Assembly: GCF_029664245.1 (NCBI RefSeq)
Contig: NZ_JANAIE010000002.1
Coordinates: 248,001-312,000 of the forward strand
Origin: Profundicola chukchiensis
Lineage (GTDB): Bacteria; Bacteroidota; Bacteroidia; Flavobacteriales; Weeksellaceae
Direction of reading: 5' to 3'
Length of the DNA stretch: 64,000 nt
The translations under genes were made by a program, and so were the position numbers. Below the pieces are notes generated by a model. The model had not been told where the DNA came from. It saw only the letters and a program-made list of their open reading frames with translations, and made no database searches. Below, one piece after another: positions 1 to 64,000 of the stretch (the stretch's first letter is position 1; each line of letters starts with the position of its first letter).

Positions 1-34
1 ATAATAAAAATAGTGGATTTAATTATAAATTCAC

Positions 35-42
35 TATTTTTG
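35..42 (+). promoter_or_regulatory. -7 promoter box (TATTTTTG) for the T9SS cargo gene
   Basis: Exact match to the Bacteroidota -7 consensus TAnnTTTG, 55 bases before the ATG at 98. No clear TTG -33 element is visible. It would drive the cargo gene and the PID-CTERM gene behind it. Confidence 0.6.
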
Positions 43-97
43 TAGCATAAAGTTTAGTGTAAAAAACAACGTTAAGTTTAACTTAAAACTAATTGGT

Positions 98-1990
98 ATG
101 AAAAAAAATTTATTAATCGCCGCTATGGTGTTACCTCTTTTATCGGTATCAGCACAGTGGACACAGACCGGTGGAACCGTTTCGGTGAAACCTAACACGC
201 TTCACTACATGAGTGGATCGTATGAAGTTAAAAATGGTGGAAAGGCCATCAACGAAGGAAATGTTAATGTTAGAGGTAGCTTTACTATTGACAATATAAC
301 TGAGCCGACTACGGAATTCAGAAATAAATATAATGGTGGAACTCAATATGGGCAATTAATCATTAATGAATCAAGCACAGCAACCGGTAAAATTGTAGGT
401 GAGTTTCTAAATACAGCCCACACACAATTTTTCAACCAACCACTTGCAATTCCATATACGGATATGACCGCTCAAGAGATAGCTGAGCAATCAAACATTC
501 AAAACCCAATTGAGGCTAATCACCCTCGTAACGGAATATTTGATCCTAATAGATGGAAAAACTCTGTTTACACATGGCTAAATGAAGACTACGCATTAGC
601 AGATATGAGTTTAGCAGATAAAATTGAACCAAATTCTATCGATAAATATTTTCCTACTAATTACTATAGTATTAATTTAGGATTTGAGGAATTAACTTCT
701 CAGTTAGCTGAATATAAAGGTACTCCAGCGAATATGGTGCATGATACTTGGTTGGATCCAGTAAATATTAATCCTGGTAGTGAAGCTCAAGTTAACAACT
801 ATTCTAAAAACATGTTTGGTGAAATGTTAGGTACTTATTTAAAAGATGCCTTTACAGCTATGCCGGATCATAGCGCTTGGTCAACGCCAGGAAGATATAA
901 CAGTCCAGATGGTTATGGTGATAACGTATATTACTTTGGAAACCCTTACACCTCAAATATTCGACTAGATAGTTTATTAGGTCACACGGGTATGATTGGT
1001 GTAACTCAATTTCAACAAAATAATTTTGATCCAAATGTAGATCAAGGAAATAGTAATATTGGACCTCTTATTCTTCCGTTGATTGCTACCTACAATGGTG
1101 GAGAGTGGCAAGGAGACCTAGAAGCATTAGAGGTTAGACCTTACCATACTTTCGCCTTTAAACAGGATCCGCATATGCAAATTATTAATTTTGGGGATAG
1201 GGAGAAGACATTTGGAGTTGATGTTGATGCTCCTCATTATAATACGGCTAGAAATCAATCTAGTACATCTTATCAAGTTAAATTAGAGTTGCTTAAAAAT
1301 GATAACACTGTAGGTCGTACTTATGTTGTTGCATCTTCTAATTATGAAGCTGCTGCACAAGCAGGAAATGAAGCTTATTTAGAAATTCACAATTCTGACT
1401 TCGATCAAATTTATACATTGCAAGAAAATGCAGATGGTACAGTTAATCAAGAGTTAATGAATTCTAAAGTTTACATTAATGGTATTAATGCTGAAACCTA
1501 TACGGCTAAGCCAGTTATGCTTGCTAATCAAGTAGCAAACCCAGGCCAATTCACTATTAAAGCTAATTTATCAAACAACGTATTAAACAGTGGTAATGAA
1601 TTCTATTTTGAAGATGCTCAAGAAGGATTCATCCAGAATATTACAGAAGATTTTGAATACACATTCACAGCTAATGAAACAACTACGGATAGATTTAGAA
1701 TCTACTGGAATGGTACTCCAGAAGTATTAAATGTTTCGGAAGTAGAAAGTGTTGCTAAAACATTGGTTTACAAAAACGTTGATGATACATTTAAAGTTAG
1801 ATTTGCAGAAAATTGGAACAAAGCTGATATCTTTGTATATAATGTAATGGGACAATTAGTACATTCAGCAAAATCTGTGGATGCATCAATTGACTATACT
1901 TTACCATTGAAAGGTCATACTTCAGCTTATATTGTTAAAGCAGTAAGTGATAAAGGTGAAGTGGCTACGCAAAAAATTATCAAGAAATAA
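98..1990 (+). CDS. T9SS type A sorting domain-containing secreted protein, function unknown
   Basis: The protein has 630 residues. The N-terminus is a Sec signal peptide (MKKNLLIAAMVLPLLSVSA, cut before Gln20). The last 80 or so residues form a type A T9SS C-terminal domain: VYNVMGQLVHSAKS, then a TLPL turn, then a lysine-rich end (QKIIKK). Such domains direct cargo through the outer membrane by the gliding/PorSS machinery, where they are cleaved. The middle is rich in Asn, Gly and Tyr and looks like beta-structure, but I recognise no enzyme or adhesin motif. It is followed after 22 bases by a small PID-CTERM gene, with no terminator between, so the two are probably one transcript. The secretion route is well supported; the function is unknown. 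Confidence 0.88.
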   Translation: MKKNLLIAAMVLPLLSVSAQWTQTGGTVSVKPNTLHYMSGSYEVKNGGKAINEGNVNVRGSFTIDNITEPTTEFRNKYNGGTQYGQLIINESSTATGKIVGEFLNTAHTQFFNQPLAIPYTDMTAQEIAEQSNIQNPIEANHPRNGIFDPNRWKNSVYTWLNEDYALADMSLADKIEPNSIDKYFPTNYYSINLGFEELTSQLAEYKGTPANMVHDTWLDPVNINPGSEAQVNNYSKNMFGEMLGTYLKDAFTAMPDHSAWSTPGRYNSPDGYGDNVYYFGNPYTSNIRLDSLLGHTGMIGVTQFQQNNFDPNVDQGNSNIGPLILPLIATYNGGEWQGDLEALEVRPYHTFAFKQDPHMQIINFGDREKTFGVDVDAPHYNTARNQSSTSYQVKLELLKNDNTVGRTYVVASSNYEAAAQAGNEAYLEIHNSDFDQIYTLQENADGTVNQELMNSKVYINGINAETYTAKPVMLANQVANPGQFTIKANLSNNVLNSGNEFYFEDAQEGFIQNITEDFEYTFTANETTTDRFRIYWNGTPEVLNVSEVESVAKTLVYKNVDDTFKVRFAENWNKADIFVYNVMGQLVHSAKSVDASIDYTLPLKGHTSAYIVKAVSDKGEVATQKIIKK

Positions 1991-2012
1991 TTAATTAAAA
2001 ACCTTAGAACAA

Positions 2013-2345
2013 ATGAAATTAATAAATAAATCAATCCTAACAATCATATTTTCCTTATTTACGATTGTTGCGTTTGCCCAAAGATCTGGTCTACAACAAG
2101 ATTTGAGTAGAGATTTGAATAGAGATTTGAGTGGTCAACTCAATACAAGTCCGACTCTAACTCCCATTGCAGAAGGGCCAGCTGACAACGTTGGTGCTGC
2201 AGGTGCCTCAGGAGACGCTCCTGGTCCTGGAGGATGTTTTGAATGTGAAGTCCCTATCGACGACTATCAATTCTATTTAGTAGGTCTAGGAGTCTTATTA
2301 ACTGGAATCGTTGTATACAGAAGAAATCAGTTACAAAAAGCTTAA
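2013..2345 (+). CDS. small exported PID-CTERM sorting-signal protein
   Basis: This 110-residue protein has a signal peptide (about 1-22, ending VAFA). A short polar repeat of the type DLSRDLNRDLSGQL follows (30-43), then a Gly/Ala/Pro-rich linker (53-74) and the pair Cys75/Cys78. The C-terminus shows PID (81-83), a hydrophobic helix (about 86-101) and a basic tail starting RR (103-104). That tripartite C-terminus matches the family named PID-CTERM in Bacteroidota, which resembles exosortase or rhombosortase sorting signals. Predicted fate is export followed by processing or anchoring at the C-terminal helix; the processing enzyme is not in this window. It shares a transcript with the T9SS cargo gene upstream and a terminator follows. 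Functional role is unknown. Confidence 0.8.
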   Translation: MKLINKSILTIIFSLFTIVAFAQRSGLQQDLSRDLNRDLSGQLNTSPTLTPIAEGPADNVGAAGASGDAPGPGGCFECEVPIDDYQFYLVGLGVLLTGIVVYRRNQLQKA

Positions 2346-2368
2346 TTTAAATTTAAGTAGATAAATAC

Positions 2369-2398
2369 AAGCCCTGTCCTATTGGATGGGGCTTTTTT
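2369..2398 (+). terminator. Rho-independent terminator after the PID-CTERM gene
   Basis: An 11-bp stem (AAGCCCTGTCC with GGATGGGGCTT, two wobble pairs) and a 4-base loop is followed by a T run. It ends the two-gene unit that starts at 98. Confidence 0.8.
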
Positions 2399-2402
2399 GT
2401 TT

Positions 2403-2410
2403 TATCTTTG
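2403..2410 (+). promoter_or_regulatory. -7 promoter box (TATCTTTG) for the thioredoxin-like gene
   Basis: Exact TAnnTTTG match 35 bases before the ATG at 2446. A TTG at 2382-2384, inside the loop of the preceding terminator, lies 18 bases upstream and could be the -33 element. Confidence 0.6.
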
Positions 2411-2445
2411 GTTCAGAATTTGCTAATTAAGACAAAAATTAATTC

Positions 2446-3732
2446 ATGAAGAAACTTATCGCTGTTTCCTTTTTAGCTGTGACAAGTGCGCTCAACGCGC
2501 AATTTGACCTCAACGCTAAAATAAAAGGCTACGAAAACAAACCTGTATTGGTTAAAATTTATGAGAATGGTTCGGAGCGTTTGGTTAAACGTGTTGAAAC
2601 AGACAAACAAGGTAATTTTAAATTAAATTTCCCAACGGCTTATATCGGTAAAATTACCTTTGAACTAAGTCATGGAGGATTTGAAGTGATTAGTGCGAAT
2701 GAGAATATTTCACTAACCACAGATATTAATGATCCTTTACACAAAGTACATTTCGATGGTGGTATTAACCAACAAATTCAAGATGTATTTGAGTTAGATG
2801 ATAAAAAGTCATTGAGAGATTTCACTTTGGTGGAGTTAGTTAAGCTATACATACCTCAAGATGCTTTCTATCAAGCTTTGCAAACAGAAATCAGACGTAT
2901 TGATAACTTAGAAGCAAAACCTATCAATAACGAAGCGATTCAATATTATATTGATGCTAAAAATGAGTTAGGTGAATACAACGCGAATAAGTTCAATGCA
3001 GCTCAGATTCAAGACAAGGCAAAGAAACACTTGGTGATGGACAACATGAACCTAGAGAATTTTGGTTTGTTACAAGATTTCTTAAGCACATATATCTCCT
3101 ACTCTATTGGCGATGCTAGAACTAAGCATGATGCTGCTAAGAACATTGAGTATGCTTTAGATGATTTATTAGAATTGGTGCAAACTGATACTTCGAGAGG
3201 TCAGGCGATTTTAACCAATATCATTCCAATGTTAGAAGGCAATGGATTTAATGAAATGTCTCAGAAATACTTAAGCCAAGCAGAATCATTGAATTGCGAA
3301 ATCACACCCGACTTACAAGCTATTATTGACGGTAAAGGCAATATAGAAGTTGGAAAAGTGGCTCCTAATATTGTGTTTGACAAGAAAATCAAGAAAGCTA
3401 AATCATTATATGATGTTAAGGCTAATCAGAAACTGGTTGTATTCTGGGCTTCTTGGTGCCCACATTGTATCAATGAGCTTCCACATTTGAAAGAGTTTTA
3501 CATAGACTTCCAAAAGAAAGGTGGAGAAATCGTTGCGATAGCACTGGATATGGACAGAGTACCTTATGAGCGTGCGATAGAAGGCACTGAATGGATTAAC
3601 TATTCAGATTTGATGAAGTGGCAGAGTCCATACGTTAAGTCTTATGGTGTTACCGGAACGCCAACCATGATTTTATTAGATAAAAACAATAAAGTTGTGA
3701 AGATCGGAAGTAGAGTTTCTGAGTTTTTATAA
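2446..3732 (+). CDS. exported TlpA/thioredoxin-like disulfide oxidoreductase
   Basis: The protein has 428 residues. It has a signal peptide (1-18, ending ALNA), an N-terminal beta domain of the DUF4369 type (about 20-110), a helical middle, and a C-terminal thioredoxin fold from about 305 on. The redox motif WASWCPHC lies near 334-341, and the cis-proline loop is GTPTMIL. It should act in the periplasm, reducing or isomerising disulfides, perhaps in cytochrome c maturation; the family is broad and the partner is not visible. It is monocistronic: its own promoter box lies upstream and a strong terminator follows. No lipobox cysteine is present. Confidence 0.88.
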   Translation: MKKLIAVSFLAVTSALNAQFDLNAKIKGYENKPVLVKIYENGSERLVKRVETDKQGNFKLNFPTAYIGKITFELSHGGFEVISANENISLTTDINDPLHKVHFDGGINQQIQDVFELDDKKSLRDFTLVELVKLYIPQDAFYQALQTEIRRIDNLEAKPINNEAIQYYIDAKNELGEYNANKFNAAQIQDKAKKHLVMDNMNLENFGLLQDFLSTYISYSIGDARTKHDAAKNIEYALDDLLELVQTDTSRGQAILTNIIPMLEGNGFNEMSQKYLSQAESLNCEITPDLQAIIDGKGNIEVGKVAPNIVFDKKIKKAKSLYDVKANQKLVVFWASWCPHCINELPHLKEFYIDFQKKGGEIVAIALDMDRVPYERAIEGTEWINYSDLMKWQSPYVKSYGVTGTPTMILLDKNNKVVKIGSRVSEFL

Positions 3733-3751
3733 ACATATAAAACTTAATATA

Positions 3752-3790
3752 AAGTCCTCTGGATTAAAATATCTAGAGGGCTTTTCTTTT
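3752..3790 (+). terminator. Rho-independent terminator after the thioredoxin-like gene
   Basis: A 12-bp stem (AAGTCCTCTGGA with TCTAGAGGGCTT) is followed by TTCTTTTTT. Confidence 0.8.
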
Positions 3791-3807
3791 TTATGCGGAT
3801 GATGAAG

Positions 3808-3897
3808 AAAAAAGCTCAAAAGCTTTTCTAAAAAAGCTCAAGAGGTTTTTCTAAAAAGTACAAGAGCTTTTTTCAAGAAGTTCAAGAGCTTTTTTTA
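3808..3897. repeat. four imperfect tandem copies of a roughly 22-bp self-complementary unit
   Basis: Between the thioredoxin-like gene and rodA lie four successive units of the form AAAAAGCTCAAGAGCTTTT, each diverged by a few bases and each nearly a palindrome. Read on the plus strand with one frameshift, they would encode a repeated lysine-rich pattern (KKAQKLF, KKAQEVF, KSTRAFF, KKFKSFF). The rest of the gap to 4031 shows nothing else that I can support. Confidence 0.6.
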
Positions 3898-4031
3898 TGA
3901 ACACTTGATGATGGAGCTAGAAGATGCGGATAAATTGCTTAGATCATATAGATAAACCAATTTAGGACCAAGTCAAATAACATCGACAGGCCTTACACTT
4001 TAGAACTCGTAAAGAAAGTAAAACTCAGCTT

Positions 4032-5558
4032 TTAGATAAAAGATTGTTCTTTTTCGTAGTTAAGCTTCAGCACAATAAAGATCATGAACATAAAGCCCCA
4101 TAGCGAACTACCTCCATAGCTAAGGAAAGGTAATGGAATTCCTACTGTTGGGAAGACACCAATCACCATTCCGATGTTGATTAAGAAGTGTAAGAATAAA
4201 ATAGATGCCGCTGTATAAGTGAAGTATCTAGCAAACACCTTACGTTGCTGCTCAGCGATATAAAATAAACGCATAATAAGCGCAGCATATAAAATAACCA
4301 AAAGTGTACTTCCTACGAATCCCCACTCTTCTCCTACTGTACAGAAGATATAGTCCGTCCATTGTTCAGGCACGAATCTACCATCGGTCACGGTTCCTTT
4401 ATCCCATCCTGTTCCCCAGAATCTTCCCGAACCAATCGCCGTTTTAGAGTATAATAAGTTATAGCCCGAGGTGTCTCTATATTTTGCTTCTCCTTCGAAC
4501 AATACCATGATGCGCTCTCTCTGGTGCTTAGGTAATTTCTCTAATAAAGAATTGGCATTATAACTTACCGCCAATACTATCGACATAAGTATTACCACCA
4601 CACTTGCGCTAGACAATAACTCTCTAGAATTACTTGCTTTAAGCTTAGAGAAGTTCCTGAATGAACTGTAGTTTTCTAGATTGGATAAATAAATCCCTCC
4701 AGCCGTTAAAAATGAAATCAGTGCCATGGCTGCCGAAGTAATACTTATAAAGATTTCATCTTTTAAGCTAAAAACCTCATTGATGGTAAAAGAAAAACCA
4801 GAAGGTTTCGCTAATACCATAATGGCAAAGAAGAATATTCCCAAACCAATATACAAGCCCATGGTGGAATACATATTTTGTATGGAGAAATTCCGTTGAC
4901 CAAATAAGAATAAGACGAGTGTAATGACTAACCAAACGATCATTCCAAAGCCAAGAATAAATAGTGGTGCATCCCAAAGCACACTTAACAAGAACACGAC
5001 AGCTAATACAATCGGAATAACAATAATAATTGGGTTCATTCCTTCGCGATACATCGCCATTAAGAATGCGCCAAACACGAAAAGTGAGCCCACATCGGGC
5101 TGAAGTAAAATCAGCACCGCAGGAATAGCAATTAATCCTAAACAGGTCAATAAAACTGGTGGACGATTTAAATCATTCCCAGGTATATTGAGCACGTGGG
5201 CAATCATTAAACCTGTGGCTATTTTCATTAACTCCACTGGCTGAATCCCCACTCCACCAATGGAATACCAAGCTTTAGCCCCATTAATTTCCCGACCAAA
5301 AAATAAAACCCCGACCAGCGCGGCGACACCCACTATATAAAAGACGAAGGCATAGAGATCGAAGAAGTTCCGACTGATAGAAGTAATAATCGCAAAAACA
5401 GCAATCATTCCAAAACCTAATCCAATTCTAACGACCTGCTTAACTCCATAATCAGGGTCAACACTATAAATATTGGCCACGCCAAAGGCCATGATAATCA
5501 TTACCATGATGACAATAGGCCAATCAATCCCTTTTTTATAGCGCGAAGTCGTGTACAT
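4032..5558 (-). CDS. rodA: rod shape-determining glycosyltransferase RodA
   Basis: This 508-residue polytopic membrane protein of the SEDS (FtsW/RodA/SpoVE) family polymerises lipid II into glycan strands for lateral wall growth, together with PBP2. Family motifs seen include VLLQPDVGS, a late loop with GRFVPEQWTD and GEEWGF, and LPFLSYGGSS near the C-terminus. It is about 130 residues longer than E. coli RodA (370). The excess lies in the middle, where extra hydrophobic segments precede the HQRERI loop. It is the last gene of the mre cluster and overlaps the PBP2 gene by 23 bases, so the two are translationally linked. Confidence 0.95.
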   Translation of the reverse strand: MYTTSRYKKGIDWPIVIMVMIIMAFGVANIYSVDPDYGVKQVVRIGLGFGMIAVFAIITSISRNFFDLYAFVFYIVGVAALVGVLFFGREINGAKAWYSIGGVGIQPVELMKIATGLMIAHVLNIPGNDLNRPPVLLTCLGLIAIPAVLILLQPDVGSLFVFGAFLMAMYREGMNPIIIVIPIVLAVVFLLSVLWDAPLFILGFGMIVWLVITLVLFLFGQRNFSIQNMYSTMGLYIGLGIFFFAIMVLAKPSGFSFTINEVFSLKDEIFISITSAAMALISFLTAGGIYLSNLENYSSFRNFSKLKASNSRELLSSASVVVILMSIVLAVSYNANSLLEKLPKHQRERIMVLFEGEAKYRDTSGYNLLYSKTAIGSGRFWGTGWDKGTVTDGRFVPEQWTDYIFCTVGEEWGFVGSTLLVILYAALIMRLFYIAEQQRKVFARYFTYTAASILFLHFLINIGMVIGVFPTVGIPLPFLSYGGSSLWGFMFMIFIVLKLNYEKEQSFI

Positions 5559-7455
5559 ATATGGTATCTCCCGTTAAACTATCAACTGTATATTTTGTTG
5601 GCTTGGTGTACCAACCTCTTTTCTTTAATCTTGTAATTTCTTGTTTGCGATACTCCGAACGTAAATCTCCCTTCAACATTCTATCATATAGATGTTTACG
5701 CTCGATGGTATCCAATAAATATTGTTCGGCAATCAGCGTAGCCATAGGTGCTGCCCATCGTGAACCCCAATAACCATTCTCAATCGTTACGGCAATAGCA
5801 ATCTGTGGATCTTCTACTGGTGCAAATAATACAAATATCGAGTGATCCTGACCATGTGGATTTTGTGCTGTACCGGTCTTTCCTGCTTGGGTAAATGATT
5901 TAGTTAAAATTCCACGTCCAGTTCCGTTGGTAATTACATCTTTCATTCCCTGAATCATAATCGGGAAATGCTTAGGGTCGACCAAGGTGTTGTGTCTGGT
6001 GGTATAGGTTGAATCCTTAATTGGATTTCCATCAATTTCTTTCACCACATGTGGTGTGTAAAACCAACCTTGGTTAGCAATAGCTGCCGTATAATTCGCC
6101 ATTTGTAATGGAGTCGTCAAAATCTCTCCCTGACCAATTCCCACTGAAACCACAGAGAATGGATTCCATTTACCTTTTCCTAAATAATAATTATAATATT
6201 CTGCATCTGGTATGTTTCCTTTACTTCCTACCGGCAAGTCAGTTCCTAAATATTGACCTAATCCGAAGCTCTTCATAATGGCACTCCACTCATTGATACT
6301 TTTCTCAATATTCATGGAGTCTTTTCTCAACATGGCTAACCATGCTTTAGAGAAATATGTGTTACAAGATCTTTCGATAGCAGATTTAATTTTGTGCGAT
6401 GGTCTTCCACAGTGACAAGCCATTCGTGCTCTACCATATCTAAATCCATGTTGACAAGTATATACGGTTGCAGAATCAGTAACGCCCATTTCAAAGGCAG
6501 TTAATCCTGTTAAAACTTTATAAGGCGATCCTGGAGGATATTCAGCTTGTAAAGCTCTATCATACATAATTCTAGATACAGAATCCTTGGTCATACGATA
6601 GATTTCGCCGGGAACATTAAAACGATTCGGATCAATTACCGGACTCGAAGCCAAAACAAGAATTTCTCCTGTTTTAGGTTCAATAGCAACAATTCCTCCT
6701 CGCTTATTAACCAACATATCCTCTGCAAGTCTTTGAACTTTATAGTCAAGACTTAAGGTTAAAGTTTTTCCATTCTTAACAGGAATATCGTTAGCACCGT
6801 CTTTATACGCCCCAATAGTACGTTGACGAATATCTTTTTTAAGATAATTAAAACCCTTTTCACCTCTTAAGTGATGTTCATAAGATTTCTCTACACCTGC
6901 CATACCAGCTAAATCTCCTGGCATATAATACACAGAATCGGTAGCAATATAGGCGTTGTTAACCTCTTGAATATAACCCAAAACATTACCGGCAGAGTTA
7001 ACGCGGTATTCACGTTTCGGACGTTTCACAATATCCACAGCGGGATAATTGTACATTTGCTCTTGGAACCTTGTAAAATCATCGCGATTGATACCTTGCA
7101 AAAAAGGGAAAGTTCCAACTTTGGAATATCCCTTCATGCTTTTGATTTTATCCATTTTTTCATTGAAATCTTCTAAAGTGATTCCAAGAATTTGGGTGAA
7201 TCTTACTGTATCGAAACCTTGCTCTAAAAGTACAGGTGTAATTTGAATTTCGTAGTCGTAGCTATTGGTTACCAACAATCTACCATCTCTATCTAAGATA
7301 TCTCCTCTTTTAGGATAAACAACCTCTTTTTTAATGGAAGTATTAAAAGCATTTAAAATATATTTATCGGTCATTAGCTGTAAATAAGCCAAACGACCGA
7401 TAAAGATAAGCGCCACAACGGCCACTATCCAATAAAAAATATAGGACTTGTTCAT
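5536..7455 (-). CDS. mrdA: penicillin-binding protein 2 (peptidoglycan transpeptidase)
   Basis: The protein has 639 residues: a single N-terminal membrane anchor (about 5-22), a dimerisation region from about 50, and a C-terminal transpeptidase. The three active-site motifs are present: SPYK (the SxxK nucleophile) within PPGSPYK, SCN (SxN), and KTGT. It cross-links the glycan made by RodA in the elongasome. It sits between mreD (3-base gap) and rodA (overlap), which is the standard elongation-cluster order. Length and motifs are normal for the family. Confidence 0.96.
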   Translation of the reverse strand: MNKSYIFYWIVAVVALIFIGRLAYLQLMTDKYILNAFNTSIKKEVVYPKRGDILDRDGRLLVTNSYDYEIQITPVLLEQGFDTVRFTQILGITLEDFNEKMDKIKSMKGYSKVGTFPFLQGINRDDFTRFQEQMYNYPAVDIVKRPKREYRVNSAGNVLGYIQEVNNAYIATDSVYYMPGDLAGMAGVEKSYEHHLRGEKGFNYLKKDIRQRTIGAYKDGANDIPVKNGKTLTLSLDYKVQRLAEDMLVNKRGGIVAIEPKTGEILVLASSPVIDPNRFNVPGEIYRMTKDSVSRIMYDRALQAEYPPGSPYKVLTGLTAFEMGVTDSATVYTCQHGFRYGRARMACHCGRPSHKIKSAIERSCNTYFSKAWLAMLRKDSMNIEKSINEWSAIMKSFGLGQYLGTDLPVGSKGNIPDAEYYNYYLGKGKWNPFSVVSVGIGQGEILTTPLQMANYTAAIANQGWFYTPHVVKEIDGNPIKDSTYTTRHNTLVDPKHFPIMIQGMKDVITNGTGRGILTKSFTQAGKTGTAQNPHGQDHSIFVLFAPVEDPQIAIAVTIENGYWGSRWAAPMATLIAEQYLLDTIERKHLYDRMLKGDLRSEYRKQEITRLKKRGWYTKPTKYTVDSLTGDTIYVHDFAL

Positions 7456-7458
7456 GAT

Positions 7459-7980
7459 TTAATATTCGCTTCTTTCCACTATTGGAAAAAACATTAAAAA
7501 AGCTGTCACCATTATAAGTGTTAAGCCTGAACCAATAAGTGATTTCTTAGCAATTGCACCTATCATTTCAAGTTTGAAACTTTCTGTGAAGTCTACCAAG
7601 AAATGATGAACAAAAATAAGTACTACCAAATAAATAAGCCATTGGATAAAACTAAAATTACCAAGCTTAATCTCTTCTGATTCATAGGCTTTTCCTGCCT
7701 GAATCACTTGAGCTACATAGTATCTAATATAGGCTACAAAGACGGATGCAAATGCATTCACTCCACCAGTATGTTCCAATAAATCAACACTTAAGCCTAA
7801 GATGAATGCTAAAAGCAAGAAAATATATCTATTCTTATCTAAGGGATATAAAAGAATAAAAATCACATAGAAAAATGGATTTGAATATCCCCAAAAGTTG
7901 ATATTGTTGAAAAGTGCCACCTGAATTACAACCAAGAGCACGATCCACAGAACATATTTAAAATTATTCAGTAATAACAT
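7459..7980 (-). CDS. mreD: rod shape-determining protein MreD
   Basis: This 173-residue protein is almost entirely hydrophobic, with about five to six membrane segments, and has the size and position of MreD in the elongasome. Its sequence is poorly conserved, as usual for MreD, so the call depends on topology and on its place between mreC (17-base overlap) and mrdA (3-base gap). It probably links MreC to the membrane synthases. Confidence 0.92.
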   Translation of the reverse strand: MLLLNNFKYVLWIVLLVVIQVALFNNINFWGYSNPFFYVIFILLYPLDKNRYIFLLLAFILGLSVDLLEHTGGVNAFASVFVAYIRYYVAQVIQAGKAYESEEIKLGNFSFIQWLIYLVVLIFVHHFLVDFTESFKLEMIGAIAKKSLIGSGLTLIMVTAFLMFFPIVERSEY

Positions 7981-8806
7981 CCTCTCTTGATTTTGCTTTT
8001 TCTATGTCTAATTTATCTAAATTCTCCACTACATATACATTTCTCACTTTCGATAAATCGTCGAAGGTTTCTACTATAATTTCGTAGTCCCCTGTATCGT
8101 CATTAGGTTCTAAAGTCTTAACGCGTCCAATAAGTTCACCTTCTGGGTAAATAGCAGAGGCTCCCGCAGTCATCACTGTATCTCCTACTTTTACGTTGAG
8201 ATATTTTGGGATTTCTGTTAAGGATAATTCTCTATGGTCTATACCTGGCCAAACAATAATTCCGAATCGATCACTTCCTTTAATTCTAGCTTTAATATTG
8301 GTTCTAGAGTGTAAAACCGAAAGCACAGAAGAATAATGATCAGAAGAATTTAGTACAGCTCCCACTACTCCATTAGAGGATAAAACCGCCATATTTTCGG
8401 AGACACCGTCCTTTTTACCTTTATTAATTAAGAAATAATTATCCTTACGTCTAAGATTATAATCTACAATCTCTGCTGTAAGGTAGGCGTATTTCTGATG
8501 GTATGCTGAATCTATTTTGGTTCGCAAGCTGTCATCCTCGGCATTAAACAAAGGATGTTTTGCCAACTTTTGTTTAAGCTGAGCATTTTCTTCTATCAAA
8601 TTTCTATTCTCCTCTGGAAGGTTGATGAAATTAATAATATTCGAAGCCTTGGTCGATATATAAGCGTTCACCGCCATGGTTTTAACACCAATGGCATTTT
8701 TATGGAAATCACTTTTGGTCGCCATAAAATAGACCGCCGCAATTTCTAGCAATATAAAAAATACAAAAAGCCCAATTTTTGAAATTAGGTTCGTTAGAAA
8801 TTGCAT
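7964..8806 (-). CDS. mreC: rod shape-determining protein MreC
   Basis: The protein has 280 residues: one N-terminal membrane helix (about 8-28), a short coiled coil (about 65-85), then a beta-rich periplasmic domain with the family pattern LINKGKKDGV, AVLSSNGVVGAV and a later GDTVMTAGASAIYPEGELIG. MreC connects cytoplasmic MreB with PBP2 and activates wall synthesis. It starts 6 bases after mreB ends, in the same transcript. Confidence 0.95.
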   Translation of the reverse strand: MQFLTNLISKIGLFVFFILLEIAAVYFMATKSDFHKNAIGVKTMAVNAYISTKASNIINFINLPEENRNLIEENAQLKQKLAKHPLFNAEDDSLRTKIDSAYHQKYAYLTAEIVDYNLRRKDNYFLINKGKKDGVSENMAVLSSNGVVGAVLNSSDHYSSVLSVLHSRTNIKARIKGSDRFGIIVWPGIDHRELSLTEIPKYLNVKVGDTVMTAGASAIYPEGELIGRVKTLEPNDDTGDYEIIVETFDDLSKVRNVYVVENLDKLDIEKAKSREDVITE

Positions 8807-8812
8807 GTATTA

Positions 8813-9838
8813 CTATCTCATTAAGAAATTAAACTTTTCTATGTTTTTCAAGGCAATACCCGTTCCTCTTACCACTGCTCGCAATGGATCATCTGCCAAG
8901 AACACAGGTAATCCTGTTTTCTTAGACACACGTTGGTCTAGACCACGTAGCATAGAACCACCACCGGCTAGGTAAACACCTGTATTATAAATATCGGCCG
9001 CCAACTCTGGAGGAGTTTGAGATAATGTTTCCATTACCGCATCTTCTATTCTAGAGATCGATTTATCTAAAGCACGGGAAACCTCTTTGTAATTAACAAT
9101 AATTTCTTTTGGTTTACCTGTAATCAAGTCTCTACCTTGAACAGCTAAATCCTCTGGTGGATGCTCTAATTCCTCGATGGCAGAACCGATTTCGATTTTA
9201 ATTCTCTCGGCAGTTCTTTCACCAATGTATAAGTTGTGGTGCGTACGCAAATGATAAGCGATATCATTTGTAAATACGTCACCTGCAATTTTAACTGATT
9301 TATCACACACGATACCACCTAAAGCAATAACAGCGATTTCGGTAGTACCACCCCCTATATCGATGATCATATTACCTTTTGGTTGTTGGATATCGATACC
9401 AACCCCAATAGCTGCCGCCATAGGTTCGTAAATTAAACGAATATCTTTTGCGTTAATATGTGCAGCAGAATCTTTAACCGCACGTTTCTCAACCTCTGTA
9501 ATTCCAGAAGGAATACAAATCACCATTCTCAAAGCTGGAGCAAACATTCCACCTTTTAGACCAGGTACCAAGGAAATAAATTTGCGAATCATCTTTTCAG
9601 AAGCTTCGAAATCAGCAATTACACCATCTTTCAACGGACGAATTGTTTTGATATCATCATGCGTTTTACCCTGCATGCTCTTAGCCTCCTTTCCGACTGC
9701 AATCAATTTTCCAGTTTGCCTATTAATAGCTACAATCGATGGTTCATCGATTACAACCTTGTTGTTATGTATAATTAGGGTGTTCGCTGTCCCTAAGTCA
9801 ATCGCAATATCTTTGGTGAAGAAATTAAATAATCCCAT
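8813..9838 (-). CDS. mreB: cell shape-determining actin homologue MreB
   Basis: The 341-residue protein has the actin-fold nucleotide motifs DLGTANTLI (phosphate 1), DIGGGTTEIAVIALGG (phosphate 2) and LAGGGSMLRG (adenosine). It polymerises under the membrane and positions the elongasome. It is the first gene of the cluster and has its own -7 box 40 bases upstream. Its presence with mreC, mreD, mrdA and rodA says the cell is a rod for at least part of its cycle. Confidence 0.97.
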   Translation of the reverse strand: MGLFNFFTKDIAIDLGTANTLIIHNNKVVIDEPSIVAINRQTGKLIAVGKEAKSMQGKTHDDIKTIRPLKDGVIADFEASEKMIRKFISLVPGLKGGMFAPALRMVICIPSGITEVEKRAVKDSAAHINAKDIRLIYEPMAAAIGVGIDIQQPKGNMIIDIGGGTTEIAVIALGGIVCDKSVKIAGDVFTNDIAYHLRTHHNLYIGERTAERIKIEIGSAIEELEHPPEDLAVQGRDLITGKPKEIIVNYKEVSRALDKSISRIEDAVMETLSQTPPELAADIYNTGVYLAGGGSMLRGLDQRVSKKTGLPVFLADDPLRAVVRGTGIALKNIEKFNFLMR

Positions 9839-9878
9839 TAAATCTTTCTAGCGTGTTTTATTAATAAATCAGAATGCA

Positions 9879-9886
9879 CAAAAATA
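9879..9886 (-). promoter_or_regulatory. -7 promoter box (TATTTTTG) for the mre cluster
   Basis: Exact TAnnTTTG match on the minus strand, 40 bases before the mreB ATG. No convincing TTG at -33 was found. Confidence 0.6.
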
Positions 9887-10089
9887 CGAGTTATATCACG
9901 TATTGCCATATTTAAACCTCTAACTTTAACATGATTTATCAAGAAAATAACAAAAGTTATTAACTATCTTGTTCTATTGAACGAGTCGATATCTTTTTTG
10001 GTATAAACTATCGGGATTTCTGCTGCTCCTTAACAAAAATTTATACTAAAAGATTTAACTTTTTTACTTTAAATAAAAGTTGGAGAATC

Positions 10090-10689
10090 TTAAAATAAGT
10101 TCATCAGTTGATTTATTAATTCTGGCTTCATGCCCAAGGTTATCGCAATTCCAGCAATACTTCCTCCTAAGTGCGCTGCGTGCCCCACATTATCATGACG
10201 AGATTTCATTCCAAACATAGAATATCCTAAGTAAACTAAAGCAAATGTCCAGCCCGGAAAGTCAAAAAATGGTAGAAAGATTAGCCTTAAGGGCATATCT
10301 GGATAAATCATAATAGCGGAAAACACTACACCAGAAACTCCTCCCGAAGCACCTACAGCTGAATACCACTTTTCTTTTCCGTGGAACAAAATGGTAACTA
10401 AACTTCCGGCTAAAATGGAAATTAAATAAATCAGCACAAAAGTCAATGATGAGAATAGAGACAATACAACCGGAGCAAAAACATAGAAGGCAAACATGTT
10501 GAAAAGCAAGTGCATAGAATCCGCGTGCAAAAATGCCGAGGTAATCATTCTATCGTATTGCTTTCCTTCTAAAATAGCATCCATCTGGAATTTTAATCTC
10601 TCGAATAATTCACGGTTTTGCCATCCTTGCCAACTTACCAATACTGTTATTCCAATGATAACCAGCATTGTTATATTCATTCCACCCAT
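10090..10689 (-). CDS. rhomboid-family intramembrane serine protease
   Basis: The 199-residue protein has about six membrane helices. It carries the rhomboid signatures HLLFNM (His60/Asn64), the nucleophile motif GASG (Ser115) and the histidine motif HAAHLGG (170-176). The catalytic Ser-His dyad is therefore intact. Rhomboids cut membrane helices; the substrate is unknown. The start may instead be Met4. It stands alone between parC and mreB. If PID-CTERM tails are cut by a rhomboid-type enzyme, this is a possible but unproven candidate. Confidence 0.92.
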   Translation of the reverse strand: MGGMNITMLVIIGITVLVSWQGWQNRELFERLKFQMDAILEGKQYDRMITSAFLHADSMHLLFNMFAFYVFAPVVLSLFSSLTFVLIYLISILAGSLVTILFHGKEKWYSAVGASGGVSGVVFSAIMIYPDMPLRLIFLPFFDFPGWTFALVYLGYSMFGMKSRHDNVGHAAHLGGSIAGIAITLGMKPELINQLMNLF

Positions 10690-10744
10690 ACAGTTAATTT
10701 TATCTTCTGTTTAATTTTTAGAACTTGATTCAATCCTAAGTTCA

Positions 10745-13327
10745 TTACTCCTCTTCGTCATCGCCAAACAGGGAAGGTTGTTTTGCCTCACGCTCAAAAA
10801 ACTCGTGATCATCATCAGAGAAATCAGCTTTTTCTTCTTCCTCATATGGTAAAGGATCTAAAATGTTGATTTCTTTAACCGGATATGTCGTCAATTGATT
10901 TCCAAGTGCGCTAATTCCTTTTACTGAAATAAACTCCTCTAATTCAATAGTTTCTGGATCTCGTTGTTGACCTTTAACCTTCTTGAATATAATTTCTACT
11001 ACAGGAAGATAATCCGTAGAAACCATTTCTATAAACGAACTAGAATCTTCTAAATCATAGAACACTTGTGGATTCGCTAGGTCTTCTAGCATAAATCGCT
11101 TAACATAATATCGATCTCTTTCAGAATGATAATAGATACAAGAGATGGGCTTTTTAGGTTGCCATTTCTCAATCACCAAATATTCATCATCGAAGCGATT
11201 GCTCAAATCCGGTGCATGTAACTCGGCTTCTCCCTTGGTATTGATGGTTAAAATCTTATCACCTCCTTTGAAGGTTCCTAATAATTCACCACGTTCTTCT
11301 GCGTTTAATCGGCGAATAGTGCTGTCAAACCAAATCTTGCGAGGAGCCAATGTAGAAACACCTTCCTCTTTCATTTCGATTTTTTTTACATGGTTTTTAG
11401 TCACTAAATTACCCTTCGCTGAGCGTCCTTTCACATCTAAATCAGCGAAATCAATATCAAATCTTAATTTCTTAATCCTTGAATTCGCCTTTAATAAAAC
11501 TTGAACCACCTCAGCCTCACCATTTGGATTGGCAGAGAAATAGAAAATCTCTGAATTCTTAGCATCCTTGGTTACGCTATATTCCTTATCTCGAATAACG
11601 CTAGTAACATTAAATCTCTTCTGATAATATGGACCTGTTTTTCCGAAGCGATAAATTAAATTATAGATCGTTCGTTTATCTTTTTTCTTCCAAACAGCAC
11701 AATGGATAATGTTTTTACCCACAAAGGTTTTATCATCCACTTTGGTCACCATCATGACACCATCTTTTCTGAATATAATGATGTCATCTATATCCGAACA
11801 CTCGAATAAGAATTCATCTTTACGAAGCGATGTCCCGATGAAACCTTCTTTTAAGTTTCCATAAAACTTAACGTTGGCAGCTGCCACCTTAGCCGCGTCG
11901 ATGTTTTCGAATCTTCTAATCTCTGTTAGACGAGGTTTATCCTTACCGTATTTTTCTTTTAATTTCTTGTAATAACTAATCGCAAAAGGAATTAGCTCAG
12001 CTAAATTCGCTTTTACTTTTTCAATTTTTTCTTCTAGAGATTCTATGTATTGTTGCGCCTTATCTAAGTCGAATTTAGAAATACGCTTAATTCTAATTTC
12101 CGTTAAACGAACAATATCTTCCTCTATAACAGGACGTTTAAGATGAGAAATATGTGGTTTTAAACCTTCATCAATTGCCTTGATAACACCGTCCCAAGTT
12201 TCCTCTTCCTCGATGTCACGATAAATTCTATTTTCAATGAAAATTCTTTCTAAAGATGAATAATGCCATTGATTTTCAAGTTCATCTAACTCAATTTCCA
12301 ACTCACGCTTTAGCAAAGCTACCGTATTGTCGGTATTGATTTTAAGAATATCAGTTACACTTAAGAACTCAGGTTTATTATTAACAATCACACAAGCGTT
12401 GGGCGAAGCCGAAACTTCACATTGTGTAAAGGCATAAAGTGCATCAATGGTTTTATCTGGAGAAACATTTGCATGTAAATCGATATTAATTTCCACATGT
12501 TGAGCCGTATTGTCCTCAATATGTTTCACCTTAATTTTCCCCTTGTCATTGGCTTTAATAATACTATCAATCAAGCTACTGGTATTGGTTCCGAATGGAA
12601 TCTCAGTAATTTGAAGGGTATTTTTATCAATTTGGCTAATTTTAGCTCTAATCCTAACACGTCCACCACGCTCGCCATCGTTATAATCAGTAATATCGAT
12701 TAAGCCACCCGTCTGAAAATCAGGATATAAAATAAATTTCTTATTTCTTAAATAAGCAATCGAAGCATCGATTAACTCGTTGAAGTTGTGTGGAAGAATC
12801 TTGGTAGACAAACCAACTGCAATACCTTCTACACCTTGTGCTAACAATAATGGAAACTTAACGGGAAGATTGATGGGCTCTCTGTTTCGGCCATCATAAG
12901 AAGGTTGCCAATGCGTAGTTTTTGGATTAAAGACTACTTCCTGACCAAATTTGGTAAGTCTGGCCTCAATATACCTTGCCGCTGCCGAACCATCACCTGT
13001 GAAGATATTACCCCAGTTACCTTGGGTATCAATCAATAAGTTTTTTTGTCCTAATTGAACTAAGGCATCAGAAATAGCAGCATCACCATGAGGGTGATAT
13101 TTCATGGTATTTCCAACGATATTTGCCACCTTGTTATATCTACCATCCTCCATTTCTTTCATAGAGTGCATGATACGACGTTGCACAGGTTTCAAACCGT
13201 CTTCGATTGCAGGAATGGCACGTTCTAAGATTACGTAAGAAGCATAATCAAGAAACCAATCCTCATACATTTCTGATACTTTCTTTAACTCTTCGCCTTC
13301 GTGTTTGTCTGGTGTAAGTTCTGCCAT
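10745..13327 (-). CDS. parC: DNA topoisomerase IV subunit A
   Basis: The protein has 860 residues, type IIA topoisomerase. The N-terminal half has the winged-helix and tower domains with the catalytic tyrosine (Tyr119 in AARYIEARL), and the motif HPHGDAAISDALV precedes it. A coiled-coil region follows at about 400-460, and the C-terminal part is the DNA-wrapping region with an acidic tail (DDDHEFFE, GDDEEE). With ParE it decatenates daughter chromosomes. I call it ParC rather than GyrA because it pairs with a 624-residue ParE-type B subunit one gene away. Confidence 0.93.
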   Translation of the reverse strand: MAELTPDKHEGEELKKVSEMYEDWFLDYASYVILERAIPAIEDGLKPVQRRIMHSMKEMEDGRYNKVANIVGNTMKYHPHGDAAISDALVQLGQKNLLIDTQGNWGNIFTGDGSAAARYIEARLTKFGQEVVFNPKTTHWQPSYDGRNREPINLPVKFPLLLAQGVEGIAVGLSTKILPHNFNELIDASIAYLRNKKFILYPDFQTGGLIDITDYNDGERGGRVRIRAKISQIDKNTLQITEIPFGTNTSSLIDSIIKANDKGKIKVKHIEDNTAQHVEINIDLHANVSPDKTIDALYAFTQCEVSASPNACVIVNNKPEFLSVTDILKINTDNTVALLKRELEIELDELENQWHYSSLERIFIENRIYRDIEEEETWDGVIKAIDEGLKPHISHLKRPVIEEDIVRLTEIRIKRISKFDLDKAQQYIESLEEKIEKVKANLAELIPFAISYYKKLKEKYGKDKPRLTEIRRFENIDAAKVAAANVKFYGNLKEGFIGTSLRKDEFLFECSDIDDIIIFRKDGVMMVTKVDDKTFVGKNIIHCAVWKKKDKRTIYNLIYRFGKTGPYYQKRFNVTSVIRDKEYSVTKDAKNSEIFYFSANPNGEAEVVQVLLKANSRIKKLRFDIDFADLDVKGRSAKGNLVTKNHVKKIEMKEEGVSTLAPRKIWFDSTIRRLNAEERGELLGTFKGGDKILTINTKGEAELHAPDLSNRFDDEYLVIEKWQPKKPISCIYYHSERDRYYVKRFMLEDLANPQVFYDLEDSSSFIEMVSTDYLPVVEIIFKKVKGQQRDPETIELEEFISVKGISALGNQLTTYPVKEINILDPLPYEEEEKADFSDDDHEFFEREAKQPSLFGDDEEE

Positions 13328-13418
13328 TTATATTTTAAAAATTGAATAAGATTTGCCTTATTTCCTAGTTCAACTTTATTTCTTTTAATTTTTAATTAAG
13401 CTTCTCCAAATTTAAGAA

Positions 13419-14015
13419 TTAACCTCTATTTCTCTCTAATAAAATCATCATCATAAAAGACATTACTAATAGAGATTCGTCTTCAGGAGAAATCTCGTTT
13501 ATCTTATCTAAACTGAATTTTCGTCCAAAAAAGGAAGGATTTTTCTTCAGTCTTAAGATCACTTTTCCATTTTTATCTTTTGCGATATAACTTGGATTAA
13601 AAAAATATCCTGTGAAAAAACCTAGTATAGGAATCTCACCTAAGGTTTCGTCTATAAACTTAATAAAAGGATTTTCTTCGGTGATGATATAGTTATCATT
13701 CTTATCGGCATCGATTACATGATATCTAGCTCTCCACAAAGAGTGAATTCCCTTTCTGCTGACTTTACCTAAATCTCTACCATTCTTTTCAGAAATAGCA
13801 TAAGACGTATTGAAATCCAACCAATTACTCGCTTTAATCTCAAAAAGAACATTCTTTCGATTGCTATTTTCATAGATTTCAACGTGTTCTTTTAATCGCC
13901 ATTTCTTTTGACGCGTATATGCAATCACATTTCCATTCGCATCCTTTGCCGTGAAATCATTGGACAAAGTTGCAATATGAAATTTAAGTTGTAATGGGTA
14001 GGATAGGTTATTCAT
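13419..14015 (-). CDS. LURP-one/scramblase-like cytoplasmic protein, function unknown
   Basis: The 198-residue protein has no signal peptide or clear membrane helix. The pattern of short beta hairpins separated by turns such as [20 protein letters not shown] and [11 protein letters not shown] resembles the LURP-one/Tubby C-terminal fold. That match is from appearance only and is moderate. It overlaps the end of parE by 8 bases and precedes parC by 91 bases, so it is co-transcribed with topoisomerase IV. No function in topology is known to me. Confidence 0.75.
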
Positions 14016-15882
14016 CTATTGGAACAGGTTCTGCTAAAACTTCTAATTCTTCGTCGCTCTCTACGACCAAGTTTTCTATAATAAACTCCTGTCTATCTGG
14101 CGTATTTCTTCCCATATAGAACTCTAGAAGTTCGCTGATGGTTGTGTTTTTGTCCATCATCACCGGTTCTAAGCGAATATCTTTCCCGATAAAGTTTTTG
14201 AACTCACCTGGAGAAATCTCACCTAATCCTTTGAATCGCGTAATCTCTGGGTTTTTACCAAGTTCTCTAATCGCTCTAACTCTCTCTTCGTCGGTGTAGC
14301 AATATCTTGTTTCCTTTTTATTACGAACCCTAAACAGTGGTGTCTGCAAGATATACAAGTGTCCCTCGCGAATTAATTCTGGGAAAAACTGCAAGAAGAA
14401 CGTAATAATCAACAATCGAATGTGCATACCATCCACATCGGCATCGGTAGCAATCACCACATTGTTATATCTTAAGTCTTCTAAACTATCTTCTATATTT
14501 AAAGCGGCTTGTAGAAGGTTAAACTCCTCATTTTCGTAAACAATTTTCTTGGTTAAACCATAACTATTCAATGGTTTACCACGCAAACTGAATACAGCTT
14601 GAGTTTCTACGTCTCTACTACTTGTAATCGAACCACTTGCCGAATCACCCTCGGTAATAAAAATGGTTGTTTCTAGTTTTCTTAGGTTTTTCTGATTATT
14701 GTAATGCTGTTTACAATCCTTCAGTTTTTTATTGTGTAAGCTAACTTTCTTAGCTCGATCACGGGCTAATTTTCTAATCCCTGAAAGTTCTTTACGCTCT
14801 CTTTCAGACTGCGTAATTTTCTTTAAAAGTAATTCTGCAGCTTCTGGATTCTTATGTAAATAGTTATCTAAATTTCGTTTAACAAAGTCATTGATAAAGG
14901 TTCTCACCGTCGGCAAGTCCCCTCCCATATCGGTAGAACCAAGCTTTGTTTTAGTTTGAGATTCGAATACAGGTTCCATTACTTTAATTGCAATAGCTGT
15001 AATTATGGATTTTCTAACATCGGTAGAGTCGAAGTTTTTACCATAAAAATCTCTCACCGTTTTCACGATAGCCTCTTTATACGCACTTAGGTGAGTACCT
15101 CCCTGCGTAGTATTCTGACCATTCACGAATGAATAGTAAGTCTCTGAATAAGAAGTTGAACTGTGCGTTAATGCAATTTCTATATCATCTTCTTTCAAGT
15201 GGATGATTGGATATATGGTTTGCTCCTCAATCGTATCTTGAAGCAAATCCTTTAAACCATTCTCCGAATAATACTCCTCGCCATTGAATAAAATACGTAA
15301 ACCTGGATTTAGGTAAACATAGTTTTTAAGCATCTTGGCGATATATTCATTTCTGAATTTATATTTGGTAAAGATGGCTTCATCCGGAACAAAAGAAATC
15401 CTTGTTCCTTTTCTAATGGTAGTATCTTTTTCGTCGTGTTCAATCTGCAATTCACCCTTAGAGAATTCTGCCTCACGAGTTCTTCCATCACGAATAGATT
15501 GAACCTTAAAGTAACTTGATAAAGCATTTACCGCCTTCGTACCAACTCCGTTCAAACCAACAGATTTCTTGAAGGCTCTGGTATCGTATTTACCACCGGT
15601 ATTCATTTTAGAAACGGCATCAACCATTTTACCCAATGGAATACCACGACCGTAGTCACGCACTGTAACTTCTCGATCACGCACCACCACCTCGATGGTT
15701 TTTCCGCTTCCCATGACAAACTCGTCGATAGAGTTGTCTAAAATTTCTTTTAAAAGTATGTATATGCCATCATCTTGAGATGAACCATCGCCAAGTTTAC
15801 CGATGTACATCCCAGGACGCATACGAATATGCTCACGCCAATCAAGCGTTTTAATATTATCTTCTGTATATTGAGTACTCAT
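14008..15882 (-). CDS. parE: DNA topoisomerase IV subunit B
   Basis: The protein has 624 residues. The GHKL ATPase domain shows [10 protein letters not shown] and GRGIPLG, then [14 protein letters not shown]. The TOPRIM domain has EGDSASGS and [10 protein letters not shown]. The length matches ParE; GyrB would usually be longer and followed by gyrA. It supplies ATP-driven strand passage to ParC. It is the first gene of parE-LURP-like-parC, and the roughly 350 bases upstream hold no other gene. Confidence 0.95.
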
Positions 15883-16232
15883 TTAATCTTTAAAGATTTT
15901 GGATTTAAATAGGGATGCAAATCACCCCGTACAACCATTATGCATAATACGAAATAATCTCTTTGCTTTATAAGGCTTTAGAGACTTTTTTCTAACGATT
16001 TTTGAACACTTAAAACCGATTTAAATCTAATTTTAATGTTCTCTAATTAAGATTAAAATTCAATTCCGAGTTTAAATTAAACTAGAAACATTCTTATCTT
16101 AATCAACATCATAATATAGCTCAAAATATTCAGATTTCAAAATCCTAATAGCTATATGAGTTACTCCAGAGAGAAAATACTAAAAACTAAGTCAGCTTGT
16201 TGAGATTAGCTGATGTAGAGGCCTAAGAAGAT
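15883..16232. other. 350-base AT-rich gap between parE and ychF
   Basis: I see no open frame, RNA or clear promoter box here. A weak hairpin near 16190-16216 (TCAGCT with AGCTGA) followed on the minus strand by TTTTT could be the ychF terminator. The rest is unassigned. Confidence 0.5.
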
Positions 16233-17324
16233 TTAGACATTGAATCTGAAATGCATGATATCACCGTCTTGCACAACATATTCTTTACCTTCAACACTTA
16301 GTTTACCTGCTTCTCTAGCTTTTGCTTCAGAGCCGTATTTTTCGTAATCCTCGAAGTGGATAACCTCTGCACGGATAAATCCTTTTTCGAAATCTGTGTG
16401 AATTACACCTGCTGCTTGTGGAGCTGTATCTCCTTTCTTGATGGTCCAAGCACGAACTTCCTTAACACCCGCCGTAAAGTAAGTTTGCAAGTCTAATAAC
16501 TGATAAGCAGTTCTAATCAAACGGTTTACTCCAGGTTCTGTTAAACCTAATTCATCTAAGAACATTTGACGCTCTTCATAAGTTTCAAGCTCCATAATAT
16601 CAGCTTCGATTTGAGCAGCTAATACTATAACCATAGCATCTTCGTCCTTGATAGCCTCTTCTACTGCTGTAACATGCTCATTTCCTGTTTTCACAGAAGC
16701 CTCATCTACATTACAAACATATAAAACAGGTTTAGCTGTCAATAATTGAAGTTCATCAAAGATTTCTTGCTCAGACTCGTCCCATTCTAGGGCACGTGTG
16801 TTTTTACCTTCTTCTAGGTGAGCAATCGTTTTTTCGTAAACAGTAACTGCCAATTGCATGGCTTTGTCTCCAGTTTTCGCGGCGCGTTTGATTTTCTCGA
16901 ATCGCTTTTCAACTGTGTCTAAGTCTTTTAACTGAAGTTCGGTATCGATAATTTCTTTATCACGAATTGGGTTAATACTTCCTTCAACGTGTGAAATATT
17001 ATCGTTATCAAAGCATCTCAAAACATGAATAATCGCTTGACACTCACGGATGTTAGCCAAGAACTGATTCCCTAGACCTTCTCCTTTACTTGCACCTTTA
17101 ACAAGACCAGCAATATCAACGATTTCTACCACAGCTGCTTGCACACGTTGTGGTTGAACATATTTTTCTAATACTTCTAAACGTGGATCTGGAACCTGAA
17201 CAGTTCCTAAGTTAGGTTCTATAGTACAGAACGGGTAATTAGCCGATTGTGCTTTGGCACTCGACAAACTATTAAATAAAGTTGATTTACCTACATTCGG
17301 TAATCCTACAATTCCACATTTCAT
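16233..17324 (-). CDS. ychF: redox-regulated ribosome-binding ATPase YchF (OLA1 family)
   Basis: The protein has 363 residues, the usual YchF length. The P-loop is GLPNVGKST, the switch region is VDIAGLVKGASKGEGLGN, and the specificity motif is NVDE in place of NKxD, which gives ATP preference. A TGS-like C-terminal domain ends at DGDIMHFRFNV. An in-frame ATG lies 45 bases further upstream, but family alignment (MKCGIVGLPNVGKS) and the promoter box at 17345-17352 both favour this start. It binds ribosomes and is linked to translation quality and oxidative stress. Confidence 0.95.
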   Translation of the reverse strand: MKCGIVGLPNVGKSTLFNSLSSAKAQSANYPFCTIEPNLGTVQVPDPRLEVLEKYVQPQRVQAAVVEIVDIAGLVKGASKGEGLGNQFLANIRECQAIIHVLRCFDNDNISHVEGSINPIRDKEIIDTELQLKDLDTVEKRFEKIKRAAKTGDKAMQLAVTVYEKTIAHLEEGKNTRALEWDESEQEIFDELQLLTAKPVLYVCNVDEASVKTGNEHVTAVEEAIKDEDAMVIVLAAQIEADIMELETYEERQMFLDELGLTEPGVNRLIRTAYQLLDLQTYFTAGVKEVRAWTIKKGDTAPQAAGVIHTDFEKGFIRAEVIHFEDYEKYGSEAKAREAGKLSVEGKEYVVQDGDIMHFRFNV

Positions 17325-17344
17325 ATTTTCTGCTTTTGAGTTTG

Positions 17345-17352
17345 CAAATTTA
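17345..17352 (-). promoter_or_regulatory. -7 promoter box (TAAATTTG) for ychF
   Basis: Exact TAnnTTTG match 20 bases before the chosen ychF ATG. It lies downstream of the alternative longer start, which it therefore argues against. Confidence 0.55.
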
Positions 17353-17431
17353 GTGATTTCTTCAAACATTCGAGTATAGAAGTTCCTAGGTAAATTTCAA
17401 TTTCGTAATTTAGGGTTCAAATTAAAAAATT

Positions 17432-17950
17432 ATGCATATCGAAAATCCACTAGTAAGCATTGTAATGGGGAGTAAGAGCGATTTACCCATTATGAAAGAA
17501 GCTGAAGATATACTTCAAAGATTAGGTATTCCTTATGAGTTAACATTGGTTTCTGCTCATAGAACTCCTGATAGAATGTTTGACTTTGCTAAGAAAGCTC
17601 AATCCCGAGGAATAAAAGTAATTATTGCTGGAGCTGGCGGTGCTGCACACTTGCCAGGAATGGTAGCTTCTATGACTACTTTACCTGTAATTGGTGTTCC
17701 TATTCATTCAAGAAATTCTATCGACGGTTGGGATAGTGTTTTAAGTATATTACAAATGCCTGGTGGAATTCCAGTGGCTACGGTTGCTTTAGATGGTGCA
17801 AAAAATGCAGGGTTATTAGCCGGAAGAATGATTGCTAGCTTTGACGAAACTATTCAAGAGCGTATGCAAGAATATATTGATGAGCTAACTCAAAAAGTTG
17901 AGGATGACATTGCTGATGTAAGGTTACATCATCCCAATGCTTATGATTAA
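17432..17950 (+). CDS. purE: N5-carboxyaminoimidazole ribonucleotide mutase (class I PurE)
   Basis: The 172-residue protein has the PurE signatures MGSKSDLPIM, SAHRTPDRM and AGAGGAAHLPGM. It converts N5-CAIR to CAIR in de novo purine synthesis. The usual partner purK is not beside it in this window. It faces away from ychF and converges on yajC, with a shared terminator between. A near-match box (TAATTTAG) lies about 20 bases before the ATG. Confidence 0.96.
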   Translation: MHIENPLVSIVMGSKSDLPIMKEAEDILQRLGIPYELTLVSAHRTPDRMFDFAKKAQSRGIKVIIAGAGGAAHLPGMVASMTTLPVIGVPIHSRNSIDGWDSVLSILQMPGGIPVATVALDGAKNAGLLAGRMIASFDETIQERMQEYIDELTQKVEDDIADVRLHHPNAYD

Positions 17951-17980
17951 TAAGATCAAAGTTCATTATATTAAAAACAA

Positions 17981-18007
17981 AAAAATCCCGAATAATTCGG
18001 GATTTTG
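17981..18007. terminator. bidirectional terminator between purE and yajC
   Basis: Perfect hairpin AATCCCGAA-TAA-TTCGGGATT with A/T runs on both sides, so it can serve purE (plus) and yajC (minus). Confidence 0.85.
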
Positions 18008-18027
18008 TATTTTAAGGGAGCTTTTAT

Positions 18028-18315
18028 TTACTCAGCTTTGCCATATCTAGCAGCGCTCAATTCTTGAGAAATAGCTGTTTTCTCGAATCTGATTTTACCC
18101 GCATTTGTTTCTACGGTAACTACATCATCTGTAACCTCGGTGATTTTACCATGGATTCCAGACGTAGTAACGACTCTTTCTCCAACTTTCATTGAATCTT
18201 GAAATGCTTTCTCTTTTTTCTGACGTTGCATTTGTGGACGAATCATGAAAAAATACATGATTACGAACATCAAACCTATAAACACAAAGCTCATCGCTCC
18301 TTCACCTCCAAACAT
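18028..18315 (-). CDS. yajC: preprotein translocase subunit YajC
   Basis: The 95-residue protein has one N-terminal membrane helix (about 8-26, ending FFMIRPQMQRQKK) and a small beta domain (VGERVVTTSGIHGKI). It is an accessory of the SecDF-YajC complex. It is the last gene of nusB-DUF1573-yajC, with 32 bases to the gene before. Confidence 0.95.
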   Translation of the reverse strand: MFGGEGAMSFVFIGLMFVIMYFFMIRPQMQRQKKEKAFQDSMKVGERVVTTSGIHGKITEVTDDVVTVETNAGKIRFEKTAISQELSAARYGKAE

Positions 18316-18347
18316 ATAATTGTATATTAATTAATTTTAATTTCTAT

Positions 18348-18914
18348 TTACTGACCTAAAGCTGGTGCAGGTAATGGTTGAGGCTGTGGCATTGGTTGTG
18401 GTTGTGGCGCTCTAGTGCTACCTCCAACAACGTTTGCTTGAATTTTAAATGTCTCAATACTCTTAGGTGTGTTGGTAGTTAAAGTAACTGTTTTAGTTTG
18501 CTTACCATTATTACCTGGAGCTTTGAAAGAAACTTTTAAGCTTCCTTTCTCACCTGGAGCAATTGGAGTTTCTGAATACTCAGGAACTGTACATCCACAT
18601 GAAGCTTTTGCACTCTTAATAATCAATGGACCTTCACCTGTATTTGTAAACTCAACAACTCTTTCTGTAGTAGAATTAGCCTGTACATCACCAAAGTCAT
18701 AAGTATCTGACTCTAGAGAAAGAACTGGAGCCGCACTTGGATCAGCAGTTTCATCTAAAACAGGAGTTGCAGTTTCAACAGCATCATTTGACGCTAATGT
18801 TTCTGCGTTTTCAACATTATCAGTAGTCGCTTCTGTAGTATCAGCTGATTCTTTGTTACAAGAAATAACTAATAAAGTCGCTAACGAAAGTAGTGTGATT
18901 TTAATTGTTTTCAT
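18348..18914 (-). CDS. DUF1573-domain lipoprotein
   Basis: The protein has 188 residues: a lipoprotein signal peptide (lipobox VISC, Cys19), a Thr/Glu/Ala-rich linker, a DUF1573 domain (about 68-165) of immunoglobulin-like build with the typical KASCGCTVPEYS segment, and a Pro/Gln-repeat tail (PQPQPMPQPQPLP). The domain is very common in Bacteroidota and resembles ASPM-SPD-2-Hydin modules; its role is unknown. It sits between nusB and yajC, a common arrangement in this phylum. Confidence 0.9.
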   Translation of the reverse strand: MKTIKITLLSLATLLVISCNKESADTTEATTDNVENAETLASNDAVETATPVLDETADPSAAPVLSLESDTYDFGDVQANSTTERVVEFTNTGEGPLIIKSAKASCGCTVPEYSETPIAPGEKGSLKVSFKAPGNNGKQTKTVTLTTNTPKSIETFKIQANVVGGSTRAPQPQPMPQPQPLPAPALGQ

Positions 18915-18949
18915 TTTTTTTAATTATGATAAGTTACAAAGTTAATAAA

Positions 18950-19882
18950 TTACATCATACCTCTTGCACTCTTTCTAATTTTCCCGGCTTCTTTTAGATC
19001 TTTTAACGATTTATCAAGGATTCCGTTAACAAATGTTTTACTTTTTGGGGTAGAATAGTTTTTTGCCATTTCTACATATTCGTTTAAAGTAACCTTTGGT
19101 GGAATGCTCGGGAAGTATAAAAATTCAGCTAAAGCCATTTGAATAATCAAACGGTCTATTAATGCAATTCGTTCGAAATCCCAGTTTTGAGCTTTCTCTT
19201 CTATGATAAGGTTTAACTCGTCTTCGTATCGAACACTAACTCTGATTAATTCTTTTGTAAACTCTAAATGTTCTGGATCTAGCAAGAGCGCGAACAACTT
19301 ATGTTCTTTTGGCTTGAATGATTTTATAGTATTCATTACCATTGTATTGGCAATGTGTAAATCGTCTGACCAACTTAGATTTAAATCTCCTACGAAGTTT
19401 AATACATCTTCATTAGGCGCAATGTAGTTTGCAAATAAATAAAGTAAAATTTCTTTATCCCCTTCAAAGCTTGAAGTTTCTGAGTCCATGTAGGCTAGAT
19501 ACTTTGGATCTTCAATAAACTCTTTGAAAATCTTATGTGGATAAATATCCTCTACTGCCCAATTAAGTTGTTGATTTTTGCTTGTAAAATCTTGTAGCGT
19601 TTCATTCTCTTCTAGAATGGTGAATATTTGGTTTTCTGCGAATTTTCTATTCGGATTTTTCTCTTCTTCAGTAGGGAAATTCTTTGATAAACCTATATCT
19701 ATTTTCTTTTGCGCTTCGTCTCTAACAGCAAGCGTTAAAGTAAGCAGGGCGTAATATAGTTTTTGGATGTCATTGATCCCATTGACCATGTTTTTCTCAA
19801 CCCATCTCATATCCTCATTTCCCCTGTAATAGGCATACAATGCTTGCATTGCCTTTGCTCGAAGCTGTCTTCTTCCTAACAT
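18950..19882 (-). CDS. nusB: transcription antitermination factor NusB (long Bacteroidota form)
   Basis: The protein has 310 residues, over twice E. coli NusB (139). It starts MLGRRQLRAKAMQALYAY, the NusB helix 1 pattern; the middle is a lineage-specific helical insert; the C-terminal half has the conserved DRLIIQMALAEFLYF and FVNGILD segments. NusB with NusE acts in rRNA antitermination. It is the first gene of nusB-DUF1573-yajC. Confidence 0.93.
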   Translation of the reverse strand: MLGRRQLRAKAMQALYAYYRGNEDMRWVEKNMVNGINDIQKLYYALLTLTLAVRDEAQKKIDIGLSKNFPTEEEKNPNRKFAENQIFTILEENETLQDFTSKNQQLNWAVEDIYPHKIFKEFIEDPKYLAYMDSETSSFEGDKEILLYLFANYIAPNEDVLNFVGDLNLSWSDDLHIANTMVMNTIKSFKPKEHKLFALLLDPEHLEFTKELIRVSVRYEDELNLIIEEKAQNWDFERIALIDRLIIQMALAEFLYFPSIPPKVTLNEYVEMAKNYSTPKSKTFVNGILDKSLKDLKEAGKIRKSARGMM

Positions 19883-19974
19883 TCAGAACTTATTTGATGC
19901 AAAAATAAGACTTTCTTATTAAAATGTAGTTGGTATTTTAGGATTTGTATGAAAGCATTAAAAATTGAGTCATT

Positions 19975-20004
19975 AAAAAAGCCACTTGGTTTCCCAAATG
20001 GCTT
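19975..20004 (-). terminator. Rho-independent terminator after accC
   Basis: On the minus strand an 11-bp stem with one mismatch (AAGCCATTTGG with CCAAGTGGCTT) is followed by TTTTTT. It ends accB-accC. Confidence 0.75.
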
Positions 20005-20030
20005 GATATAAATTATTCTAATAAAGACTA

Positions 20031-21398
20031 TTAATCCTCATCTTCTTCTATCACATAGCTTTCGTCTAGTTCAAAAGATTCCATGAATTTAGTGGTATAA
20101 TTTCCTGCAATAAAATCAGGATCATCCATTAATTGACGATGGAATGGAACTGTTGTTTTAACCCCTTCGATATAGAATTCATCTAATGCTCTACGCATTT
20201 TGTTGATGGCCTCTTCTCTGGTTTGTGCTGTAACAATCAACTTAGCTACCATTGAATCATAGTTTGGTGGAATCTGGTAACCTGAATAGATATGAGTATC
20301 TACACGAATTCCGTGTCCTCCTGGGATATTCAAGTTGGTAATTCTACCTGGACTTGGTCTAAAGTTATTGTATGGATCTTCTGCGTTAATACGGCATTCG
20401 ATACTATGCATTTTAGGAAAGTAATTAACTCCAGAAAGTTTTTCTCCGGCAGCTAATTTAATTTGCTCTCTAATTAAGTCATAGTCGATAACTTGTTCCG
20501 TAATTGGGTGCTCTACTTGAATACGGGTATTCATTTCCATAAAGTAGAAGTTTCTATCCTTATCTACTAAGAATTCAACTGTACCTACTCCTTCGTATCC
20601 AATATATTCGGCAGCTTTAACCGCAGCATCTCCCATTCTCTTACGTAAATCATCCGTCATGAAAGGCGAAGGAGTTTCCTCCATCAATTTCTGGTGTCTA
20701 CGTTGGATAGAACAATCTCTTTCAGATAAATGACAAGCGGTACCATATTGGTCTCCTGCAATTTGAATCTCAATGTGACGAGGTTCTTGGATAAGTTTCT
20801 CTAGGTACATTCCGCCATTTCCAAAAGCTGATTCAGCTTCATGTACAGCAGATTCGTATGCACTGATTAACTCTTCTCTATTCCAAACTGCGCGCATACC
20901 TTTACCACCACCACCGGCAGTAGCTTTTAGCATAACAGGGAATCCCATTTCGTCAGCTAATTCCAAAGCTTGTTCCGCTGATTCTAGAATCCCTTCTGAA
21001 CCTGGAACTACTGGTACTCCAGCTGCAATCATGGTTGCTTTCGCACTAGCTTTATCTCCCATTTTTTCGATATGTTCTGGCAATGCTCCAATGAACTTAA
21101 AACCATGTTTTTGGCAGGTTCTAGAAAAGTGAGCATTTTCAGATAAAAACCCATATCCTGGGTGAATAGCGTCTGCATTGGTGATTTCAGCCGCTGCAAT
21201 AATATTTGAAATCTTAAGGTAAGAATCTTTAGAAGCCGCTGGACCAATACATACTGCCTCATCAGCAAAACGTACCGGCAAACTAGTACTATCTGCAGTT
21301 GAGTGAACAACTACAGTTTTGATTCCCATCTCTCTTGCCGTACGAATAATACGCATCGCGATTTCTCCTCTGTTGGCAATAAGTATTTTCTTAAACAT
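20031..21398 (-). CDS. accC: acetyl-CoA carboxylase, biotin carboxylase subunit
   Basis: The 455-residue protein is an ATP-grasp enzyme. It begins [18 protein letters not shown] and has the glycine-rich loop [12 protein letters not shown], then [15 protein letters not shown] and the RIQVEH carboxylation motif. It carboxylates the biotin carried by AccB with ATP and bicarbonate, the first half-reaction of malonyl-CoA synthesis. It follows accB by 24 bases in one transcript. The acidic end (YVIEEDED) is a small extension. Confidence 0.96.
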
Positions 21399-21422
21399 AA
21401 AGTTTGTTTCTATTAATATAGA

Positions 21423-21905
21423 TTAAGCTGGGTCAACCAAGAATAATGGTTGATCGTACTCTACTGGTGTTGCATCATCTACCAATACTTTAACGATTTT
21501 ACCAGAAACTTCTGATTCGATTTCGTTAAATAATTTCATTGCTTCAATAATACAAACAACATCACCTTGTTGAACACTATCCCCTACATTAACAAATAAA
21601 TCTTTGTCTGGGCTAGGTCTACGGTAGAAAGTTCCAATCATTGGAGACTTAATAGTGATATAGTTTGCATCTTCTGCAGCCTCTTTTGGAGCTTCTTCAG
21701 CCTTAGCTTCAGTAGCTGGTGCAGCAACTGCTTGAGGAGCTTGAGCAACTACAGGTTGTTGAACAACTGGTGCAGGTGCAGATGAAACGATTTGTTCTGG
21801 AACATTTTTGATAGAGATAGCGAACTCGCCAGATTTAAGCTTAACTTCAGCTACTCCAGACTTTGCAACAAATTTTATAAGATTTTGGATTTCTTTATTA
21901 TTCAT
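21423..21905 (-). CDS. accB: acetyl-CoA carboxylase biotin carboxyl carrier protein
   Basis: The protein has 160 residues. The C-terminal biotinyl domain (about 82-160) has the attachment motif EAMKLF with the biotinylated Lys124. An Ala/Pro/Val-rich flexible linker (about 42-80) joins it to a short N-terminal domain. It moves carboxybiotin from AccC to the AccAD carboxyltransferase. A promoter box is 19 bases upstream, and the rpmF terminator lies between it and rpmF, so accBC is transcribed separately. Confidence 0.96.
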
Positions 21906-21924
21906 AAAAGTGTCTTTAGAATTT

Positions 21925-21932
21925 CAAATGTA
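21925..21932 (-). promoter_or_regulatory. -7 promoter box (TACATTTG) for accB-accC
   Basis: Exact TAnnTTTG match on the minus strand, 19 bases before the accB ATG and downstream of the rpmF terminator. Confidence 0.55.
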
Positions 21933-21945
21933 ATAAATTTAAACA

Positions 21946-21980
21946 AAAAAAGTCGCATCCATAGGATGGAATGCAACTTT
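21946..21980 (-). terminator. Rho-independent terminator after rpmF
   Basis: On the minus strand AAAGTTGCAT...GGATGCGACTTT forms an imperfect hairpin with a small bulge, then TTTTTTT. Confidence 0.7.
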
Positions 21981-22003
21981 TAGATTTTTTAAAACAAGGT
22001 TTC

Positions 22004-22207
22004 TTATTCCTCGATAAATTCTTCTGTTTCTTTTTCTAGAACCACTTTACCTCTATAGTATAGTTTTCCTTCACTCCAGTGTGCATTGTGTCTCACATGC
22101 ATTTCACCAGTTGTTGGATCTGTGGTTAGAGTTGGAGTCGCAGCTTTGTAGTGCGTTCTTCTCTTGTCTCTTCTTGTACTTGACTGACGTCGTTTAGGAT
22201 GTGCCAT
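22004..22207 (-). CDS. rpmF: 50S ribosomal protein L32, cysteine-free form
   Basis: The protein has 67 residues. It begins [22 protein letters not shown], the L32 N-terminus, and ends with the YYRGKVV segment. The zinc ribbon of many bacterial L32 proteins is gone: the CPxCG position reads DPTTG (30-34), and there is no cysteine in the whole protein. An AAGGAG lies directly against the ATG, unusually close for a ribosome binding site. DUF177 precedes it by 13 bases, the usual pairing. Confidence 0.96.
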
Positions 22208-22220
22208 CTCCTTGTGTTTT

Positions 22221-22766
22221 TTATTTTTTCTTAAACAATTCTTTTAACGAATCCCACCTTGGGTCTATCGATTTATCTTCTGATGTATTATCTTCAATTG
22301 ATTCTTTTGGAGCATATTTCTCCAATAAGTCTAATGCCTCTTGTACCTTTTCCGATTCCGAATCAGGGTTCACTCTCTTTAACGGAATACTCAATAATAT
22401 CATTTCATATATCAACTGAGCTACATTAATCTCGTGTTCTCCTTCTGGTATAATCCACACCTCGTCGTCTGAATCATCAAACTCGTGGCCGAATTTCACC
22501 ACCATATCCATTGCCCCTTCTATGGGTTGTTTATAGGCTTCGTCGGTAAGATCACAATCAACAATTACACTTCCTTTGGTATCAAATTTTAATTCTAAAA
22601 ACGTAGTACGCTTTTCTAACTCTAATTCTACTGATACTTTAGGATCCTGAAAATCTTGATCAAAATCAAATAAATCAAAGAACTCTTGTGAGATTTCAAA
22701 CCTAAATATATGTTTTCCGAGAGGTAATCCCGAAAAAGATACATTGTAATCTTTTATCTTATCCAT
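22221..22766 (-). CDS. DUF177 (YceD-like) protein, probable 23S rRNA accumulation factor
   Basis: The 181-residue acidic protein is of the YceD/DUF177 family. It has the central segment [20 protein letters not shown] followed by acidic [22 protein letters not shown] and ends in [13 protein letters not shown], typical of the family. YceD in E. coli and plants affects 23S rRNA levels. It is directly upstream of rpmF, the most conserved neighbour of this family. The cysteine pair often seen in the core is reduced to a single Cys. Confidence 0.88.
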
Positions 22767-22825
22767 AATAATGGGAGGGCAAATTTACAATTATTATTTA
22801 ATATAACAATTATATTTACAATGAA

Positions 22826-23878
22826 TTATCGTCTTCTTTGGTTCGAAGAAATCTTTAAAGCATTATCTTCCAGCTCTGTATTCATTTTTCGCATGTTGAA
22901 AATATCTACAGCAGCGTATAAAGCCTCTACCATAGAGGTTTCGTCAGCCTTGTGTTCTTTAGCTATATCATAAGCTACACCATGATCTGGACTGGTTCTG
23001 ACAAAGGGTAGACCTGCTGTAAAATTAACACCTTCCATTCCTGCTAGCGTTTTAAAAGGAATTAAACCTTGATCGTGGTACATGGCCAAGACAGCATCAA
23101 ACTTTGAAAGTTTATCAAAAGTAAAGAAACTATCTGATGCATAAGGACCAAAAACTTTCATCCCTTTTTCCAATTTATTTTTCAACGTTGGAATAATAAC
23201 ATCTAATTCTTCTTTACCTAATAATCCGTTATCACCTGCGTGTGGGTTTAATCCCATCACCGCAATTTTAGGGTCTCTAATTCCAAAGTCTAATTTAAGA
23301 CTGGTATAGATGGCATCTAACTTTTTAGATATGGCCTTACCCGTTAAGGTAGCGCTTACATCTTTTAGAGGTATATGCTGAGTTACTAATCCAACCTTGA
23401 TGTTTTCATGCACCATAAACATAAGGTTCTCTCCACCCCATGCATTTTCTAAAAACTCGGTATGTCCTGGAAAGTTAAAATTCTTTGATTGAATATTGGC
23501 TTTGTTGATAGGTGCTGTAACTAATAAATCACAAAAACCATCTTTCACAGCATTTGTTGCCAAGGTTAAAGATTCGAAGGCTAAGTTTCCACCCTCTCGA
23601 GAAGATTCGCCAAACTCAACATTAAATTGATCTGTTTTAAAATTAAAGACATTCAATTTATTCGACTGTATGTCTTTTAAGTTTTCAATTTGGTTACTTG
23701 CTAATTTACTATCAAATCTCTTTCTATAAAAACTCCAAAGATTTCCTGGTACAAAAACAACATAAGTCGCCATACTTTGGATATCCTTTCGCTGAAGTGA
23801 TTTAAATATTATTTCGGGACCGATTCCATTGGGATCTCCTAGAGAAATCGCAATGATTGGTTTGTTTTTATTGTCCAT
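22826..23878 (-). CDS. pdxA: 4-hydroxythreonine-4-phosphate dehydrogenase
   Basis: The protein has 350 residues. Motifs are SLGDPNGIGPE at the N-terminus, the metal-binding PGHTEFLENAW and MYHDQGLIPFKTL near the C-terminus. It oxidises 4-phosphohydroxythreonine in the DXP-dependent pyridoxal phosphate pathway. A longer in-frame start lies 27 bases upstream, but family alignment and the promoter box at 23910-23917 favour this one. It heads pdxA-DUF177-rpmF, with actF 82 bases upstream and no clear terminator between. Confidence 0.95.
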   Translation of the reverse strand: MDNKNKPIIAISLGDPNGIGPEIIFKSLQRKDIQSMATYVVFVPGNLWSFYRKRFDSKLASNQIENLKDIQSNKLNVFNFKTDQFNVEFGESSREGGNLAFESLTLATNAVKDGFCDLLVTAPINKANIQSKNFNFPGHTEFLENAWGGENLMFMVHENIKVGLVTQHIPLKDVSATLTGKAISKKLDAIYTSLKLDFGIRDPKIAVMGLNPHAGDNGLLGKEELDVIIPTLKNKLEKGMKVFGPYASDSFFTFDKLSKFDAVLAMYHDQGLIPFKTLAGMEGVNFTAGLPFVRTSPDHGVAYDIAKEHKADETSMVEALYAAVDIFNMRKMNTELEDNALKISSNQRRR

Positions 23879-23909
23879 AAATTTGTTATAAAAAGAAAGA
23901 TACAAAATT

Positions 23910-23917
23910 CAAAAATA
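23910..23917 (-). promoter_or_regulatory. -7 promoter box (TATTTTTG) for pdxA
   Basis: Exact TAnnTTTG match, 31 bases before the pdxA ATG. It would place the transcript start about at the longer alternative start, which argues against that start. Confidence 0.55.
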
Positions 23918-23960
23918 ATGAACTTTGTATCTTCTTAATTAATTTTAATAATAAACTTTC

Positions 23961-25289
23961 TTAGAAAGGATATTCGTAAATTTTACTTTCGTGGTAAAGT
24001 GGATTTCCTTTAGCTTGAAGTTTTAACTTAGTCATTGCATTCATTGTAATGAATAAGAATAAACCTCCTACAAAGAATAATGCTCCAAATTCAAGTAAAC
24101 CGAATTGCCACCATGGACCAACTGTACCAGGCATCATTTGGTTGAAAATATCTAACCAGTGACCTAAGATGATAATCACAGCTGCAATTGATACCACTGT
24201 ATAGTTTCTCTTAATTGAACTTGAGATTAACATTAAGAAAGGAATCACAACGTTAGGAATTAACATTTTATAATAAGTTAAATTATAAACATCTTCTCTT
24301 TGTTGGAAATAAACAGCTTCCTCTGGAATGTTAGCGTACCAAATTAACTCAAACTGACATAACCATAAGTAACCCCATAATAAACTAAATCCGAATAAGT
24401 ATTTAGTTAAATCGTGTAAGTGGTTATCATTAAACTCAGGGAATACACCTTGATTCTTTAAGTGGATAGAAACTAAAATCATAATCGCGATTGCAGTTAC
24501 TAAGTAACTCACCATTACATACCATCCAAATAGAGATGAATACCAGTGTGGATCGATAGACATTACCCAATCCCATCCTGATGACATAGAAGTCAATGAG
24601 AAGAAAACAATTGCCCAAACACTCCATTTATATAAAGACCAGTAGTTTTTATGGTTACTAACTGCATCTAATGTTTTTGATTTCTTTCTTAAGATCCAAG
24701 CAAATAAAGTCCATCCAACAATATAGATAACTGATCTAATTAACCAGAATGGCTCGTTTAACCAAGGCTCTTTTGTCTTTAAGAAATGGTCGAAGTTTTC
24801 ACTACCGAAATCTCTTAAATCTTTAACCATCCAGTGAAATAAGTGGTTATAACCTAATACAGATCCTACTAAAACGATTAATAATAAAGCTCCTCCATAA
24901 GGTAAGAACACTGTCATTCCTTCCATTACTCTTGAAACAACCACTGACCATCCAGCTTGTGCAGCATGTTGGATTGCTAAGAAGAACATAGAAGCTAAAG
25001 CTACCCCAGTGAATAAAAACGCAGCAATCATTAAAGCTGACCAAGGTTTATTATGATATAAGTGCAATAAATGCTCCGCGTGCTCTTCTGCCGCCAACTC
25101 AGCCGCAGCTGCGCCTGCTGCATTAGCAGCATCTGGTGCATAATGATCGATTGCATTCGTTGCTATTTGATCCTTTACAAAATCAATCCCATTTCCGGCA
25201 TTCATAAAGGCTCCTACTGCAAAAAGTATTAAACCTACCACCATAAAAGCTATGGCTGCCATCTTCAATTTAGGTGAAAAAGTATACAT
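23961..25289 (-). CDS. actF: alternative complex III membrane subunit ActF
   Basis: The 442-residue protein has about ten membrane helices and is a paralogue-like relative of ActC without haem or Fe-S motifs. It has the family segment SSGWDWVMSIDPHWYSSLFGWYV and a late FELIWYANIPEEAVYF. An Ala/Glu-rich loop (about 46-72) is inserted near the N-terminus. In complex III it helps form the quinol site and a proposed proton path. It is the last act gene, 23 bases after actE. Confidence 0.94.
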   Translation of the reverse strand: MYTFSPKLKMAAIAFMVVGLILFAVGAFMNAGNGIDFVKDQIATNAIDHYAPDAANAAGAAAAELAAEEHAEHLLHLYHNKPWSALMIAAFLFTGVALASMFFLAIQHAAQAGWSVVVSRVMEGMTVFLPYGGALLLIVLVGSVLGYNHLFHWMVKDLRDFGSENFDHFLKTKEPWLNEPFWLIRSVIYIVGWTLFAWILRKKSKTLDAVSNHKNYWSLYKWSVWAIVFFSLTSMSSGWDWVMSIDPHWYSSLFGWYVMVSYLVTAIAIMILVSIHLKNQGVFPEFNDNHLHDLTKYLFGFSLLWGYLWLCQFELIWYANIPEEAVYFQQREDVYNLTYYKMLIPNVVIPFLMLISSSIKRNYTVVSIAAVIIILGHWLDIFNQMMPGTVGPWWQFGLLEFGALFFVGGLFLFITMNAMTKLKLQAKGNPLYHESKIYEYPF

Positions 25290-25312
25290 ATTATTTCTTC
25301 TTTTTCCTTTAA

Positions 25313-25909
25313 TTAATTATTCTTTAACTTCATCACATATTCAGCGACTCTCCATCTATCTCCTTCCGTTAATTGAGAAGCATAAGATCCCATGGCATTT
25401 CTACCATGCATAATCACGTGATATACTGAACCAACTGTGATTGCTCTGTCTTTATAGTTTGGAACTCCTACATAAGCACCTGTTACTACAATAGGTCCTT
25501 GTCCATCTCCTGCACCACCATGACAAGTAGCACATACTTGATTATATAACAATTCACCTCTCGCTAAATTCTTTTCGCTGTTAGCTGGATCTAAAGGAGA
25601 TTCAACTGACATAGAGGCATTATATCCTTCATTAGTATCTGGTAATAGATAAGGTAAAGTTCCAATTTCGTTGTGAGGAACAGTTCCTTCTACAGGTTTC
25701 AATGCTGTCATATTATACTCTTCAGTAAATAAAGGTACAGCAGACTCATCACTATAACTAGGGTATCCAAATGTAGCTTTCTCGTATGGTTCGTATGGAA
25801 CAGCATAGTACATATCAGGCATGAAAACCATGGCCGGAGTTCTTTGTGGTCCATCGCACGAAACAAATAGGCCAGCTATTACTATTAATGTTAAAACATA
25901 TTTCATCAT
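25313..25909 (-). CDS. actE: alternative complex III monohaem cytochrome c subunit ActE
   Basis: The protein has 198 residues. It has a lipoprotein signal peptide (lipobox FVSC, Cys18) and a mono-haem cytochrome c fold in the C-terminal half with CATCH (126-130) and axial ligand candidates in MHGRNAMGSY. It is the membrane-tethered electron outlet of the complex. The gene lies 10 bases after actD and 23 before actF. Confidence 0.95.
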   Translation of the reverse strand: MMKYVLTLIVIAGLFVSCDGPQRTPAMVFMPDMYYAVPYEPYEKATFGYPSYSDESAVPLFTEEYNMTALKPVEGTVPHNEIGTLPYLLPDTNEGYNASMSVESPLDPANSEKNLARGELLYNQVCATCHGGAGDGQGPIVVTGAYVGVPNYKDRAITVGSVYHVIMHGRNAMGSYASQLTEGDRWRVAEYVMKLKNN

Positions 25910-25919
25910 TCTTCCTAAT

Positions 25920-26435
25920 TTAAGCTCTTTTTACAGTAACTTCTTCAGCACCTGTATCAATAAACATTTCTTTTAATCTATCTACATCATCCGACACAAT
26001 TTCAACAAGAAACTTATCATCTGTTGTTCTAGGATCTGGGTTCTTAGTTGGTGCTCCTGGATATAAACCACTTCTTAATAAGTAAGTGATACACATAAAG
26101 TGAGCAGCAAAGAATACTGTCATCTCGAACATTGGTACCGCGAACGCTGTAACGTTCTCTCCCCATGTGAAACTTGGTTTACCACCAATATCTTGAGGCC
26201 AATCATAGATCATCATATACCATGTAACGATAGACATCAATATCAGTCCATAAGCTCCATAGATAAAAGCTAAATCAGAGATTCTTGTTTTCTTCAGTCC
26301 TAAAGCTTTATCCAAACCGTGTACTGGGAAAGGTGTATAAACTTCATTGATTTTTACTCCTTTCTTCTGTAGTGACTTTACGGCATCCATCAAAATGTCG
26401 TCGTCTCCGTATAATCCAAATATTTTAGTGCTCAT
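25920..26435 (-). CDS. actD: alternative complex III subunit ActD (DUF3341)
   Basis: The 171-residue protein has a soluble N-terminal domain (to about 55), two membrane helices (about 58-80 and 95-118) and a short soluble C-terminus. This is the DUF3341 layout. It carries no cofactor motif and is thought to be structural. It overlaps actC by 11 bases. Confidence 0.93.
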   Translation of the reverse strand: MSTKIFGLYGDDDILMDAVKSLQKKGVKINEVYTPFPVHGLDKALGLKKTRISDLAFIYGAYGLILMSIVTWYMMIYDWPQDIGGKPSFTWGENVTAFAVPMFEMTVFFAAHFMCITYLLRSGLYPGAPTKNPDPRTTDDKFLVEIVSDDVDRLKEMFIDTGAEEVTVKRA

Positions 26436-27837
26436 TTTCTTCGTGCTCGTGTTCTGTATGATCTTTCTTATAGCTTTCGCCAGATGATTTCAAAATGGTC
26501 TTCAATTCCGCTTGTGCAAGTACAGGGAAAGTTCTTGCATACAATAAGAATAATACTGAGAAGAATCCCATTGTTCCCAAAAATATTCCTACATCAACAA
26601 ATGACGGCATAAACATCGTCCATGAAGATGGTAGGTAGTCACGGCTCAAGTTCACAACAATAATGTCGAAACGCTCGAACCACATTCCAATATTAATTAC
26701 AATAGATACAATGAACGTCCATAAGAAGTTACGTCTCCATGGTCTTACCCATAAAGTCATTGGAACAAGTACGTTACAAATAATTAGTAACCAGAATGCC
26801 CACCAATATGGTCCTGTTGCAGCACCTACTGTAAAGTATGTAAAGTCTTCAAATCTACTTCCTGAATACCAAGCAATAAAGAACTCAGTTAAATATGCTA
26901 CAGTCACCATACCACCTGTTACAATGATAACGATGTTCATGTATTCAATATGCTTTCTAGTAATATAGTCCTCGAAACCATTTACTTTTCTCATAACGAT
27001 CAATAGTGTTTGTACCATTGCGAATCCAGAGAAAATTGCACCTGCCACGAAATATGGCGGATAAATAGTCGAGTGCCATCCTTTTACAATCGAAGTTGCG
27101 AAGTCAAAGGATACAGTAGTGTGTACCGAGAATACTAATGGTGTTGCTAAACCAGCTAATACCAACGTAAGCTCCTCAAATCTTTGCCAGTGTTTGGCAT
27201 TACCACCCCAACCAAAGGCAAGGATACTATAAATTCTTTTTGTTACCGGTTTTGTAGCTCTATCACGTATCATCGCAAAGTCAGGAATAAGTCCCATATA
27301 CCAGAATACTACTGATACAGAGAAATAAGTTGAAATTGCAAACACGTCCCATAATAATGGAGAGTTAAAGTTTACCCAAAGTGATCCAAAATTGTTTGGA
27401 ACTGGGAATACCCAATATCCTACCCAAGGACGACCCATGTGAATTAATGGGAAGATAGCTGCTTGAACTACCGCGAAGATCGTCATCGCCTCCGCTGATC
27501 TGTTGATCGACATTCTCCACTTCTGACGGAAAAGTAAAAGTACTGCAGAAATAAGTGTTCCTGCGTGACCGATACCTACCCACCATACGAAGTTGGTAAT
27601 ATCCCAAGCCCAGTTGATTGTTCTATTCAATCCCCAAACTCCAATACCAGTTCCAATGGTGTAAGCGATACAACCAAATCCATATATAAACGCAAGCATT
27701 GCAAAACTAAATGCTATCCACCAAAGCTTTCCGGCTTTGCTTTCCACTGGGCGCGCTACATCTACGGTGATGTCATGATAGGTCTTATGACCTAAAATAA
27801 GCGGTTCCCTAATTGGTGATTCGTAGTGACCTGACAT
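26425..27837 (-). CDS. actC: alternative complex III membrane subunit ActC (NrfD-like)
   Basis: The 470-residue protein has about ten membrane helices, in the NrfD/PsrC family of quinol-interacting subunits. Typical segments are MSIDRSAEAMTIFA-like INRSAEAMTIFAVVQA, PLIHMGRPWVGYW and a late GMWFERFDIIV. It binds menaquinol next to the ActB iron-sulfur clusters. The His/Glu-rich tail (DHTEHEHEENEH) is unusual but short. It starts 22 bases after actB. Confidence 0.94.
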   Translation of the reverse strand: MSGHYESPIREPLILGHKTYHDITVDVARPVESKAGKLWWIAFSFAMLAFIYGFGCIAYTIGTGIGVWGLNRTINWAWDITNFVWWVGIGHAGTLISAVLLLFRQKWRMSINRSAEAMTIFAVVQAAIFPLIHMGRPWVGYWVFPVPNNFGSLWVNFNSPLLWDVFAISTYFSVSVVFWYMGLIPDFAMIRDRATKPVTKRIYSILAFGWGGNAKHWQRFEELTLVLAGLATPLVFSVHTTVSFDFATSIVKGWHSTIYPPYFVAGAIFSGFAMVQTLLIVMRKVNGFEDYITRKHIEYMNIVIIVTGGMVTVAYLTEFFIAWYSGSRFEDFTYFTVGAATGPYWWAFWLLIICNVLVPMTLWVRPWRRNFLWTFIVSIVINIGMWFERFDIIVVNLSRDYLPSSWTMFMPSFVDVGIFLGTMGFFSVLFLLYARTFPVLAQAELKTILKSSGESYKKDHTEHEHEENEH

Positions 27838-27859
27838 AAATATTCTTTAAACCGTTTAT

Positions 27860-30800
27860 TTAATTTTTTCTATTTCTAATTTTCACGTGGTAGAACACAT
27901 TTGGCTGTGTGCCTACATCTTCTAACACGATATACTTTCTCTTGTCCTTCTCTAATTCTGTTACTTTAGAATTTGGATCATTGATATCACCAAATGCCAT
28001 AGCACCAGTAGTACAAGCATTCACACATGCAGTAGAGAATTCTTCATCCTTAACTCTTCTACCTTCTTTCTTAGCTTCTAAGATAGCAGCTTGAGTCATT
28101 TGGATACACATAGAGCATTTCTCCATCACACCACGTTGACGAACTACTACGTCTGGGTTCAATACCATTCTTCCTAAGTCGTTGTTCATGTGGTAGTCGA
28201 ACTTCTCGTTTTGAGCATAGTTGAACCAGTTGAATCTACGTACTTTATAAGGACAGTTATTTGCACAATATCTCGTTCCAACACATCTATTGTAGGCCAT
28301 TTGGTTCTGACCTTGTTTACCATGTGATGTAGCTGCTACTGGACAAACCGCCTCACAAGGAGCGTGGTTACAGTGCTGACACATCATTGGCTGGAATATA
28401 ACATCTGGATTAGTCTCGTTTGGTCTAACCAAGATTTTATATTGTGTTGGCTCTATATATTCTTCATCTTTTAAAGCTTCCGTTTGCGTATATGGATAAC
28501 GCTCTGGATGCTTTTCTTGCATATGATCTGAGTAGTATCTATCGATTCGTAACCAGTGCATATCACGTGATCTACGAACTTCGTCTTTACCTACTACAGC
28601 TACGTTATTTTCTGCATGACATGCAATAACACAAGCTCCACAACCTGTACAAGAGTTTAAGTCAATAGATAATTTGAAGTGAGGTCCGTCTGTACGATCG
28701 AAACTTCTCCATAAATCTACTTCTTTAACTGGAGTACCTTTACCTTGGAAAGTATCCATGGTTGGTTGCTTATTCCACTCATCTGCAGGTTTAGTTAAGA
28801 AGTCTTCATTGTAAGCTTCTTTTGCGATTTCATATCTACCCATTAAGGTATTCATCATCTGAATATTCGCAAATTCATGGCTTCCACCTGCTGCTTCTAA
28901 ACTTTCGATATTGGCTGTTTTTGCTCCATCTTTATAGATTGGATAAGCATTAACACCAATTTGATCTAAATTATTTGCTTCTGCAATTCTACCTTTAACA
29001 CCATATCCAAGTGCTAAACCTAATGTTCCTTTTGCTTGTCCAGGTTGAACAAATACAGGAGCTGTTATTTTCTGACCGTTAACAGTTGCTGTATAGTAAG
29101 GACCATTAAACTGCATTCTACCATTTCTTTCTGGACCACTGTTCCACATAGAAATATCTAATGCATCAGCATCTTGAGGGTTCATGGTAAAGTAGTTATC
29201 CCAAACTGTTCTTGAAACAGGATCTGGGAACTCTTGTAACCATGGGTTTGTAGCATTTCTACCATCACCCATACCTACTTTAGTGTATAATTGAATTTCC
29301 CAATCAGAACTTGTAAGTTTAGATAACGCTGAAGCTGCACTTGCTACTCCTGTTGCATTAGCCGTCAAACTAGCTTCTGAATCTTTTTCAACAACACCAT
29401 CGTATAAAGCTTGGTTGAAGGAAGTACCCCCTAACACATTGCTTTCCCAATATTTCTTTAAATAATTGTAGTAAGAATCAGCTTCACCAATACTTACCGA
29501 AGCCGCTACTTTTTGAATAGCTGCTGTTGCTGAATCTACAACCGCTGCTGCAGCTGCTGCTACTTCACCTTCCGTAGTTTCAGTTTCTACTAAATCAGAT
29601 CCATCAGCTTTAGTCCATTTGATCAAACTATCTTGGAACTGTCTCGTATCAAAAATTGGCTGAATAGTTGGTTGTTGTAAAGCATAAACTCCAGTCATTG
29701 GATTGAAATCACCCCAAGACTCTAACCAGTGTGGTGTAGGAGCTACTACGTTTACATTCTTAGCTGTTTCGTTGTTCTGATCTGTTAATGCAACAGATAC
29801 AGGAACTTTCTTAAGAATTTCTTTAAAGTTCTCTCCATAAGAAGAGTGCTCAATCGGATTTGAGTTGAAGATTAATAATAATCCAACATTTCCGGCATTA
29901 GCATCATTTAAGAAAGACTTAAATTTAGCGTGGTTACTTTCTTTTAAGAATACAGATTTACCTGTGATAGCAGTAGAACCAAGCATTTGGTTGATAGCAT
30001 AGGCTAATGCATAAGCATCTTTGTTACCATCCGCTAAAACAACCGCTTTGTTTCCTTTAGCTTTTAACTCAGAAGCGATAGCTGCACCAACATCTGTGGT
30101 AGCTTTTGCTCCATTTAAAGCATTATAAACATCTGCTAAAACCTTATAGGTCATAGAAGGTTTTAATGGGAATCTCGAGTCAGAGTTAGCTCCCGTCATG
30201 CTCAAGTTAGATTCAACTTGAATATGTCTAAGCATTTTCTCTCCTGGTTTCTTAACTGTAGCATAAGATTTCTCAAGACTTAATCCATTAAAGTCGTTTA
30301 AGAAGTCAGCATTAAATCCAACCACCAACTCTGTGTTGCTTAAATCTACATGAGGAATTACTCTTTGTCCGAATACTTCTTCTGCAGCATCTAAGGCAGG
30401 TGTAGAATCAACTGCATCAAATACAACGTGTTCTACATTTCCATACTTAGATTGGAAATTCTGAATTAAACTTTTTGTTGATGGACTTGGTAAAGAAGGT
30501 GTAATTACAACTGCTTTCTTCCCACCTAGATTGGCTAATTGTTTTAGAACAACAGTATCAACTGCATCCCAAGTACTATCAGCACCACTAATTCTAGGCT
30601 TAGCGATTCTGTTGCTATCATATAATGATAATACAGACGCTTGAACTCTAGCATTTGTAGTTCCAAAGTTGTTTGCTCCTTTATTAGGCTCAATCTTGAT
30701 AGGTCTACCCTCTCTCGTTTTCACGATTACACTAGCATAATCATACCCATCATACATTGTAGATGCATAATACGTAGGTACACCAGGTGTAATTTCGTCA

Positions 30801-31051
30801 GGTTTAACTACATAGGGCACAGATTTAACAATAGGTGCCTCACAAGCCGCAAGGGTTGCTGCTGCAGTACTGAATCCTAAAAATTTAAGGAAATCACGGC
30901 GAGACGTTTTAGAAGATTCTAAAGCTTCAGATTTCCCAAGAAATCCTTCCACTGGCAATTCTTCTGCAAATTCGTTTTTGGCCAATTCCTCGGTCAACGA
31001 ACTGTCTTGCAATTCTTCAATACTTCTCCAATATCTTTTCTTCGAAGCCAT
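27860..31051 (-). CDS. actB: alternative complex III iron-sulfur/molybdopterin-like subunit ActB
   Basis: The protein has 1063 residues. It has a Tat signal (SRRDFLKFLG near 50-60), then a Cys in LAAC that could be lipidated. The large N-terminal part is a molybdopterin oxidoreductase fold that in this family carries no molybdenum. The C-terminal part is a ferredoxin-like domain with four cluster motif groups: CTGCGACVIAC, CQHCNHAPCEAVCP, CVGTRYCANNCP and CSMC with CVNAC. Electrons pass from quinol in ActC through these clusters to ActA. An Ala/Thr-rich insert (about 480-520) is low complexity. Confidence 0.95.
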   Translation of the reverse strand: MASKKRYWRSIEELQDSSLTEELAKNEFAEELPVEGFLGKSEALESSKTSRRDFLKFLGFSTAAATLAACEAPIVKSVPYVVKPDEITPGVPTYYASTMYDGYDYASVIVKTREGRPIKIEPNKGANNFGTTNARVQASVLSLYDSNRIAKPRISGADSTWDAVDTVVLKQLANLGGKKAVVITPSLPSPSTKSLIQNFQSKYGNVEHVVFDAVDSTPALDAAEEVFGQRVIPHVDLSNTELVVGFNADFLNDFNGLSLEKSYATVKKPGEKMLRHIQVESNLSMTGANSDSRFPLKPSMTYKVLADVYNALNGAKATTDVGAAIASELKAKGNKAVVLADGNKDAYALAYAINQMLGSTAITGKSVFLKESNHAKFKSFLNDANAGNVGLLLIFNSNPIEHSSYGENFKEILKKVPVSVALTDQNNETAKNVNVVAPTPHWLESWGDFNPMTGVYALQQPTIQPIFDTRQFQDSLIKWTKADGSDLVETETTEGEVAAAAAAVVDSATAAIQKVAASVSIGEADSYYNYLKKYWESNVLGGTSFNQALYDGVVEKDSEASLTANATGVASAASALSKLTSSDWEIQLYTKVGMGDGRNATNPWLQEFPDPVSRTVWDNYFTMNPQDADALDISMWNSGPERNGRMQFNGPYYTATVNGQKITAPVFVQPGQAKGTLGLALGYGVKGRIAEANNLDQIGVNAYPIYKDGAKTANIESLEAAGGSHEFANIQMMNTLMGRYEIAKEAYNEDFLTKPADEWNKQPTMDTFQGKGTPVKEVDLWRSFDRTDGPHFKLSIDLNSCTGCGACVIACHAENNVAVVGKDEVRRSRDMHWLRIDRYYSDHMQEKHPERYPYTQTEALKDEEYIEPTQYKILVRPNETNPDVIFQPMMCQHCNHAPCEAVCPVAATSHGKQGQNQMAYNRCVGTRYCANNCPYKVRRFNWFNYAQNEKFDYHMNNDLGRMVLNPDVVVRQRGVMEKCSMCIQMTQAAILEAKKEGRRVKDEEFSTACVNACTTGAMAFGDINDPNSKVTELEKDKRKYIVLEDVGTQPNVFYHVKIRNRKN

Positions 31052-31079
31052 TTAACTTCTTTTATTTATTTAAACTTAA

Positions 31080-32414
31080 TTAATAGTGACATTTTCCACA
31101 CTCAAGACCACCAATAGCATCTACTGTAATTTCAGCTTCTGAACCATATTGTTTCTTAAGTTTCTCGTGTAATTGTGCGTAGTATTCTTTGTTATACTCG
31201 TTCTCCATATCCACTTTGGTTTCACGGTGACATTCAATACACCATCCCATTGTGAAGTCATTCGCCATTTTCACCTCATCCATTTCATCAACTTGACCGT
31301 GACAAGCAAAACATACTTGCTCAACACCTTTAGCTGACTTGATTGCTTCTCCACCTGCAACAACGTGTTGTGCGTGGTTAAAGTAAACAAAATCTGGCAT
31401 ATTGTGAATTCTTACCCACTCGATAGGATCTTCTTCACCTGAATATGTCAAGTTACTAGGATCAAATCCAGCAGATGCGTAGATTTTCTGAATCTCCTCT
31501 GTATAGAATTCGGCAGATTTACCTTCTTCGATATAATCTCCAGTATATTCTTGGATTTGGTAGTGACAGTTCATACATACGTTGGTAGAAGGAATACCTG
31601 ATACCTTACCATACTTAGCACTACTGTGACAGTACTGACAATCAATACCCTGCTCACCAGCGTGAATCTTGTGAGAGAAATAGATTGGTTGTTCTGGCTG
31701 ATATCCTTTATCAACACCAATTCCAATCATGAATTGCCATGCACCGTATAAAACTAATAAAGTAATTAGTCCCATTCCAGCATAAGCAACATTCTTGTAC
31801 TTCTCAAAAGTTTCAGCAAAGCTTTCTGCTTGTTCTGTCTCAAGAGCTCCACCTTCTTGTTTAGTTAAATTAACTAAGGTGTTAACTCTAAATAAGATCC
31901 AAACTAACAAACTCGCTAATACAGCAAAACCAATCAACAAAGCTCCTAATGGCAATGAGTTGTCAGTTGCTGACGTAGCAGGTGTTGCAGCTTTCTTTTC
32001 CTCTTTTGGAGCAGGCGGATTCGAAGTAAAGTAGATGATATCATCAATCTCTTGATCACTCAACTGCTCAAAAGGCAACATGACAACTTCATTATACTCC
32101 TCAAATACTTGATTTGCATACTCGTCGCCACTTGCTCTTAGCTCTTCGTTGTTTTTAATCCACTTACGTAACCAATCGACACCAAGACCTTGTTCGTCTT
32201 GTAATCTCTCGGCCACTCCACCCAAAGCTGGTCCAATCAACTTTGAGTCTAGCTTGTGACAAGCCGCACAATGTTGATTAAATAAGGCCTCTCCATTAGC
32301 TGCATCTCCACTCACAGCATCAGCTGGAGCGTCTTGCGCGTTCATCCATGAAAATGCGACGATGAAGAATAACGCCGCATAATGTTTCAATTTAATTTTT
32401 TCCCAATTCACCAT
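31080..32414 (-). CDS. actA: alternative complex III multihaem cytochrome c subunit ActA
   Basis: The protein has 444 residues from this start. It has a signal peptide (about 1-26), an N-terminal mono-haem cytochrome c domain (CAACH at 49-53), a membrane helix, a cytoplasmic loop, a second helix, then a periplasmic domain with five more motifs: CQYCH, CMNCH, CFACH, CIECH and CGKCH (about 257-443). That makes six CxxCH. A longer in-frame start 87 bases upstream is rejected: this ATG has AAAGGAG just before it and the promoter box at 32459 lies inside the longer frame. It is first in actABCDEF. Confidence 0.95.
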   Translation of the reverse strand: MVNWEKIKLKHYAALFFIVAFSWMNAQDAPADAVSGDAANGEALFNQHCAACHKLDSKLIGPALGGVAERLQDEQGLGVDWLRKWIKNNEELRASGDEYANQVFEEYNEVVMLPFEQLSDQEIDDIIYFTSNPPAPKEEKKAATPATSATDNSLPLGALLIGFAVLASLLVWILFRVNTLVNLTKQEGGALETEQAESFAETFEKYKNVAYAGMGLITLLVLYGAWQFMIGIGVDKGYQPEQPIYFSHKIHAGEQGIDCQYCHSSAKYGKVSGIPSTNVCMNCHYQIQEYTGDYIEEGKSAEFYTEEIQKIYASAGFDPSNLTYSGEEDPIEWVRIHNMPDFVYFNHAQHVVAGGEAIKSAKGVEQVCFACHGQVDEMDEVKMANDFTMGWCIECHRETKVDMENEYNKEYYAQLHEKLKKQYGSEAEITVDAIGGLECGKCHY

Positions 32415-32458
32415 ATCTCCTTTATGTTGATATTCTGATATGCTATTTATATATCGAA

Positions 32459-32466
32459 CAAAAATA
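32459..32466 (-). promoter_or_regulatory. -7 promoter box (TATTTTTG) for the act operon
   Basis: Exact TAnnTTTG match, 44 bases before the actA ATG. It supports the shorter actA start. Confidence 0.6.
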
Positions 32467-32634
32467 AAATAGTCTGTTAAATTAAACCTAAAAAGTAACA
32501 CATGAACTTTGGGAATAGGCTTAATTTAAATCTATTCTAAATTAACCAATGATGTAAGTCTCTACAATCAATGACCTTATAGAAATTTTAACATTTCAGA
32601 GCAAAGCGTTAAAAAAACATATTATTCGTTTTTT

Positions 32635-32666
32635 TTGACTGAATTCACGAATCTCGCTTATATTTG
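32635..32666 (+). promoter_or_regulatory. promoter TTG-N21-TATATTTG for the SPOR gene
   Basis: TTG at 32635-32637 and TATATTTG at 32659-32666 with a 21-base spacer fit the Bacteroidota promoter. The ATG follows 15 bases after the box. Confidence 0.7.
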
Positions 32667-32681
32667 CAAAAATATTATTGA

Positions 32682-33158
32682 ATGAGACACCTATTATTTC
32701 TATTCCTATTCGTTTTTGGATTACCCTTGGTAATGGGGCAAATTAGTGTAAAGGATAGCCTATCAGGTGGAAGTTATAATTTAAATGTTAACTCCGCTAT
32801 AGATTCATTGGTTCAGAAAACAGTTAAAGCTAAATGCTACAAACCTGTTGTTGAAGTTAAGCCAGATGAAGATAGAGAGAATTTTGATCCTTGTGCTCAG
32901 AACCCTAAAGTAATGGGGTATAAGATTCAAATAATGTATACTAAAGATAGAAATGCAGCGAATAGAGCTCAGGCCGATTTTGCGAAAAATTTCCCTTCTT
33001 TAGTTCCTGAAATGGTTTATACTCGACCTGACTATCGTGTAATGGTAGGAGATTACTTTACTAAAAGATCAGCAGGTATGGATTTAGCTTCAGTCAAAAA
33101 GAAATATCCAGGAGCCTTCTTGGTTCAATGGAGAGTTTGGTGTCGTAAGGCGAAATAA
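32682..33158 (+). CDS. exported SPOR-domain protein
   Basis: The 158-residue protein has a signal peptide (1-19, ending LVMG) and a C-terminal SPOR domain (about 78-155) starting GYKIQIMYTKDRNAANRAQADF and including YRVMVGDYFTKRSAG. SPOR domains bind glycan strands stripped of peptide, usually at division sites. It faces away from the act operon and is monocistronic, with promoter and terminator both visible. A short stretch between signal and SPOR is acidic and Cys-containing. Confidence 0.88.
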   Translation: MRHLLFLFLFVFGLPLVMGQISVKDSLSGGSYNLNVNSAIDSLVQKTVKAKCYKPVVEVKPDEDRENFDPCAQNPKVMGYKIQIMYTKDRNAANRAQADFAKNFPSLVPEMVYTRPDYRVMVGDYFTKRSAGMDLASVKKKYPGAFLVQWRVWCRKAK

Positions 33159-33180
33159 TTCCATTAAAAACATAAATGAA

Positions 33181-33218
33181 AAAGACAAAATACGCTTTGT
33201 ATTTTGTCTTTTTTTTTG
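33181..33218. terminator. bidirectional terminator between the SPOR gene and dnaG
   Basis: Perfect 12-bp hairpin AAGACAAAATAC-GCTTT-GTATTTTGTCTT followed by a T run on the plus strand, with A-rich flank giving T on the minus strand. Confidence 0.85.
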
Positions 33219-33245
33219 TGCTTTATTTAATCTAAATTTTAAATC

Positions 33246-35183
33246 TTAAACAGCTCTATTCAGTAGTTTATCTAATGAATTCTTAATCTGCGTTAAACGC
33301 ATTATTTCTTTTAAAACTTCGGCTCTTTCTTCTAAATCTAATTCAGGTTGCTGTGTTTTATTGTGCTGATTTTTAATCATTTGAAGCAAAACATTGCGTT
33401 TATAATTCAGAACCATTTCCTGCACACGTTTTCCTAAATTAGAATCCGCACTTGGAACTGGTACACCATGTTTTCCCCAGTCAGAAAGTTGATATTTATC
33501 GAAAATCATCCCTGAAGCAAGCTTACTTAAATCTTCGTTTTCATGACGAACGAAATGATCACTTAAGCTCTGATTTTCATTTTCTATAAGCTCCTTTTTA
33601 ATTTCAGCATACATCTCTTGATAATGTGGCGTCGTAAAACTAATTCCATCTTCTTCTAACTGTGATAAAATTTCTCCTGCTACGGTTGAAGTGTAAAATT
33701 CATTTTCGGACTCATTGATAGGCAGTTCTATTTCAACTTCACCATAGCGAATCATTAATTGAATCATATCCTCCTCTATCAGCGCAAATTGATTTACCTG
33801 GATTTCATCCTTAGGTGTAGTAGCAATTTTAAGTGGACTTTCTTCTGCTGGGCGGGCTTTACGCTTAACCTCTTTGTCCTTTTCTGCCAGTTTAATTTGC
33901 AATTGTCTGAAAAGAACTTCCTCTCCTATACCCAGAATAGATGAGGCATCACGAATATATAATTCTCTTTGAATTAGATTAGGAATCAAAGCGATACTGT
34001 CCACCACCGATTGAATCATATTAGAATTCCTAACTGGATCATCTCCGGCATCTTCTTTTAGAATTCCAACTTTGAAACGAATAAAGTCAGTGGCTCTGGT
34101 TTTAAAATACTCCTGAATTTCTTCTTCCTTGTGAGCTCTCGCAAAAGAATCCGGGTCTTCCCCTTCTGCTAATACCACCACGCGTACATTTAGCTCTTGC
34201 TCAAGAATTAAATCAATCCCTCGGAATGAAGCTTTAATCCCAGCAGCATCACCATCATAGACTAGTGTTAGATTATTGGTAAGCCTTTTAACTAAACGAA
34301 TTTGTTCAGGAGTTAATGCAGTTCCAGAACTAGAAACCACATTTTCAACACCAGCTTGATGAAGAGAAATAACATCAGTATAACCTTCTACCAAAATACA
34401 TTCATCTTCACGAAGAATTGCTTGTTTGGCTTGAAAAATACCATATAAGATTTTACTCTTATGGTAAATTTCGTTTTCAGGTGAATTTAAATATTTAGCG
34501 GTTTTCTTATTATTACCAAGAATTCTTCCTCCAAAACCTAAAGTTCTACCGGAGAAACTTTGAATCGGAAAAATAACTCTTTCCCTGAACCTATCAACCG
34601 GACGATCTTTGTTTCCTACCGTAAGACCCACAGATTGTAAGGCTTCAAAGGTGTAACCTTTGTCTAAGGCATATTGAGTAAATGCACTCCACTCTTTAGG
34701 CGAATACCCCAAATGGAACTTCTCCATGGTTTCTTTGGTGAAACCTCTTTCTTTGAAATAAGAATACCCAATTTGCTTTCCTTCCTCTGTCTCCCAAAGT
34801 TGAGCTTGCAACCACTTATTTGCAAACTCGGTAAGGGTAAATTGATTTTCGCGCTCTTTTGCTTCAGCAATTTGTTCATCACTTCGCTCACGATCTTCTT
34901 CAACCTCTATATTATATCGCTTGGCCAACCACCTTAAAGCTTCTGGATAGGTGAATTGCTCGTGTTCCATTAAGAAAGAAACAACACTTCCCCCTTTGCC
35001 ACTCGAAAAATCTTTCCAGATTTGTTTGGCAGGTGACACCATAAACGAAGGAGACTTCTCCTGTGAGAATGGCGAAAGACCTTTGTAGTTACTACCCGAC
35101 TTTTTAAGGTTTACAAAATCTCCAATTACCTCCTCTACACGAGCAGTTTGGAAAATCTTGTCAATGGTATTTCGGGTAATCAT
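33246..35183 (-). CDS. dnaG: DNA primase DnaG, with degenerate zinc-ribbon
   Basis: The protein has 645 residues. The N-terminal ribbon, TOPRIM core and C-terminal helicase-binding region are in normal order. The TOPRIM motifs are VEGYTDVISLHQAG and DGDAAG. The zinc ligands are replaced: GLSPFSQEK (Ser37, Ser40) stands where CPFH is usual, and KDFSSGKGG (Asp58, Ser61) stands where HCFGCG is usual. The rest of the ribbon (EKSPSFMVSP) is conserved, so this looks like loss of zinc rather than a dead gene. It makes the RNA primers for replication. Confidence 0.95.
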   Translation of the reverse strand: MITRNTIDKIFQTARVEEVIGDFVNLKKSGSNYKGLSPFSQEKSPSFMVSPAKQIWKDFSSGKGGSVVSFLMEHEQFTYPEALRWLAKRYNIEVEEDRERSDEQIAEAKERENQFTLTEFANKWLQAQLWETEEGKQIGYSYFKERGFTKETMEKFHLGYSPKEWSAFTQYALDKGYTFEALQSVGLTVGNKDRPVDRFRERVIFPIQSFSGRTLGFGGRILGNNKKTAKYLNSPENEIYHKSKILYGIFQAKQAILREDECILVEGYTDVISLHQAGVENVVSSSGTALTPEQIRLVKRLTNNLTLVYDGDAAGIKASFRGIDLILEQELNVRVVVLAEGEDPDSFARAHKEEEIQEYFKTRATDFIRFKVGILKEDAGDDPVRNSNMIQSVVDSIALIPNLIQRELYIRDASSILGIGEEVLFRQLQIKLAEKDKEVKRKARPAEESPLKIATTPKDEIQVNQFALIEEDMIQLMIRYGEVEIELPINESENEFYTSTVAGEILSQLEEDGISFTTPHYQEMYAEIKKELIENENQSLSDHFVRHENEDLSKLASGMIFDKYQLSDWGKHGVPVPSADSNLGKRVQEMVLNYKRNVLLQMIKNQHNKTQQPELDLEERAEVLKEIMRLTQIKNSLDKLLNRAV

Positions 35184-35244
35184 AGTAGAAAATTAATAGA
35201 ATTAAAGTAATTGAATAGTTACTAATATAGCAAATTACTTTTTA

Positions 35245-35252
35245 CAAAAATA
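35245..35252 (-). promoter_or_regulatory. -7 promoter box (TATTTTTG) for dnaG
   Basis: Exact TAnnTTTG match on the minus strand, 61 bases before the dnaG ATG. The remaining 215 bases up to the polyprenyl synthase gene hold no other gene that I see. Confidence 0.5.
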
Positions 35253-35467
35253 CGAGAAAAGACCTGAAGCTAAAAGTGGATATTTGGACTTTATTTTATA
35301 GTGAGCTGAGGATAAATATTTAAGGTTTAAAAGTTAATTTATCCCCTAACATTCCTTATTTAATACATATCAATAAAGCTTTCACTAAATCTTCTTTAAC
35401 CTAAGAACGCAACTAACAAGTGTTCAATTAAAAAAGATTTCAAGTAAAATAAGCCCAGTATTCTAGA

Positions 35468-36445
35468 TTAATGCTTTCTTTCTACCACATAATTTAAGAG
35501 TGTGGTAAGTGAAGTTTTAGCTTCCGAATCAGGGAATTCGTCTAAAATCCTTAGCGCCTTATCACGGTAATCATACATAGCTTGGCGTGCGTAATTCAAT
35601 CCGCCATGTGACTTAACGTATTCAATTACTTCGTTTACTCGTTTCTTGTTATGATTATGTTTCTTAACGGAACGAATCAACCAACGCTTTTCCGACTTAT
35701 TAGCTGTATTAATACTATAAATTAAAGGCAAAGTCATTTTTTGCTCTTTGATATCAATCCCGATTGGCTTGCCAATTATATTCGTGCTCGTATAATCGAA
35801 TAAATCATCTTTAATTTGGAAGGCAATCCCCACCAATTCACCAAATCGGTTCATTTTGGCAGCCATTTCCTCAGAACAACCTACCGATCTAGCACCCGCT
35901 TCGCAACAAGCGGCAATTAAGGTTGCTGTTTTCTGACGAATAATCTCAAAATAAATTTCCTCGGTTATATCTAAATTTCTTGCCTTTTCGATTTGAAGTA
36001 ATTCTCCTTCACTCATTTCTCGAATCGCAGTAGAAACCACGGTCAATAAATCGAAGTCTTTGTTTTCTGTAGCTAGCAGAACACTTTTGGAAAGCAAATA
36101 ATCACCTACCAAAACAGCAATTTTATTTTGCCATAAGGCATTGATAGAGAAAAAACCTCTGCGCATATCACTATCATCTACCACGTCGTCATGCACCAAA
36201 GTCGCTGTATGAATCAACTCAATCATAGAAGCTCCTCGATAAGTTCGCTCGGTGGTTTCGCCTACAAGTTTTGCAGTTAGAAACACAAACATCGGACGCA
36301 TCTGTTTTCCTTTTCTTCGAACGATGTACTGCATAATTCTGTCCAGCAAAGAAACATTGGTTTTCATTGCTCCATAGAACTTGCTCTCGAAGATTTTCAT
36401 TTCTTCGGAAATAGGTGCTTTGATTTGATTTACAATTTTTGCCAA
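35468..36445 (-). CDS. long-chain polyprenyl diphosphate synthase
   Basis: The 325-residue all-helical prenyltransferase has the first aspartate motif in LVHDDVVDDSDMRRG and the second in FQIKDDLFDY, plus GKQMRPMFVFL. It extends isopentenyl chains, probably for the menaquinone side chain. The start is a TTG at 36445; the first ATG (Met16) would remove the conserved VNQIKAPI segment. It begins 4 bases after the lipoprotein gene upstream, so the two are one transcript. Confidence 0.93.
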   Translation of the reverse strand: MAKIVNQIKAPISEEMKIFESKFYGAMKTNVSLLDRIMQYIVRRKGKQMRPMFVFLTAKLVGETTERTYRGASMIELIHTATLVHDDVVDDSDMRRGFFSINALWQNKIAVLVGDYLLSKSVLLATENKDFDLLTVVSTAIREMSEGELLQIEKARNLDITEEIYFEIIRQKTATLIAACCEAGARSVGCSEEMAAKMNRFGELVGIAFQIKDDLFDYTSTNIIGKPIGIDIKEQKMTLPLIYSINTANKSEKRWLIRSVKKHNHNKKRVNEVIEYVKSHGGLNYARQAMYDYRDKALRILDEFPDSEAKTSLTTLLNYVVERKH

Positions 36446-36449
36446 GGTC

Positions 36450-37376
36450 TTATTTTAGAGATATACAAGTTAAGTTTTGCTTTCTAGATTTATCCTCCCA
36501 AGTAATAGCTTCTGCAGAGTAACATACATTATCTTGATCGATAAAAGCGATTCCCTCTACCTGACCAACATCACCCGCTTCACCTAAATGAATAATTGTT
36601 TTGGGGTTGTTCAACCATTCTTTTGCCGAACTTTTGAAATCAGTTAACATCATATAGACATCGCCATCGGTAGTATAACCTACCATTCCCAAACGAGCGT
36701 ATTTATCATTTAGTTCAATCACATCAGTTCCTGTTGCCAAAAACTTTAAATCATAATCCTCCACTAACCAAGCAGGCTGTTTACCTTTTACTAAATCAAT
36801 GGTGTAATGTTTTGTTTTAAAACTACCCCATTCTTTGGTAAACAAATGTAATTTCTCATTAAAGTAAACCATGCTTTCTAAATCGAAATTATGATTATAA
36901 ACTTGTTTAGAGTAATCTTCTTGCTCCGGGTAAAAGAATTCTATCGTATCGACAAAAACACTTTGTTCTTTTAAACTTGCATTAATATTTTTTCTAGGAA
37001 AATAATAAACCTTAAGGTCACTTCTCATTCCTAGGTTGTTACCAAAATCCCCCACAAACAAATGCTTATCACTGATCGCCATTTCTTCCCAATCTACATT
37101 GCTAGCATTACTTAGCTTAATAGTTTGAGTTATTTCAATGGGATTCTTTGATGTGAATTTATAGATTTCAGCAGCTCCACCACTATCATTAAAACCATAG
37201 AACTCATCTCCTATCTTCTCTAATCCAGAGATTTCCTCTAATTTATTGGGTAAATCATAAGAAACATAAGAATAATCAGACAGTTTTCTAGATTGTTCTT
37301 TCAGCAGAAAAGCTGGTTCACAAGAAGTGACTAGAACTAAAGCCAAAAGGGAGTAAATAAGATTTATTGTTTTCAT
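36450..37376 (-). CDS. secreted lipoprotein, predicted beta-propeller (SdiA-regulated/esterase-like type)
   Basis: The protein has 308 residues from this start. It has a lipoprotein signal peptide (lipobox VTSC). The body has repeated propeller-blade patterns: EEISGLEKIGDEFYGFNDSGG, NVDWEEMAISDKHLFVGDFGNN and LESMVYFNEKLHLFTKEW. These resemble the SdiA-regulated/phytase esterase-like families; the substrate is unknown. A longer start 45 bases upstream is rejected because it lies beyond the promoter box. It is translationally close to the polyprenyl synthase gene. Confidence 0.85.
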   Translation of the reverse strand: MKTINLIYSLLALVLVTSCEPAFLLKEQSRKLSDYSYVSYDLPNKLEEISGLEKIGDEFYGFNDSGGAAEIYKFTSKNPIEITQTIKLSNASNVDWEEMAISDKHLFVGDFGNNLGMRSDLKVYYFPRKNINASLKEQSVFVDTIEFFYPEQEDYSKQVYNHNFDLESMVYFNEKLHLFTKEWGSFKTKHYTIDLVKGKQPAWLVEDYDLKFLATGTDVIELNDKYARLGMVGYTTDGDVYMMLTDFKSSAKEWLNNPKTIIHLGEAGDVGQVEGIAFIDQDNVCYSAEAITWEDKSRKQNLTCISLK

Positions 37377-37392
37377 ATTTCTTTGAGAAGTA

Positions 37393-37400
37393 CAAAAATA
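37393..37400 (-). promoter_or_regulatory. -7 promoter box (TATTTTTG) for the lipoprotein-prenyl synthase pair
   Basis: Exact TAnnTTTG match, 16 bases before the chosen ATG at 37376. Confidence 0.55.
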
Positions 37401-37530
37401 ATCAAATTTGCGGTAGTTCAAGGCATCAAAGTTTGAGTTCTTAAAACTTGATTAAAATTAAACATGCTTTTCATAAAAAAGTCGATTAGGAATAAGAATT
37501 GCAGCGTCATTAAATAACTAATCGATTATC

Positions 37531-37692
37531 ATGACCAAAACACTTATACTTATATTATATATACTCGGCCTAGGAATGATTTTATTAGGCTTTATGGCCG
37601 CTGATAAAATTCTACTTCCACCGATTGTAACTGGATTAGGGTTTTTCGTCATTGGATATACACAATGGCGCATTATAGAAGGAAAAGAATAA
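37531..37692 (+). CDS. small two-helix membrane protein, function unknown
   Basis: This 53-residue frame starts ATG (MTKTLILILYILGLGMILLG) and ends WRIIEGKE. It has two hydrophobic segments (about 4-21 and 30-44) separated by a short polar loop (ADKILLPPIV), then a charged tail. The charge pattern and clean composition look like a real small membrane protein. A bidirectional hairpin terminator follows at 37706-37740. An inverted repeat ends 5 bases before the ATG. I see no promoter box. Expression is unproven. Confidence 0.65.
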   Translation: MTKTLILILYILGLGMILLGFMAADKILLPPIVTGLGFFVIGYTQWRIIEGKE

Positions 37693-37705
37693 TATTTAAT
37701 AAAAA

Positions 37706-37740
37706 AAATATGCAGACTTAGTGCCTGCATATTTCTATTT
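37706..37740. terminator. bidirectional terminator between the 53-residue gene and rlmN
   Basis: Hairpin AAATATGCAG with CTGCATATTT (10-bp stem, 9-base loop). On the minus strand a long T run follows, ending rlmN; on the plus strand the T run is weaker. Confidence 0.8.
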
Positions 37741-37786
37741 TAAATTTAGACAAACGTCTTGTTTATACGTGATGATGACTTATAAT

Positions 37787-38809
37787 TTATTCTGCTAATT
37801 TATTTTTATTAGCTAATTGCCCACAAGCAGCATCAATATCTTTACCTCTACTTCTTCTAACATTAACCACTATTCCTGCATTTTCTAAAGCAGCAATATA
37901 TTTGTTAGTTGCAGATTCATGCGCTTGTTGATAGATTCCATCATCGATGGCGTTATATTCAATCAAGTTTACTTTAACAGGAACTTGCATACAGAATTTC
38001 ACTAAGGCATCTATATCTTCCTTTCTATCATTGATTCCTTTCCAAATGATATATTCTAAAGTAATTCTACTTCTGGTTTTATCATACCAATATTTCAAGC
38101 TATCTAATAAATCACTCAATGGAAATTTATTACTGAAAGGCATGATTTGATTTCTTTTTTCCTCTATTGCAGAGTGTAAAGAAAGAGCCAAGCCGATTCT
38201 TAAATCTTCGTCGGCTAGTTTTTCAATCATTTTGGGCAGTCCAGATGTTGAAACTGTAATCCTCTTAGGCGACATCCCCAATCCATGTGGATGTGGAGTT
38301 GTAATTTTTCGAATTGCATCTACCACATTATTAAAGTTCAATAAAGGCTCGCCCATTCCCATAAAAACAATATTGCTCAATGGATGACCGAAATCCTCAC
38401 GACTTTGTTGGTCGATTAAGGCTACTTGATCTACAATTTCTGCCGCAGTTAGGTTTCGCATTCGTTTCAATCTTGCTGTTGCACAGAAAGTACAATCCAA
38501 GCTACATCCTACTTGGGAAGAAACACATGCGGTAGTTCTAGATTCTGTTGGGATTAAAACAGACTCTACCACATTACCATCAAAGAGTTTAACGGCGTTT
38601 TTAATAGTTCCGTCCATACTCTTTTGATACTCTTCAATCGCAATTGGTTGAATCACGAAATGTTCAGACAATTTCTCGCGAAGTTCTTTAGACAAACTTG
38701 TCATTTCATCGAAGGAATGCGCGTTTTTTGTCCAAAGCCACTCATAAATCTGCTTCGCACGAAACTCTTTCTCACCTATGCTGGGCATAAATTCGATAAG
38801 TTGTTGCAA
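37787..38809 (-). CDS. rlmN: 23S rRNA (adenine2503-C2)/tRNA adenine37 methyltransferase RlmN
   Basis: The protein has 340 residues. It is a radical-SAM enzyme with the cluster motif CSLDCTFC (CxxxCxxC) and the catalytic cysteine in DAACGQL near the end. The first canonical in-frame start is this TTG. The 11 codons before it (IKTPKDIRTQT) resemble the KxKDIRxL start of RlmN homologues, yet no ATG, GTG or TTG precedes them before an in-frame stop. The true start may be ATT at 38842. A queA terminator lies just upstream. Confidence 0.93.
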   Translation of the reverse strand: MQQLIEFMPSIGEKEFRAKQIYEWLWTKNAHSFDEMTSLSKELREKLSEHFVIQPIAIEEYQKSMDGTIKNAVKLFDGNVVESVLIPTESRTTACVSSQVGCSLDCTFCATARLKRMRNLTAAEIVDQVALIDQQSREDFGHPLSNIVFMGMGEPLLNFNNVVDAIRKITTPHPHGLGMSPKRITVSTSGLPKMIEKLADEDLRIGLALSLHSAIEEKRNQIMPFSNKFPLSDLLDSLKYWYDKTRSRITLEYIIWKGINDRKEDIDALVKFCMQVPVKVNLIEYNAIDDGIYQQAHESATNKYIAALENAGIVVNVRRSRGKDIDAACGQLANKNKLAE

Positions 38810-38862
38810 AGTCTGGGTTCGTATGTCTTTAGGTGTTTTAATCTTTATTATTTTTTAAAATT

Positions 38863-38899
38863 AAAAAAAGCAATCTGTGATACTTCAACAGATTGCTTT
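38863..38899 (-). terminator. Rho-independent terminator after queA
   Basis: On the minus strand AAAGCAATCTGT-loop-ACAGATTGCTT gives an 11-bp perfect stem followed by TTTTTTT. It lies only about 20 bases before the conserved start of rlmN. Confidence 0.85.
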
Positions 38900-38939
38900 G
38901 TGATCTTTATTCAATTTGTCTCGCAATATTACAATCTGA

Positions 38940-39995
38940 TTAGATAATCAACATTGCATCACCGTATGAGAAGAATTTATACTCTTCTTTAACAGCTTCT
39001 TTGTAAGCTTTTTTCACTAAATCGTGTCCTGCAAATGCTGAAACCATCATCATCAAGGTTGATCTTGGTGTATGGAAATTAGTAATCATGGCATTCGCAA
39101 TACTAAAGTCATATGGTGGGTGAATATATTTATTCGTCCATCCGTCATATGCATTTAAATAACCGTTAGCAGAAACAGCTGTTTCAATAGCACGCATAGA
39201 AGTTGTACCTACAGCACAAATTCTCTTCTTGTCATCGATAGCGCGATTCACACGATCTGCAGTAGATTGTGGAACATTAGCACGCTCAGATTCCATTTTA
39301 TGTTTGGTTAAGTCTTCTACTTCCACTGGAGCAAAAGTTCCTAAACCTACGTGTAAAGTAATTTCGGCGAAATCAACACCTTTAATTTCTAAACGTTTCA
39401 TTAAATGTTTAGAGAAGTGTAAACCAGCAGTAGGTGCAGCAACAGCTCCTTCTTCTTTAGCATAAATCGTTTGGTATCTTTCGGCGTCCGTATCCTCTAC
39501 TTCTCTTTTAATATATTTAGGTAAAGGAGTTGTTCCCAAAGCAGTTAGCTTAGCACGGAACTCTTCATAAGGCCCATCGTATAAAAAACGTAAAGTTCTA
39601 CCACGAGAAGTTGTATTATCTACAACCTCAGCTACTAAATCATCATCGTCTCCGAAGAATAATTTATTACCAATTCTAATTTTTCTAGCTGGATCTACTA
39701 AAACATCCCAAAGGCGTGTTTCTGGATCTAGTTCTCTTAACAAGAAAACTTCAATTTTAGCTCCAGTTTTTTCTTTATTTCCGAAAAGCCTTGCTGGAAA
39801 AACCTTCGTATTATTCATGATCAACACATCTTCCTCATCGAAATAATCGATTAAATCTTTGAAAGTTTTGTGTTCAATTGTTCCAGCTTTTCGATCTAAT
39901 ACCATTAAACGAGCTTCGTCGCGGTATTCCGCAGGACGTTCAGCCAAAAGTTTTTCAGGTAACTTAAAATCGAAATCAGATGTTTTCATTTTCAT
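38940..39995 (-). CDS. queA: S-adenosylmethionine:tRNA ribosyltransferase-isomerase
   Basis: The 351-residue protein has the QueA pattern: [28 protein letters not shown] at the start in two parts, [25 protein letters not shown] and [17 protein letters not shown]. It transfers the ribosyl part of SAM to preQ1 in tRNA, the step after Tgt. Start may be Met3 (39989), closer to homologues. It is divergent from tgt, with the two queuosine genes about 500 bases apart. Confidence 0.95.
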
Positions 39996-40018
39996 ATGCA
40001 GCTTCTTTTAAAGGCCTG

Positions 40019-40049
40019 CAAATATACGACTTGCAAACAGGCTTTGTCA
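40019..40049 (-). promoter_or_regulatory. promoter TTG-N20-TATATTTG for queA
   Basis: On the minus strand TTG (part of TTGACA) at 40047-40049 and TATATTTG at 40019-40026 are 20 bases apart. The queA ATG follows 23 bases after the box. Confidence 0.7.
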
Positions 40050-40321
40050 AGTTTTTTAGGGTAAAATTTTGAAACTGTGGTATTTTAAGTCAACTTAAGG
40101 GCTTTTTTGTTGGTGATTTTAATGAATTTAGCTAAAATTTAAGGGAACCAAACCTTTTTACATTCTTTATTTCTACACACAAGTTTTTGGATTTAAGACA
40201 AATTCAATTGGAATGTTCCATCTTTTTAAATTCTAATATTCAGCCAATTGAAATATTGAGCATATTTATTTAGGTTTAAGAGAGACGAATTATATGATTA
40301 AAATGTTGTAGGCTAAGGTTC
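40050..40321. other. 272-base non-coding stretch between queA and the palindromic element
   Basis: I see no gene here. A 9-bp inverted repeat (TTCAATTGG at 40203-40211, CCAATTGAA at 40244-40252) with a 32-base spacer is the only clear structure. The rest is AT-rich and unassigned. Confidence 0.5.
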
Positions 40322-40470
40322 GGAGCGCGGCGCGGATTGGCAGCAGTAGCGCGCAAAGGGCGAGCTAGCAACAAAAAACGCAGTAAAAAAGCGACCTTAG
40401 AAGCTCTTTTTACAAGATTTTTTGTCTAGCTGGCACTGCGTACTACTGCAGAAAGCCGCAAATGCCGCCC
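40322..40470. repeat. GC-rich imperfect palindrome of about 150 bases, likely a repeat element
   Basis: Two arms pair in order: GCGGC (40327-40331) with GCCGC (40464-40468), GCAGTAG (40343-40349) with CTACTGC (40443-40449), AGCTAG (40363-40368) with CTAGCT (40426-40431), ACAAAAAA (40371-40378) with TTTTTTGT (40418-40425), and GTAAAAA (40383-40389) with TTTTTAC (40407-40413). The outer arms are far richer in G and C than anything nearby. It looks like a foldable intergenic repeat or MITE-like element. No frame is coded. Confidence 0.8.
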
Positions 40471-40495
40471 TAGTAATTCTATCTAAAATTCTGTT

Positions 40496-40503
40496 TATAT
40501 TTG
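40496..40503 (+). promoter_or_regulatory. -7 promoter box (TATATTTG) for tgt
   Basis: Exact TAnnTTTG match only 6 bases before the tgt ATG, so the transcript would be leaderless or nearly so. No TTG at -33 is clear. Confidence 0.65.
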
Positions 40504-40509
40504 CAGCCA

Positions 40510-41640
40510 ATGAAATTCGAAATTCAAACCACAGATACGGCCTCCTCGGCAAGAGCAGGTACTTTTACAACGGCGCATGGCGATGTCCAAACGCCTATTT
40601 TTATGCCCGTAGGTACGGTGGCTAGCGTAAAAGCGGTTCATCAACATGAGCTAAAAGAGGATATTAAAGCGCAAATAATTTTAGGGAATACTTATCATTT
40701 ATACTTGCGTCCGGGAACGGAGATTTTAGAAAAAGCTGGTGGACTGCATAAGTTTATGAATTGGGATCGACCGATTCTGACGGATAGTGGTGGTTTCCAG
40801 GTATATTCTTTGTCAGATATTCGCAAGGTTTCGGAAGAAGGGGTGCGTTTTCAATCGCATATTGATGGTTCTTATCATATGTTTTCGCCGGAATATTCCA
40901 TGGAAATTCAGCGAAAAATTGGGGCTGATATCATTATGGCTTTTGATGAATTGACCGGAATTCCAGCGACTTATAGAGAAGCAAAAAGAGCTATGCATGT
41001 TACGCACAGATGGCTAGAGCGTTGTAGAACTTGGTTGAACGAGAATCCGCCTTTGTATGGTTATAATCAGACTTTGTTTCCGATTGTTCAAGGGAATTCT
41101 TTTGAAGATTTAAGAGTAGAATCGGCGAAATATGTTGCGGATTTTGGCGCAGATGGGAATGCTATTGGCGGATTGAGTGTTGGAGAGCCAGAGGATGTGA
41201 TGTACAATATTGCTGGTTTGGTTTGTGAGATTTTGCCAAAAGATAAACCGAGATACTTGATGGGTGTTGGTACGCCATGGAATATTTTAGAGAATATTGC
41301 TTTGGGTGTTGATATGTTTGATTGTGTAATGCCAACAAGAAATGCTCGTAACGGAATGTTGTTTACGTGGAATGGCGTTATGAACATGAAAAACGCAAAG
41401 TGGAAGGATGATTTTTCGCCATTAGATGAGTCAGGAACTTCTTATGTGGATTCGGCTTACTCAAAGGCATATGTGCGACATTTATTTGTAGCTAAAGAAT
41501 ATTTAGGAAAACAAATTGCGTCTATTCACAATTTGGCGTTTTATTTGGACTTAGTGCGCGTAGCAAGACAGCATATTATAGCTGGAGATTTCAATCAATG
41601 GAAAGAACAAACGGTTCCTAAATTAAAGCAACGACTTTGA
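40510..41640 (+). CDS. tgt: tRNA-guanine transglycosylase Tgt, lacking zinc cysteines
   Basis: The protein has 376 residues. It has TDSGGFQVYSLS (catalytic Asp), FDELTG and FDCVMPTRNARNG, and exchanges guanine 34 for preQ1. The zinc site of most Tgt proteins, CxCxxC about 25 residues before a His, is gone: the segment reads DESGTSYVDSAYSKAY near 306-321, without cysteine. The His in ASIHNLAFY remains. A TTG start 9 bases upstream is less likely than this ATG. lptG overlaps its end. Confidence 0.95.
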   Translation: MKFEIQTTDTASSARAGTFTTAHGDVQTPIFMPVGTVASVKAVHQHELKEDIKAQIILGNTYHLYLRPGTEILEKAGGLHKFMNWDRPILTDSGGFQVYSLSDIRKVSEEGVRFQSHIDGSYHMFSPEYSMEIQRKIGADIIMAFDELTGIPATYREAKRAMHVTHRWLERCRTWLNENPPLYGYNQTLFPIVQGNSFEDLRVESAKYVADFGADGNAIGGLSVGEPEDVMYNIAGLVCEILPKDKPRYLMGVGTPWNILENIALGVDMFDCVMPTRNARNGMLFTWNGVMNMKNAKWKDDFSPLDESGTSYVDSAYSKAYVRHLFVAKEYLGKQIASIHNLAFYLDLVRVARQHIIAGDFNQWKEQTVPKLKQRL

Positions 41641-42734
41641 TAAAATTACTCGATCGGTATATCATGAAGAACTTCATAGGCACTTTTGTGTTTATGACTA
41701 CTCTATTGGCGTTGATTGTTTTGGTGATTGACTTGAGCCAAAAGGTGGGGAAAATTCAGGATAATGGCTCTACGATTGGAGCAGCATTGATTGATTATTA
41801 TCCGTTTTTTGTTCTTTGGATTGTAAATACCTTCTTACCGATTGGAGTTTTTATTGCAGCGATTTACTTTACCTCTAGATTGACTAACAATACCGAGGTG
41901 GTAGCTATGACTTCGGGTGGAATGAGCTATTTTAGGCTTACTCGCCCATATTTGATAGTTGCTTTTGGGATTGGTGCGCTTTCTTTTGCGGTGAATCACT
42001 TTTTGTTACCCAAGGCGAACGTTTATAAAAACGACTATTACTATACTTATCTTCAACCTACGTCTAAAGAACAAGATTACTATAAAGGTCGGCCAATTTC
42101 GGCGCAGATTTCCCCTGATGAGTATATTTTCTTGCATAACTATAATCGTAGAACTTTAAACGGAAGTGGATTTATCTATCAGAAGTTTGACGGAAATGAA
42201 TTAGTTTATTCGCTCCGTGCAAATGATTTAATTTGGAATCAAAAAGATTCTATCTATGCTTTGAATCATTTTTATGAGCGACACGTAAGAGCGGATGGAA
42301 CAGATTCACTAACGAGTGGAAACCGAACCGAGAGAAAGTTTAGCGTCACTCCAGATGAGCTTTTGCCAGAAGGTTATGTAGCAGAAACGATGAATTCGAT
42401 TGAATTAAGGAAATTCATTGAAAGAGAGAAATTCAAAGGATCTGCGAGTATTAGTGTTTATTTAAATGAGCTTTATCAACGAAGCAGTTTACCATTTTCA
42501 TCGATCATTCTTACGCTTTTAGCTTTATCCTTATCATCTCAAAAGCGAAGAGGTGGAATTGGATTGAACTTAGCGATTGGAATCACGATGGCCTTTATTT
42601 ACATTTTTGGTAACGAAGCCAGCAAGGTTTTATCCAATGTTGGTAACCTTACACCACTTTTAGCGGTTTGGTTATCTAATATCGTGTTTGGGTTTATCAC
42701 GATTATTCTATATTTCAGAAGAGCTTTTCAATAA
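41637..42734 (+). CDS. lptG: LptF/LptG-family lipopolysaccharide export permease
   Basis: The protein has 365 residues, with three membrane helices in the N-terminal third, a periplasmic beta-jellyroll middle and three helices at the C-terminus: the YjgP/YjgQ layout. It starts IKLLDRYIMKNFI, typical of the family. The start is TTG at 41637, overlapping the tgt stop as TTGA; the next ATG would cut the conserved LDRYI. LptF and LptG pull lipopolysaccharide from the inner membrane with LptB. Whether it is F or G I cannot fully tell. Confidence 0.9.
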   Translation: MIKLLDRYIMKNFIGTFVFMTTLLALIVLVIDLSQKVGKIQDNGSTIGAALIDYYPFFVLWIVNTFLPIGVFIAAIYFTSRLTNNTEVVAMTSGGMSYFRLTRPYLIVAFGIGALSFAVNHFLLPKANVYKNDYYYTYLQPTSKEQDYYKGRPISAQISPDEYIFLHNYNRRTLNGSGFIYQKFDGNELVYSLRANDLIWNQKDSIYALNHFYERHVRADGTDSLTSGNRTERKFSVTPDELLPEGYVAETMNSIELRKFIEREKFKGSASISVYLNELYQRSSLPFSSIILTLLALSLSSQKRRGGIGLNLAIGITMAFIYIFGNEASKVLSNVGNLTPLLAVWLSNIVFGFITIILYFRRAFQ

Positions 42735-42920
42735 AATTTCTAGAATTTTAGATTTTGTAACTGATTTCAATGTTGGTTTTAGGGTCGAAAATATCTATGC
42801 AATCGATTTATTGAAAGTAAACACAGAAAAAAGTTAAAAAATTTTTCATCTCTAATTATCGACAAAATAGATAGTTACATTTTAAGGAGAAAAATAATTT
42901 AAAAATAATTTGAATTTTGT

Positions 42921-42950
42921 TTTGAGATTTGAAAATTGAATGTATATTTG
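42921..42950 (+). promoter_or_regulatory. promoter TTTG-N18-TATATTTG for tRNA-Val
   Basis: TTTG at 42921-42924 and TATATTTG at 42943-42950 with an 18-base spacer; the tRNA begins 16 bases after the box. Confidence 0.7.
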
Positions 42951-42966
42951 CAATCGAATTACAAAA

Positions 42967-43041
42967 GGGATCATAGCTCAGTTGGTTCAGAGCATCTGCC
43001 TTACAAGCAGAGGGTCGGGGGTTCGAATCCCTCTGATCCCA
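42967..43041 (+). tRNA. tRNA-Val (anticodon TAC)
   Basis: The 75-base cloverleaf has acceptor GGGATCA paired with TGATCCC, a D arm GCTC...GAGC, an anticodon stem TCTGC/GCAGA with loop CTTACAA (anticodon TAC, reads GUA), and a T arm with loop TTCGAAT. The discriminator is A. CCA is not encoded. Its own promoter and terminator flank it. Confidence 0.96.
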
Positions 43042-43050
43042 CAACAAGAA

Positions 43051-43081
43051 AGCATTTACAGACACTGTAGATGCTTTTTTT
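43051..43081 (+). terminator. Rho-independent terminator after tRNA-Val
   Basis: Stem AGCATTTACAG with CTGTAGATGCT, 2-base loop region, followed by TTTTTTT. Confidence 0.8.
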
Positions 43082-43144
43082 ATTGGGGCTATTTTCATTG
43101 TAATAGATCAAGCTTTCCCAAAATCGAATTGCATTCTTTCTAAA

Positions 43145-43182
43145 ACAAAAATGCGCATTGACTATATCAATACGCACTTTCA
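43145..43182 (-). terminator. Rho-independent terminator after the SLC13 transporter gene
   Basis: On the minus strand GTGCGTATTGA pairs with TCAATGCGCAT (11 bp, two wobble pairs), followed by TTTTTG. Confidence 0.7.
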
Positions 43183-43215
43183 AATGAGTTATTTTTAAGT
43201 CTTTTTAAGGACTTT

Positions 43216-44679
43216 CTAGAAGTAACCTATCATATACAAGAAAACTACCCAAACGATTACTAGAATCGGACCTAATAAGCCAATAGTTAATCCTCCAAAT
43301 CTAAAATCAGATTGTTTTAATAAACCTGTACTATATGCTATCGCATTCGGAGGTGTAGAAACTGGTAAGAATAAAGCACAAGATGCACTTACCCCAATCA
43401 CCATCGCCATATAAGCTGGATTTACGCCAGGCAATATACTCGCCACCGGAATCAAGATAGTAGCAGTAGCTGTATTACTCATGATATTTGAGAAAAGTAC
43501 GGTTGCAAAGGCGAAAATCGTCATCATTGCATATTCATTGAAGGTGAAGTTAGATAGCTTAGCCACAAAGAACTCAGCCAAACCACTCTCTTGAATAGCT
43601 AAACCAAGCGACAAACCACCAGCAACCAACATTAGAGTATCCCATGGAATCTCTCGAACATCGTCACCTGTGATAATTCCAATCATAGGAAAGAATATAA
43701 TCGGAATCCCCGAAACGGCGGCAGATGGAATTCCATGCCAGCGCCCGGTTAACCATAACAGAACCGTAACCGCTAGTACGGCTAATACAATTCTCTTCTG
43801 AAAACGCTCCTCTAGATTGCTTGGCTCATTTTTGATTTCAACAACACTATCCACTCCCATTTCATTAAGTTTAAACTTACGCTTTAGTAGAAACCAAAAT
43901 ATAAGTACTAAAATCATCGCCACAGGTACACCTAAAACCATCCATTCCAAGAATCCAATTTGAATACCTCCACTTTTGGCTTTTGACATAGAATTAATCG
44001 CTTCCACTGCAATCGCGTTTGGTGGCGAACCAATAATAGTTCCCATTCCACCAATAGCAGCTGCCGAAGGGATTCCAAGCAATAAAGCTTTAGAAAGTCC
44101 ATGTTCTTTTCCGAGCTTATTAATAAACGGTAAAATGGAGGCAACCATCATAGCTGTAGTCGCTGTGTTGGACATAACCATAGAAGCGACCGCGGTAGCG
44201 AGCATCATTCCAAAAAGTATTTGAGATGGCTTGCTACCTACTTTAGACATTGTTAAGGCAAATAAATCCGCATCTAAACCTGTTTTTCTTAGAGCAAGCG
44301 CCAAGAAAAACCCACCTAGCATTAACCAAATTACGGAATTAGACCAAGTTTGAATAAAGGTGGTGACATCTATATAACCTGGTTGTCCAGGAACATTGGT
44401 TTCTGCTTGACCAATGAGAAAAATCAAGAGGCCGACAATGAGAATTCCTACCGCGAAGGGCGGTATAGCTTCGGTTACCCAAAGCGTAACAGCAAAAATT
44501 AAAATAAAAAAGACATATTGCTGTATAACGCTAAATTGTTCCTCTTGGATGGTAACAAAATAAGTCAATAGAAACGCTCCAATTATACTCAGCAAAAAAA
44601 GTATAATTCTTTTTTGAGCATCTACCACACGTTGCATTCTGTTTACCAGTCTTTCCGCTGATCTTCTTGAGTCTGCCAT
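43216..44679 (-). CDS. SLC13/DASS-family divalent anion:sodium symporter
   Basis: The 487-residue protein has about twelve membrane segments. It carries the two repeat-related Ser-Asn-Thr motifs of this family, SNTATTAMM (first half) and SNTATATILIPVA (second half), and GSPPNAIAVE and STPPNAIAY. These bind Na+ and the dicarboxylate or sulfate substrate. An N-terminal basic stretch (about 1-20) precedes the first helix. Substrate cannot be told from sequence. Confidence 0.93.
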   Translation of the reverse strand: MADSRRSAERLVNRMQRVVDAQKRIILFLLSIIGAFLLTYFVTIQEEQFSVIQQYVFFILIFAVTLWVTEAIPPFAVGILIVGLLIFLIGQAETNVPGQPGYIDVTTFIQTWSNSVIWLMLGGFFLALALRKTGLDADLFALTMSKVGSKPSQILFGMMLATAVASMVMSNTATTAMMVASILPFINKLGKEHGLSKALLLGIPSAAAIGGMGTIIGSPPNAIAVEAINSMSKAKSGGIQIGFLEWMVLGVPVAMILVLIFWFLLKRKFKLNEMGVDSVVEIKNEPSNLEERFQKRIVLAVLAVTVLLWLTGRWHGIPSAAVSGIPIIFFPMIGIITGDDVREIPWDTLMLVAGGLSLGLAIQESGLAEFFVAKLSNFTFNEYAMMTIFAFATVLFSNIMSNTATATILIPVASILPGVNPAYMAMVIGVSASCALFLPVSTPPNAIAYSTGLLKQSDFRFGGLTIGLLGPILVIVWVVFLYMIGYF

Positions 44680-44794
44680 CTTTTTAAATTCTTACACAAA
44701 GTTGGTTAATTTATTTTAAGAATTATATGAATTGTATCATTCACACTAAGCAATAAAGATAAGAAGAAGATTTATACAGCCACCTGATTTAGTG

Positions 44795-45424
44795 TTATTT
44801 AATCATAAATACTTTTTCAATTTTATCTGAATGAGATAAGCCATTAGGATTACAGCCTGGCAAACCTTCGGGGACTTCTACATTATGTTTATCGTAGAAA
44901 GATTTCCAATATGCATCGACTTCTTTCGTCGCTGGGTTCACAAATGTCATAGGCTCGAGCTTAAAAATATTGGATTCTCTAAAGGCGCGCTCTATAAAGT
45001 CCGAACAATAATAGGCAGTATCACTCGGAATGTATAAATAATTATAAGGTTTCCCCAACATTTGATTGGCTCTTACTAAAGCCGATGGAATTGCATTCTT
45101 ATATTCGTCCTTTAATCGATAAACCACCAGTCTCCTATCCTTATGTGCTTGAATAAAATCGTTTAAACTTTGTTTAATTGAGCCTCCTTGGGTTGTTGCA
45201 TGTAATACATTTACGCTACCCGCTACTTTTTCAACAATACCCATATGATCAAATGAGATATTATGTTCGTCAACCTTGGTTACTCTACTAATAGCACCCG
45301 AAAGATTTTGCTCATTAGATTCAACGAAAATCATATCACCCGACTCTAATTGTTTTACATAATGGGTTCTACAAGAAGTAATGCAAAACATTAACAACAC
45401 TAAAATACCGATAATACGAATCAT
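44795..45424 (-). CDS. YiiX/YebB-like permuted papain-fold lipoprotein hydrolase
   Basis: The protein has 209 residues from the ATG at 45424; a TTG 12 bases upstream is rejected. It has a lipoprotein signal peptide (lipobox ITSC). The permuted NlpC/P60 pattern is present: a loop SGDMIFVESN, then FDHMGIVEKV with the His, and YYCSDFIERAF with the candidate Cys. Such enzymes cut amide bonds, perhaps in peptidoglycan or lipid substrates. Function is inferred from the family alone. Confidence 0.87.
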   Translation of the reverse strand: MIRIIGILVLLMFCITSCRTHYVKQLESGDMIFVESNEQNLSGAISRVTKVDEHNISFDHMGIVEKVAGSVNVLHATTQGGSIKQSLNDFIQAHKDRRLVVYRLKDEYKNAIPSALVRANQMLGKPYNYLYIPSDTAYYCSDFIERAFRESNIFKLEPMTFVNPATKEVDAYWKSFYDKHNVEVPEGLPGCNPNGLSHSDKIEKVFMIK

Positions 45425-45528
45425 ATATTCAGTCAATTTTAAATAGAAGGCTAATCTAAGATAAAAGAAAATTCTTAGCCAATTAGAAAGTAGATTGAAG
45501 GGTTATACCTTACTTAAAATTTCATTTC

Positions 45529-45561
45529 TTTGCGCAATTCTATATAATAGATGTATTTTTG
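45529..45561 (+). promoter_or_regulatory. promoter TTTG-N21-TATTTTTG for the ABC exporter
   Basis: TTTG at 45529-45532 and TATTTTTG at 45554-45561, 21 bases apart. The ATG at 45570 is only 8 bases after the box, so the mRNA has almost no leader. Confidence 0.65.
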
Positions 45562-45569
45562 CAGCTGCT

Positions 45570-47324
45570 ATGAAAGAGTTGTTAAGTCTTAATAAGTTAA
45601 TTTATAAATATAAGTGGTTACTTTTGTGGGGTGCTATTTTTGTTATTGCTACAAACTTCATCTCGGTTTATGCTATACGTTATATTGGTAAAGCGATTAA
45701 CCTGATTGACGATGCATTCTCCAATACAGGCGAGCCTGCGGGCGTAAAACAACTTTTAATCTATGGTTCTATCATCATAGTTTTACCTATTATCAGTGGA
45801 ATTTTAACTTTCTTTCAAAGACAAACCATTATTGTGGCATCGCGCCATATTGAGTTTGACTTGAAGAATGTTATTTACCAACACTATCAAGAACTAGATA
45901 CATCATTTTATAAGAAAAATAGAACTGGAGACTTAATGAACCGTATCAGCGAGGATGTTGGATATGTTCGTATGTATTTAGGTCCTGGGATTATGTATCC
46001 AATTAACCTTATTTCATTGGCGATTATTTTGATTGTTGAAATGCTTTTCATCAATAAAACATTGACCTTATACACATTAGCTCCATTACCAATTCTTTCT
46101 GTTTTAATTTATTTTATTAGTAGTATTATTAATAGAAAAAGTAGAGAAGTTCAAGAGGAACAGTCGAATTTGTCTTCTTATGTACAAGATATTTTCTCTG
46201 GAATTCGCGTAATTAAGTCATTTAACAAGGAGGAGCAGATTAAAACTGCCTATGCTCAAAATGCTAATAATTATAAACGTAAATCGATTTCATTAGCTAA
46301 TATCCAAGCATTTTTCTTTCCGATGATGCTTTTGGTGATTGGAATTAGTCAGATTTTAATTTTATATGCTGGAGGTGCAGCATATATTAATGGTGAAATT
46401 GAAGAAATTGGTACAGTTGCTCAATTCTTCATGTACTTAAATATGTTGATTTGGCCTTTTGCTTCATTAGGTTGGATTTCTATGGTGGTTCAAAGGGCTG
46501 AAGCATCGATGAAGCGAATCAATGAGTTCTTAAAAGCGACTCCAAGTGTGGTTAACACTGTTACCGAACATACACCGATTGAAGGTGCTATTAGCTTTAA
46601 GGATGTTAGCTTTACCTATGAAAATACGGGTATAAAAGCTTTAAGCAATATTACCTTTGACCTACCTGCTGGTAAGACATTAGCTATCTTGGGTAAAACT
46701 GGTTCTGGAAAAACTACTTTAGCTGAATTAATTGCCAGACTATATGATCCTACAGAAGGTGTGGTTTTAATGGATGGGAAACCTTTAGAAGAATTAAATT
46801 TAAATGATTTAAGAACACAAATTGGTTTTGTACCACAAGAAGCATTTTTATTCTCTGAAACATTAGCCTCTAATATTGCCTTTGCAGCAGATGATGCATC
46901 TAGAGAAGATATCATCAAGTTTGCTAAGAAAGCCGATGTTCACCACAATATTATTGAATTCCAAGAAGGGTATGACACCAAAGTTGGTGAGCGTGGAGTA
47001 ACCTTATCTGGAGGTCAGAAACAAAGAATTTCTATCGCTCGCGCATTGATTAAAGATCCAAGAATCTTGATTTTTGATGATAGTTTATCGGCAGTGGATA
47101 CAGAAACCGAAGAAAATATCCTTCAAAATATTCAGGAAGTTGCTAAACAGAAAACCATTGTGATTATTACCCACAGAGTTTCTTCTGCTAAGCATGCTGA
47201 TAAAATTATTGTACTACGCGAAGGTAGAATTGCTCAAGAAGGAACCCACGAAAGTTTATTAGAACAAGGTGGAGAATATAAAGAGCTGTATGAGATGCAG
47301 CTAAATGAAGATGGTAATAATTAA
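45570..47324 (+). CDS. ABC exporter half-transporter (fused permease and ATPase)
   Basis: The 584-residue protein has an exporter-type membrane domain of six helices (about 1-320) followed by an ATPase domain. Walker A is GKTGSGKTT, the signature is LSGGQKQR, and the Walker B region reads ILIFDDSLSAVD. The catalytic glutamate after Walker B is Asp (DDS instead of DE), which marks degenerate sites of heterodimeric exporters such as the MdlA type. Its partner is not here. An upstream in-frame ATG at 45495 is rejected because it lies before the promoter. Confidence 0.92.
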   Translation: MKELLSLNKLIYKYKWLLLWGAIFVIATNFISVYAIRYIGKAINLIDDAFSNTGEPAGVKQLLIYGSIIIVLPIISGILTFFQRQTIIVASRHIEFDLKNVIYQHYQELDTSFYKKNRTGDLMNRISEDVGYVRMYLGPGIMYPINLISLAIILIVEMLFINKTLTLYTLAPLPILSVLIYFISSIINRKSREVQEEQSNLSSYVQDIFSGIRVIKSFNKEEQIKTAYAQNANNYKRKSISLANIQAFFFPMMLLVIGISQILILYAGGAAYINGEIEEIGTVAQFFMYLNMLIWPFASLGWISMVVQRAEASMKRINEFLKATPSVVNTVTEHTPIEGAISFKDVSFTYENTGIKALSNITFDLPAGKTLAILGKTGSGKTTLAELIARLYDPTEGVVLMDGKPLEELNLNDLRTQIGFVPQEAFLFSETLASNIAFAADDASREDIIKFAKKADVHHNIIEFQEGYDTKVGERGVTLSGGQKQRISIARALIKDPRILIFDDSLSAVDTETEENILQNIQEVAKQKTIVIITHRVSSAKHADKIIVLREGRIAQEGTHESLLEQGGEYKELYEMQLNEDGNN

Positions 47325-47372
47325 TACGAAGAGTAATTCGTTATTAATAATTATAATCCCATTATTTACATT

Positions 47373-47996
47373 TTAATGATCATCCTCTCGTTCGTAATTA
47401 GAAATAAATACTATCAGTTCACCTGATTCGTAATTAATTTCTACTACATCTTCATTGGCGTAATTACGTGTACCCATTCGTTTTCCTAATCTTAAATCTA
47501 AATCCTCAAGTGGAAATTTAAGCCCTTTAGAGTTTACTTTTATTGCTTTATGAAAAGGAACCAAGGAGATAACTCTATTTTTAACACCTTCTAATTCTAT
47601 ACTTTTATCAGCAAAAAAGAAAATAGAATAATCATCATAAAAAGTGATGTTCAATCTATTTTTAAAGTTAAGTGCTGTAGATAAATTTCCTAAAAAATGA
47701 TCGCTCTCCTGCCCAGTAGATCCATAAACATCCACCGAATCATAACCGTGTTCTTCTATGATTTGTAAACTTTTCTCGAAGTCCGTAAAATCCTGATCAG
47801 GCCTTTCTAAAACCTCAACAAATGGAGAAATATCATCAATAGAAACTGAATCAAAATCACCAATCACATAATCTGGTCTGATTTGCTTTCCTAATAAAAA
47901 AGCATATGCACCATCGGTACAATATATCTTTTCGTAATTCGAAATATCAGGTAAGTCCTTTGGCGGCTGACCATTTATAATTAAAAGTGCTTTCAT
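47373..47996 (-). CDS. thiamine pyrophosphokinase
   Basis: The 207-residue protein has the family motifs CTDGAYAFLLG, PDYVIGDFDSV, DQDFTDFEKSL and YGSTGQESDHFLGN, which bind ATP, magnesium and thiamine. It makes thiamine diphosphate. It begins 2 bases after the stop of the cobalamin adenosyltransferase gene, so the two cofactor genes form one transcript. A weak hairpin between it and the ABC gene may terminate both. Confidence 0.93.
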   Translation of the reverse strand: MKALLIINGQPPKDLPDISNYEKIYCTDGAYAFLLGKQIRPDYVIGDFDSVSIDDISPFVEVLERPDQDFTDFEKSLQIIEEHGYDSVDVYGSTGQESDHFLGNLSTALNFKNRLNITFYDDYSIFFFADKSIELEGVKNRVISLVPFHKAIKVNSKGLKFPLEDLDLRLGKRMGTRNYANEDVVEINYESGELIVFISNYEREDDH

Positions 47997-47998
47997 CT

Positions 47999-48568
47999 TT
48001 AATCTTTACTTGGAAGCCATAAAACCTCTGGTTCATTGTCCATTTTAGCCAATACTCTTGCCAAAACAAAAAAGTAATCCGACAAACGGTTCAAGTATTT
48101 TTGCAACTCCTGACGAATTTCTTCGTTCTCAGCCAATGCAACAACAATTCGCTCTGCTCTTCTACAAACCGTTCTAGCTAGGTGCGCCGAAGCTGAAGCC
48201 TTACCACCACCTGGTAGAATAAAATGAGTTAAAGGATCTAGTTGTTTCTCCCATTCATCAATCCAGCTTTCTAAGGTTTCAATATCAGACTCCTGAATCA
48301 TTTGACCAATTCTCGACTTACCATTCGCTAAATATAATTTCTCTTTAGGTGTTGCTAATTCTGAACCTAAAACAAATATATTCTCCTGAATTTTAAGCAA
48401 TTGTTCTTTGACTTGTTCATTGGAGTTATGAGAAGCAATGACACCGACATTCGAGTTTAATTCATCGGTAGTACCATAGGCGTCGATGCGAATGTGAGCT
48501 TTAGAAACCTTGACTCCACCGTATAAAGAAGTAGAACCTTTGTCTCCGGTTTTAGTATATATTTTCAT
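47999..48568 (-). CDS. PduO-type ATP:cob(I)alamin adenosyltransferase
   Basis: The 189-residue helical protein has the PduO signatures YTKTGDKGSTSLYGG at the N-terminus, a mid ILPGGGKASASAHLARTVCRRAER motif split by the PGG turn, and LNRLSDYFFVLAR near the end. It attaches the adenosyl group to reduced cobalamin to make coenzyme B12. Its neighbour in the same transcript is thiamine pyrophosphokinase. Confidence 0.94.
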   Translation of the reverse strand: MKIYTKTGDKGSTSLYGGVKVSKAHIRIDAYGTTDELNSNVGVIASHNSNEQVKEQLLKIQENIFVLGSELATPKEKLYLANGKSRIGQMIQESDIETLESWIDEWEKQLDPLTHFILPGGGKASASAHLARTVCRRAERIVVALAENEEIRQELQKYLNRLSDYFFVLARVLAKMDNEPEVLWLPSKD

Positions 48569-48688
48569 AATTATTCAAATTTATGATAGCATAGATTTAG
48601 ACTAAAATCTAATATCTAGTCTGCTAAAGTTTAAAAATAAGTAATTGAATCTAATTCGCCTAAGTTTTGGCTTTAATTAACCAGAGAT

Positions 48689-49033
48689 TTATAGAGCATT
48701 TAATCTTTTCACGGCAGCGGAAACATGATTATGTATAAAGTCTGATTCTAATTCATCATCCTTTCTAAATCTAAGTAAATGAAAACCTTTGATATCTTTT
48801 GGAACTTTTAAAAGTTCATCCTCATTCAAATCATTCTTGAACCAAACTGAAAACATATCCTTATAAGCTCTAAATCCTAAGATTTGAGTATCGTTTAAAC
48901 TATAAATTGGTTCGCCGTAATCCATATCGCCGTCTAAACCATAAGCTAAGAGAATTTGATGAAGCTGCGTAAGCTCCTCCTCCAAATAAGCATGAGTTTG
49001 GATATAATCCTCTATGGTGATTGGCGTAATCAT
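48689..49033 (-). CDS. DUF1801-family small protein
   Basis: The 114-residue protein has the DUF1801/YdhG-like pattern: an N-terminal helix pair ending LHQILLAYGLDG, then DMDYGEPIYSLNDTQILGFRAYKDMFSVWF and a later GFHLLRFRKDDEL, all short beta segments. No enzyme activity is established for the family. It lies 8 bases downstream of lptB and is probably in its transcript. Confidence 0.8.
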   Translation of the reverse strand: MITPITIEDYIQTHAYLEEELTQLHQILLAYGLDGDMDYGEPIYSLNDTQILGFRAYKDMFSVWFKNDLNEDELLKVPKDIKGFHLLRFRKDDELESDFIHNHVSAAVKRLNAL

Positions 49034-49041
49034 TGGCGATT

Positions 49042-49785
49042 TTAATATTTTTCGAACCTAAAGTTCTCTCCTAAATAAACCTGACGAACCACTGGGTCAT
49101 CTGCTAATTCTTCTGGCGTACCTTCTTTTAGTATCTTGCCTTCGAACATAATATAGGTCTTATCCGTAATCGCCAAAGTCTGCTGTACGTTGTGGTCGGT
49201 GATTAAAATCCCAATATTTCTTTTCACAAGAGAACGAACAATTTTCTGAATATCCTCCACAGCAATCGGGTCAACTCCTGCAAAAGGCTCATCTAGTAAA
49301 ATGAATTTTGGATCAACGGCTAAAGCTCTCGCAATTTCGGTCCTACGTCTTTCTCCCCCCGAAAGTAAGTCACCTCGGTTGGTTCTTACATGTTCTAAAC
49401 TAAATTCTTCTATAAGAGAGTCTCTTCGAATTCTACGTTCCTTTTTTGATAATTTAGTCATCTCGAGCACCGCCATAATATTATCTTCTACAGATAATTT
49501 TCTAAAAATAGATGCTTCTTGCGCTAAATATCCAATCCCTTTTTGCGCACGTTTGTACATGGCATTTTTGGTGATGTCATCTTTGTCTAGATAAACCTTA
49601 CCAACTGTTGGCTTCACCAAACCTACAATCATATAGAATGTCGTCGTTTTCCCAGCTCCATTGGGCCCGAGAAGACCGATAATCTGACCTTGCTCTACCT
49701 CAATAGAAACGTCTTTTACAACACGTTTCTTTCCATACATTTTAACTAGGTTTTCACCTCTTAGAGTCAGTTTTTCTTGCGACAT
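49042..49785 (-). CDS. lptB: LPS export ABC transporter ATPase LptB
   Basis: The 247-residue ATPase has Walker [10 protein letters not shown], signature [15 protein letters not shown], Walker [14 protein letters not shown] and the switch His in [10 protein letters not shown]. It powers the LptF/LptG permease; an lptG-like gene lies at 41.6 kb, unlinked. Length and motifs are normal. Confidence 0.94.
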
Positions 49786-49839
49786 TCTATATGTGTTAAT
49801 TGCTATTTAATTTTAATAATAAACTTAATAAAAGCTGAT

Positions 49840-50823
49840 TTATTCTTCAATAAATCCTTGCTCTGCCATCCATTTATCATTAAAAAACTTACCTACATAT
49901 CTTGTACCAGAATCATGGAATAATACTACCACAACATCGTCTGGACCAAATTCATCTTTTAATTGTAATAATCCTTTAATGGCTGCTCCAGCAGAATTAC
50001 CCATAAACAGCCCTTCTTCAATCGCCAATTTTCTGGTATAAATTGCGGCATCCTTGTCCGTAACTTTTTCAAACCCGTCAATTACATCAAAATTTACGTT
50101 TTTAGGTAAGATATCCTCGCCAATTCCTTCTGTAATATAAGGATAAATTTCGTTTTCGTCGAAGATTCCTGTCTCGTGATATTTCTTAAAAACCGAGCCA
50201 TAGGTATCAATTCCCCAAATCTTGATATTAGGATTTTGCTCTTTTAAATATTTTCCTACCCCTGAAATTGTTCCACCCGTTCCAACACCTACCACAAAAT
50301 GGGTAATCTTTCCATCGGTTTGTTCCCAGATTTCTGGTCCTGTACTTTCGTAATGCGCTTTCGCATTCGAAGGATTATCATATTGATTTACATACCATGC
50401 ATTCGGCGTTTCTTCGGCCAATCTTTTAGAAACAGAATAATAAGAACGTGGGTCTTCAGGTTCCACTGCCGTTGGACAAACTACCACCTCTGCCCCCACA
50501 GCACGCAAAATATCAATTTTCTCCTGCGATTGTTTGTCAGCGATGACACAAATTAATTTATATCCTTTCACAATGGCGGCCAATGCCAGCCCCATTCCCG
50601 TATTTCCGGAAGTACCTTCTATAATGGTTCCTCCAGGTTTTAACAAGCCTTGCGCTTCAGCATCTTCAATCATTTTAACGGCCATTCTATCTTTTACAGA
50701 ATTTCCTGGATTAAAGGTTTCAACCTTAGCAAGACAAAGACTTGGTAAATCTTTAGTTATCTTATTTAGTTTAACCAAAGGCGTGTTACCAATAGTTTCT
50801 AATATATTTTCGGCGTATTGCAT
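49840..50823 (-). CDS. PLP-dependent cysteine synthase/cystathionine beta-synthase family enzyme
   Basis: The 327-residue enzyme has the PLP lysine in NPGNSVKDRMA, the EGTSGNTGMGLAL loop and the phosphate cup VGVGTGGTISGVGKYLK, plus the late FMGNSAGAA. The EGTSGNTG form and the segment around ESTGPEIWEQTDG are closer to catalytic cores of cystathionine beta-synthase than to classical CysK. It lacks CBS regulatory domains. It may make cysteine or cystathionine; sequence alone does not decide. Confidence 0.9.
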   Translation of the reverse strand: MQYAENILETIGNTPLVKLNKITKDLPSLCLAKVETFNPGNSVKDRMAVKMIEDAEAQGLLKPGGTIIEGTSGNTGMGLALAAIVKGYKLICVIADKQSQEKIDILRAVGAEVVVCPTAVEPEDPRSYYSVSKRLAEETPNAWYVNQYDNPSNAKAHYESTGPEIWEQTDGKITHFVVGVGTGGTISGVGKYLKEQNPNIKIWGIDTYGSVFKKYHETGIFDENEIYPYITEGIGEDILPKNVNFDVIDGFEKVTDKDAAIYTRKLAIEEGLFMGNSAGAAIKGLLQLKDEFGPDDVVVVLFHDSGTRYVGKFFNDKWMAEQGFIEE

Positions 50824-51007
50824 AATCTTAATTATGCTGCAAATTTAATTTAAATTAACAGACTGCAATAATTATAATTGAAATAGAGATTTGACCTTCT
50901 ATCTTTTTTACATCTAATTCTAGATTAAAGGTATTTCCACTAAAATGAGCATAATTAATTTACAACAAAGCAAAATCTGATTATTTAGATTTAAAAATTT
51001 AATATTC

Positions 51008-51015
51008 TATCTTTG
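51008..51015 (+). promoter_or_regulatory. -7 promoter box (TATCTTTG) for the GDPD-bshC unit
   Basis: Exact TAnnTTTG match 19 bases before the ATG at 51035. No clear -33 element. Confidence 0.55.
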
Positions 51016-51034
51016 TTTGCTAAGTCAAAATGAT

Positions 51035-51901
51035 ATGAATTTTAAAGCTTTCCATCTCTTACTATTGATTTTCGTATTGTTTTCATGTAAAAATGCTCCA
51101 GAAAATTACTTAGAGACAAATACACAAACTGCTCAAGAAGATTATTTTCACACCACTACCGAAACATTGGTTTCAGCGCACCGTGGTGGAAGTGGCATTA
51201 AAAACTATCCTGAAAACGCTTTAGAAACGATTCAATATTTACACAAACAAGGTATAAGTGTTTTTGAAATTGATTTATTTCAAACCTCAGATAGAGAGAT
51301 TATGTTATTTCATGATAATCACTTGGAAAGAACAACCACTGGAAATGGTTCTTTGAAAGGAAAATCTGCATCAGATTTATTAAAATTGAACTTAGTAGAT
51401 GATTTTGGGAATGAAACTTCCTATAAAATTCCTTATTTAAAAGATGTTTTAGCTTGGGCAAAGGGGAAAAACGCCTATTTAATGCTGGATTTTAAAGATA
51501 GCGCCAAATATGAAGATGTCATTGATTTAGTTCGAGAGATGGATATGCAAGACCAATGTGTATTGATTAGTTACAGCACAGGCCAAGCGAAGAAACAACA
51601 TCGATTAGCTCCAGAAATGATGATTTCGGTTTCGGCAAGAAACGAAAAAGAGTTAAATTGGATTTTAGAAACAGAAATACCGACGGACAAAATGATTGCC
51701 TTTACAGGTACTAAACTTTCTCCGCCAGCTTTATATAAGAGATTAAATGAATTAAAAATTCCTGCTATCTTGGGAACTTTAGGTAACTTAGACGGAAGAG
51801 CAGCAGCTAATAAAGAGCATTTATATAAAGAATGGGCAGATATGGGGGTTCAAATTATCGCCACCGATCGTCCGTTGGATGCTTACAAAGCCTTGAAGTA
51901 A
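51035..51901 (+). CDS. glycerophosphodiester phosphodiesterase lipoprotein
   Basis: The protein has 288 residues from this ATG; an alternative start 18 bases upstream is less likely because it precedes the expected transcript start. It has a lipoprotein signal (lipobox LFSC). The GDPD core shows SAHRGGSGIKNYPENALE, EIDLFQTSD and MLFHDNHLERTTTG, with the catalytic His pair and metal Glu/Asp. It hydrolyses glycerophosphodiesters outside the inner membrane. bshC follows after 4 bases. Confidence 0.92.
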   Translation: MNFKAFHLLLLIFVLFSCKNAPENYLETNTQTAQEDYFHTTTETLVSAHRGGSGIKNYPENALETIQYLHKQGISVFEIDLFQTSDREIMLFHDNHLERTTTGNGSLKGKSASDLLKLNLVDDFGNETSYKIPYLKDVLAWAKGKNAYLMLDFKDSAKYEDVIDLVREMDMQDQCVLISYSTGQAKKQHRLAPEMMISVSARNEKELNWILETEIPTDKMIAFTGTKLSPPALYKRLNELKIPAILGTLGNLDGRAAANKEHLYKEWADMGVQIIATDRPLDAYKALK

Positions 51902-51905
51902 TTTT

Positions 51906-53498
51906 ATGATAAAAATAGATTTCGAACATACGGGAGTTTCAGCTTTAATTAAGGATTATTTAAAGCAAAAAGAGGTTTTAAAACCTTTTTATTCCTTATT
52001 TCCAACGGAAGAAAACTATGCTATTCAAGCCGACAAAAAACTGAAAGAATATCAGCATAGAGATGTGCTTCATTCAGTATTAAGTCAACAAATGGATAGA
52101 CTTGAATTAAGTGAAAAACAACAAGAAAATTTAGCTTTACTCAAGGACAGCAATACAGCAACTGTAACCACTGGGCATCAGTTGAATTTACTCACCGGGC
52201 CTTTATACTTTATTTATAAGATTCTTCATGTTGTCAAAATTTGTGAGGATTTAAATCAAAAAGATTCTAAAATCAATTATGTTCCCATTTATTGGATGGC
52301 GACAGAAGATCATGACTTTGATGAAATCAATCATTTTTATGATTATCGTGGCAAAGTTGAATATAATGCAGAAAACGGTGGTTTCGTAGGCGATATTTCA
52401 ACTAAAAGCACAGAAGAAAGTTTACAGAAATTTATTGATTCATTCGGAGATTCAGCTTTTGAAAATAAATTAAAGGAAATCATTCAAACAGCTTATTTCC
52501 AACAGCACGACTTAGCGACAGCTACAAGAATTTTGGTGCATGAGCTATTAGGCGATTATGGAATCTTGATTTTAGATGCTAATGACGCTGAACTTAAAAA
52601 ATGTATGATTCCTTATTTTGAAAAGGAATTATTTAACAATGAAGCTCAAAACTTTGTTCAACAGACCAATGAAGCTTTAAGTTCTTATAAAAATCAAGCC
52701 TACGCGAGAGAAATCAATCTCTTCTATTTAGAAAATAATCAGCGCGAACGCATCGAAAAAACAGCTCATGGTTTTACTTTGGTTGATTCACTAAAGGAAT
52801 TTAGCCCAGAAGAATTTAAACAAGAATTACATTCGCATCCTGAGAAATTCAGTCCAAATGTAATTTTAAGACCCATGTATCAAGAAGTAATTTTACCAAA
52901 TGTCGCCTATATTGGTGGCGGAGGTGAAATCGCTTATTGGCTACAATTAAAATCAGCATTTGAAAATTATGGAATTCTATTCCCGATGTTGGTAGTTAGA
53001 AATTCTATGCTTTTGGTTCCAAATGCGTACAAGCATAAGGCAGAAAAATATGATTTACTGTCAGAAAAAATGTTTGTTACCGCTTCTAGCTTTAAAAATA
53101 AATTCACTGAACATCAATCTGATTTATTTAAGGAATTAGAAGATGTGAAATTAAGTTTAGAAAAGAATTTCGAAAGCTTAGAGGAATTAGCAGAAAAAAC
53201 AACTTCATCTTTTGGCTCGATGGTTGAAGCACAAATGAAAAAGCAAATGAAAGGCTATGATAGTATGCACAAGCGATTATTAAAAGCTGAGAAAAAGCGC
53301 TTTGAAACAGAAATCAAAAAAATCGATGAGGTTTATGACTTCTTCTTCCCAAGAAACAATTGGCAGGAACGCGTTATCAACTTTAGCGAATTTTATACAA
53401 AAAACGGACAAGATCTATTTTCGAAAATATACGATGGCTTAGATGCCTTCAATTCAAGCTTCAATATTGTAATTTTGGATAGTATAGCGAAAAAATAA
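51906..53498 (+). CDS. bshC: bacillithiol biosynthesis cysteine-adding enzyme BshC
   Basis: The 530-residue protein has the BshC pattern TVTTGHQLNLLTGPLYFIYK, PIYWMATEDHDFDEI and a later YIGGGGEIAYWLQLK. It joins cysteine to glucosaminyl malate to give bacillithiol, the main low-molecular-weight thiol of many Bacteroidota. A coiled coil (about 400-460) is normal for the family. bshA and bshB are not in the window. It shares a transcript with the GDPD gene. Confidence 0.94.
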   Translation: MIKIDFEHTGVSALIKDYLKQKEVLKPFYSLFPTEENYAIQADKKLKEYQHRDVLHSVLSQQMDRLELSEKQQENLALLKDSNTATVTTGHQLNLLTGPLYFIYKILHVVKICEDLNQKDSKINYVPIYWMATEDHDFDEINHFYDYRGKVEYNAENGGFVGDISTKSTEESLQKFIDSFGDSAFENKLKEIIQTAYFQQHDLATATRILVHELLGDYGILILDANDAELKKCMIPYFEKELFNNEAQNFVQQTNEALSSYKNQAYAREINLFYLENNQRERIEKTAHGFTLVDSLKEFSPEEFKQELHSHPEKFSPNVILRPMYQEVILPNVAYIGGGGEIAYWLQLKSAFENYGILFPMLVVRNSMLLVPNAYKHKAEKYDLLSEKMFVTASSFKNKFTEHQSDLFKELEDVKLSLEKNFESLEELAEKTTSSFGSMVEAQMKKQMKGYDSMHKRLLKAEKKRFETEIKKIDEVYDFFFPRNNWQERVINFSEFYTKNGQDLFSKIYDGLDAFNSSFNIVILDSIAKK

Positions 53499-53501
53499 TT
53501 G

Positions 53502-53509
53502 TATTTTTG
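53502..53509 (+). promoter_or_regulatory. -7 promoter box (TATTTTTG) for the LysM-PBP1 gene
   Basis: Exact TAnnTTTG match 19 bases before the ATG at 53529. A TTTG at 53474-53477 is 24 bases upstream, somewhat far for -33. Confidence 0.55.
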
Positions 53510-53528
53510 TCAAAAATCTAGACATCGC

Positions 53529-55430
53529 ATGAAAAAAATATTCGTTTCCATAAGCTTGTTTATGACCTTTTTAGCCTATGCCCAAGTTACAAAGCATACG
53601 GTAGAGGCTCAAGAAACAGTATACGGGATTTCAACGCAATACGGCATTAGTCAAGAACAACTAAAGAATGCTAATCCTTTTTTAAAAGAAAGAGGATTGC
53701 AAATTGGTGATGTATTAACAATTCCTGGACAACAAGGCGCAGAAGAAAGTAGCCTCCCAGAAGGTACAGTGGCTGATTACGAGGATAAAGAGTTTTATTA
53801 TCGTGTGATCCAACCGAAGCAAACTTTATATTCACTTTCTAAGGAATATGGAGTTTCTCAAGAGACGATTACTAGCTTAAACCCTTTTATTAAAGAAAGA
53901 GGTTTACAATATAAAGATGTCGTAAGGATACCTAAAAAACAAGCGCAGACCGAGCAAGCAGAACAAGAAGTTCAGGTTCCAGAAGGTATGCACTTAGTAA
54001 AAGCTGGAGAAACAGTTTATTCTATTTCTCAAGTCTACAATTTAGAGATGTCTGATATTTATGCTGCGAATAGAAACCTACAAACAGAAGGTTTAAAGAA
54101 AGGTGAATTCATTAAAATCCCTACTAAGAAATCAGTTTCAATCCCAGAAGGAAAAACTTATTTTGAGCACGAAGTTGTAAAAGATGAAACTGTATTTTCA
54201 TTATTACGTAGATATGACGTAAGTCTAGACGAATTAATCGCCTTGAATCCAGACTTGGAAAATGGTTTACAGAAAGGAATGACGCTAAAAGTGCCATTAA
54301 AGAAAGGAGCTAAATTAGAAGAAGCACCAAAATTAGTGGAAACTTCAGGAGCCAACTTTTCAGACAATGAAATTAACATTGTATGGATGATGCCATTCTT
54401 TTTAGATACACCTAAATCAAATGCAGGCGAAAGACAAGTTGCACAAGACTTCTACATGGGTGCACAAGTAGCTTTAGAGCAGTTAATTAAATCTGGTAAG
54501 AAAGTAAACGTTGAGGTGATCGATATTCAAAGAGACAAAGACGCTTTAGATAAATTCCTTGACACCCCAGATTTCAGTAAATATGATGCGATTGTAGGAC
54601 CATTCTTTGAAGAAATGATTGCGCATGTAGCTGTGAAATTAGAAAGAACAGATGTTCCAATTTTCTCTCCTTTAATCAATTCTGAAAGCTTAGAGGCTTA
54701 TAAGAATGTTTACTTAGCAACTCCAAGAGATGAGTTTGCTGCTGATTTGATTGTTGAGGAAATGGCTAATGCTTATAATGGTAAACAAGAAGTTAAAATC
54801 TTGACCAATTCTAAGGATGAGAACATCGCTAATTATGTTAAAAGCAAGTTCACCCAAAGATTTGGTGATGCTAAAATTACGATTACTAAGAATCCAAACG
54901 ACTTGAAATTAGTTGAACATAAAACTATTACTCAAGACGCAGAAGGAAACGATGTTGAGAATATTACATACGAACCTATCTTAGCTGTATTAGCAGCCGA
55001 TAACAACAAATTAGGAGATCAGTTCGTAAAAGTAATTACAGAACAAGACGCAGCCTCAATCAATGGATATAGTCTTTATTTTGTTCCAGCATTAGATGTA
55101 TTCGATGGAAATAATGTGAATAACATTAAAGCTTTAAAAGAAATGGGCTTTGCATACACAGCTACTCGATTGGTAAATACTTTCGGAGAGAATGAGAAGC
55201 AAATTATTGCTAATTTCCAAGATAAATATTGTTCTGTTCCAAATAAATATATGTCTATCGGATATGATATCGTTTATGATGTGGTAGATAGAATGGATAA
55301 GAGTGGTAAAATCTCTGCCTTTGATGCTAAGAGATCTGAAACACGTTTATCTACTAAATTTGGATACGACAAAGTTGATAATGGCGAAGCTAAAATCAAC
55401 AAAGAATTAAGAATCATTAGATTAAATTAA
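53529..55430 (+). CDS. exported protein with four LysM repeats and a PBP1-type ligand-binding domain
   Basis: The protein has 633 residues. A signal peptide (1-19, ending AYAQ) is followed by four LysM repeats of about 45 residues (about 20-65, 85-135, 155-200, 210-260), each with the ETVYGIS- or QTLYSLS-like start and a DVLTIP-like end. From about 275 comes a periplasmic-binding-protein type 1 fold (NIVWMMPFFLD, YDAIVGPFFEE). LysM binds peptidoglycan; the PBP1 part probably binds an unknown ligand. A longer in-frame start 30 bases upstream overlaps the promoter. Confidence 0.92.
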   Translation: MKKIFVSISLFMTFLAYAQVTKHTVEAQETVYGISTQYGISQEQLKNANPFLKERGLQIGDVLTIPGQQGAEESSLPEGTVADYEDKEFYYRVIQPKQTLYSLSKEYGVSQETITSLNPFIKERGLQYKDVVRIPKKQAQTEQAEQEVQVPEGMHLVKAGETVYSISQVYNLEMSDIYAANRNLQTEGLKKGEFIKIPTKKSVSIPEGKTYFEHEVVKDETVFSLLRRYDVSLDELIALNPDLENGLQKGMTLKVPLKKGAKLEEAPKLVETSGANFSDNEINIVWMMPFFLDTPKSNAGERQVAQDFYMGAQVALEQLIKSGKKVNVEVIDIQRDKDALDKFLDTPDFSKYDAIVGPFFEEMIAHVAVKLERTDVPIFSPLINSESLEAYKNVYLATPRDEFAADLIVEEMANAYNGKQEVKILTNSKDENIANYVKSKFTQRFGDAKITITKNPNDLKLVEHKTITQDAEGNDVENITYEPILAVLAADNNKLGDQFVKVITEQDAASINGYSLYFVPALDVFDGNNVNNIKALKEMGFAYTATRLVNTFGENEKQIIANFQDKYCSVPNKYMSIGYDIVYDVVDRMDKSGKISAFDAKRSETRLSTKFGYDKVDNGEAKINKELRIIRLN

Positions 55431-55456
55431 TAATCATCTTTTCATAAAAATATTAT

Positions 55457-56965
55457 ATGTCTGTACGTGTAAGATTTGCACCAAGTCCGACAGGACCGCT
55501 GCATATGGGTGGCGTTAGAACTGCTTTGTTTAACTATTTATTTGCTAAAAAACATAAAGGAACTTTTGTCTTAAGGATTGAAGACACTGACCAAAATAGG
55601 TATGTTGAAGGCGCAGAAGAGTACATAAAAGAAGCATTGGAATGGTGTGGACTTATCCCAGATGAAGGTCCGGGATATGGTGGAGATTATGCTCCCTATC
55701 GTCAGTCGGATAGAAAAGAAATCTATCAGAAATATGTTCAAGAATTAATTGATTCTGGAAACGCTTATTATGCTTTCGATACACAAGAGGATTTAGATAA
55801 ATTAAGAAGCGAAGCTGAATCAGAAGGCAGAACTTTTATTTATAATTACACCAATAGACTTCATCTTAGAAACTCGCTTAACTTAAGCGCTGAAGAGACA
55901 CAAGCTCTTTTGGACTCTGATACTCCACATGTTATTCGTTTTAAAATTCATGCGGGAGAAACTTTTAGATTACATGATATCATCAGAGGAAATATTAGCG
56001 TAGACACTTCTACGCTAGATGACAAAATCTTGATGAAAAACGACGGAATGCCAACCTATCACCTAGCAAATATTGTTGATGATCATGAGATGGCAATCAC
56101 ACATGTAATTCGTGGAGAGGAATGGTTACCAAGTTTACCATTACACTTATTGATGTATGATGCATTTGATTGGACTCCACCTCAGTTTGCTCACTTACCA
56201 TTGATTTTAAAATCAGAAGGTAAAGGAAAATTAAGCAAAAGGGATGGAGATAAACACGGATTCCCTGTTTTCCCATTAGAATGGAAAACCGAGGACGGCG
56301 TAGCAAGAGGTTACCGAGAAGACGGTTACTTCCCTGATGCTTTTATTAATATGTTGGCATTATTAGGTTGGAACCCAGGTACTGAACAAGAAATCTTCAG
56401 TTTAGAAGAACTGTCACAAGCTTTTGATTTAAATAAAGTTAATAACTCTGGCGCGAGATTCAATCCAGATAAAACAACTTGGTTCAATCATCAATATCTA
56501 CAGCAAAAGAGTGATGAGGAATTGACAGCATCTTTTCAAAGCATCTTAAAAGAAAAAGGTATTGAGACCAATACTGAATTCGATCAAAAGATTGTTAGCT
56601 TATTAAAAGAGCGTGCTAATTTTGTTTCGGATATGTGGACTGAAGGTGAGTTTTTCTATCAAGCCCCAAGCAGTTATGATGAGAAAAGCTTCAAAAAAGT
56701 TTGGAAAGAGGACACCAAAGATATTTTAAACAAATTCTTGTCTTTTGATATTCCAAATTATGATAGTGCGGAAGAAATTCAAGCCAAAGTAAAAGACTTT
56801 GTAAAGGATAACGAAATTGGTTTTGGTAAAATCATGATGCCATTGCGTGTTGCTTTGGTAGGTGGCTTACACGGACCTGATATTCCAGTTATTATGTCTT
56901 TATTAGGCAAAGAAGAAGTTAAAAATAGATTGGACTCACTGATTTCTTTTAGTGAAAACAAGTGA
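55457..56965 (+). CDS. gltX: glutamyl-tRNA synthetase
   Basis: The 502-residue class I synthetase has the HIGH-type motif PSPTGPLHMGG and the KMSKS-type motif KLSKRDGDK. The optional zinc ribbon seen in E. coli is absent here (YAFDTQEDLDKL), as in many bacteria. It charges tRNA-Glu, and possibly tRNA-Gln if GatCAB is present. Its end overlaps the next gene by 14 bases. Confidence 0.96.
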   Translation: MSVRVRFAPSPTGPLHMGGVRTALFNYLFAKKHKGTFVLRIEDTDQNRYVEGAEEYIKEALEWCGLIPDEGPGYGGDYAPYRQSDRKEIYQKYVQELIDSGNAYYAFDTQEDLDKLRSEAESEGRTFIYNYTNRLHLRNSLNLSAEETQALLDSDTPHVIRFKIHAGETFRLHDIIRGNISVDTSTLDDKILMKNDGMPTYHLANIVDDHEMAITHVIRGEEWLPSLPLHLLMYDAFDWTPPQFAHLPLILKSEGKGKLSKRDGDKHGFPVFPLEWKTEDGVARGYREDGYFPDAFINMLALLGWNPGTEQEIFSLEELSQAFDLNKVNNSGARFNPDKTTWFNHQYLQQKSDEELTASFQSILKEKGIETNTEFDQKIVSLLKERANFVSDMWTEGEFFYQAPSSYDEKSFKKVWKEDTKDILNKFLSFDIPNYDSAEEIQAKVKDFVKDNEIGFGKIMMPLRVALVGGLHGPDIPVIMSLLGKEEVKNRLDSLISFSENK

Positions 56966-57422
56966 TTTAAAACGACATTGGAAAACTTTTAAGAGCATCT
57001 CACTGAACTTATGTTCACAGATGCTCTTTCTGTTATTTTCAAGACCTCATCTAATTCCATTTATCGCATTTGCGACATTGGAAACTATGCACATCTCTGA
57101 TAAGAAATTTGATGATCACAGCTTAGACACCAAGTCCAATGCCTATAAACACGCCCTTTGGAATATACTTATCGCTTACCATATTCAACTGTTTTATAGA
57201 ACGCCACAAAAGGCCTTAAATAGAACTAAAAGGATTACAGATATGCACGAGGAATGCTTCAAGAATAAACCAGAAGCAGAAGCAATGGATTTGGCCAACA
57301 ATGAGATTGGTAGGAATATTTATCTTAAAGCATACGAGGAGTTCAATAGAAAACCAAAAAAGAAAATCCTGCTCCAACATTTATCAGCGGAACAGGATTC
57401 TTTTATTTATTTAGAAGATTAA
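56952..57422 (+). CDS. DUF6973-like small protein
   Basis: The 156-residue protein starts with GTG within the end of gltX. It has the pattern SNAYKHALWNILIAYH and an AEAMDLANNEIGRNIYLKAYEEF segment, close to the DUF6973 domain seen in Flavobacteriales. An N-terminal region rich in Leu/Phe could touch the membrane. Function unknown. Its final codons contain a hairpin that may act as a terminator. Confidence 0.75.
   Translation: MKTSDLKRHWKTFKSISLNLCSQMLFLLFSRPHLIPFIAFATLETMHISDKKFDDHSLDTKSNAYKHALWNILIAYHIQLFYRTPQKALNRTKRITDMHEECFKNKPEAEAMDLANNEIGRNIYLKAYEEFNRKPKKKILLQHLSAEQDSFIYLED
57364..57410. terminator. possible terminator inside the end of the DUF6973-like gene
   Basis: AATCCTG with CAGGATT flanks a loop region and is followed by TTCTTTTATTT. 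It lies within the last codons, between convergent genes, so it may serve both. Weak because the stem is short. Confidence 0.45.
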
Positions 57423-57423
57423 A

Positions 57424-58131
57424 TTAATCTTGCATTGCAAACACTCTTTGTAATAAAGGAGTTGTTCTTGCTCCAAGATTGGTTCTAATATCTTTCTCTT
57501 TATTCGCTACTTTCACAAATAATCCATCAATCGTTTTTTGAGTCACATACTCAGTTAAGTTTGGATTAACTGGCTGAACCAAAGGCACTGAATTATATTT
57601 TTGAATAATCTGTGACCAAATTTCGTTGGCTCCAACTTTATCCAATGAATTTTGAATTTTTGGTTGAAAAGCTGAAGTTAATTGAGCCGTAGTTTTATTT
57701 TTTAAGTAAAATGTAGCGGCGTGATCATTTCCAGTTAAAATTCCCATTGCATCCTGAAAAGTTAAACCTGTAATAGCAGACACAAAAATAGGTTTTGCTT
57801 CTACCACAGCATCTTCAGCTGCACGGTTTAATACTTTTAAACCTTCATCAGCTAAAGCTCCTAGCCCAATCTGACGCAAAGTTTGATCAACTTTTTGAAG
57901 CTCATTAGGTAATAAAATCTTAACTGCTTGATCTCTGAAAAAACCGTCTTTTTCTCCTAGAATATCAACACCTTCAACAACTCCAAACTCTAGCGCTTGT
58001 TTTAATCCACTAGCTACTTCTAGGTTAGTCCCTCCCATTTCGGGCATATTGTCGACAATGGTTTGTAATTCAGCACAGCCATTTATAACAAACATGAAGG
58101 GAATCATACATATTAAGGCAAATTTTCTCAT
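57424..58131 (-). CDS. DUF4197 lipoprotein
   Basis: The protein has 235 residues from the ATG at 58131; a TTG 6 bases upstream is not needed. It has a lipoprotein signal (lipobox INGC). The DUF4197 body shows ASGLKQALEFGVVEGVD, KILLPNELQKVDQTL and FQDAMGILTGNDHAATFYL, the standard pattern. Role unknown; the family is common in Gram-negatives. It lies 52 bases after accD. Confidence 0.9.
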   Translation of the reverse strand: MRKFALICMIPFMFVINGCAELQTIVDNMPEMGGTNLEVASGLKQALEFGVVEGVDILGEKDGFFRDQAVKILLPNELQKVDQTLRQIGLGALADEGLKVLNRAAEDAVVEAKPIFVSAITGLTFQDAMGILTGNDHAATFYLKNKTTAQLTSAFQPKIQNSLDKVGANEIWSQIIQKYNSVPLVQPVNPNLTEYVTQKTIDGLFVKVANKEKDIRTNLGARTTPLLQRVFAMQD

Positions 58132-58183
58132 AATCAATGTTTTTATAGATTTATTCCTTGATTTAAATCAAATAACAATCCAT

Positions 58184-59035
58184 TTATTTTTTTTCTTCAA
58201 TAATGAAGTCAATCATTTGAGAAAGTTTGCTCTTCAAGTGCTTGCGATGAACGATAACATCCACAAATCCTTTTTCTTGTAAGAACTCTGCCGTTTGGAA
58301 TCCTTCTGGTAAATCTTTACCAATGGTTTCTTTAATTACACGAGGTCCCGCAAATCCAATCAATGCACCTGGTTCTGCAAAAGTAACATCCCCCATCATC
58401 CCGAAAGATGCTGTAATTCCACCAAAAGTTGGGTCAGTAAGCAATGTTAAATAAGGTAATTTAGCTTCTGATAATTGAATCAATTTAGCCTCCACTTTCA
58501 CCATTTGCATTAAAGACAATGCAGCTTCCATCATACGCGCACCTCCTGATTTACAAATCAGTATATAAGGCATCTTATTTTTAATAGCGTAATCAATAGC
58601 ACGAACAATTTTCTCTCCCATCGCAGAGCCTAAAGACCCACCGATGAAATCAAAGTCCATACAACTGATCATCACTTCTCTTCCATTCATTTTACCAGAG
58701 GCATTACGAATAGAATCTTTTAACCCTGTTTTCTTTTGAGTATTCTTCAATCGATCCTCATAAGCTTGTGTATCGGTCCAGTTCAATGGGTCACGACTCT
58801 CTACTTTAGCGTCATGCTCCTTAAACTTGCCATCATCAAACAACATTTTAAAATATTCTTCAGAACCAATTCTCACATGGAAATCATCTTCTGGACTCAC
58901 ATAATAATTCTTAGCAAGATCCTCTGTATCAATGATTTTACCCGTTGGAGTTTTATACCATAATCCTTTTGGGGTATCTTTTTTCTCTTCTGTTGAGGTC
59001 TGAATATTTTTCTTTTTTCTTCTAAACCAAGCCAT
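58184..59035 (-). CDS. accD: acetyl-CoA carboxylase carboxyltransferase beta subunit, zinc-less
   Basis: The 283-residue protein is a crotonase-type carboxyltransferase with the CoA-binding [19 protein letters not shown] and [14 protein letters not shown]. It transfers the carboxyl group from biotin to acetyl-CoA with AccA (not in this window). The N-terminal zinc ribbon is degenerate: TPTGK (Thr29, Thr31) and VSPEDDFH (Ser47, Asp50) replace the usual four cysteines. accB and accC lie 37 kb away. Confidence 0.95.
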
Positions 59036-59088
59036 ATATCAATTTCTATAGGGGTAAAAGTACAAATAATATTTAAAGCAGATAAAAT

Positions 59089-59120
59089 AAGCTGATTTTT
59101 CACGGGTGAAAAATCAGCTT
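59089..59120. terminator. strong terminator between fbaA and accD
   Basis: Perfect 15-bp hairpin AAGCTGATTTTTCAC/GTGAAAAATCAGCTT with a 2-base loop; on the minus strand ATTTTATC follows. Confidence 0.8.
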
Positions 59121-59144
59121 AAATTTTAAATTTCTAAGAGTTGA

Positions 59145-60212
59145 TTACAATCTATCAATATTGTTTAAATCTTCGAAAGCTTTCTTCAATCTTTCGTTGA
59201 ATGCTTTCTCTCCTTCTCTTAACCAAACTCTTGGGTCGTAGTATTTTTTGTTTGGAAGATCCTCTCCATCTGGGTTTCCAATTTGAGATTGGATGTAACC
59301 ATGCTTATCTGCATAATAATCTCTAACACCGCTCATGAATGCATATTGCTGATCGGTATCAATGTTCATTTTAATTACACCATACCCAATAGCTTCTTGA
59401 ATTTCAGCTTCAGAAGAACCTGAACCTCCGTGGAATACAAAGTTTACTGGTTTATCACCTGTTCCTCTTTCTTTTTGAATATGCTCTTGAGAATTCTTCA
59501 AGATTTTTGGAGTTAAAACAACGTTTCCTGGCTTATAAACCCCGTGAACATTACCAAAAGCTGCAGCAATTGTGAAATCATCTGAAACTTCTTTTAATCT
59601 ATCATAAGCATATAAAACCTCTTCTGGCTGTGTATATAATTTAGAAGTATCTACGTCTGTGTTATCCACACCATCTTCTTCACCTCCAGTAATACCTAAT
59701 TCGATTTCTAGAGTCATACCCATCTTTGCCATACGCTCGAAGTATTTAACAGAAATGTCAATATTTTCTTCGATTGGCTCTTCAGATAAGTCTAACATGT
59801 GCGAACTATAAAGCGAGTGTCCGTGTGTTTTGAAGTAAGCTTCGTTAGCTTCCATTAAACCATCAATCCAAGGCAATAATTTCTTAGCACAGTGGTCTGT
59901 ATGCATAATGACAGTAGCTCCATAAGCTTTTGCCATTTCGTGAACGTGTTTTGCGCCTGAAACTGCACCTAAAATAGCTGCTTTCTGACCGTCGTTAGAT
60001 AATCCTTTACCAGCATTAAAAGCTGCTCCTCCGTTAGAAAACTGAATAATAACTGGTGCATTTACGGCAGCAGCTGTTTCCATTACGGCGTTCATAGTAT
60101 TACTACCAATTACGTTTACTGCAGGCAATGCATACTTGTTTTCTTTAGCGTCTGCAAAGATTTCAGAAACTAATTTTCCGGTAGCAACACCGGCAGGAAA
60201 TTTTCTACTCAT
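59145..60212 (-). CDS. fbaA: class II fructose-bisphosphate aldolase
   Basis: The 355-residue TIM-barrel enzyme keeps its catalytic zinc ligands: HTDHCAKKLL (His and Asp), GNVHGVYKPG (His) and VFHGGSGS. The GGEEDGVDN insertion loop fits class IIA. It splits or forms fructose 1,6-bisphosphate. It retains zinc, in contrast to the structural zinc sites lost elsewhere in the window. It precedes accD, a common pairing in Flavobacteriales, but a strong hairpin lies between. Confidence 0.96.
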   Translation of the reverse strand: MSRKFPAGVATGKLVSEIFADAKENKYALPAVNVIGSNTMNAVMETAAAVNAPVIIQFSNGGAAFNAGKGLSNDGQKAAILGAVSGAKHVHEMAKAYGATVIMHTDHCAKKLLPWIDGLMEANEAYFKTHGHSLYSSHMLDLSEEPIEENIDISVKYFERMAKMGMTLEIELGITGGEEDGVDNTDVDTSKLYTQPEEVLYAYDRLKEVSDDFTIAAAFGNVHGVYKPGNVVLTPKILKNSQEHIQKERGTGDKPVNFVFHGGSGSSEAEIQEAIGYGVIKMNIDTDQQYAFMSGVRDYYADKHGYIQSQIGNPDGEDLPNKKYYDPRVWLREGEKAFNERLKKAFEDLNNIDRL

Positions 60213-60234
60213 GGTTTTAATTTTTCGTTTCCCA

Positions 60235-60242
60235 CAAATATA
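60235..60242 (-). promoter_or_regulatory. -7 promoter box (TATATTTG) for fbaA
   Basis: Exact TAnnTTTG match, 22 bases before the fbaA ATG. The remaining roughly 260 bases up to nhaC hold nothing that I recognise. Confidence 0.6.
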
Positions 60243-60505
60243 AGGAATTGAAAATACATTTGTTTAACATAATTCAATGATTTTTACTGCCTAATTCCAA
60301 GCCCTCAATACATAAATTTTCATCTCCTAATGATGTTGCACCTGCTTAGATTTATTTTTAACATTAAGCTCAAAGCACCAACAAAATCATAAAAGTCAAT
60401 GCTTTACATTCCATTTAATTCATTTTTACAATTATTTCTTAAATTAAAATCAGAACAGACAATTTATTTTTAAGTATATTCAACGCTTCAAAGAAGATAT
60501 TTAGC

Positions 60506-61981
60506 ATGAAAAAGATTAGCCTAGGTCAATCCATGATTCCCATCGTCGTTTTAATCGCTCTTCTAGCATTAAATGTTTACGTTTTCGAATCAGATGCTAC
60601 TTATGGCTCAAATCAATTTTCTTTATTACTAGCTGCGGCTGTTGCGGCCATCATTGGAATTAGGAATGGTGTTAAGTTTGAAGAAATTTTGGATAGAATT
60701 TCTTTAAACCTAAAAGCAACTACGCCAGCCATTTTAATTTTACTTTTTGTGGGATCCTTAGCAGGTACTTGGCTTTTAAGCGGAATTGTACCAGCTATGA
60801 TTTATTATGGTTTAAATATCCTCACGCCCACCATCTTCTTTGTGGCTTGTATTTTAATATGTATTGTCGTTTCAATGGCTACAGGTAGTTCGTGGACAAC
60901 GAGTGCTACGATTGGTATTGCTCTGATAGGAATAGGGAATGGATTGGGATTAGATTCAGCGATGACGGCAGGAGCTGTGCTTTCTGGAGCTTATTTTGGC
61001 GATAAAATGTCTCCACTTTCGGATACGACTAACCTTGCTCCGGCCATTGCAGGAACAGATTTGAATACGCACATTAAATACATGACCATTACAACCGTGC
61101 CTACGATTATCATAACACTTATCGTGTTTTTAATCTTAGGGTTTACAGCTTCCATTCATGGAAATATTGACAAAGAAATTGTTCAGAATTTAATTGCTGA
61201 TAACTTCAATGTCAGCCCGTGGTTATTTACTGTTCCTTTATTGGTAATTATTTTAATTGTCATGAGGGTTCCACCTTTAATGGCGCTACTAGTTGGAACA
61301 GTTCTAGGTGGAGTAGCTGCGATTATATTTCAGCAAGATTTATTATTACAAATGTCGGGAGCTGAAAGCCTAAATTCTGTGGAAACCTATCGAATTGTAA
61401 TGAATAGCATTACGGTAGACACCATCATTCCGGTGGAAGAAGTTAGGTTAGAAAATGGAACATTACTGAATCTTGGCGGTCTTTTCGAACAAGGTGGAAT
61501 GGCCGGAATGTTAGGTACGGTTTGGTTAATTATCTGTGCCATGGCATTTGGTGGAGTTTTAGAAGCTATCGGAGCCTTGAAAAGAATTTCAGAGTTTTTC
61601 TTAGGATTATTTCAATCTGTTTTTGGATTATTTGCCAGTACCGTTGCAACTGCATTAGCACTAAACATTACCGCATCTGATCAATATTTAGCCATTGTAG
61701 TATCGGGTAAAATGTTCTCTGAGGCATATAAAGACAAAGGACTAGCTCCAGAAAACTTAAGTAGAACCTTAGAAGATTCAGCAACTGTTACCTCTGTATT
61801 AGTTCCGTGGAATACTTGTGGAGCTTATCATTCCAAAGTATTATTGGGTGAAGCTGGTAATATGTCGTTCATTCCTTATGCGATATTCAACTATTTAAGT
61901 CCATTTATGACTTTATTAGTGGCTGCAATTGGTTATAAAATCAGAATGCGTGGAGAAGAAAAAGAATCTATTTTTTCTTAA
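60506..61981 (+). CDS. nhaC: NhaC-family Na+/H+ antiporter
   Basis: The 491-residue protein has about eleven membrane segments. It has the NhaC features ATGSSWTTSATIGIALIGIG, SGAYFGDKMSPLSDTTNLAPAIAG and a late LEDSATVTSVLVPWNTCGAY. It exchanges Na+ for protons. A hydrophilic loop (about 285-325) is inserted between two helices. It is monocistronic with a weak terminator behind it. Exact substrate (Na+ or amino acid) is not settled. Confidence 0.92.
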   Translation: MKKISLGQSMIPIVVLIALLALNVYVFESDATYGSNQFSLLLAAAVAAIIGIRNGVKFEEILDRISLNLKATTPAILILLFVGSLAGTWLLSGIVPAMIYYGLNILTPTIFFVACILICIVVSMATGSSWTTSATIGIALIGIGNGLGLDSAMTAGAVLSGAYFGDKMSPLSDTTNLAPAIAGTDLNTHIKYMTITTVPTIIITLIVFLILGFTASIHGNIDKEIVQNLIADNFNVSPWLFTVPLLVIILIVMRVPPLMALLVGTVLGGVAAIIFQQDLLLQMSGAESLNSVETYRIVMNSITVDTIIPVEEVRLENGTLLNLGGLFEQGGMAGMLGTVWLIICAMAFGGVLEAIGALKRISEFFLGLFQSVFGLFASTVATALALNITASDQYLAIVVSGKMFSEAYKDKGLAPENLSRTLEDSATVTSVLVPWNTCGAYHSKVLLGEAGNMSFIPYAIFNYLSPFMTLLVAAIGYKIRMRGEEKESIFS

Positions 61982-61984
61982 AAA

Positions 61985-62012
61985 ACGCTTTTAATTTATC
62001 TGATTAAAAGCT
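61985..62012 (+). terminator. weak terminator after nhaC
   Basis: GCTTTTAAT pairs with ATTAAAAGC (9 bp) with a 7-base loop, followed by TTCTTC. Confidence 0.55.
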
Positions 62013-62048
62013 TCTTCACATTCATTTTATTCCTGCTGCTAAATCTTT

Positions 62049-62056
62049 TATATTTG
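62049..62056 (+). promoter_or_regulatory. -7 promoter box (TATATTTG) for the metallo-hydrolase gene
   Basis: Exact TAnnTTTG match, but 102 bases before the ATG, so the leader would be long. A near-palindrome (GAGTTAAAA...TTTAAACTC) lies in that leader at about 62099-62119. Confidence 0.5.
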
Positions 62057-62158
62057 TACGAGAAGATTTTTTTTAAGGCATTTAATGCTCGATGATTTTG
62101 AGTTAAAATAATTTAAACTCATATCAGTTCTTATTGTTTAATTTTAAAAATATATCCA

Positions 62159-63022
62159 ATGAAAATATATCCAATAGAATGCGGAAATCTTAAGTTAGAT
62201 GGTGGTGCTATGTTTGGCGTAGTCCCTAAAACTATTTGGACAAGAACCAATCCTGCAGACGACAAAAACATGATTGACATTGCTACGCGCTCCCTTTTGA
62301 TTGAAGACGGCGATCGTTTGATTTTAATCGATACGGGTATGGGTAACAAGCAAGACGAAAAGTTCTTTGGATATTATTATTTATGGGGAAATCACGATAT
62401 CGATAGCTCCTTAGCTAAATATGGCTTTACACGTGACGATGTTACCGATGTGTTTTTAACTCATTTACATTTTGATCACTGTGGTGGAGCTATTCAATGG
62501 AATAAAGACAGAACTGGATATGAGCCAGCTTTCAAAAATGCTAAATTCTGGTCTAACAAAGATCATTGGCAGTGGGCTGTTGAACCAAACCCAAGAGAAA
62601 AAGCATCGTTTTTAACAGAAAACATTCAGCCGATTAAAGACAGTGGACAATTAAATTTCATTGATGTTCCTCAGGATAATTTCAATGGAACGACTCCCCT
62701 AGGATTTGATGTGATTTTTGTGGATGGTCATACCGACAAACAAATGCTTCCAAAAATTCAATACAAAGACAAAACGATTGTTTACACAGCTGATTTAATT
62801 GCAACGGCAGGGCATGTTCCTTTGGTTTATGTTATGGGATATGATACTAGACCTTTATTAACCATTAAAGAAAAGGAGATTTTCTTAGATAAGGCAGTTG
62901 ATGAAAATTGGATTTTAGCTTTCGAGCACGATGCACATAATCAGTTAGCCACCCTAAAACGCACCGAAAGAGGTGTTAGAATTGATGAAACATTCACATT
63001 TAATGAAGTTTTTGGTGAGTAA
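62159..63022 (+). CDS. metallo-beta-lactamase-fold hydrolase
   Basis: The 287-residue protein has the metal motif THLHFDHCGG (HxHxDH), a later His in VDGHTDKQM and the Asp in TADLIAT, with a final His in FEHDAHNQL. It belongs to the group of quinolone-type lactonases, thiolesterases and YtnP-like enzymes; the substrate is unknown. A 15-base tandem duplication spans its start codon. The next gene overlaps its end by 20 bases. Confidence 0.93.
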   Translation: MKIYPIECGNLKLDGGAMFGVVPKTIWTRTNPADDKNMIDIATRSLLIEDGDRLILIDTGMGNKQDEKFFGYYYLWGNHDIDSSLAKYGFTRDDVTDVFLTHLHFDHCGGAIQWNKDRTGYEPAFKNAKFWSNKDHWQWAVEPNPREKASFLTENIQPIKDSGQLNFIDVPQDNFNGTTPLGFDVIFVDGHTDKQMLPKIQYKDKTIVYTADLIATAGHVPLVYVMGYDTRPLLTIKEKEIFLDKAVDENWILAFEHDAHNQLATLKRTERGVRIDETFTFNEVFGE

Positions 63023-64000
63023 GTATTACATTTTTACAATCGCATTAGTATATCTTCTTTTTTCTTGGTCTTGCGCCAGAAAAGGAAGACCCGATGGTGG
63101 TCCTAAGGATATTACGCCACCGGTTTTGTTGCAATCGATTCCAGATACATTTAGCACGAATGTAGATACCAAAATCAAAAAAATTGAACTTAATTTTGAT
63201 GAATATGTGACTTTGAAGGATTACATGAAAAATGTAATTATTTCTCCGCCAGTTGACCCTCAGCCTATTTTCACGCCAACAGGAATGGCCGCAAAGAAAG
63301 TTACTGTTGAGTTTTCTGGAGAATTACAACCAGAAACCACTTATACCATCAATTTTGGTCAAAGTATTCAAGATAATAACGAGGGAAATCCACTCTCCTA
63401 TTTTTCTTATATTTTCTCTACAGGCGATAAAATCGACTCATTAGAAATTATAGGTAAAGTGAATAACATGGGCGAAAGAAAGTTGCCAGAAAATGTGATT
63501 GCCGCCCTTTACCGAATTGATTCTACTTATAATGATAGTTTAATTTTTAAGCAAAAGCCTTATTACGTTGCTAAATTAGACACAGCGAATCAATTTTCGC
63601 TTAAATATTTGCGTTCAGGATCGTATAGATTAGTTGCGTTTAATGATGAGGTTGCGAATACAAGACTAGATCCTGCCAAAGAAAAGTTTGCTTTTTATCC
63701 TGAAATCGTAGAAGCTGGAAGCAGCCAAAATTATGATTTAAATTTATTTAAGTTAAATCAGCCTTATAGAGCTAAAGAAGTAAGCCAAGTAGATTATGGT
63801 AAATTAGAATTTTACTTTGAAGGAAAACCAGAAAAAGTAGACATTCAAGCTTTGGAACCTACTTTCACGACTTCTAAAATTTATCACAAAGCTTATTCAG
63901 ATACAGCTACCTTATATTTTAATCCAAGCATAGATTCATTGACTGAAAAGCGCGTTCGCATGCATTTTGCCGTGAATTTCATGGATAAAATTGATTCTTT
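63003..64000 (+). CDS. Ig-like domain lipoprotein (partial, runs off the window)
   Basis: The frame begins ATG at 63003, overlapping the hydrolase end, and remains open for 332 codons to the window end. It has a lipoprotein signal (lipobox SWSC), then GRPDGGPKDITPPVLLQ, the usual opening of the Big_5/SbsA Ig-like domain in Bacteroidota, with GELQPETTYTINFGQSIQDNNEGN further on. It should be a surface or periplasmic lipoprotein, about 500 residues or more in homologues. The C-terminus is missing. Confidence 0.88.
   Translation, partial: MKFLVSKYYIFTIALVYLLFSWSCARKGRPDGGPKDITPPVLLQSIPDTFSTNVDTKIKKIELNFDEYVTLKDYMKNVIISPPVDPQPIFTPTGMAAKKVTVEFSGELQPETTYTINFGQSIQDNNEGNPLSYFSYIFSTGDKIDSLEIIGKVNNMGERKLPENVIAALYRIDSTYNDSLIFKQKPYYVAKLDTANQFSLKYLRSGSYRLVAFNDEVANTRLDPAKEKFAFYPEIVEAGSSQNYDLNLFKLNQPYRAKEVSQVDYGKLEFYFEGKPEKVDIQALEPTFTTSKIYHKAYSDTATLYFNPSIDSLTEKRVRMHFAVNFMDKIDS

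Follow-up and report, generated by a model that had tools for sequence, protein, structure and literature searches.

Flavo-1 (Rfam RF01705) is an unexplained structured motif that is widespread and abundant in the Bacteroidota; it was described in 2010 without a function and was catalogued as a probable RNA rather than a cis-regulatory one (Weinberg et al. 2010, PMC2864571). In Flavobacterium psychrophilum, Flavo-1 matches lie in either sense relative to transcripts and many are located outside transcribed regions (PMC9723704). The element described here lies between the divergent queA and tgt genes in a 64 kb stretch of DNA (the window, meaning the whole stretch that was analysed). Its siblings in the same genome carry the same succession of boxes as Flavo-1 (GATTG ... 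GGAAATCC ... AAAGATTG ... AAAGC) on the same strand, and like Flavo-1 they occur in Bacteroidota as many intergenic copies, several of which pass or nearly pass the Rfam cut-off. Unlike Flavo-1, the element is a long form of about 147 nt, as opposed to about 76 nt, and has in addition an inner hairpin and a basal helix (P1); classical short Flavo-1 copies of other genera have only a short stem where the long form has its inner hairpin domain. To the known motif are thus added a long form, a closed basal helix, several arm subtypes, selection on one strand and, in one genus, a strong compositional footprint around the copies that is locked to their orientation.

Two further classes of DNA hairpin invite comparison. 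ERIC and MITE-type imperfect palindromes are likewise about 130-150 nt long, imperfectly palindromic and dispersed as intergenic copies, but the element described here swaps its stem sequence while keeping the pairing and shows a strand preference. Integron attC sites offer an analogy of working principle only, being imperfect hairpins which act from one folded strand and combine a variable stem sequence with conserved basal boxes; in contrast to attC sites, neither a cassette array nor attC boxes were seen.

Structure of the element upstream of tgt

A preliminary description of the window reported an imperfect palindrome of about 150 bases with nested arms that are richer in G and C than the flanks, a loop near 40390-40406, and a position between the divergent queA and tgt genes, ending 25 bases short of the tgt -7 box. 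This picture is borne out. The hairpin at 40322-40470 (149 nt) folds with -60.9 kcal/mol compared with a shuffle mean of -45.7 (z -3.95), and its nested arms form a single long stem in the predicted fold. The loop is found at about 40391-40404, a few bases from where it had been placed, and the GC content is 0.45-0.52 inside the element versus 0.24-0.33 in the upstream flank. Pairing runs to the extreme ends, where the helix GCGGC/GCCGC closes the element, and 25 bases separate the element end at 40470 from the predicted -7 box. The features of the locus are as follows:

40324-40470, + strand: whole long-form Flavo-1-type element (fold; match of a 21-copy model at 40322-40457; sharp ends in near-identical congener copies)
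40327-40331, + strand: basal helix P1, 5' strand GCGGC (pairs with 40464-40468 in the fold; P1 complement in 74 of 123 copies)
40334-40339, + strand: conserved box GGATTG, N1-GAT-N2-G (N1 and N2 each pair with the 3' box in 121 of 123 copies)
40345-40353, + strand: 5' arm AGTAGCGCG, specific to the subtype and replacing the Flavo-1 box GGAAATCC (same or similar arm in L094, L181, L185, L186, L190, L192, L244 and L251)
40368-40427, + strand: inner hairpin domain (93% identity to the own-genome copy L002)
40391-40404, + strand: apical loop region GCGACCTTAGAAGC (fold; kept among own-genome copies)
40439-40447, + strand: 3' arm CGTACTACT, partner of the 5' arm AGTAGCGCG (fold; arm comparison)
40452-40457, + strand: conserved box AAAGCC, N2'-AGC-N1' (pairs with the 5' box across copies)
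40464-40468, + strand: basal helix P1, 3' strand GCCGC, with CC after it up to the element end (fold; pairing statistics over 123 copies; sharp congener ends)
40496-40503, + strand: TATATTTG, predicted Bacteroidota-type -7 box of tgt, downstream of the element (pattern scan; consensus match only)
40510-41640, + strand: tgt gene, ATG at 40510 (third-position skew of 0.55 on the element strand, see below)
38940-39995, - strand: queA, divergent from tgt

One out of 200 shuffles folds as stably as 40322-40470, which is the one point that would favour a palindrome arisen by chance and devoid of function; this reading is nevertheless countered by the further copies, the leave-one-out model match and the covariation described below, and its probability is negligible.

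Copies and family identity

With the element as query, copies of the inner domain are found elsewhere in its own genome (G000; 2.62 Mb in 108 contigs) at 93%, 85% and 73-75% identity, and a second search with one of these copies as query returned more full-length relatives. A covariance model made from 14 copies raised the number to at least 22 in this genome, the count being a lower bound. The preliminary description had named the lack of any other copy among the grounds for refuting its reading, and these copies remove that ground. The 22 copies are intergenic and dispersed and occur in all gene configurations next to unrelated neighbours. When the model is built from the other 21 copies, the window copy is its sole match in the 64 kb (91.6 bits, E 4e-23). 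The feature upstream of tgt is therefore not a one-off palindrome but belongs to a dispersed family of intergenic structured elements of the Flavo-1 type, in which it is a long-form copy with arms of a GTAG/CTAC subtype.

Three members of the first set of copies score above the Rfam gathering cut-off for Flavo-1 of 42 bits (56.4, 48.5 and 44.2 bits) and six more reach 31.8-40.4 bits, while a whole-genome Rfam search identified another own-genome copy as Flavo-1 at 64.9 bits. The window copy itself (L001) has no Rfam match at the gathering threshold, nor at E<=5, because it has AGTAGCGCG/CGTACTACT where the arms GGAAATCC/AAAGATTG would stand. Since sibling copies match RF01705 and their model in turn recovers the window copy, the latter is a homologue of Flavo-1. 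The basal boxes of Flavo-1, GATNG and NAGC with a covarying N, are present in it as GGATTG and AAAGCC. The Flavo-1 arm boxes GGAAATCC/GATTG are absent and AGTAG/CTACT arms stand in their place. Judged by sequence comparison, these arms look like a subtype rather than a decayed Flavo-1, because two further species of the genus (G001 and G002), as well as the own-genome copy L094, carry this pair of arms or one very like it.

Covariation and strand preference

In 21 own-genome copies, 92% of the cells are paired and two-sided changes occur in 34 of 40 base pairs, a result equalled by none of 500 shuffles; in 101 copies from the two congeners this holds for every one of the 40 pairs. These percentages are somewhat inflated because the alignments were fitted to the structure of the model, and an alignment built without a structure model already has two-sided changes at 25 of 34 pairs. 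Covariation, the absence of which the preliminary description had likewise named as refuting its reading, is hence abundant. Of the identities that this description had offered, repeat and structured RNA motif both stand, given at least 22 copies and strong covariation, and a control element specific to tgt is not supported.

The long form consists of a basal helix with a CGCCC end which closes a long arm of covarying helices, and in some copies an extra hairpin precedes the closing strand. The complement of the P1 5' pentamer is found in the 3' flank of 74 of 123 copies, where permutation gives a mean of 10.4 and a maximum of 20, and the two covarying N positions of the GATNG/NAGC boxes pair in 121 of 123 copies each (permuted means 56 and 59). 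Near-identical congener copies have sharp ends at the basal helix. The + strand is predicted to be more stable than its complement in 110 of the 123 copies with RNA parameters, a number that rises to 118 when DNA parameters are used. GT pairs standing in isolation are more numerous than AC mismatches (119 versus 55). Because the + strand folds better and GT exceeds AC, selection acts on one strand (+ at the window copy), as RNA or as single-stranded DNA, rather than on a two-strand cruciform. At one site shared with a congener (L083/L229) the two copies agree in orientation, in fold and in the genes on either side, while the stem sequence is almost wholly different with its pairing intact, which suggests that the paired arms may be replaced wholesale. 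In G002, the near-identical copies L169 and L172-L178 are preceded on their 5' side by degenerate AACCATAAACCTTAAACC-type repeats, which may be either a favoured target or a part of the element itself, as its tail.

Distribution and partner machinery

Across 24 relatives the copy number varies from 0 to 79 (model matches at E<=0.01), with 73 copies in G001 and 45 in G002, and the Rfam Flavo-1 model finds more than 120 copies in each of two genomes. About a third of the 22 own-genome sites have a counterpart in a congener, where an element adjoins the orthologous gene at the corresponding end. No empty site at the nucleotide level was caught among the relatives compared; the dispersal and the sharp ends of the copies point to an element that is probably mobile.

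The REP/REPIN hairpins moved by Y1 (HuH) transposases (TnpA-REP or RAYT) are a candidate model for such mobility, being short, dispersed, intergenic and non-coding hairpin units that act in single-stranded form, and TnpA-REP subclass 2.6 of the Bacteroidetes sets a precedent with its atypical flanking structures and copies elsewhere in the genome (PMC6006769). However, the element is larger than these repeats, its stem sequences covary strongly, and the two copy-rich congeners G001 and G002 have no Y1_Tnp gene. Y1_Tnp presence does not track element copy number, and the single Y1 gene of the own genome is accompanied by a different palindrome array and has no Flavo-1 beside it. A RAYT/REPIN system is accordingly a most improbable carrier of the element. 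The Y1_Tnp gene in question (L127:1480-3345; G000:C87 near 135497) encodes the motif YINNQKEHH, which is like that of TnpA-REP subclass 1.2, a subclass given as having no REP (PMC6006769). It is followed by repeating short-palindrome units (AATGAATCCGAAGGATTCAAA, CGACCCCGAYGGGGTCG and AATCCCTTCGGGATTA) that are likely to be its cognate repeat array.

Reverse transcriptase genes (RVT_1) were not found in G000, G001, G002, G008, G010 or G026 at E<=1e-6. Retrons, diversity-generating retroelements (DGR) and group II introns are disfavoured by this absence from element-rich genomes. The Y1_Tnp and RVT_1 searches together identified no transposase or other mobilising machinery for the element.

Compositional footprint around the copies

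The GC skew at third codon positions (GC3 skew) of flanking codons was read on the + strand of each element, in frames set by a codon-usage model and, for the comparisons of orthologues and of tgt, in frames defined by tblastn; stop-to-stop frames on short flanks were avoided as their ties break towards one strand. In three congeneric genomes the skew is positive at 58/60, 37/41 and 21/22 loci, with means of 0.357, 0.244 and 0.183 as compared to coding-strand backgrounds of -0.03 to 0.145, and it is on average positive for flanking genes of either strand. Its magnitude is 0.30-0.34 near elements versus 0.11-0.14 far away (p 5e-12, 5e-4 and 1e-6). On a single contig examined by distance, the skew is highest close to the element, with +0.42 within 1.5 kb downstream and +0.29 within 1.5 kb upstream, and has faded at 3-4.5 kb. 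Third positions near elements gain G at the expense of A and T at the expense of C. In this genus, flanking third positions are thus shifted to G and T on the element + strand, on both sides and over about 1-3 kb. Two skewed windows of G001 for which no element had been listed proved to lie within about 1-3 kb of one. Beyond this genus the footprint loses strength or is lacking, with a moderate effect in G008 (12/15), a weak one in G010 (22/30) and none in G026. No footprint of this kind appears among the titles and abstracts listed in searches of the open-access literature on similar repeats and on local strand asymmetry. The footprint has strong statistical backing and is a new property of what is otherwise a known motif, represented here by a divergent long form. 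The direction of the footprint follows the strand of the copy and is as such a clue to element function.

A to G and C to T changes on one strand, centred on the element, present on both sides of it and with a sign set by its orientation, would be the expected trace of a + strand that is recurrently single-stranded or re-synthesised. The best explanation, and a reasonably probable one, is that a dispersed Flavo-1-type element works through one strand, the + strand being exposed or re-synthesised time and again, with no role specific to tgt. The element would be active in its single-stranded form and spread by machinery acting in trans, and repeated exposure or re-synthesis of the flanking + strand would leave the A-to-G and C-to-T changes. 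A more far-reaching version, which we put forward tentatively, holds that long-form copies in this genus may be active sites of strand-specific processing of single-stranded DNA over 1-3 kb on either side, that an undescribed machinery may also disperse the elements, and that the footprint in core genes including tgt may be its product.

The main rival for the origin of the footprint is transcription. The element could be a multicopy gene that is transcribed into a structured RNA, in keeping with the way Rfam classes Flavo-1, and the flanking skew would then be left by transcription accompanied by + strand R-loops. The strand preference and the covariation would suit an RNA, and the downstream side of the footprint is the stronger one. 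A to G and C to T changes on the non-template strand are a known mark of transcription-associated damage, which matches the changes seen here. In spite of this, the skew also reaches as far as 1.5 kb upstream and covers genes on both strands, a pattern scan found no -7 box shortly upstream of the window element, and six tRNA loci taken as a transcription control have a mean skew of 0.01, although such a sample (n=6) is too small to be decisive. The occurrence of Flavo-1 in either sense in Flavobacterium psychrophilum, with many copies untranscribed, also speaks against this origin (PMC9723704), which we consider rather unlikely.

Alternatively, the skew could be made by some other process and the elements could insert or survive preferentially, and in one orientation, where it already exists. 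Skewed windows without a detected element do occur, and there is no correlation between skew and apparent element age; since the skew does not rise with age, an element that causes skew and an insertion that seeks it both stand. Against this order of events stand the sister-species orthologues that have no nearby element, in which the same genes show no skew (0.337 vs 0.012, 0.382 vs 0.050 and 0.313 vs -0.032; p 0.0017, 0.0007 and 0.008), and it is a possible account but a doubtful one.

Replication-strand orientation was rejected as a cause, because in neither G000:C32 nor G002:C1 is the regional skew in step with the elements. The orientation of copies in G010 is biased against regional skew (16+/5- versus 9+/18- zones, Fisher p 0.004; a split-free scan gives p 0.17). 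On G000:C32, windows at 3-4, 54-55, 153-157, 324-326 and 332-334 kb (L321-L335) have a skew magnitude above 0.3 although the model detects no element in them; they may have lost their element, contain one of a different type or owe their asymmetry to another local source.

As a lead to strand-specific exposure, damage or re-synthesis the footprint is testable, and active sites and partner proteins might be found with its help. Caution is also called for, in that anomalies of codon usage, for example in tgt, can be tied to an adjoining repeat.

The tgt locus

The tgt gene has a GC3 skew of 0.55 in its own genome, and the top three tgt skews among 30 genomes (0.55, 0.49 and 0.39) belong exactly to those with an upstream element on the same strand. 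The element lies close to the predicted tgt -7 box and both congeners also have one upstream of tgt, as might be expected of a cis regulator such as an attenuator, a queuosine-sensing leader or a promoter-proximal control. However, it is located upstream of the -7 box and hence outside the 5' UTR position expected of a preQ1 leader, it matches none of the preQ1 riboswitch families in Rfam, it is inverted in G002, and it is missing at tgt from most other relatives, one genome of another family having a short element there. The other copies flank unrelated genes in all orientations. With a position upstream of the promoter, no preQ1 match and a dispersed family, a tgt-specific regulatory role is unlikely, and regulation in cis of any of these kinds is highly improbable; following the explanation preferred above, the tgt site would be one landing site among many.

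The nearest named relatives of tgt are from Chryseobacterium and Kaistella (73-74% identity), and queA adjoins tgt only in the own genome among the tgt loci compared. An Rfam scan of 60 tgt loci detected Flavo-1 in two. Upstream of tgt in the congener G002 there is a TPP riboswitch match below threshold (L044:932-1027, - strand, 42 bits with a cut-off of 54.3). The sole Rfam match in the window is an ordinary tRNA-Val (TAC) at 42967-43042.
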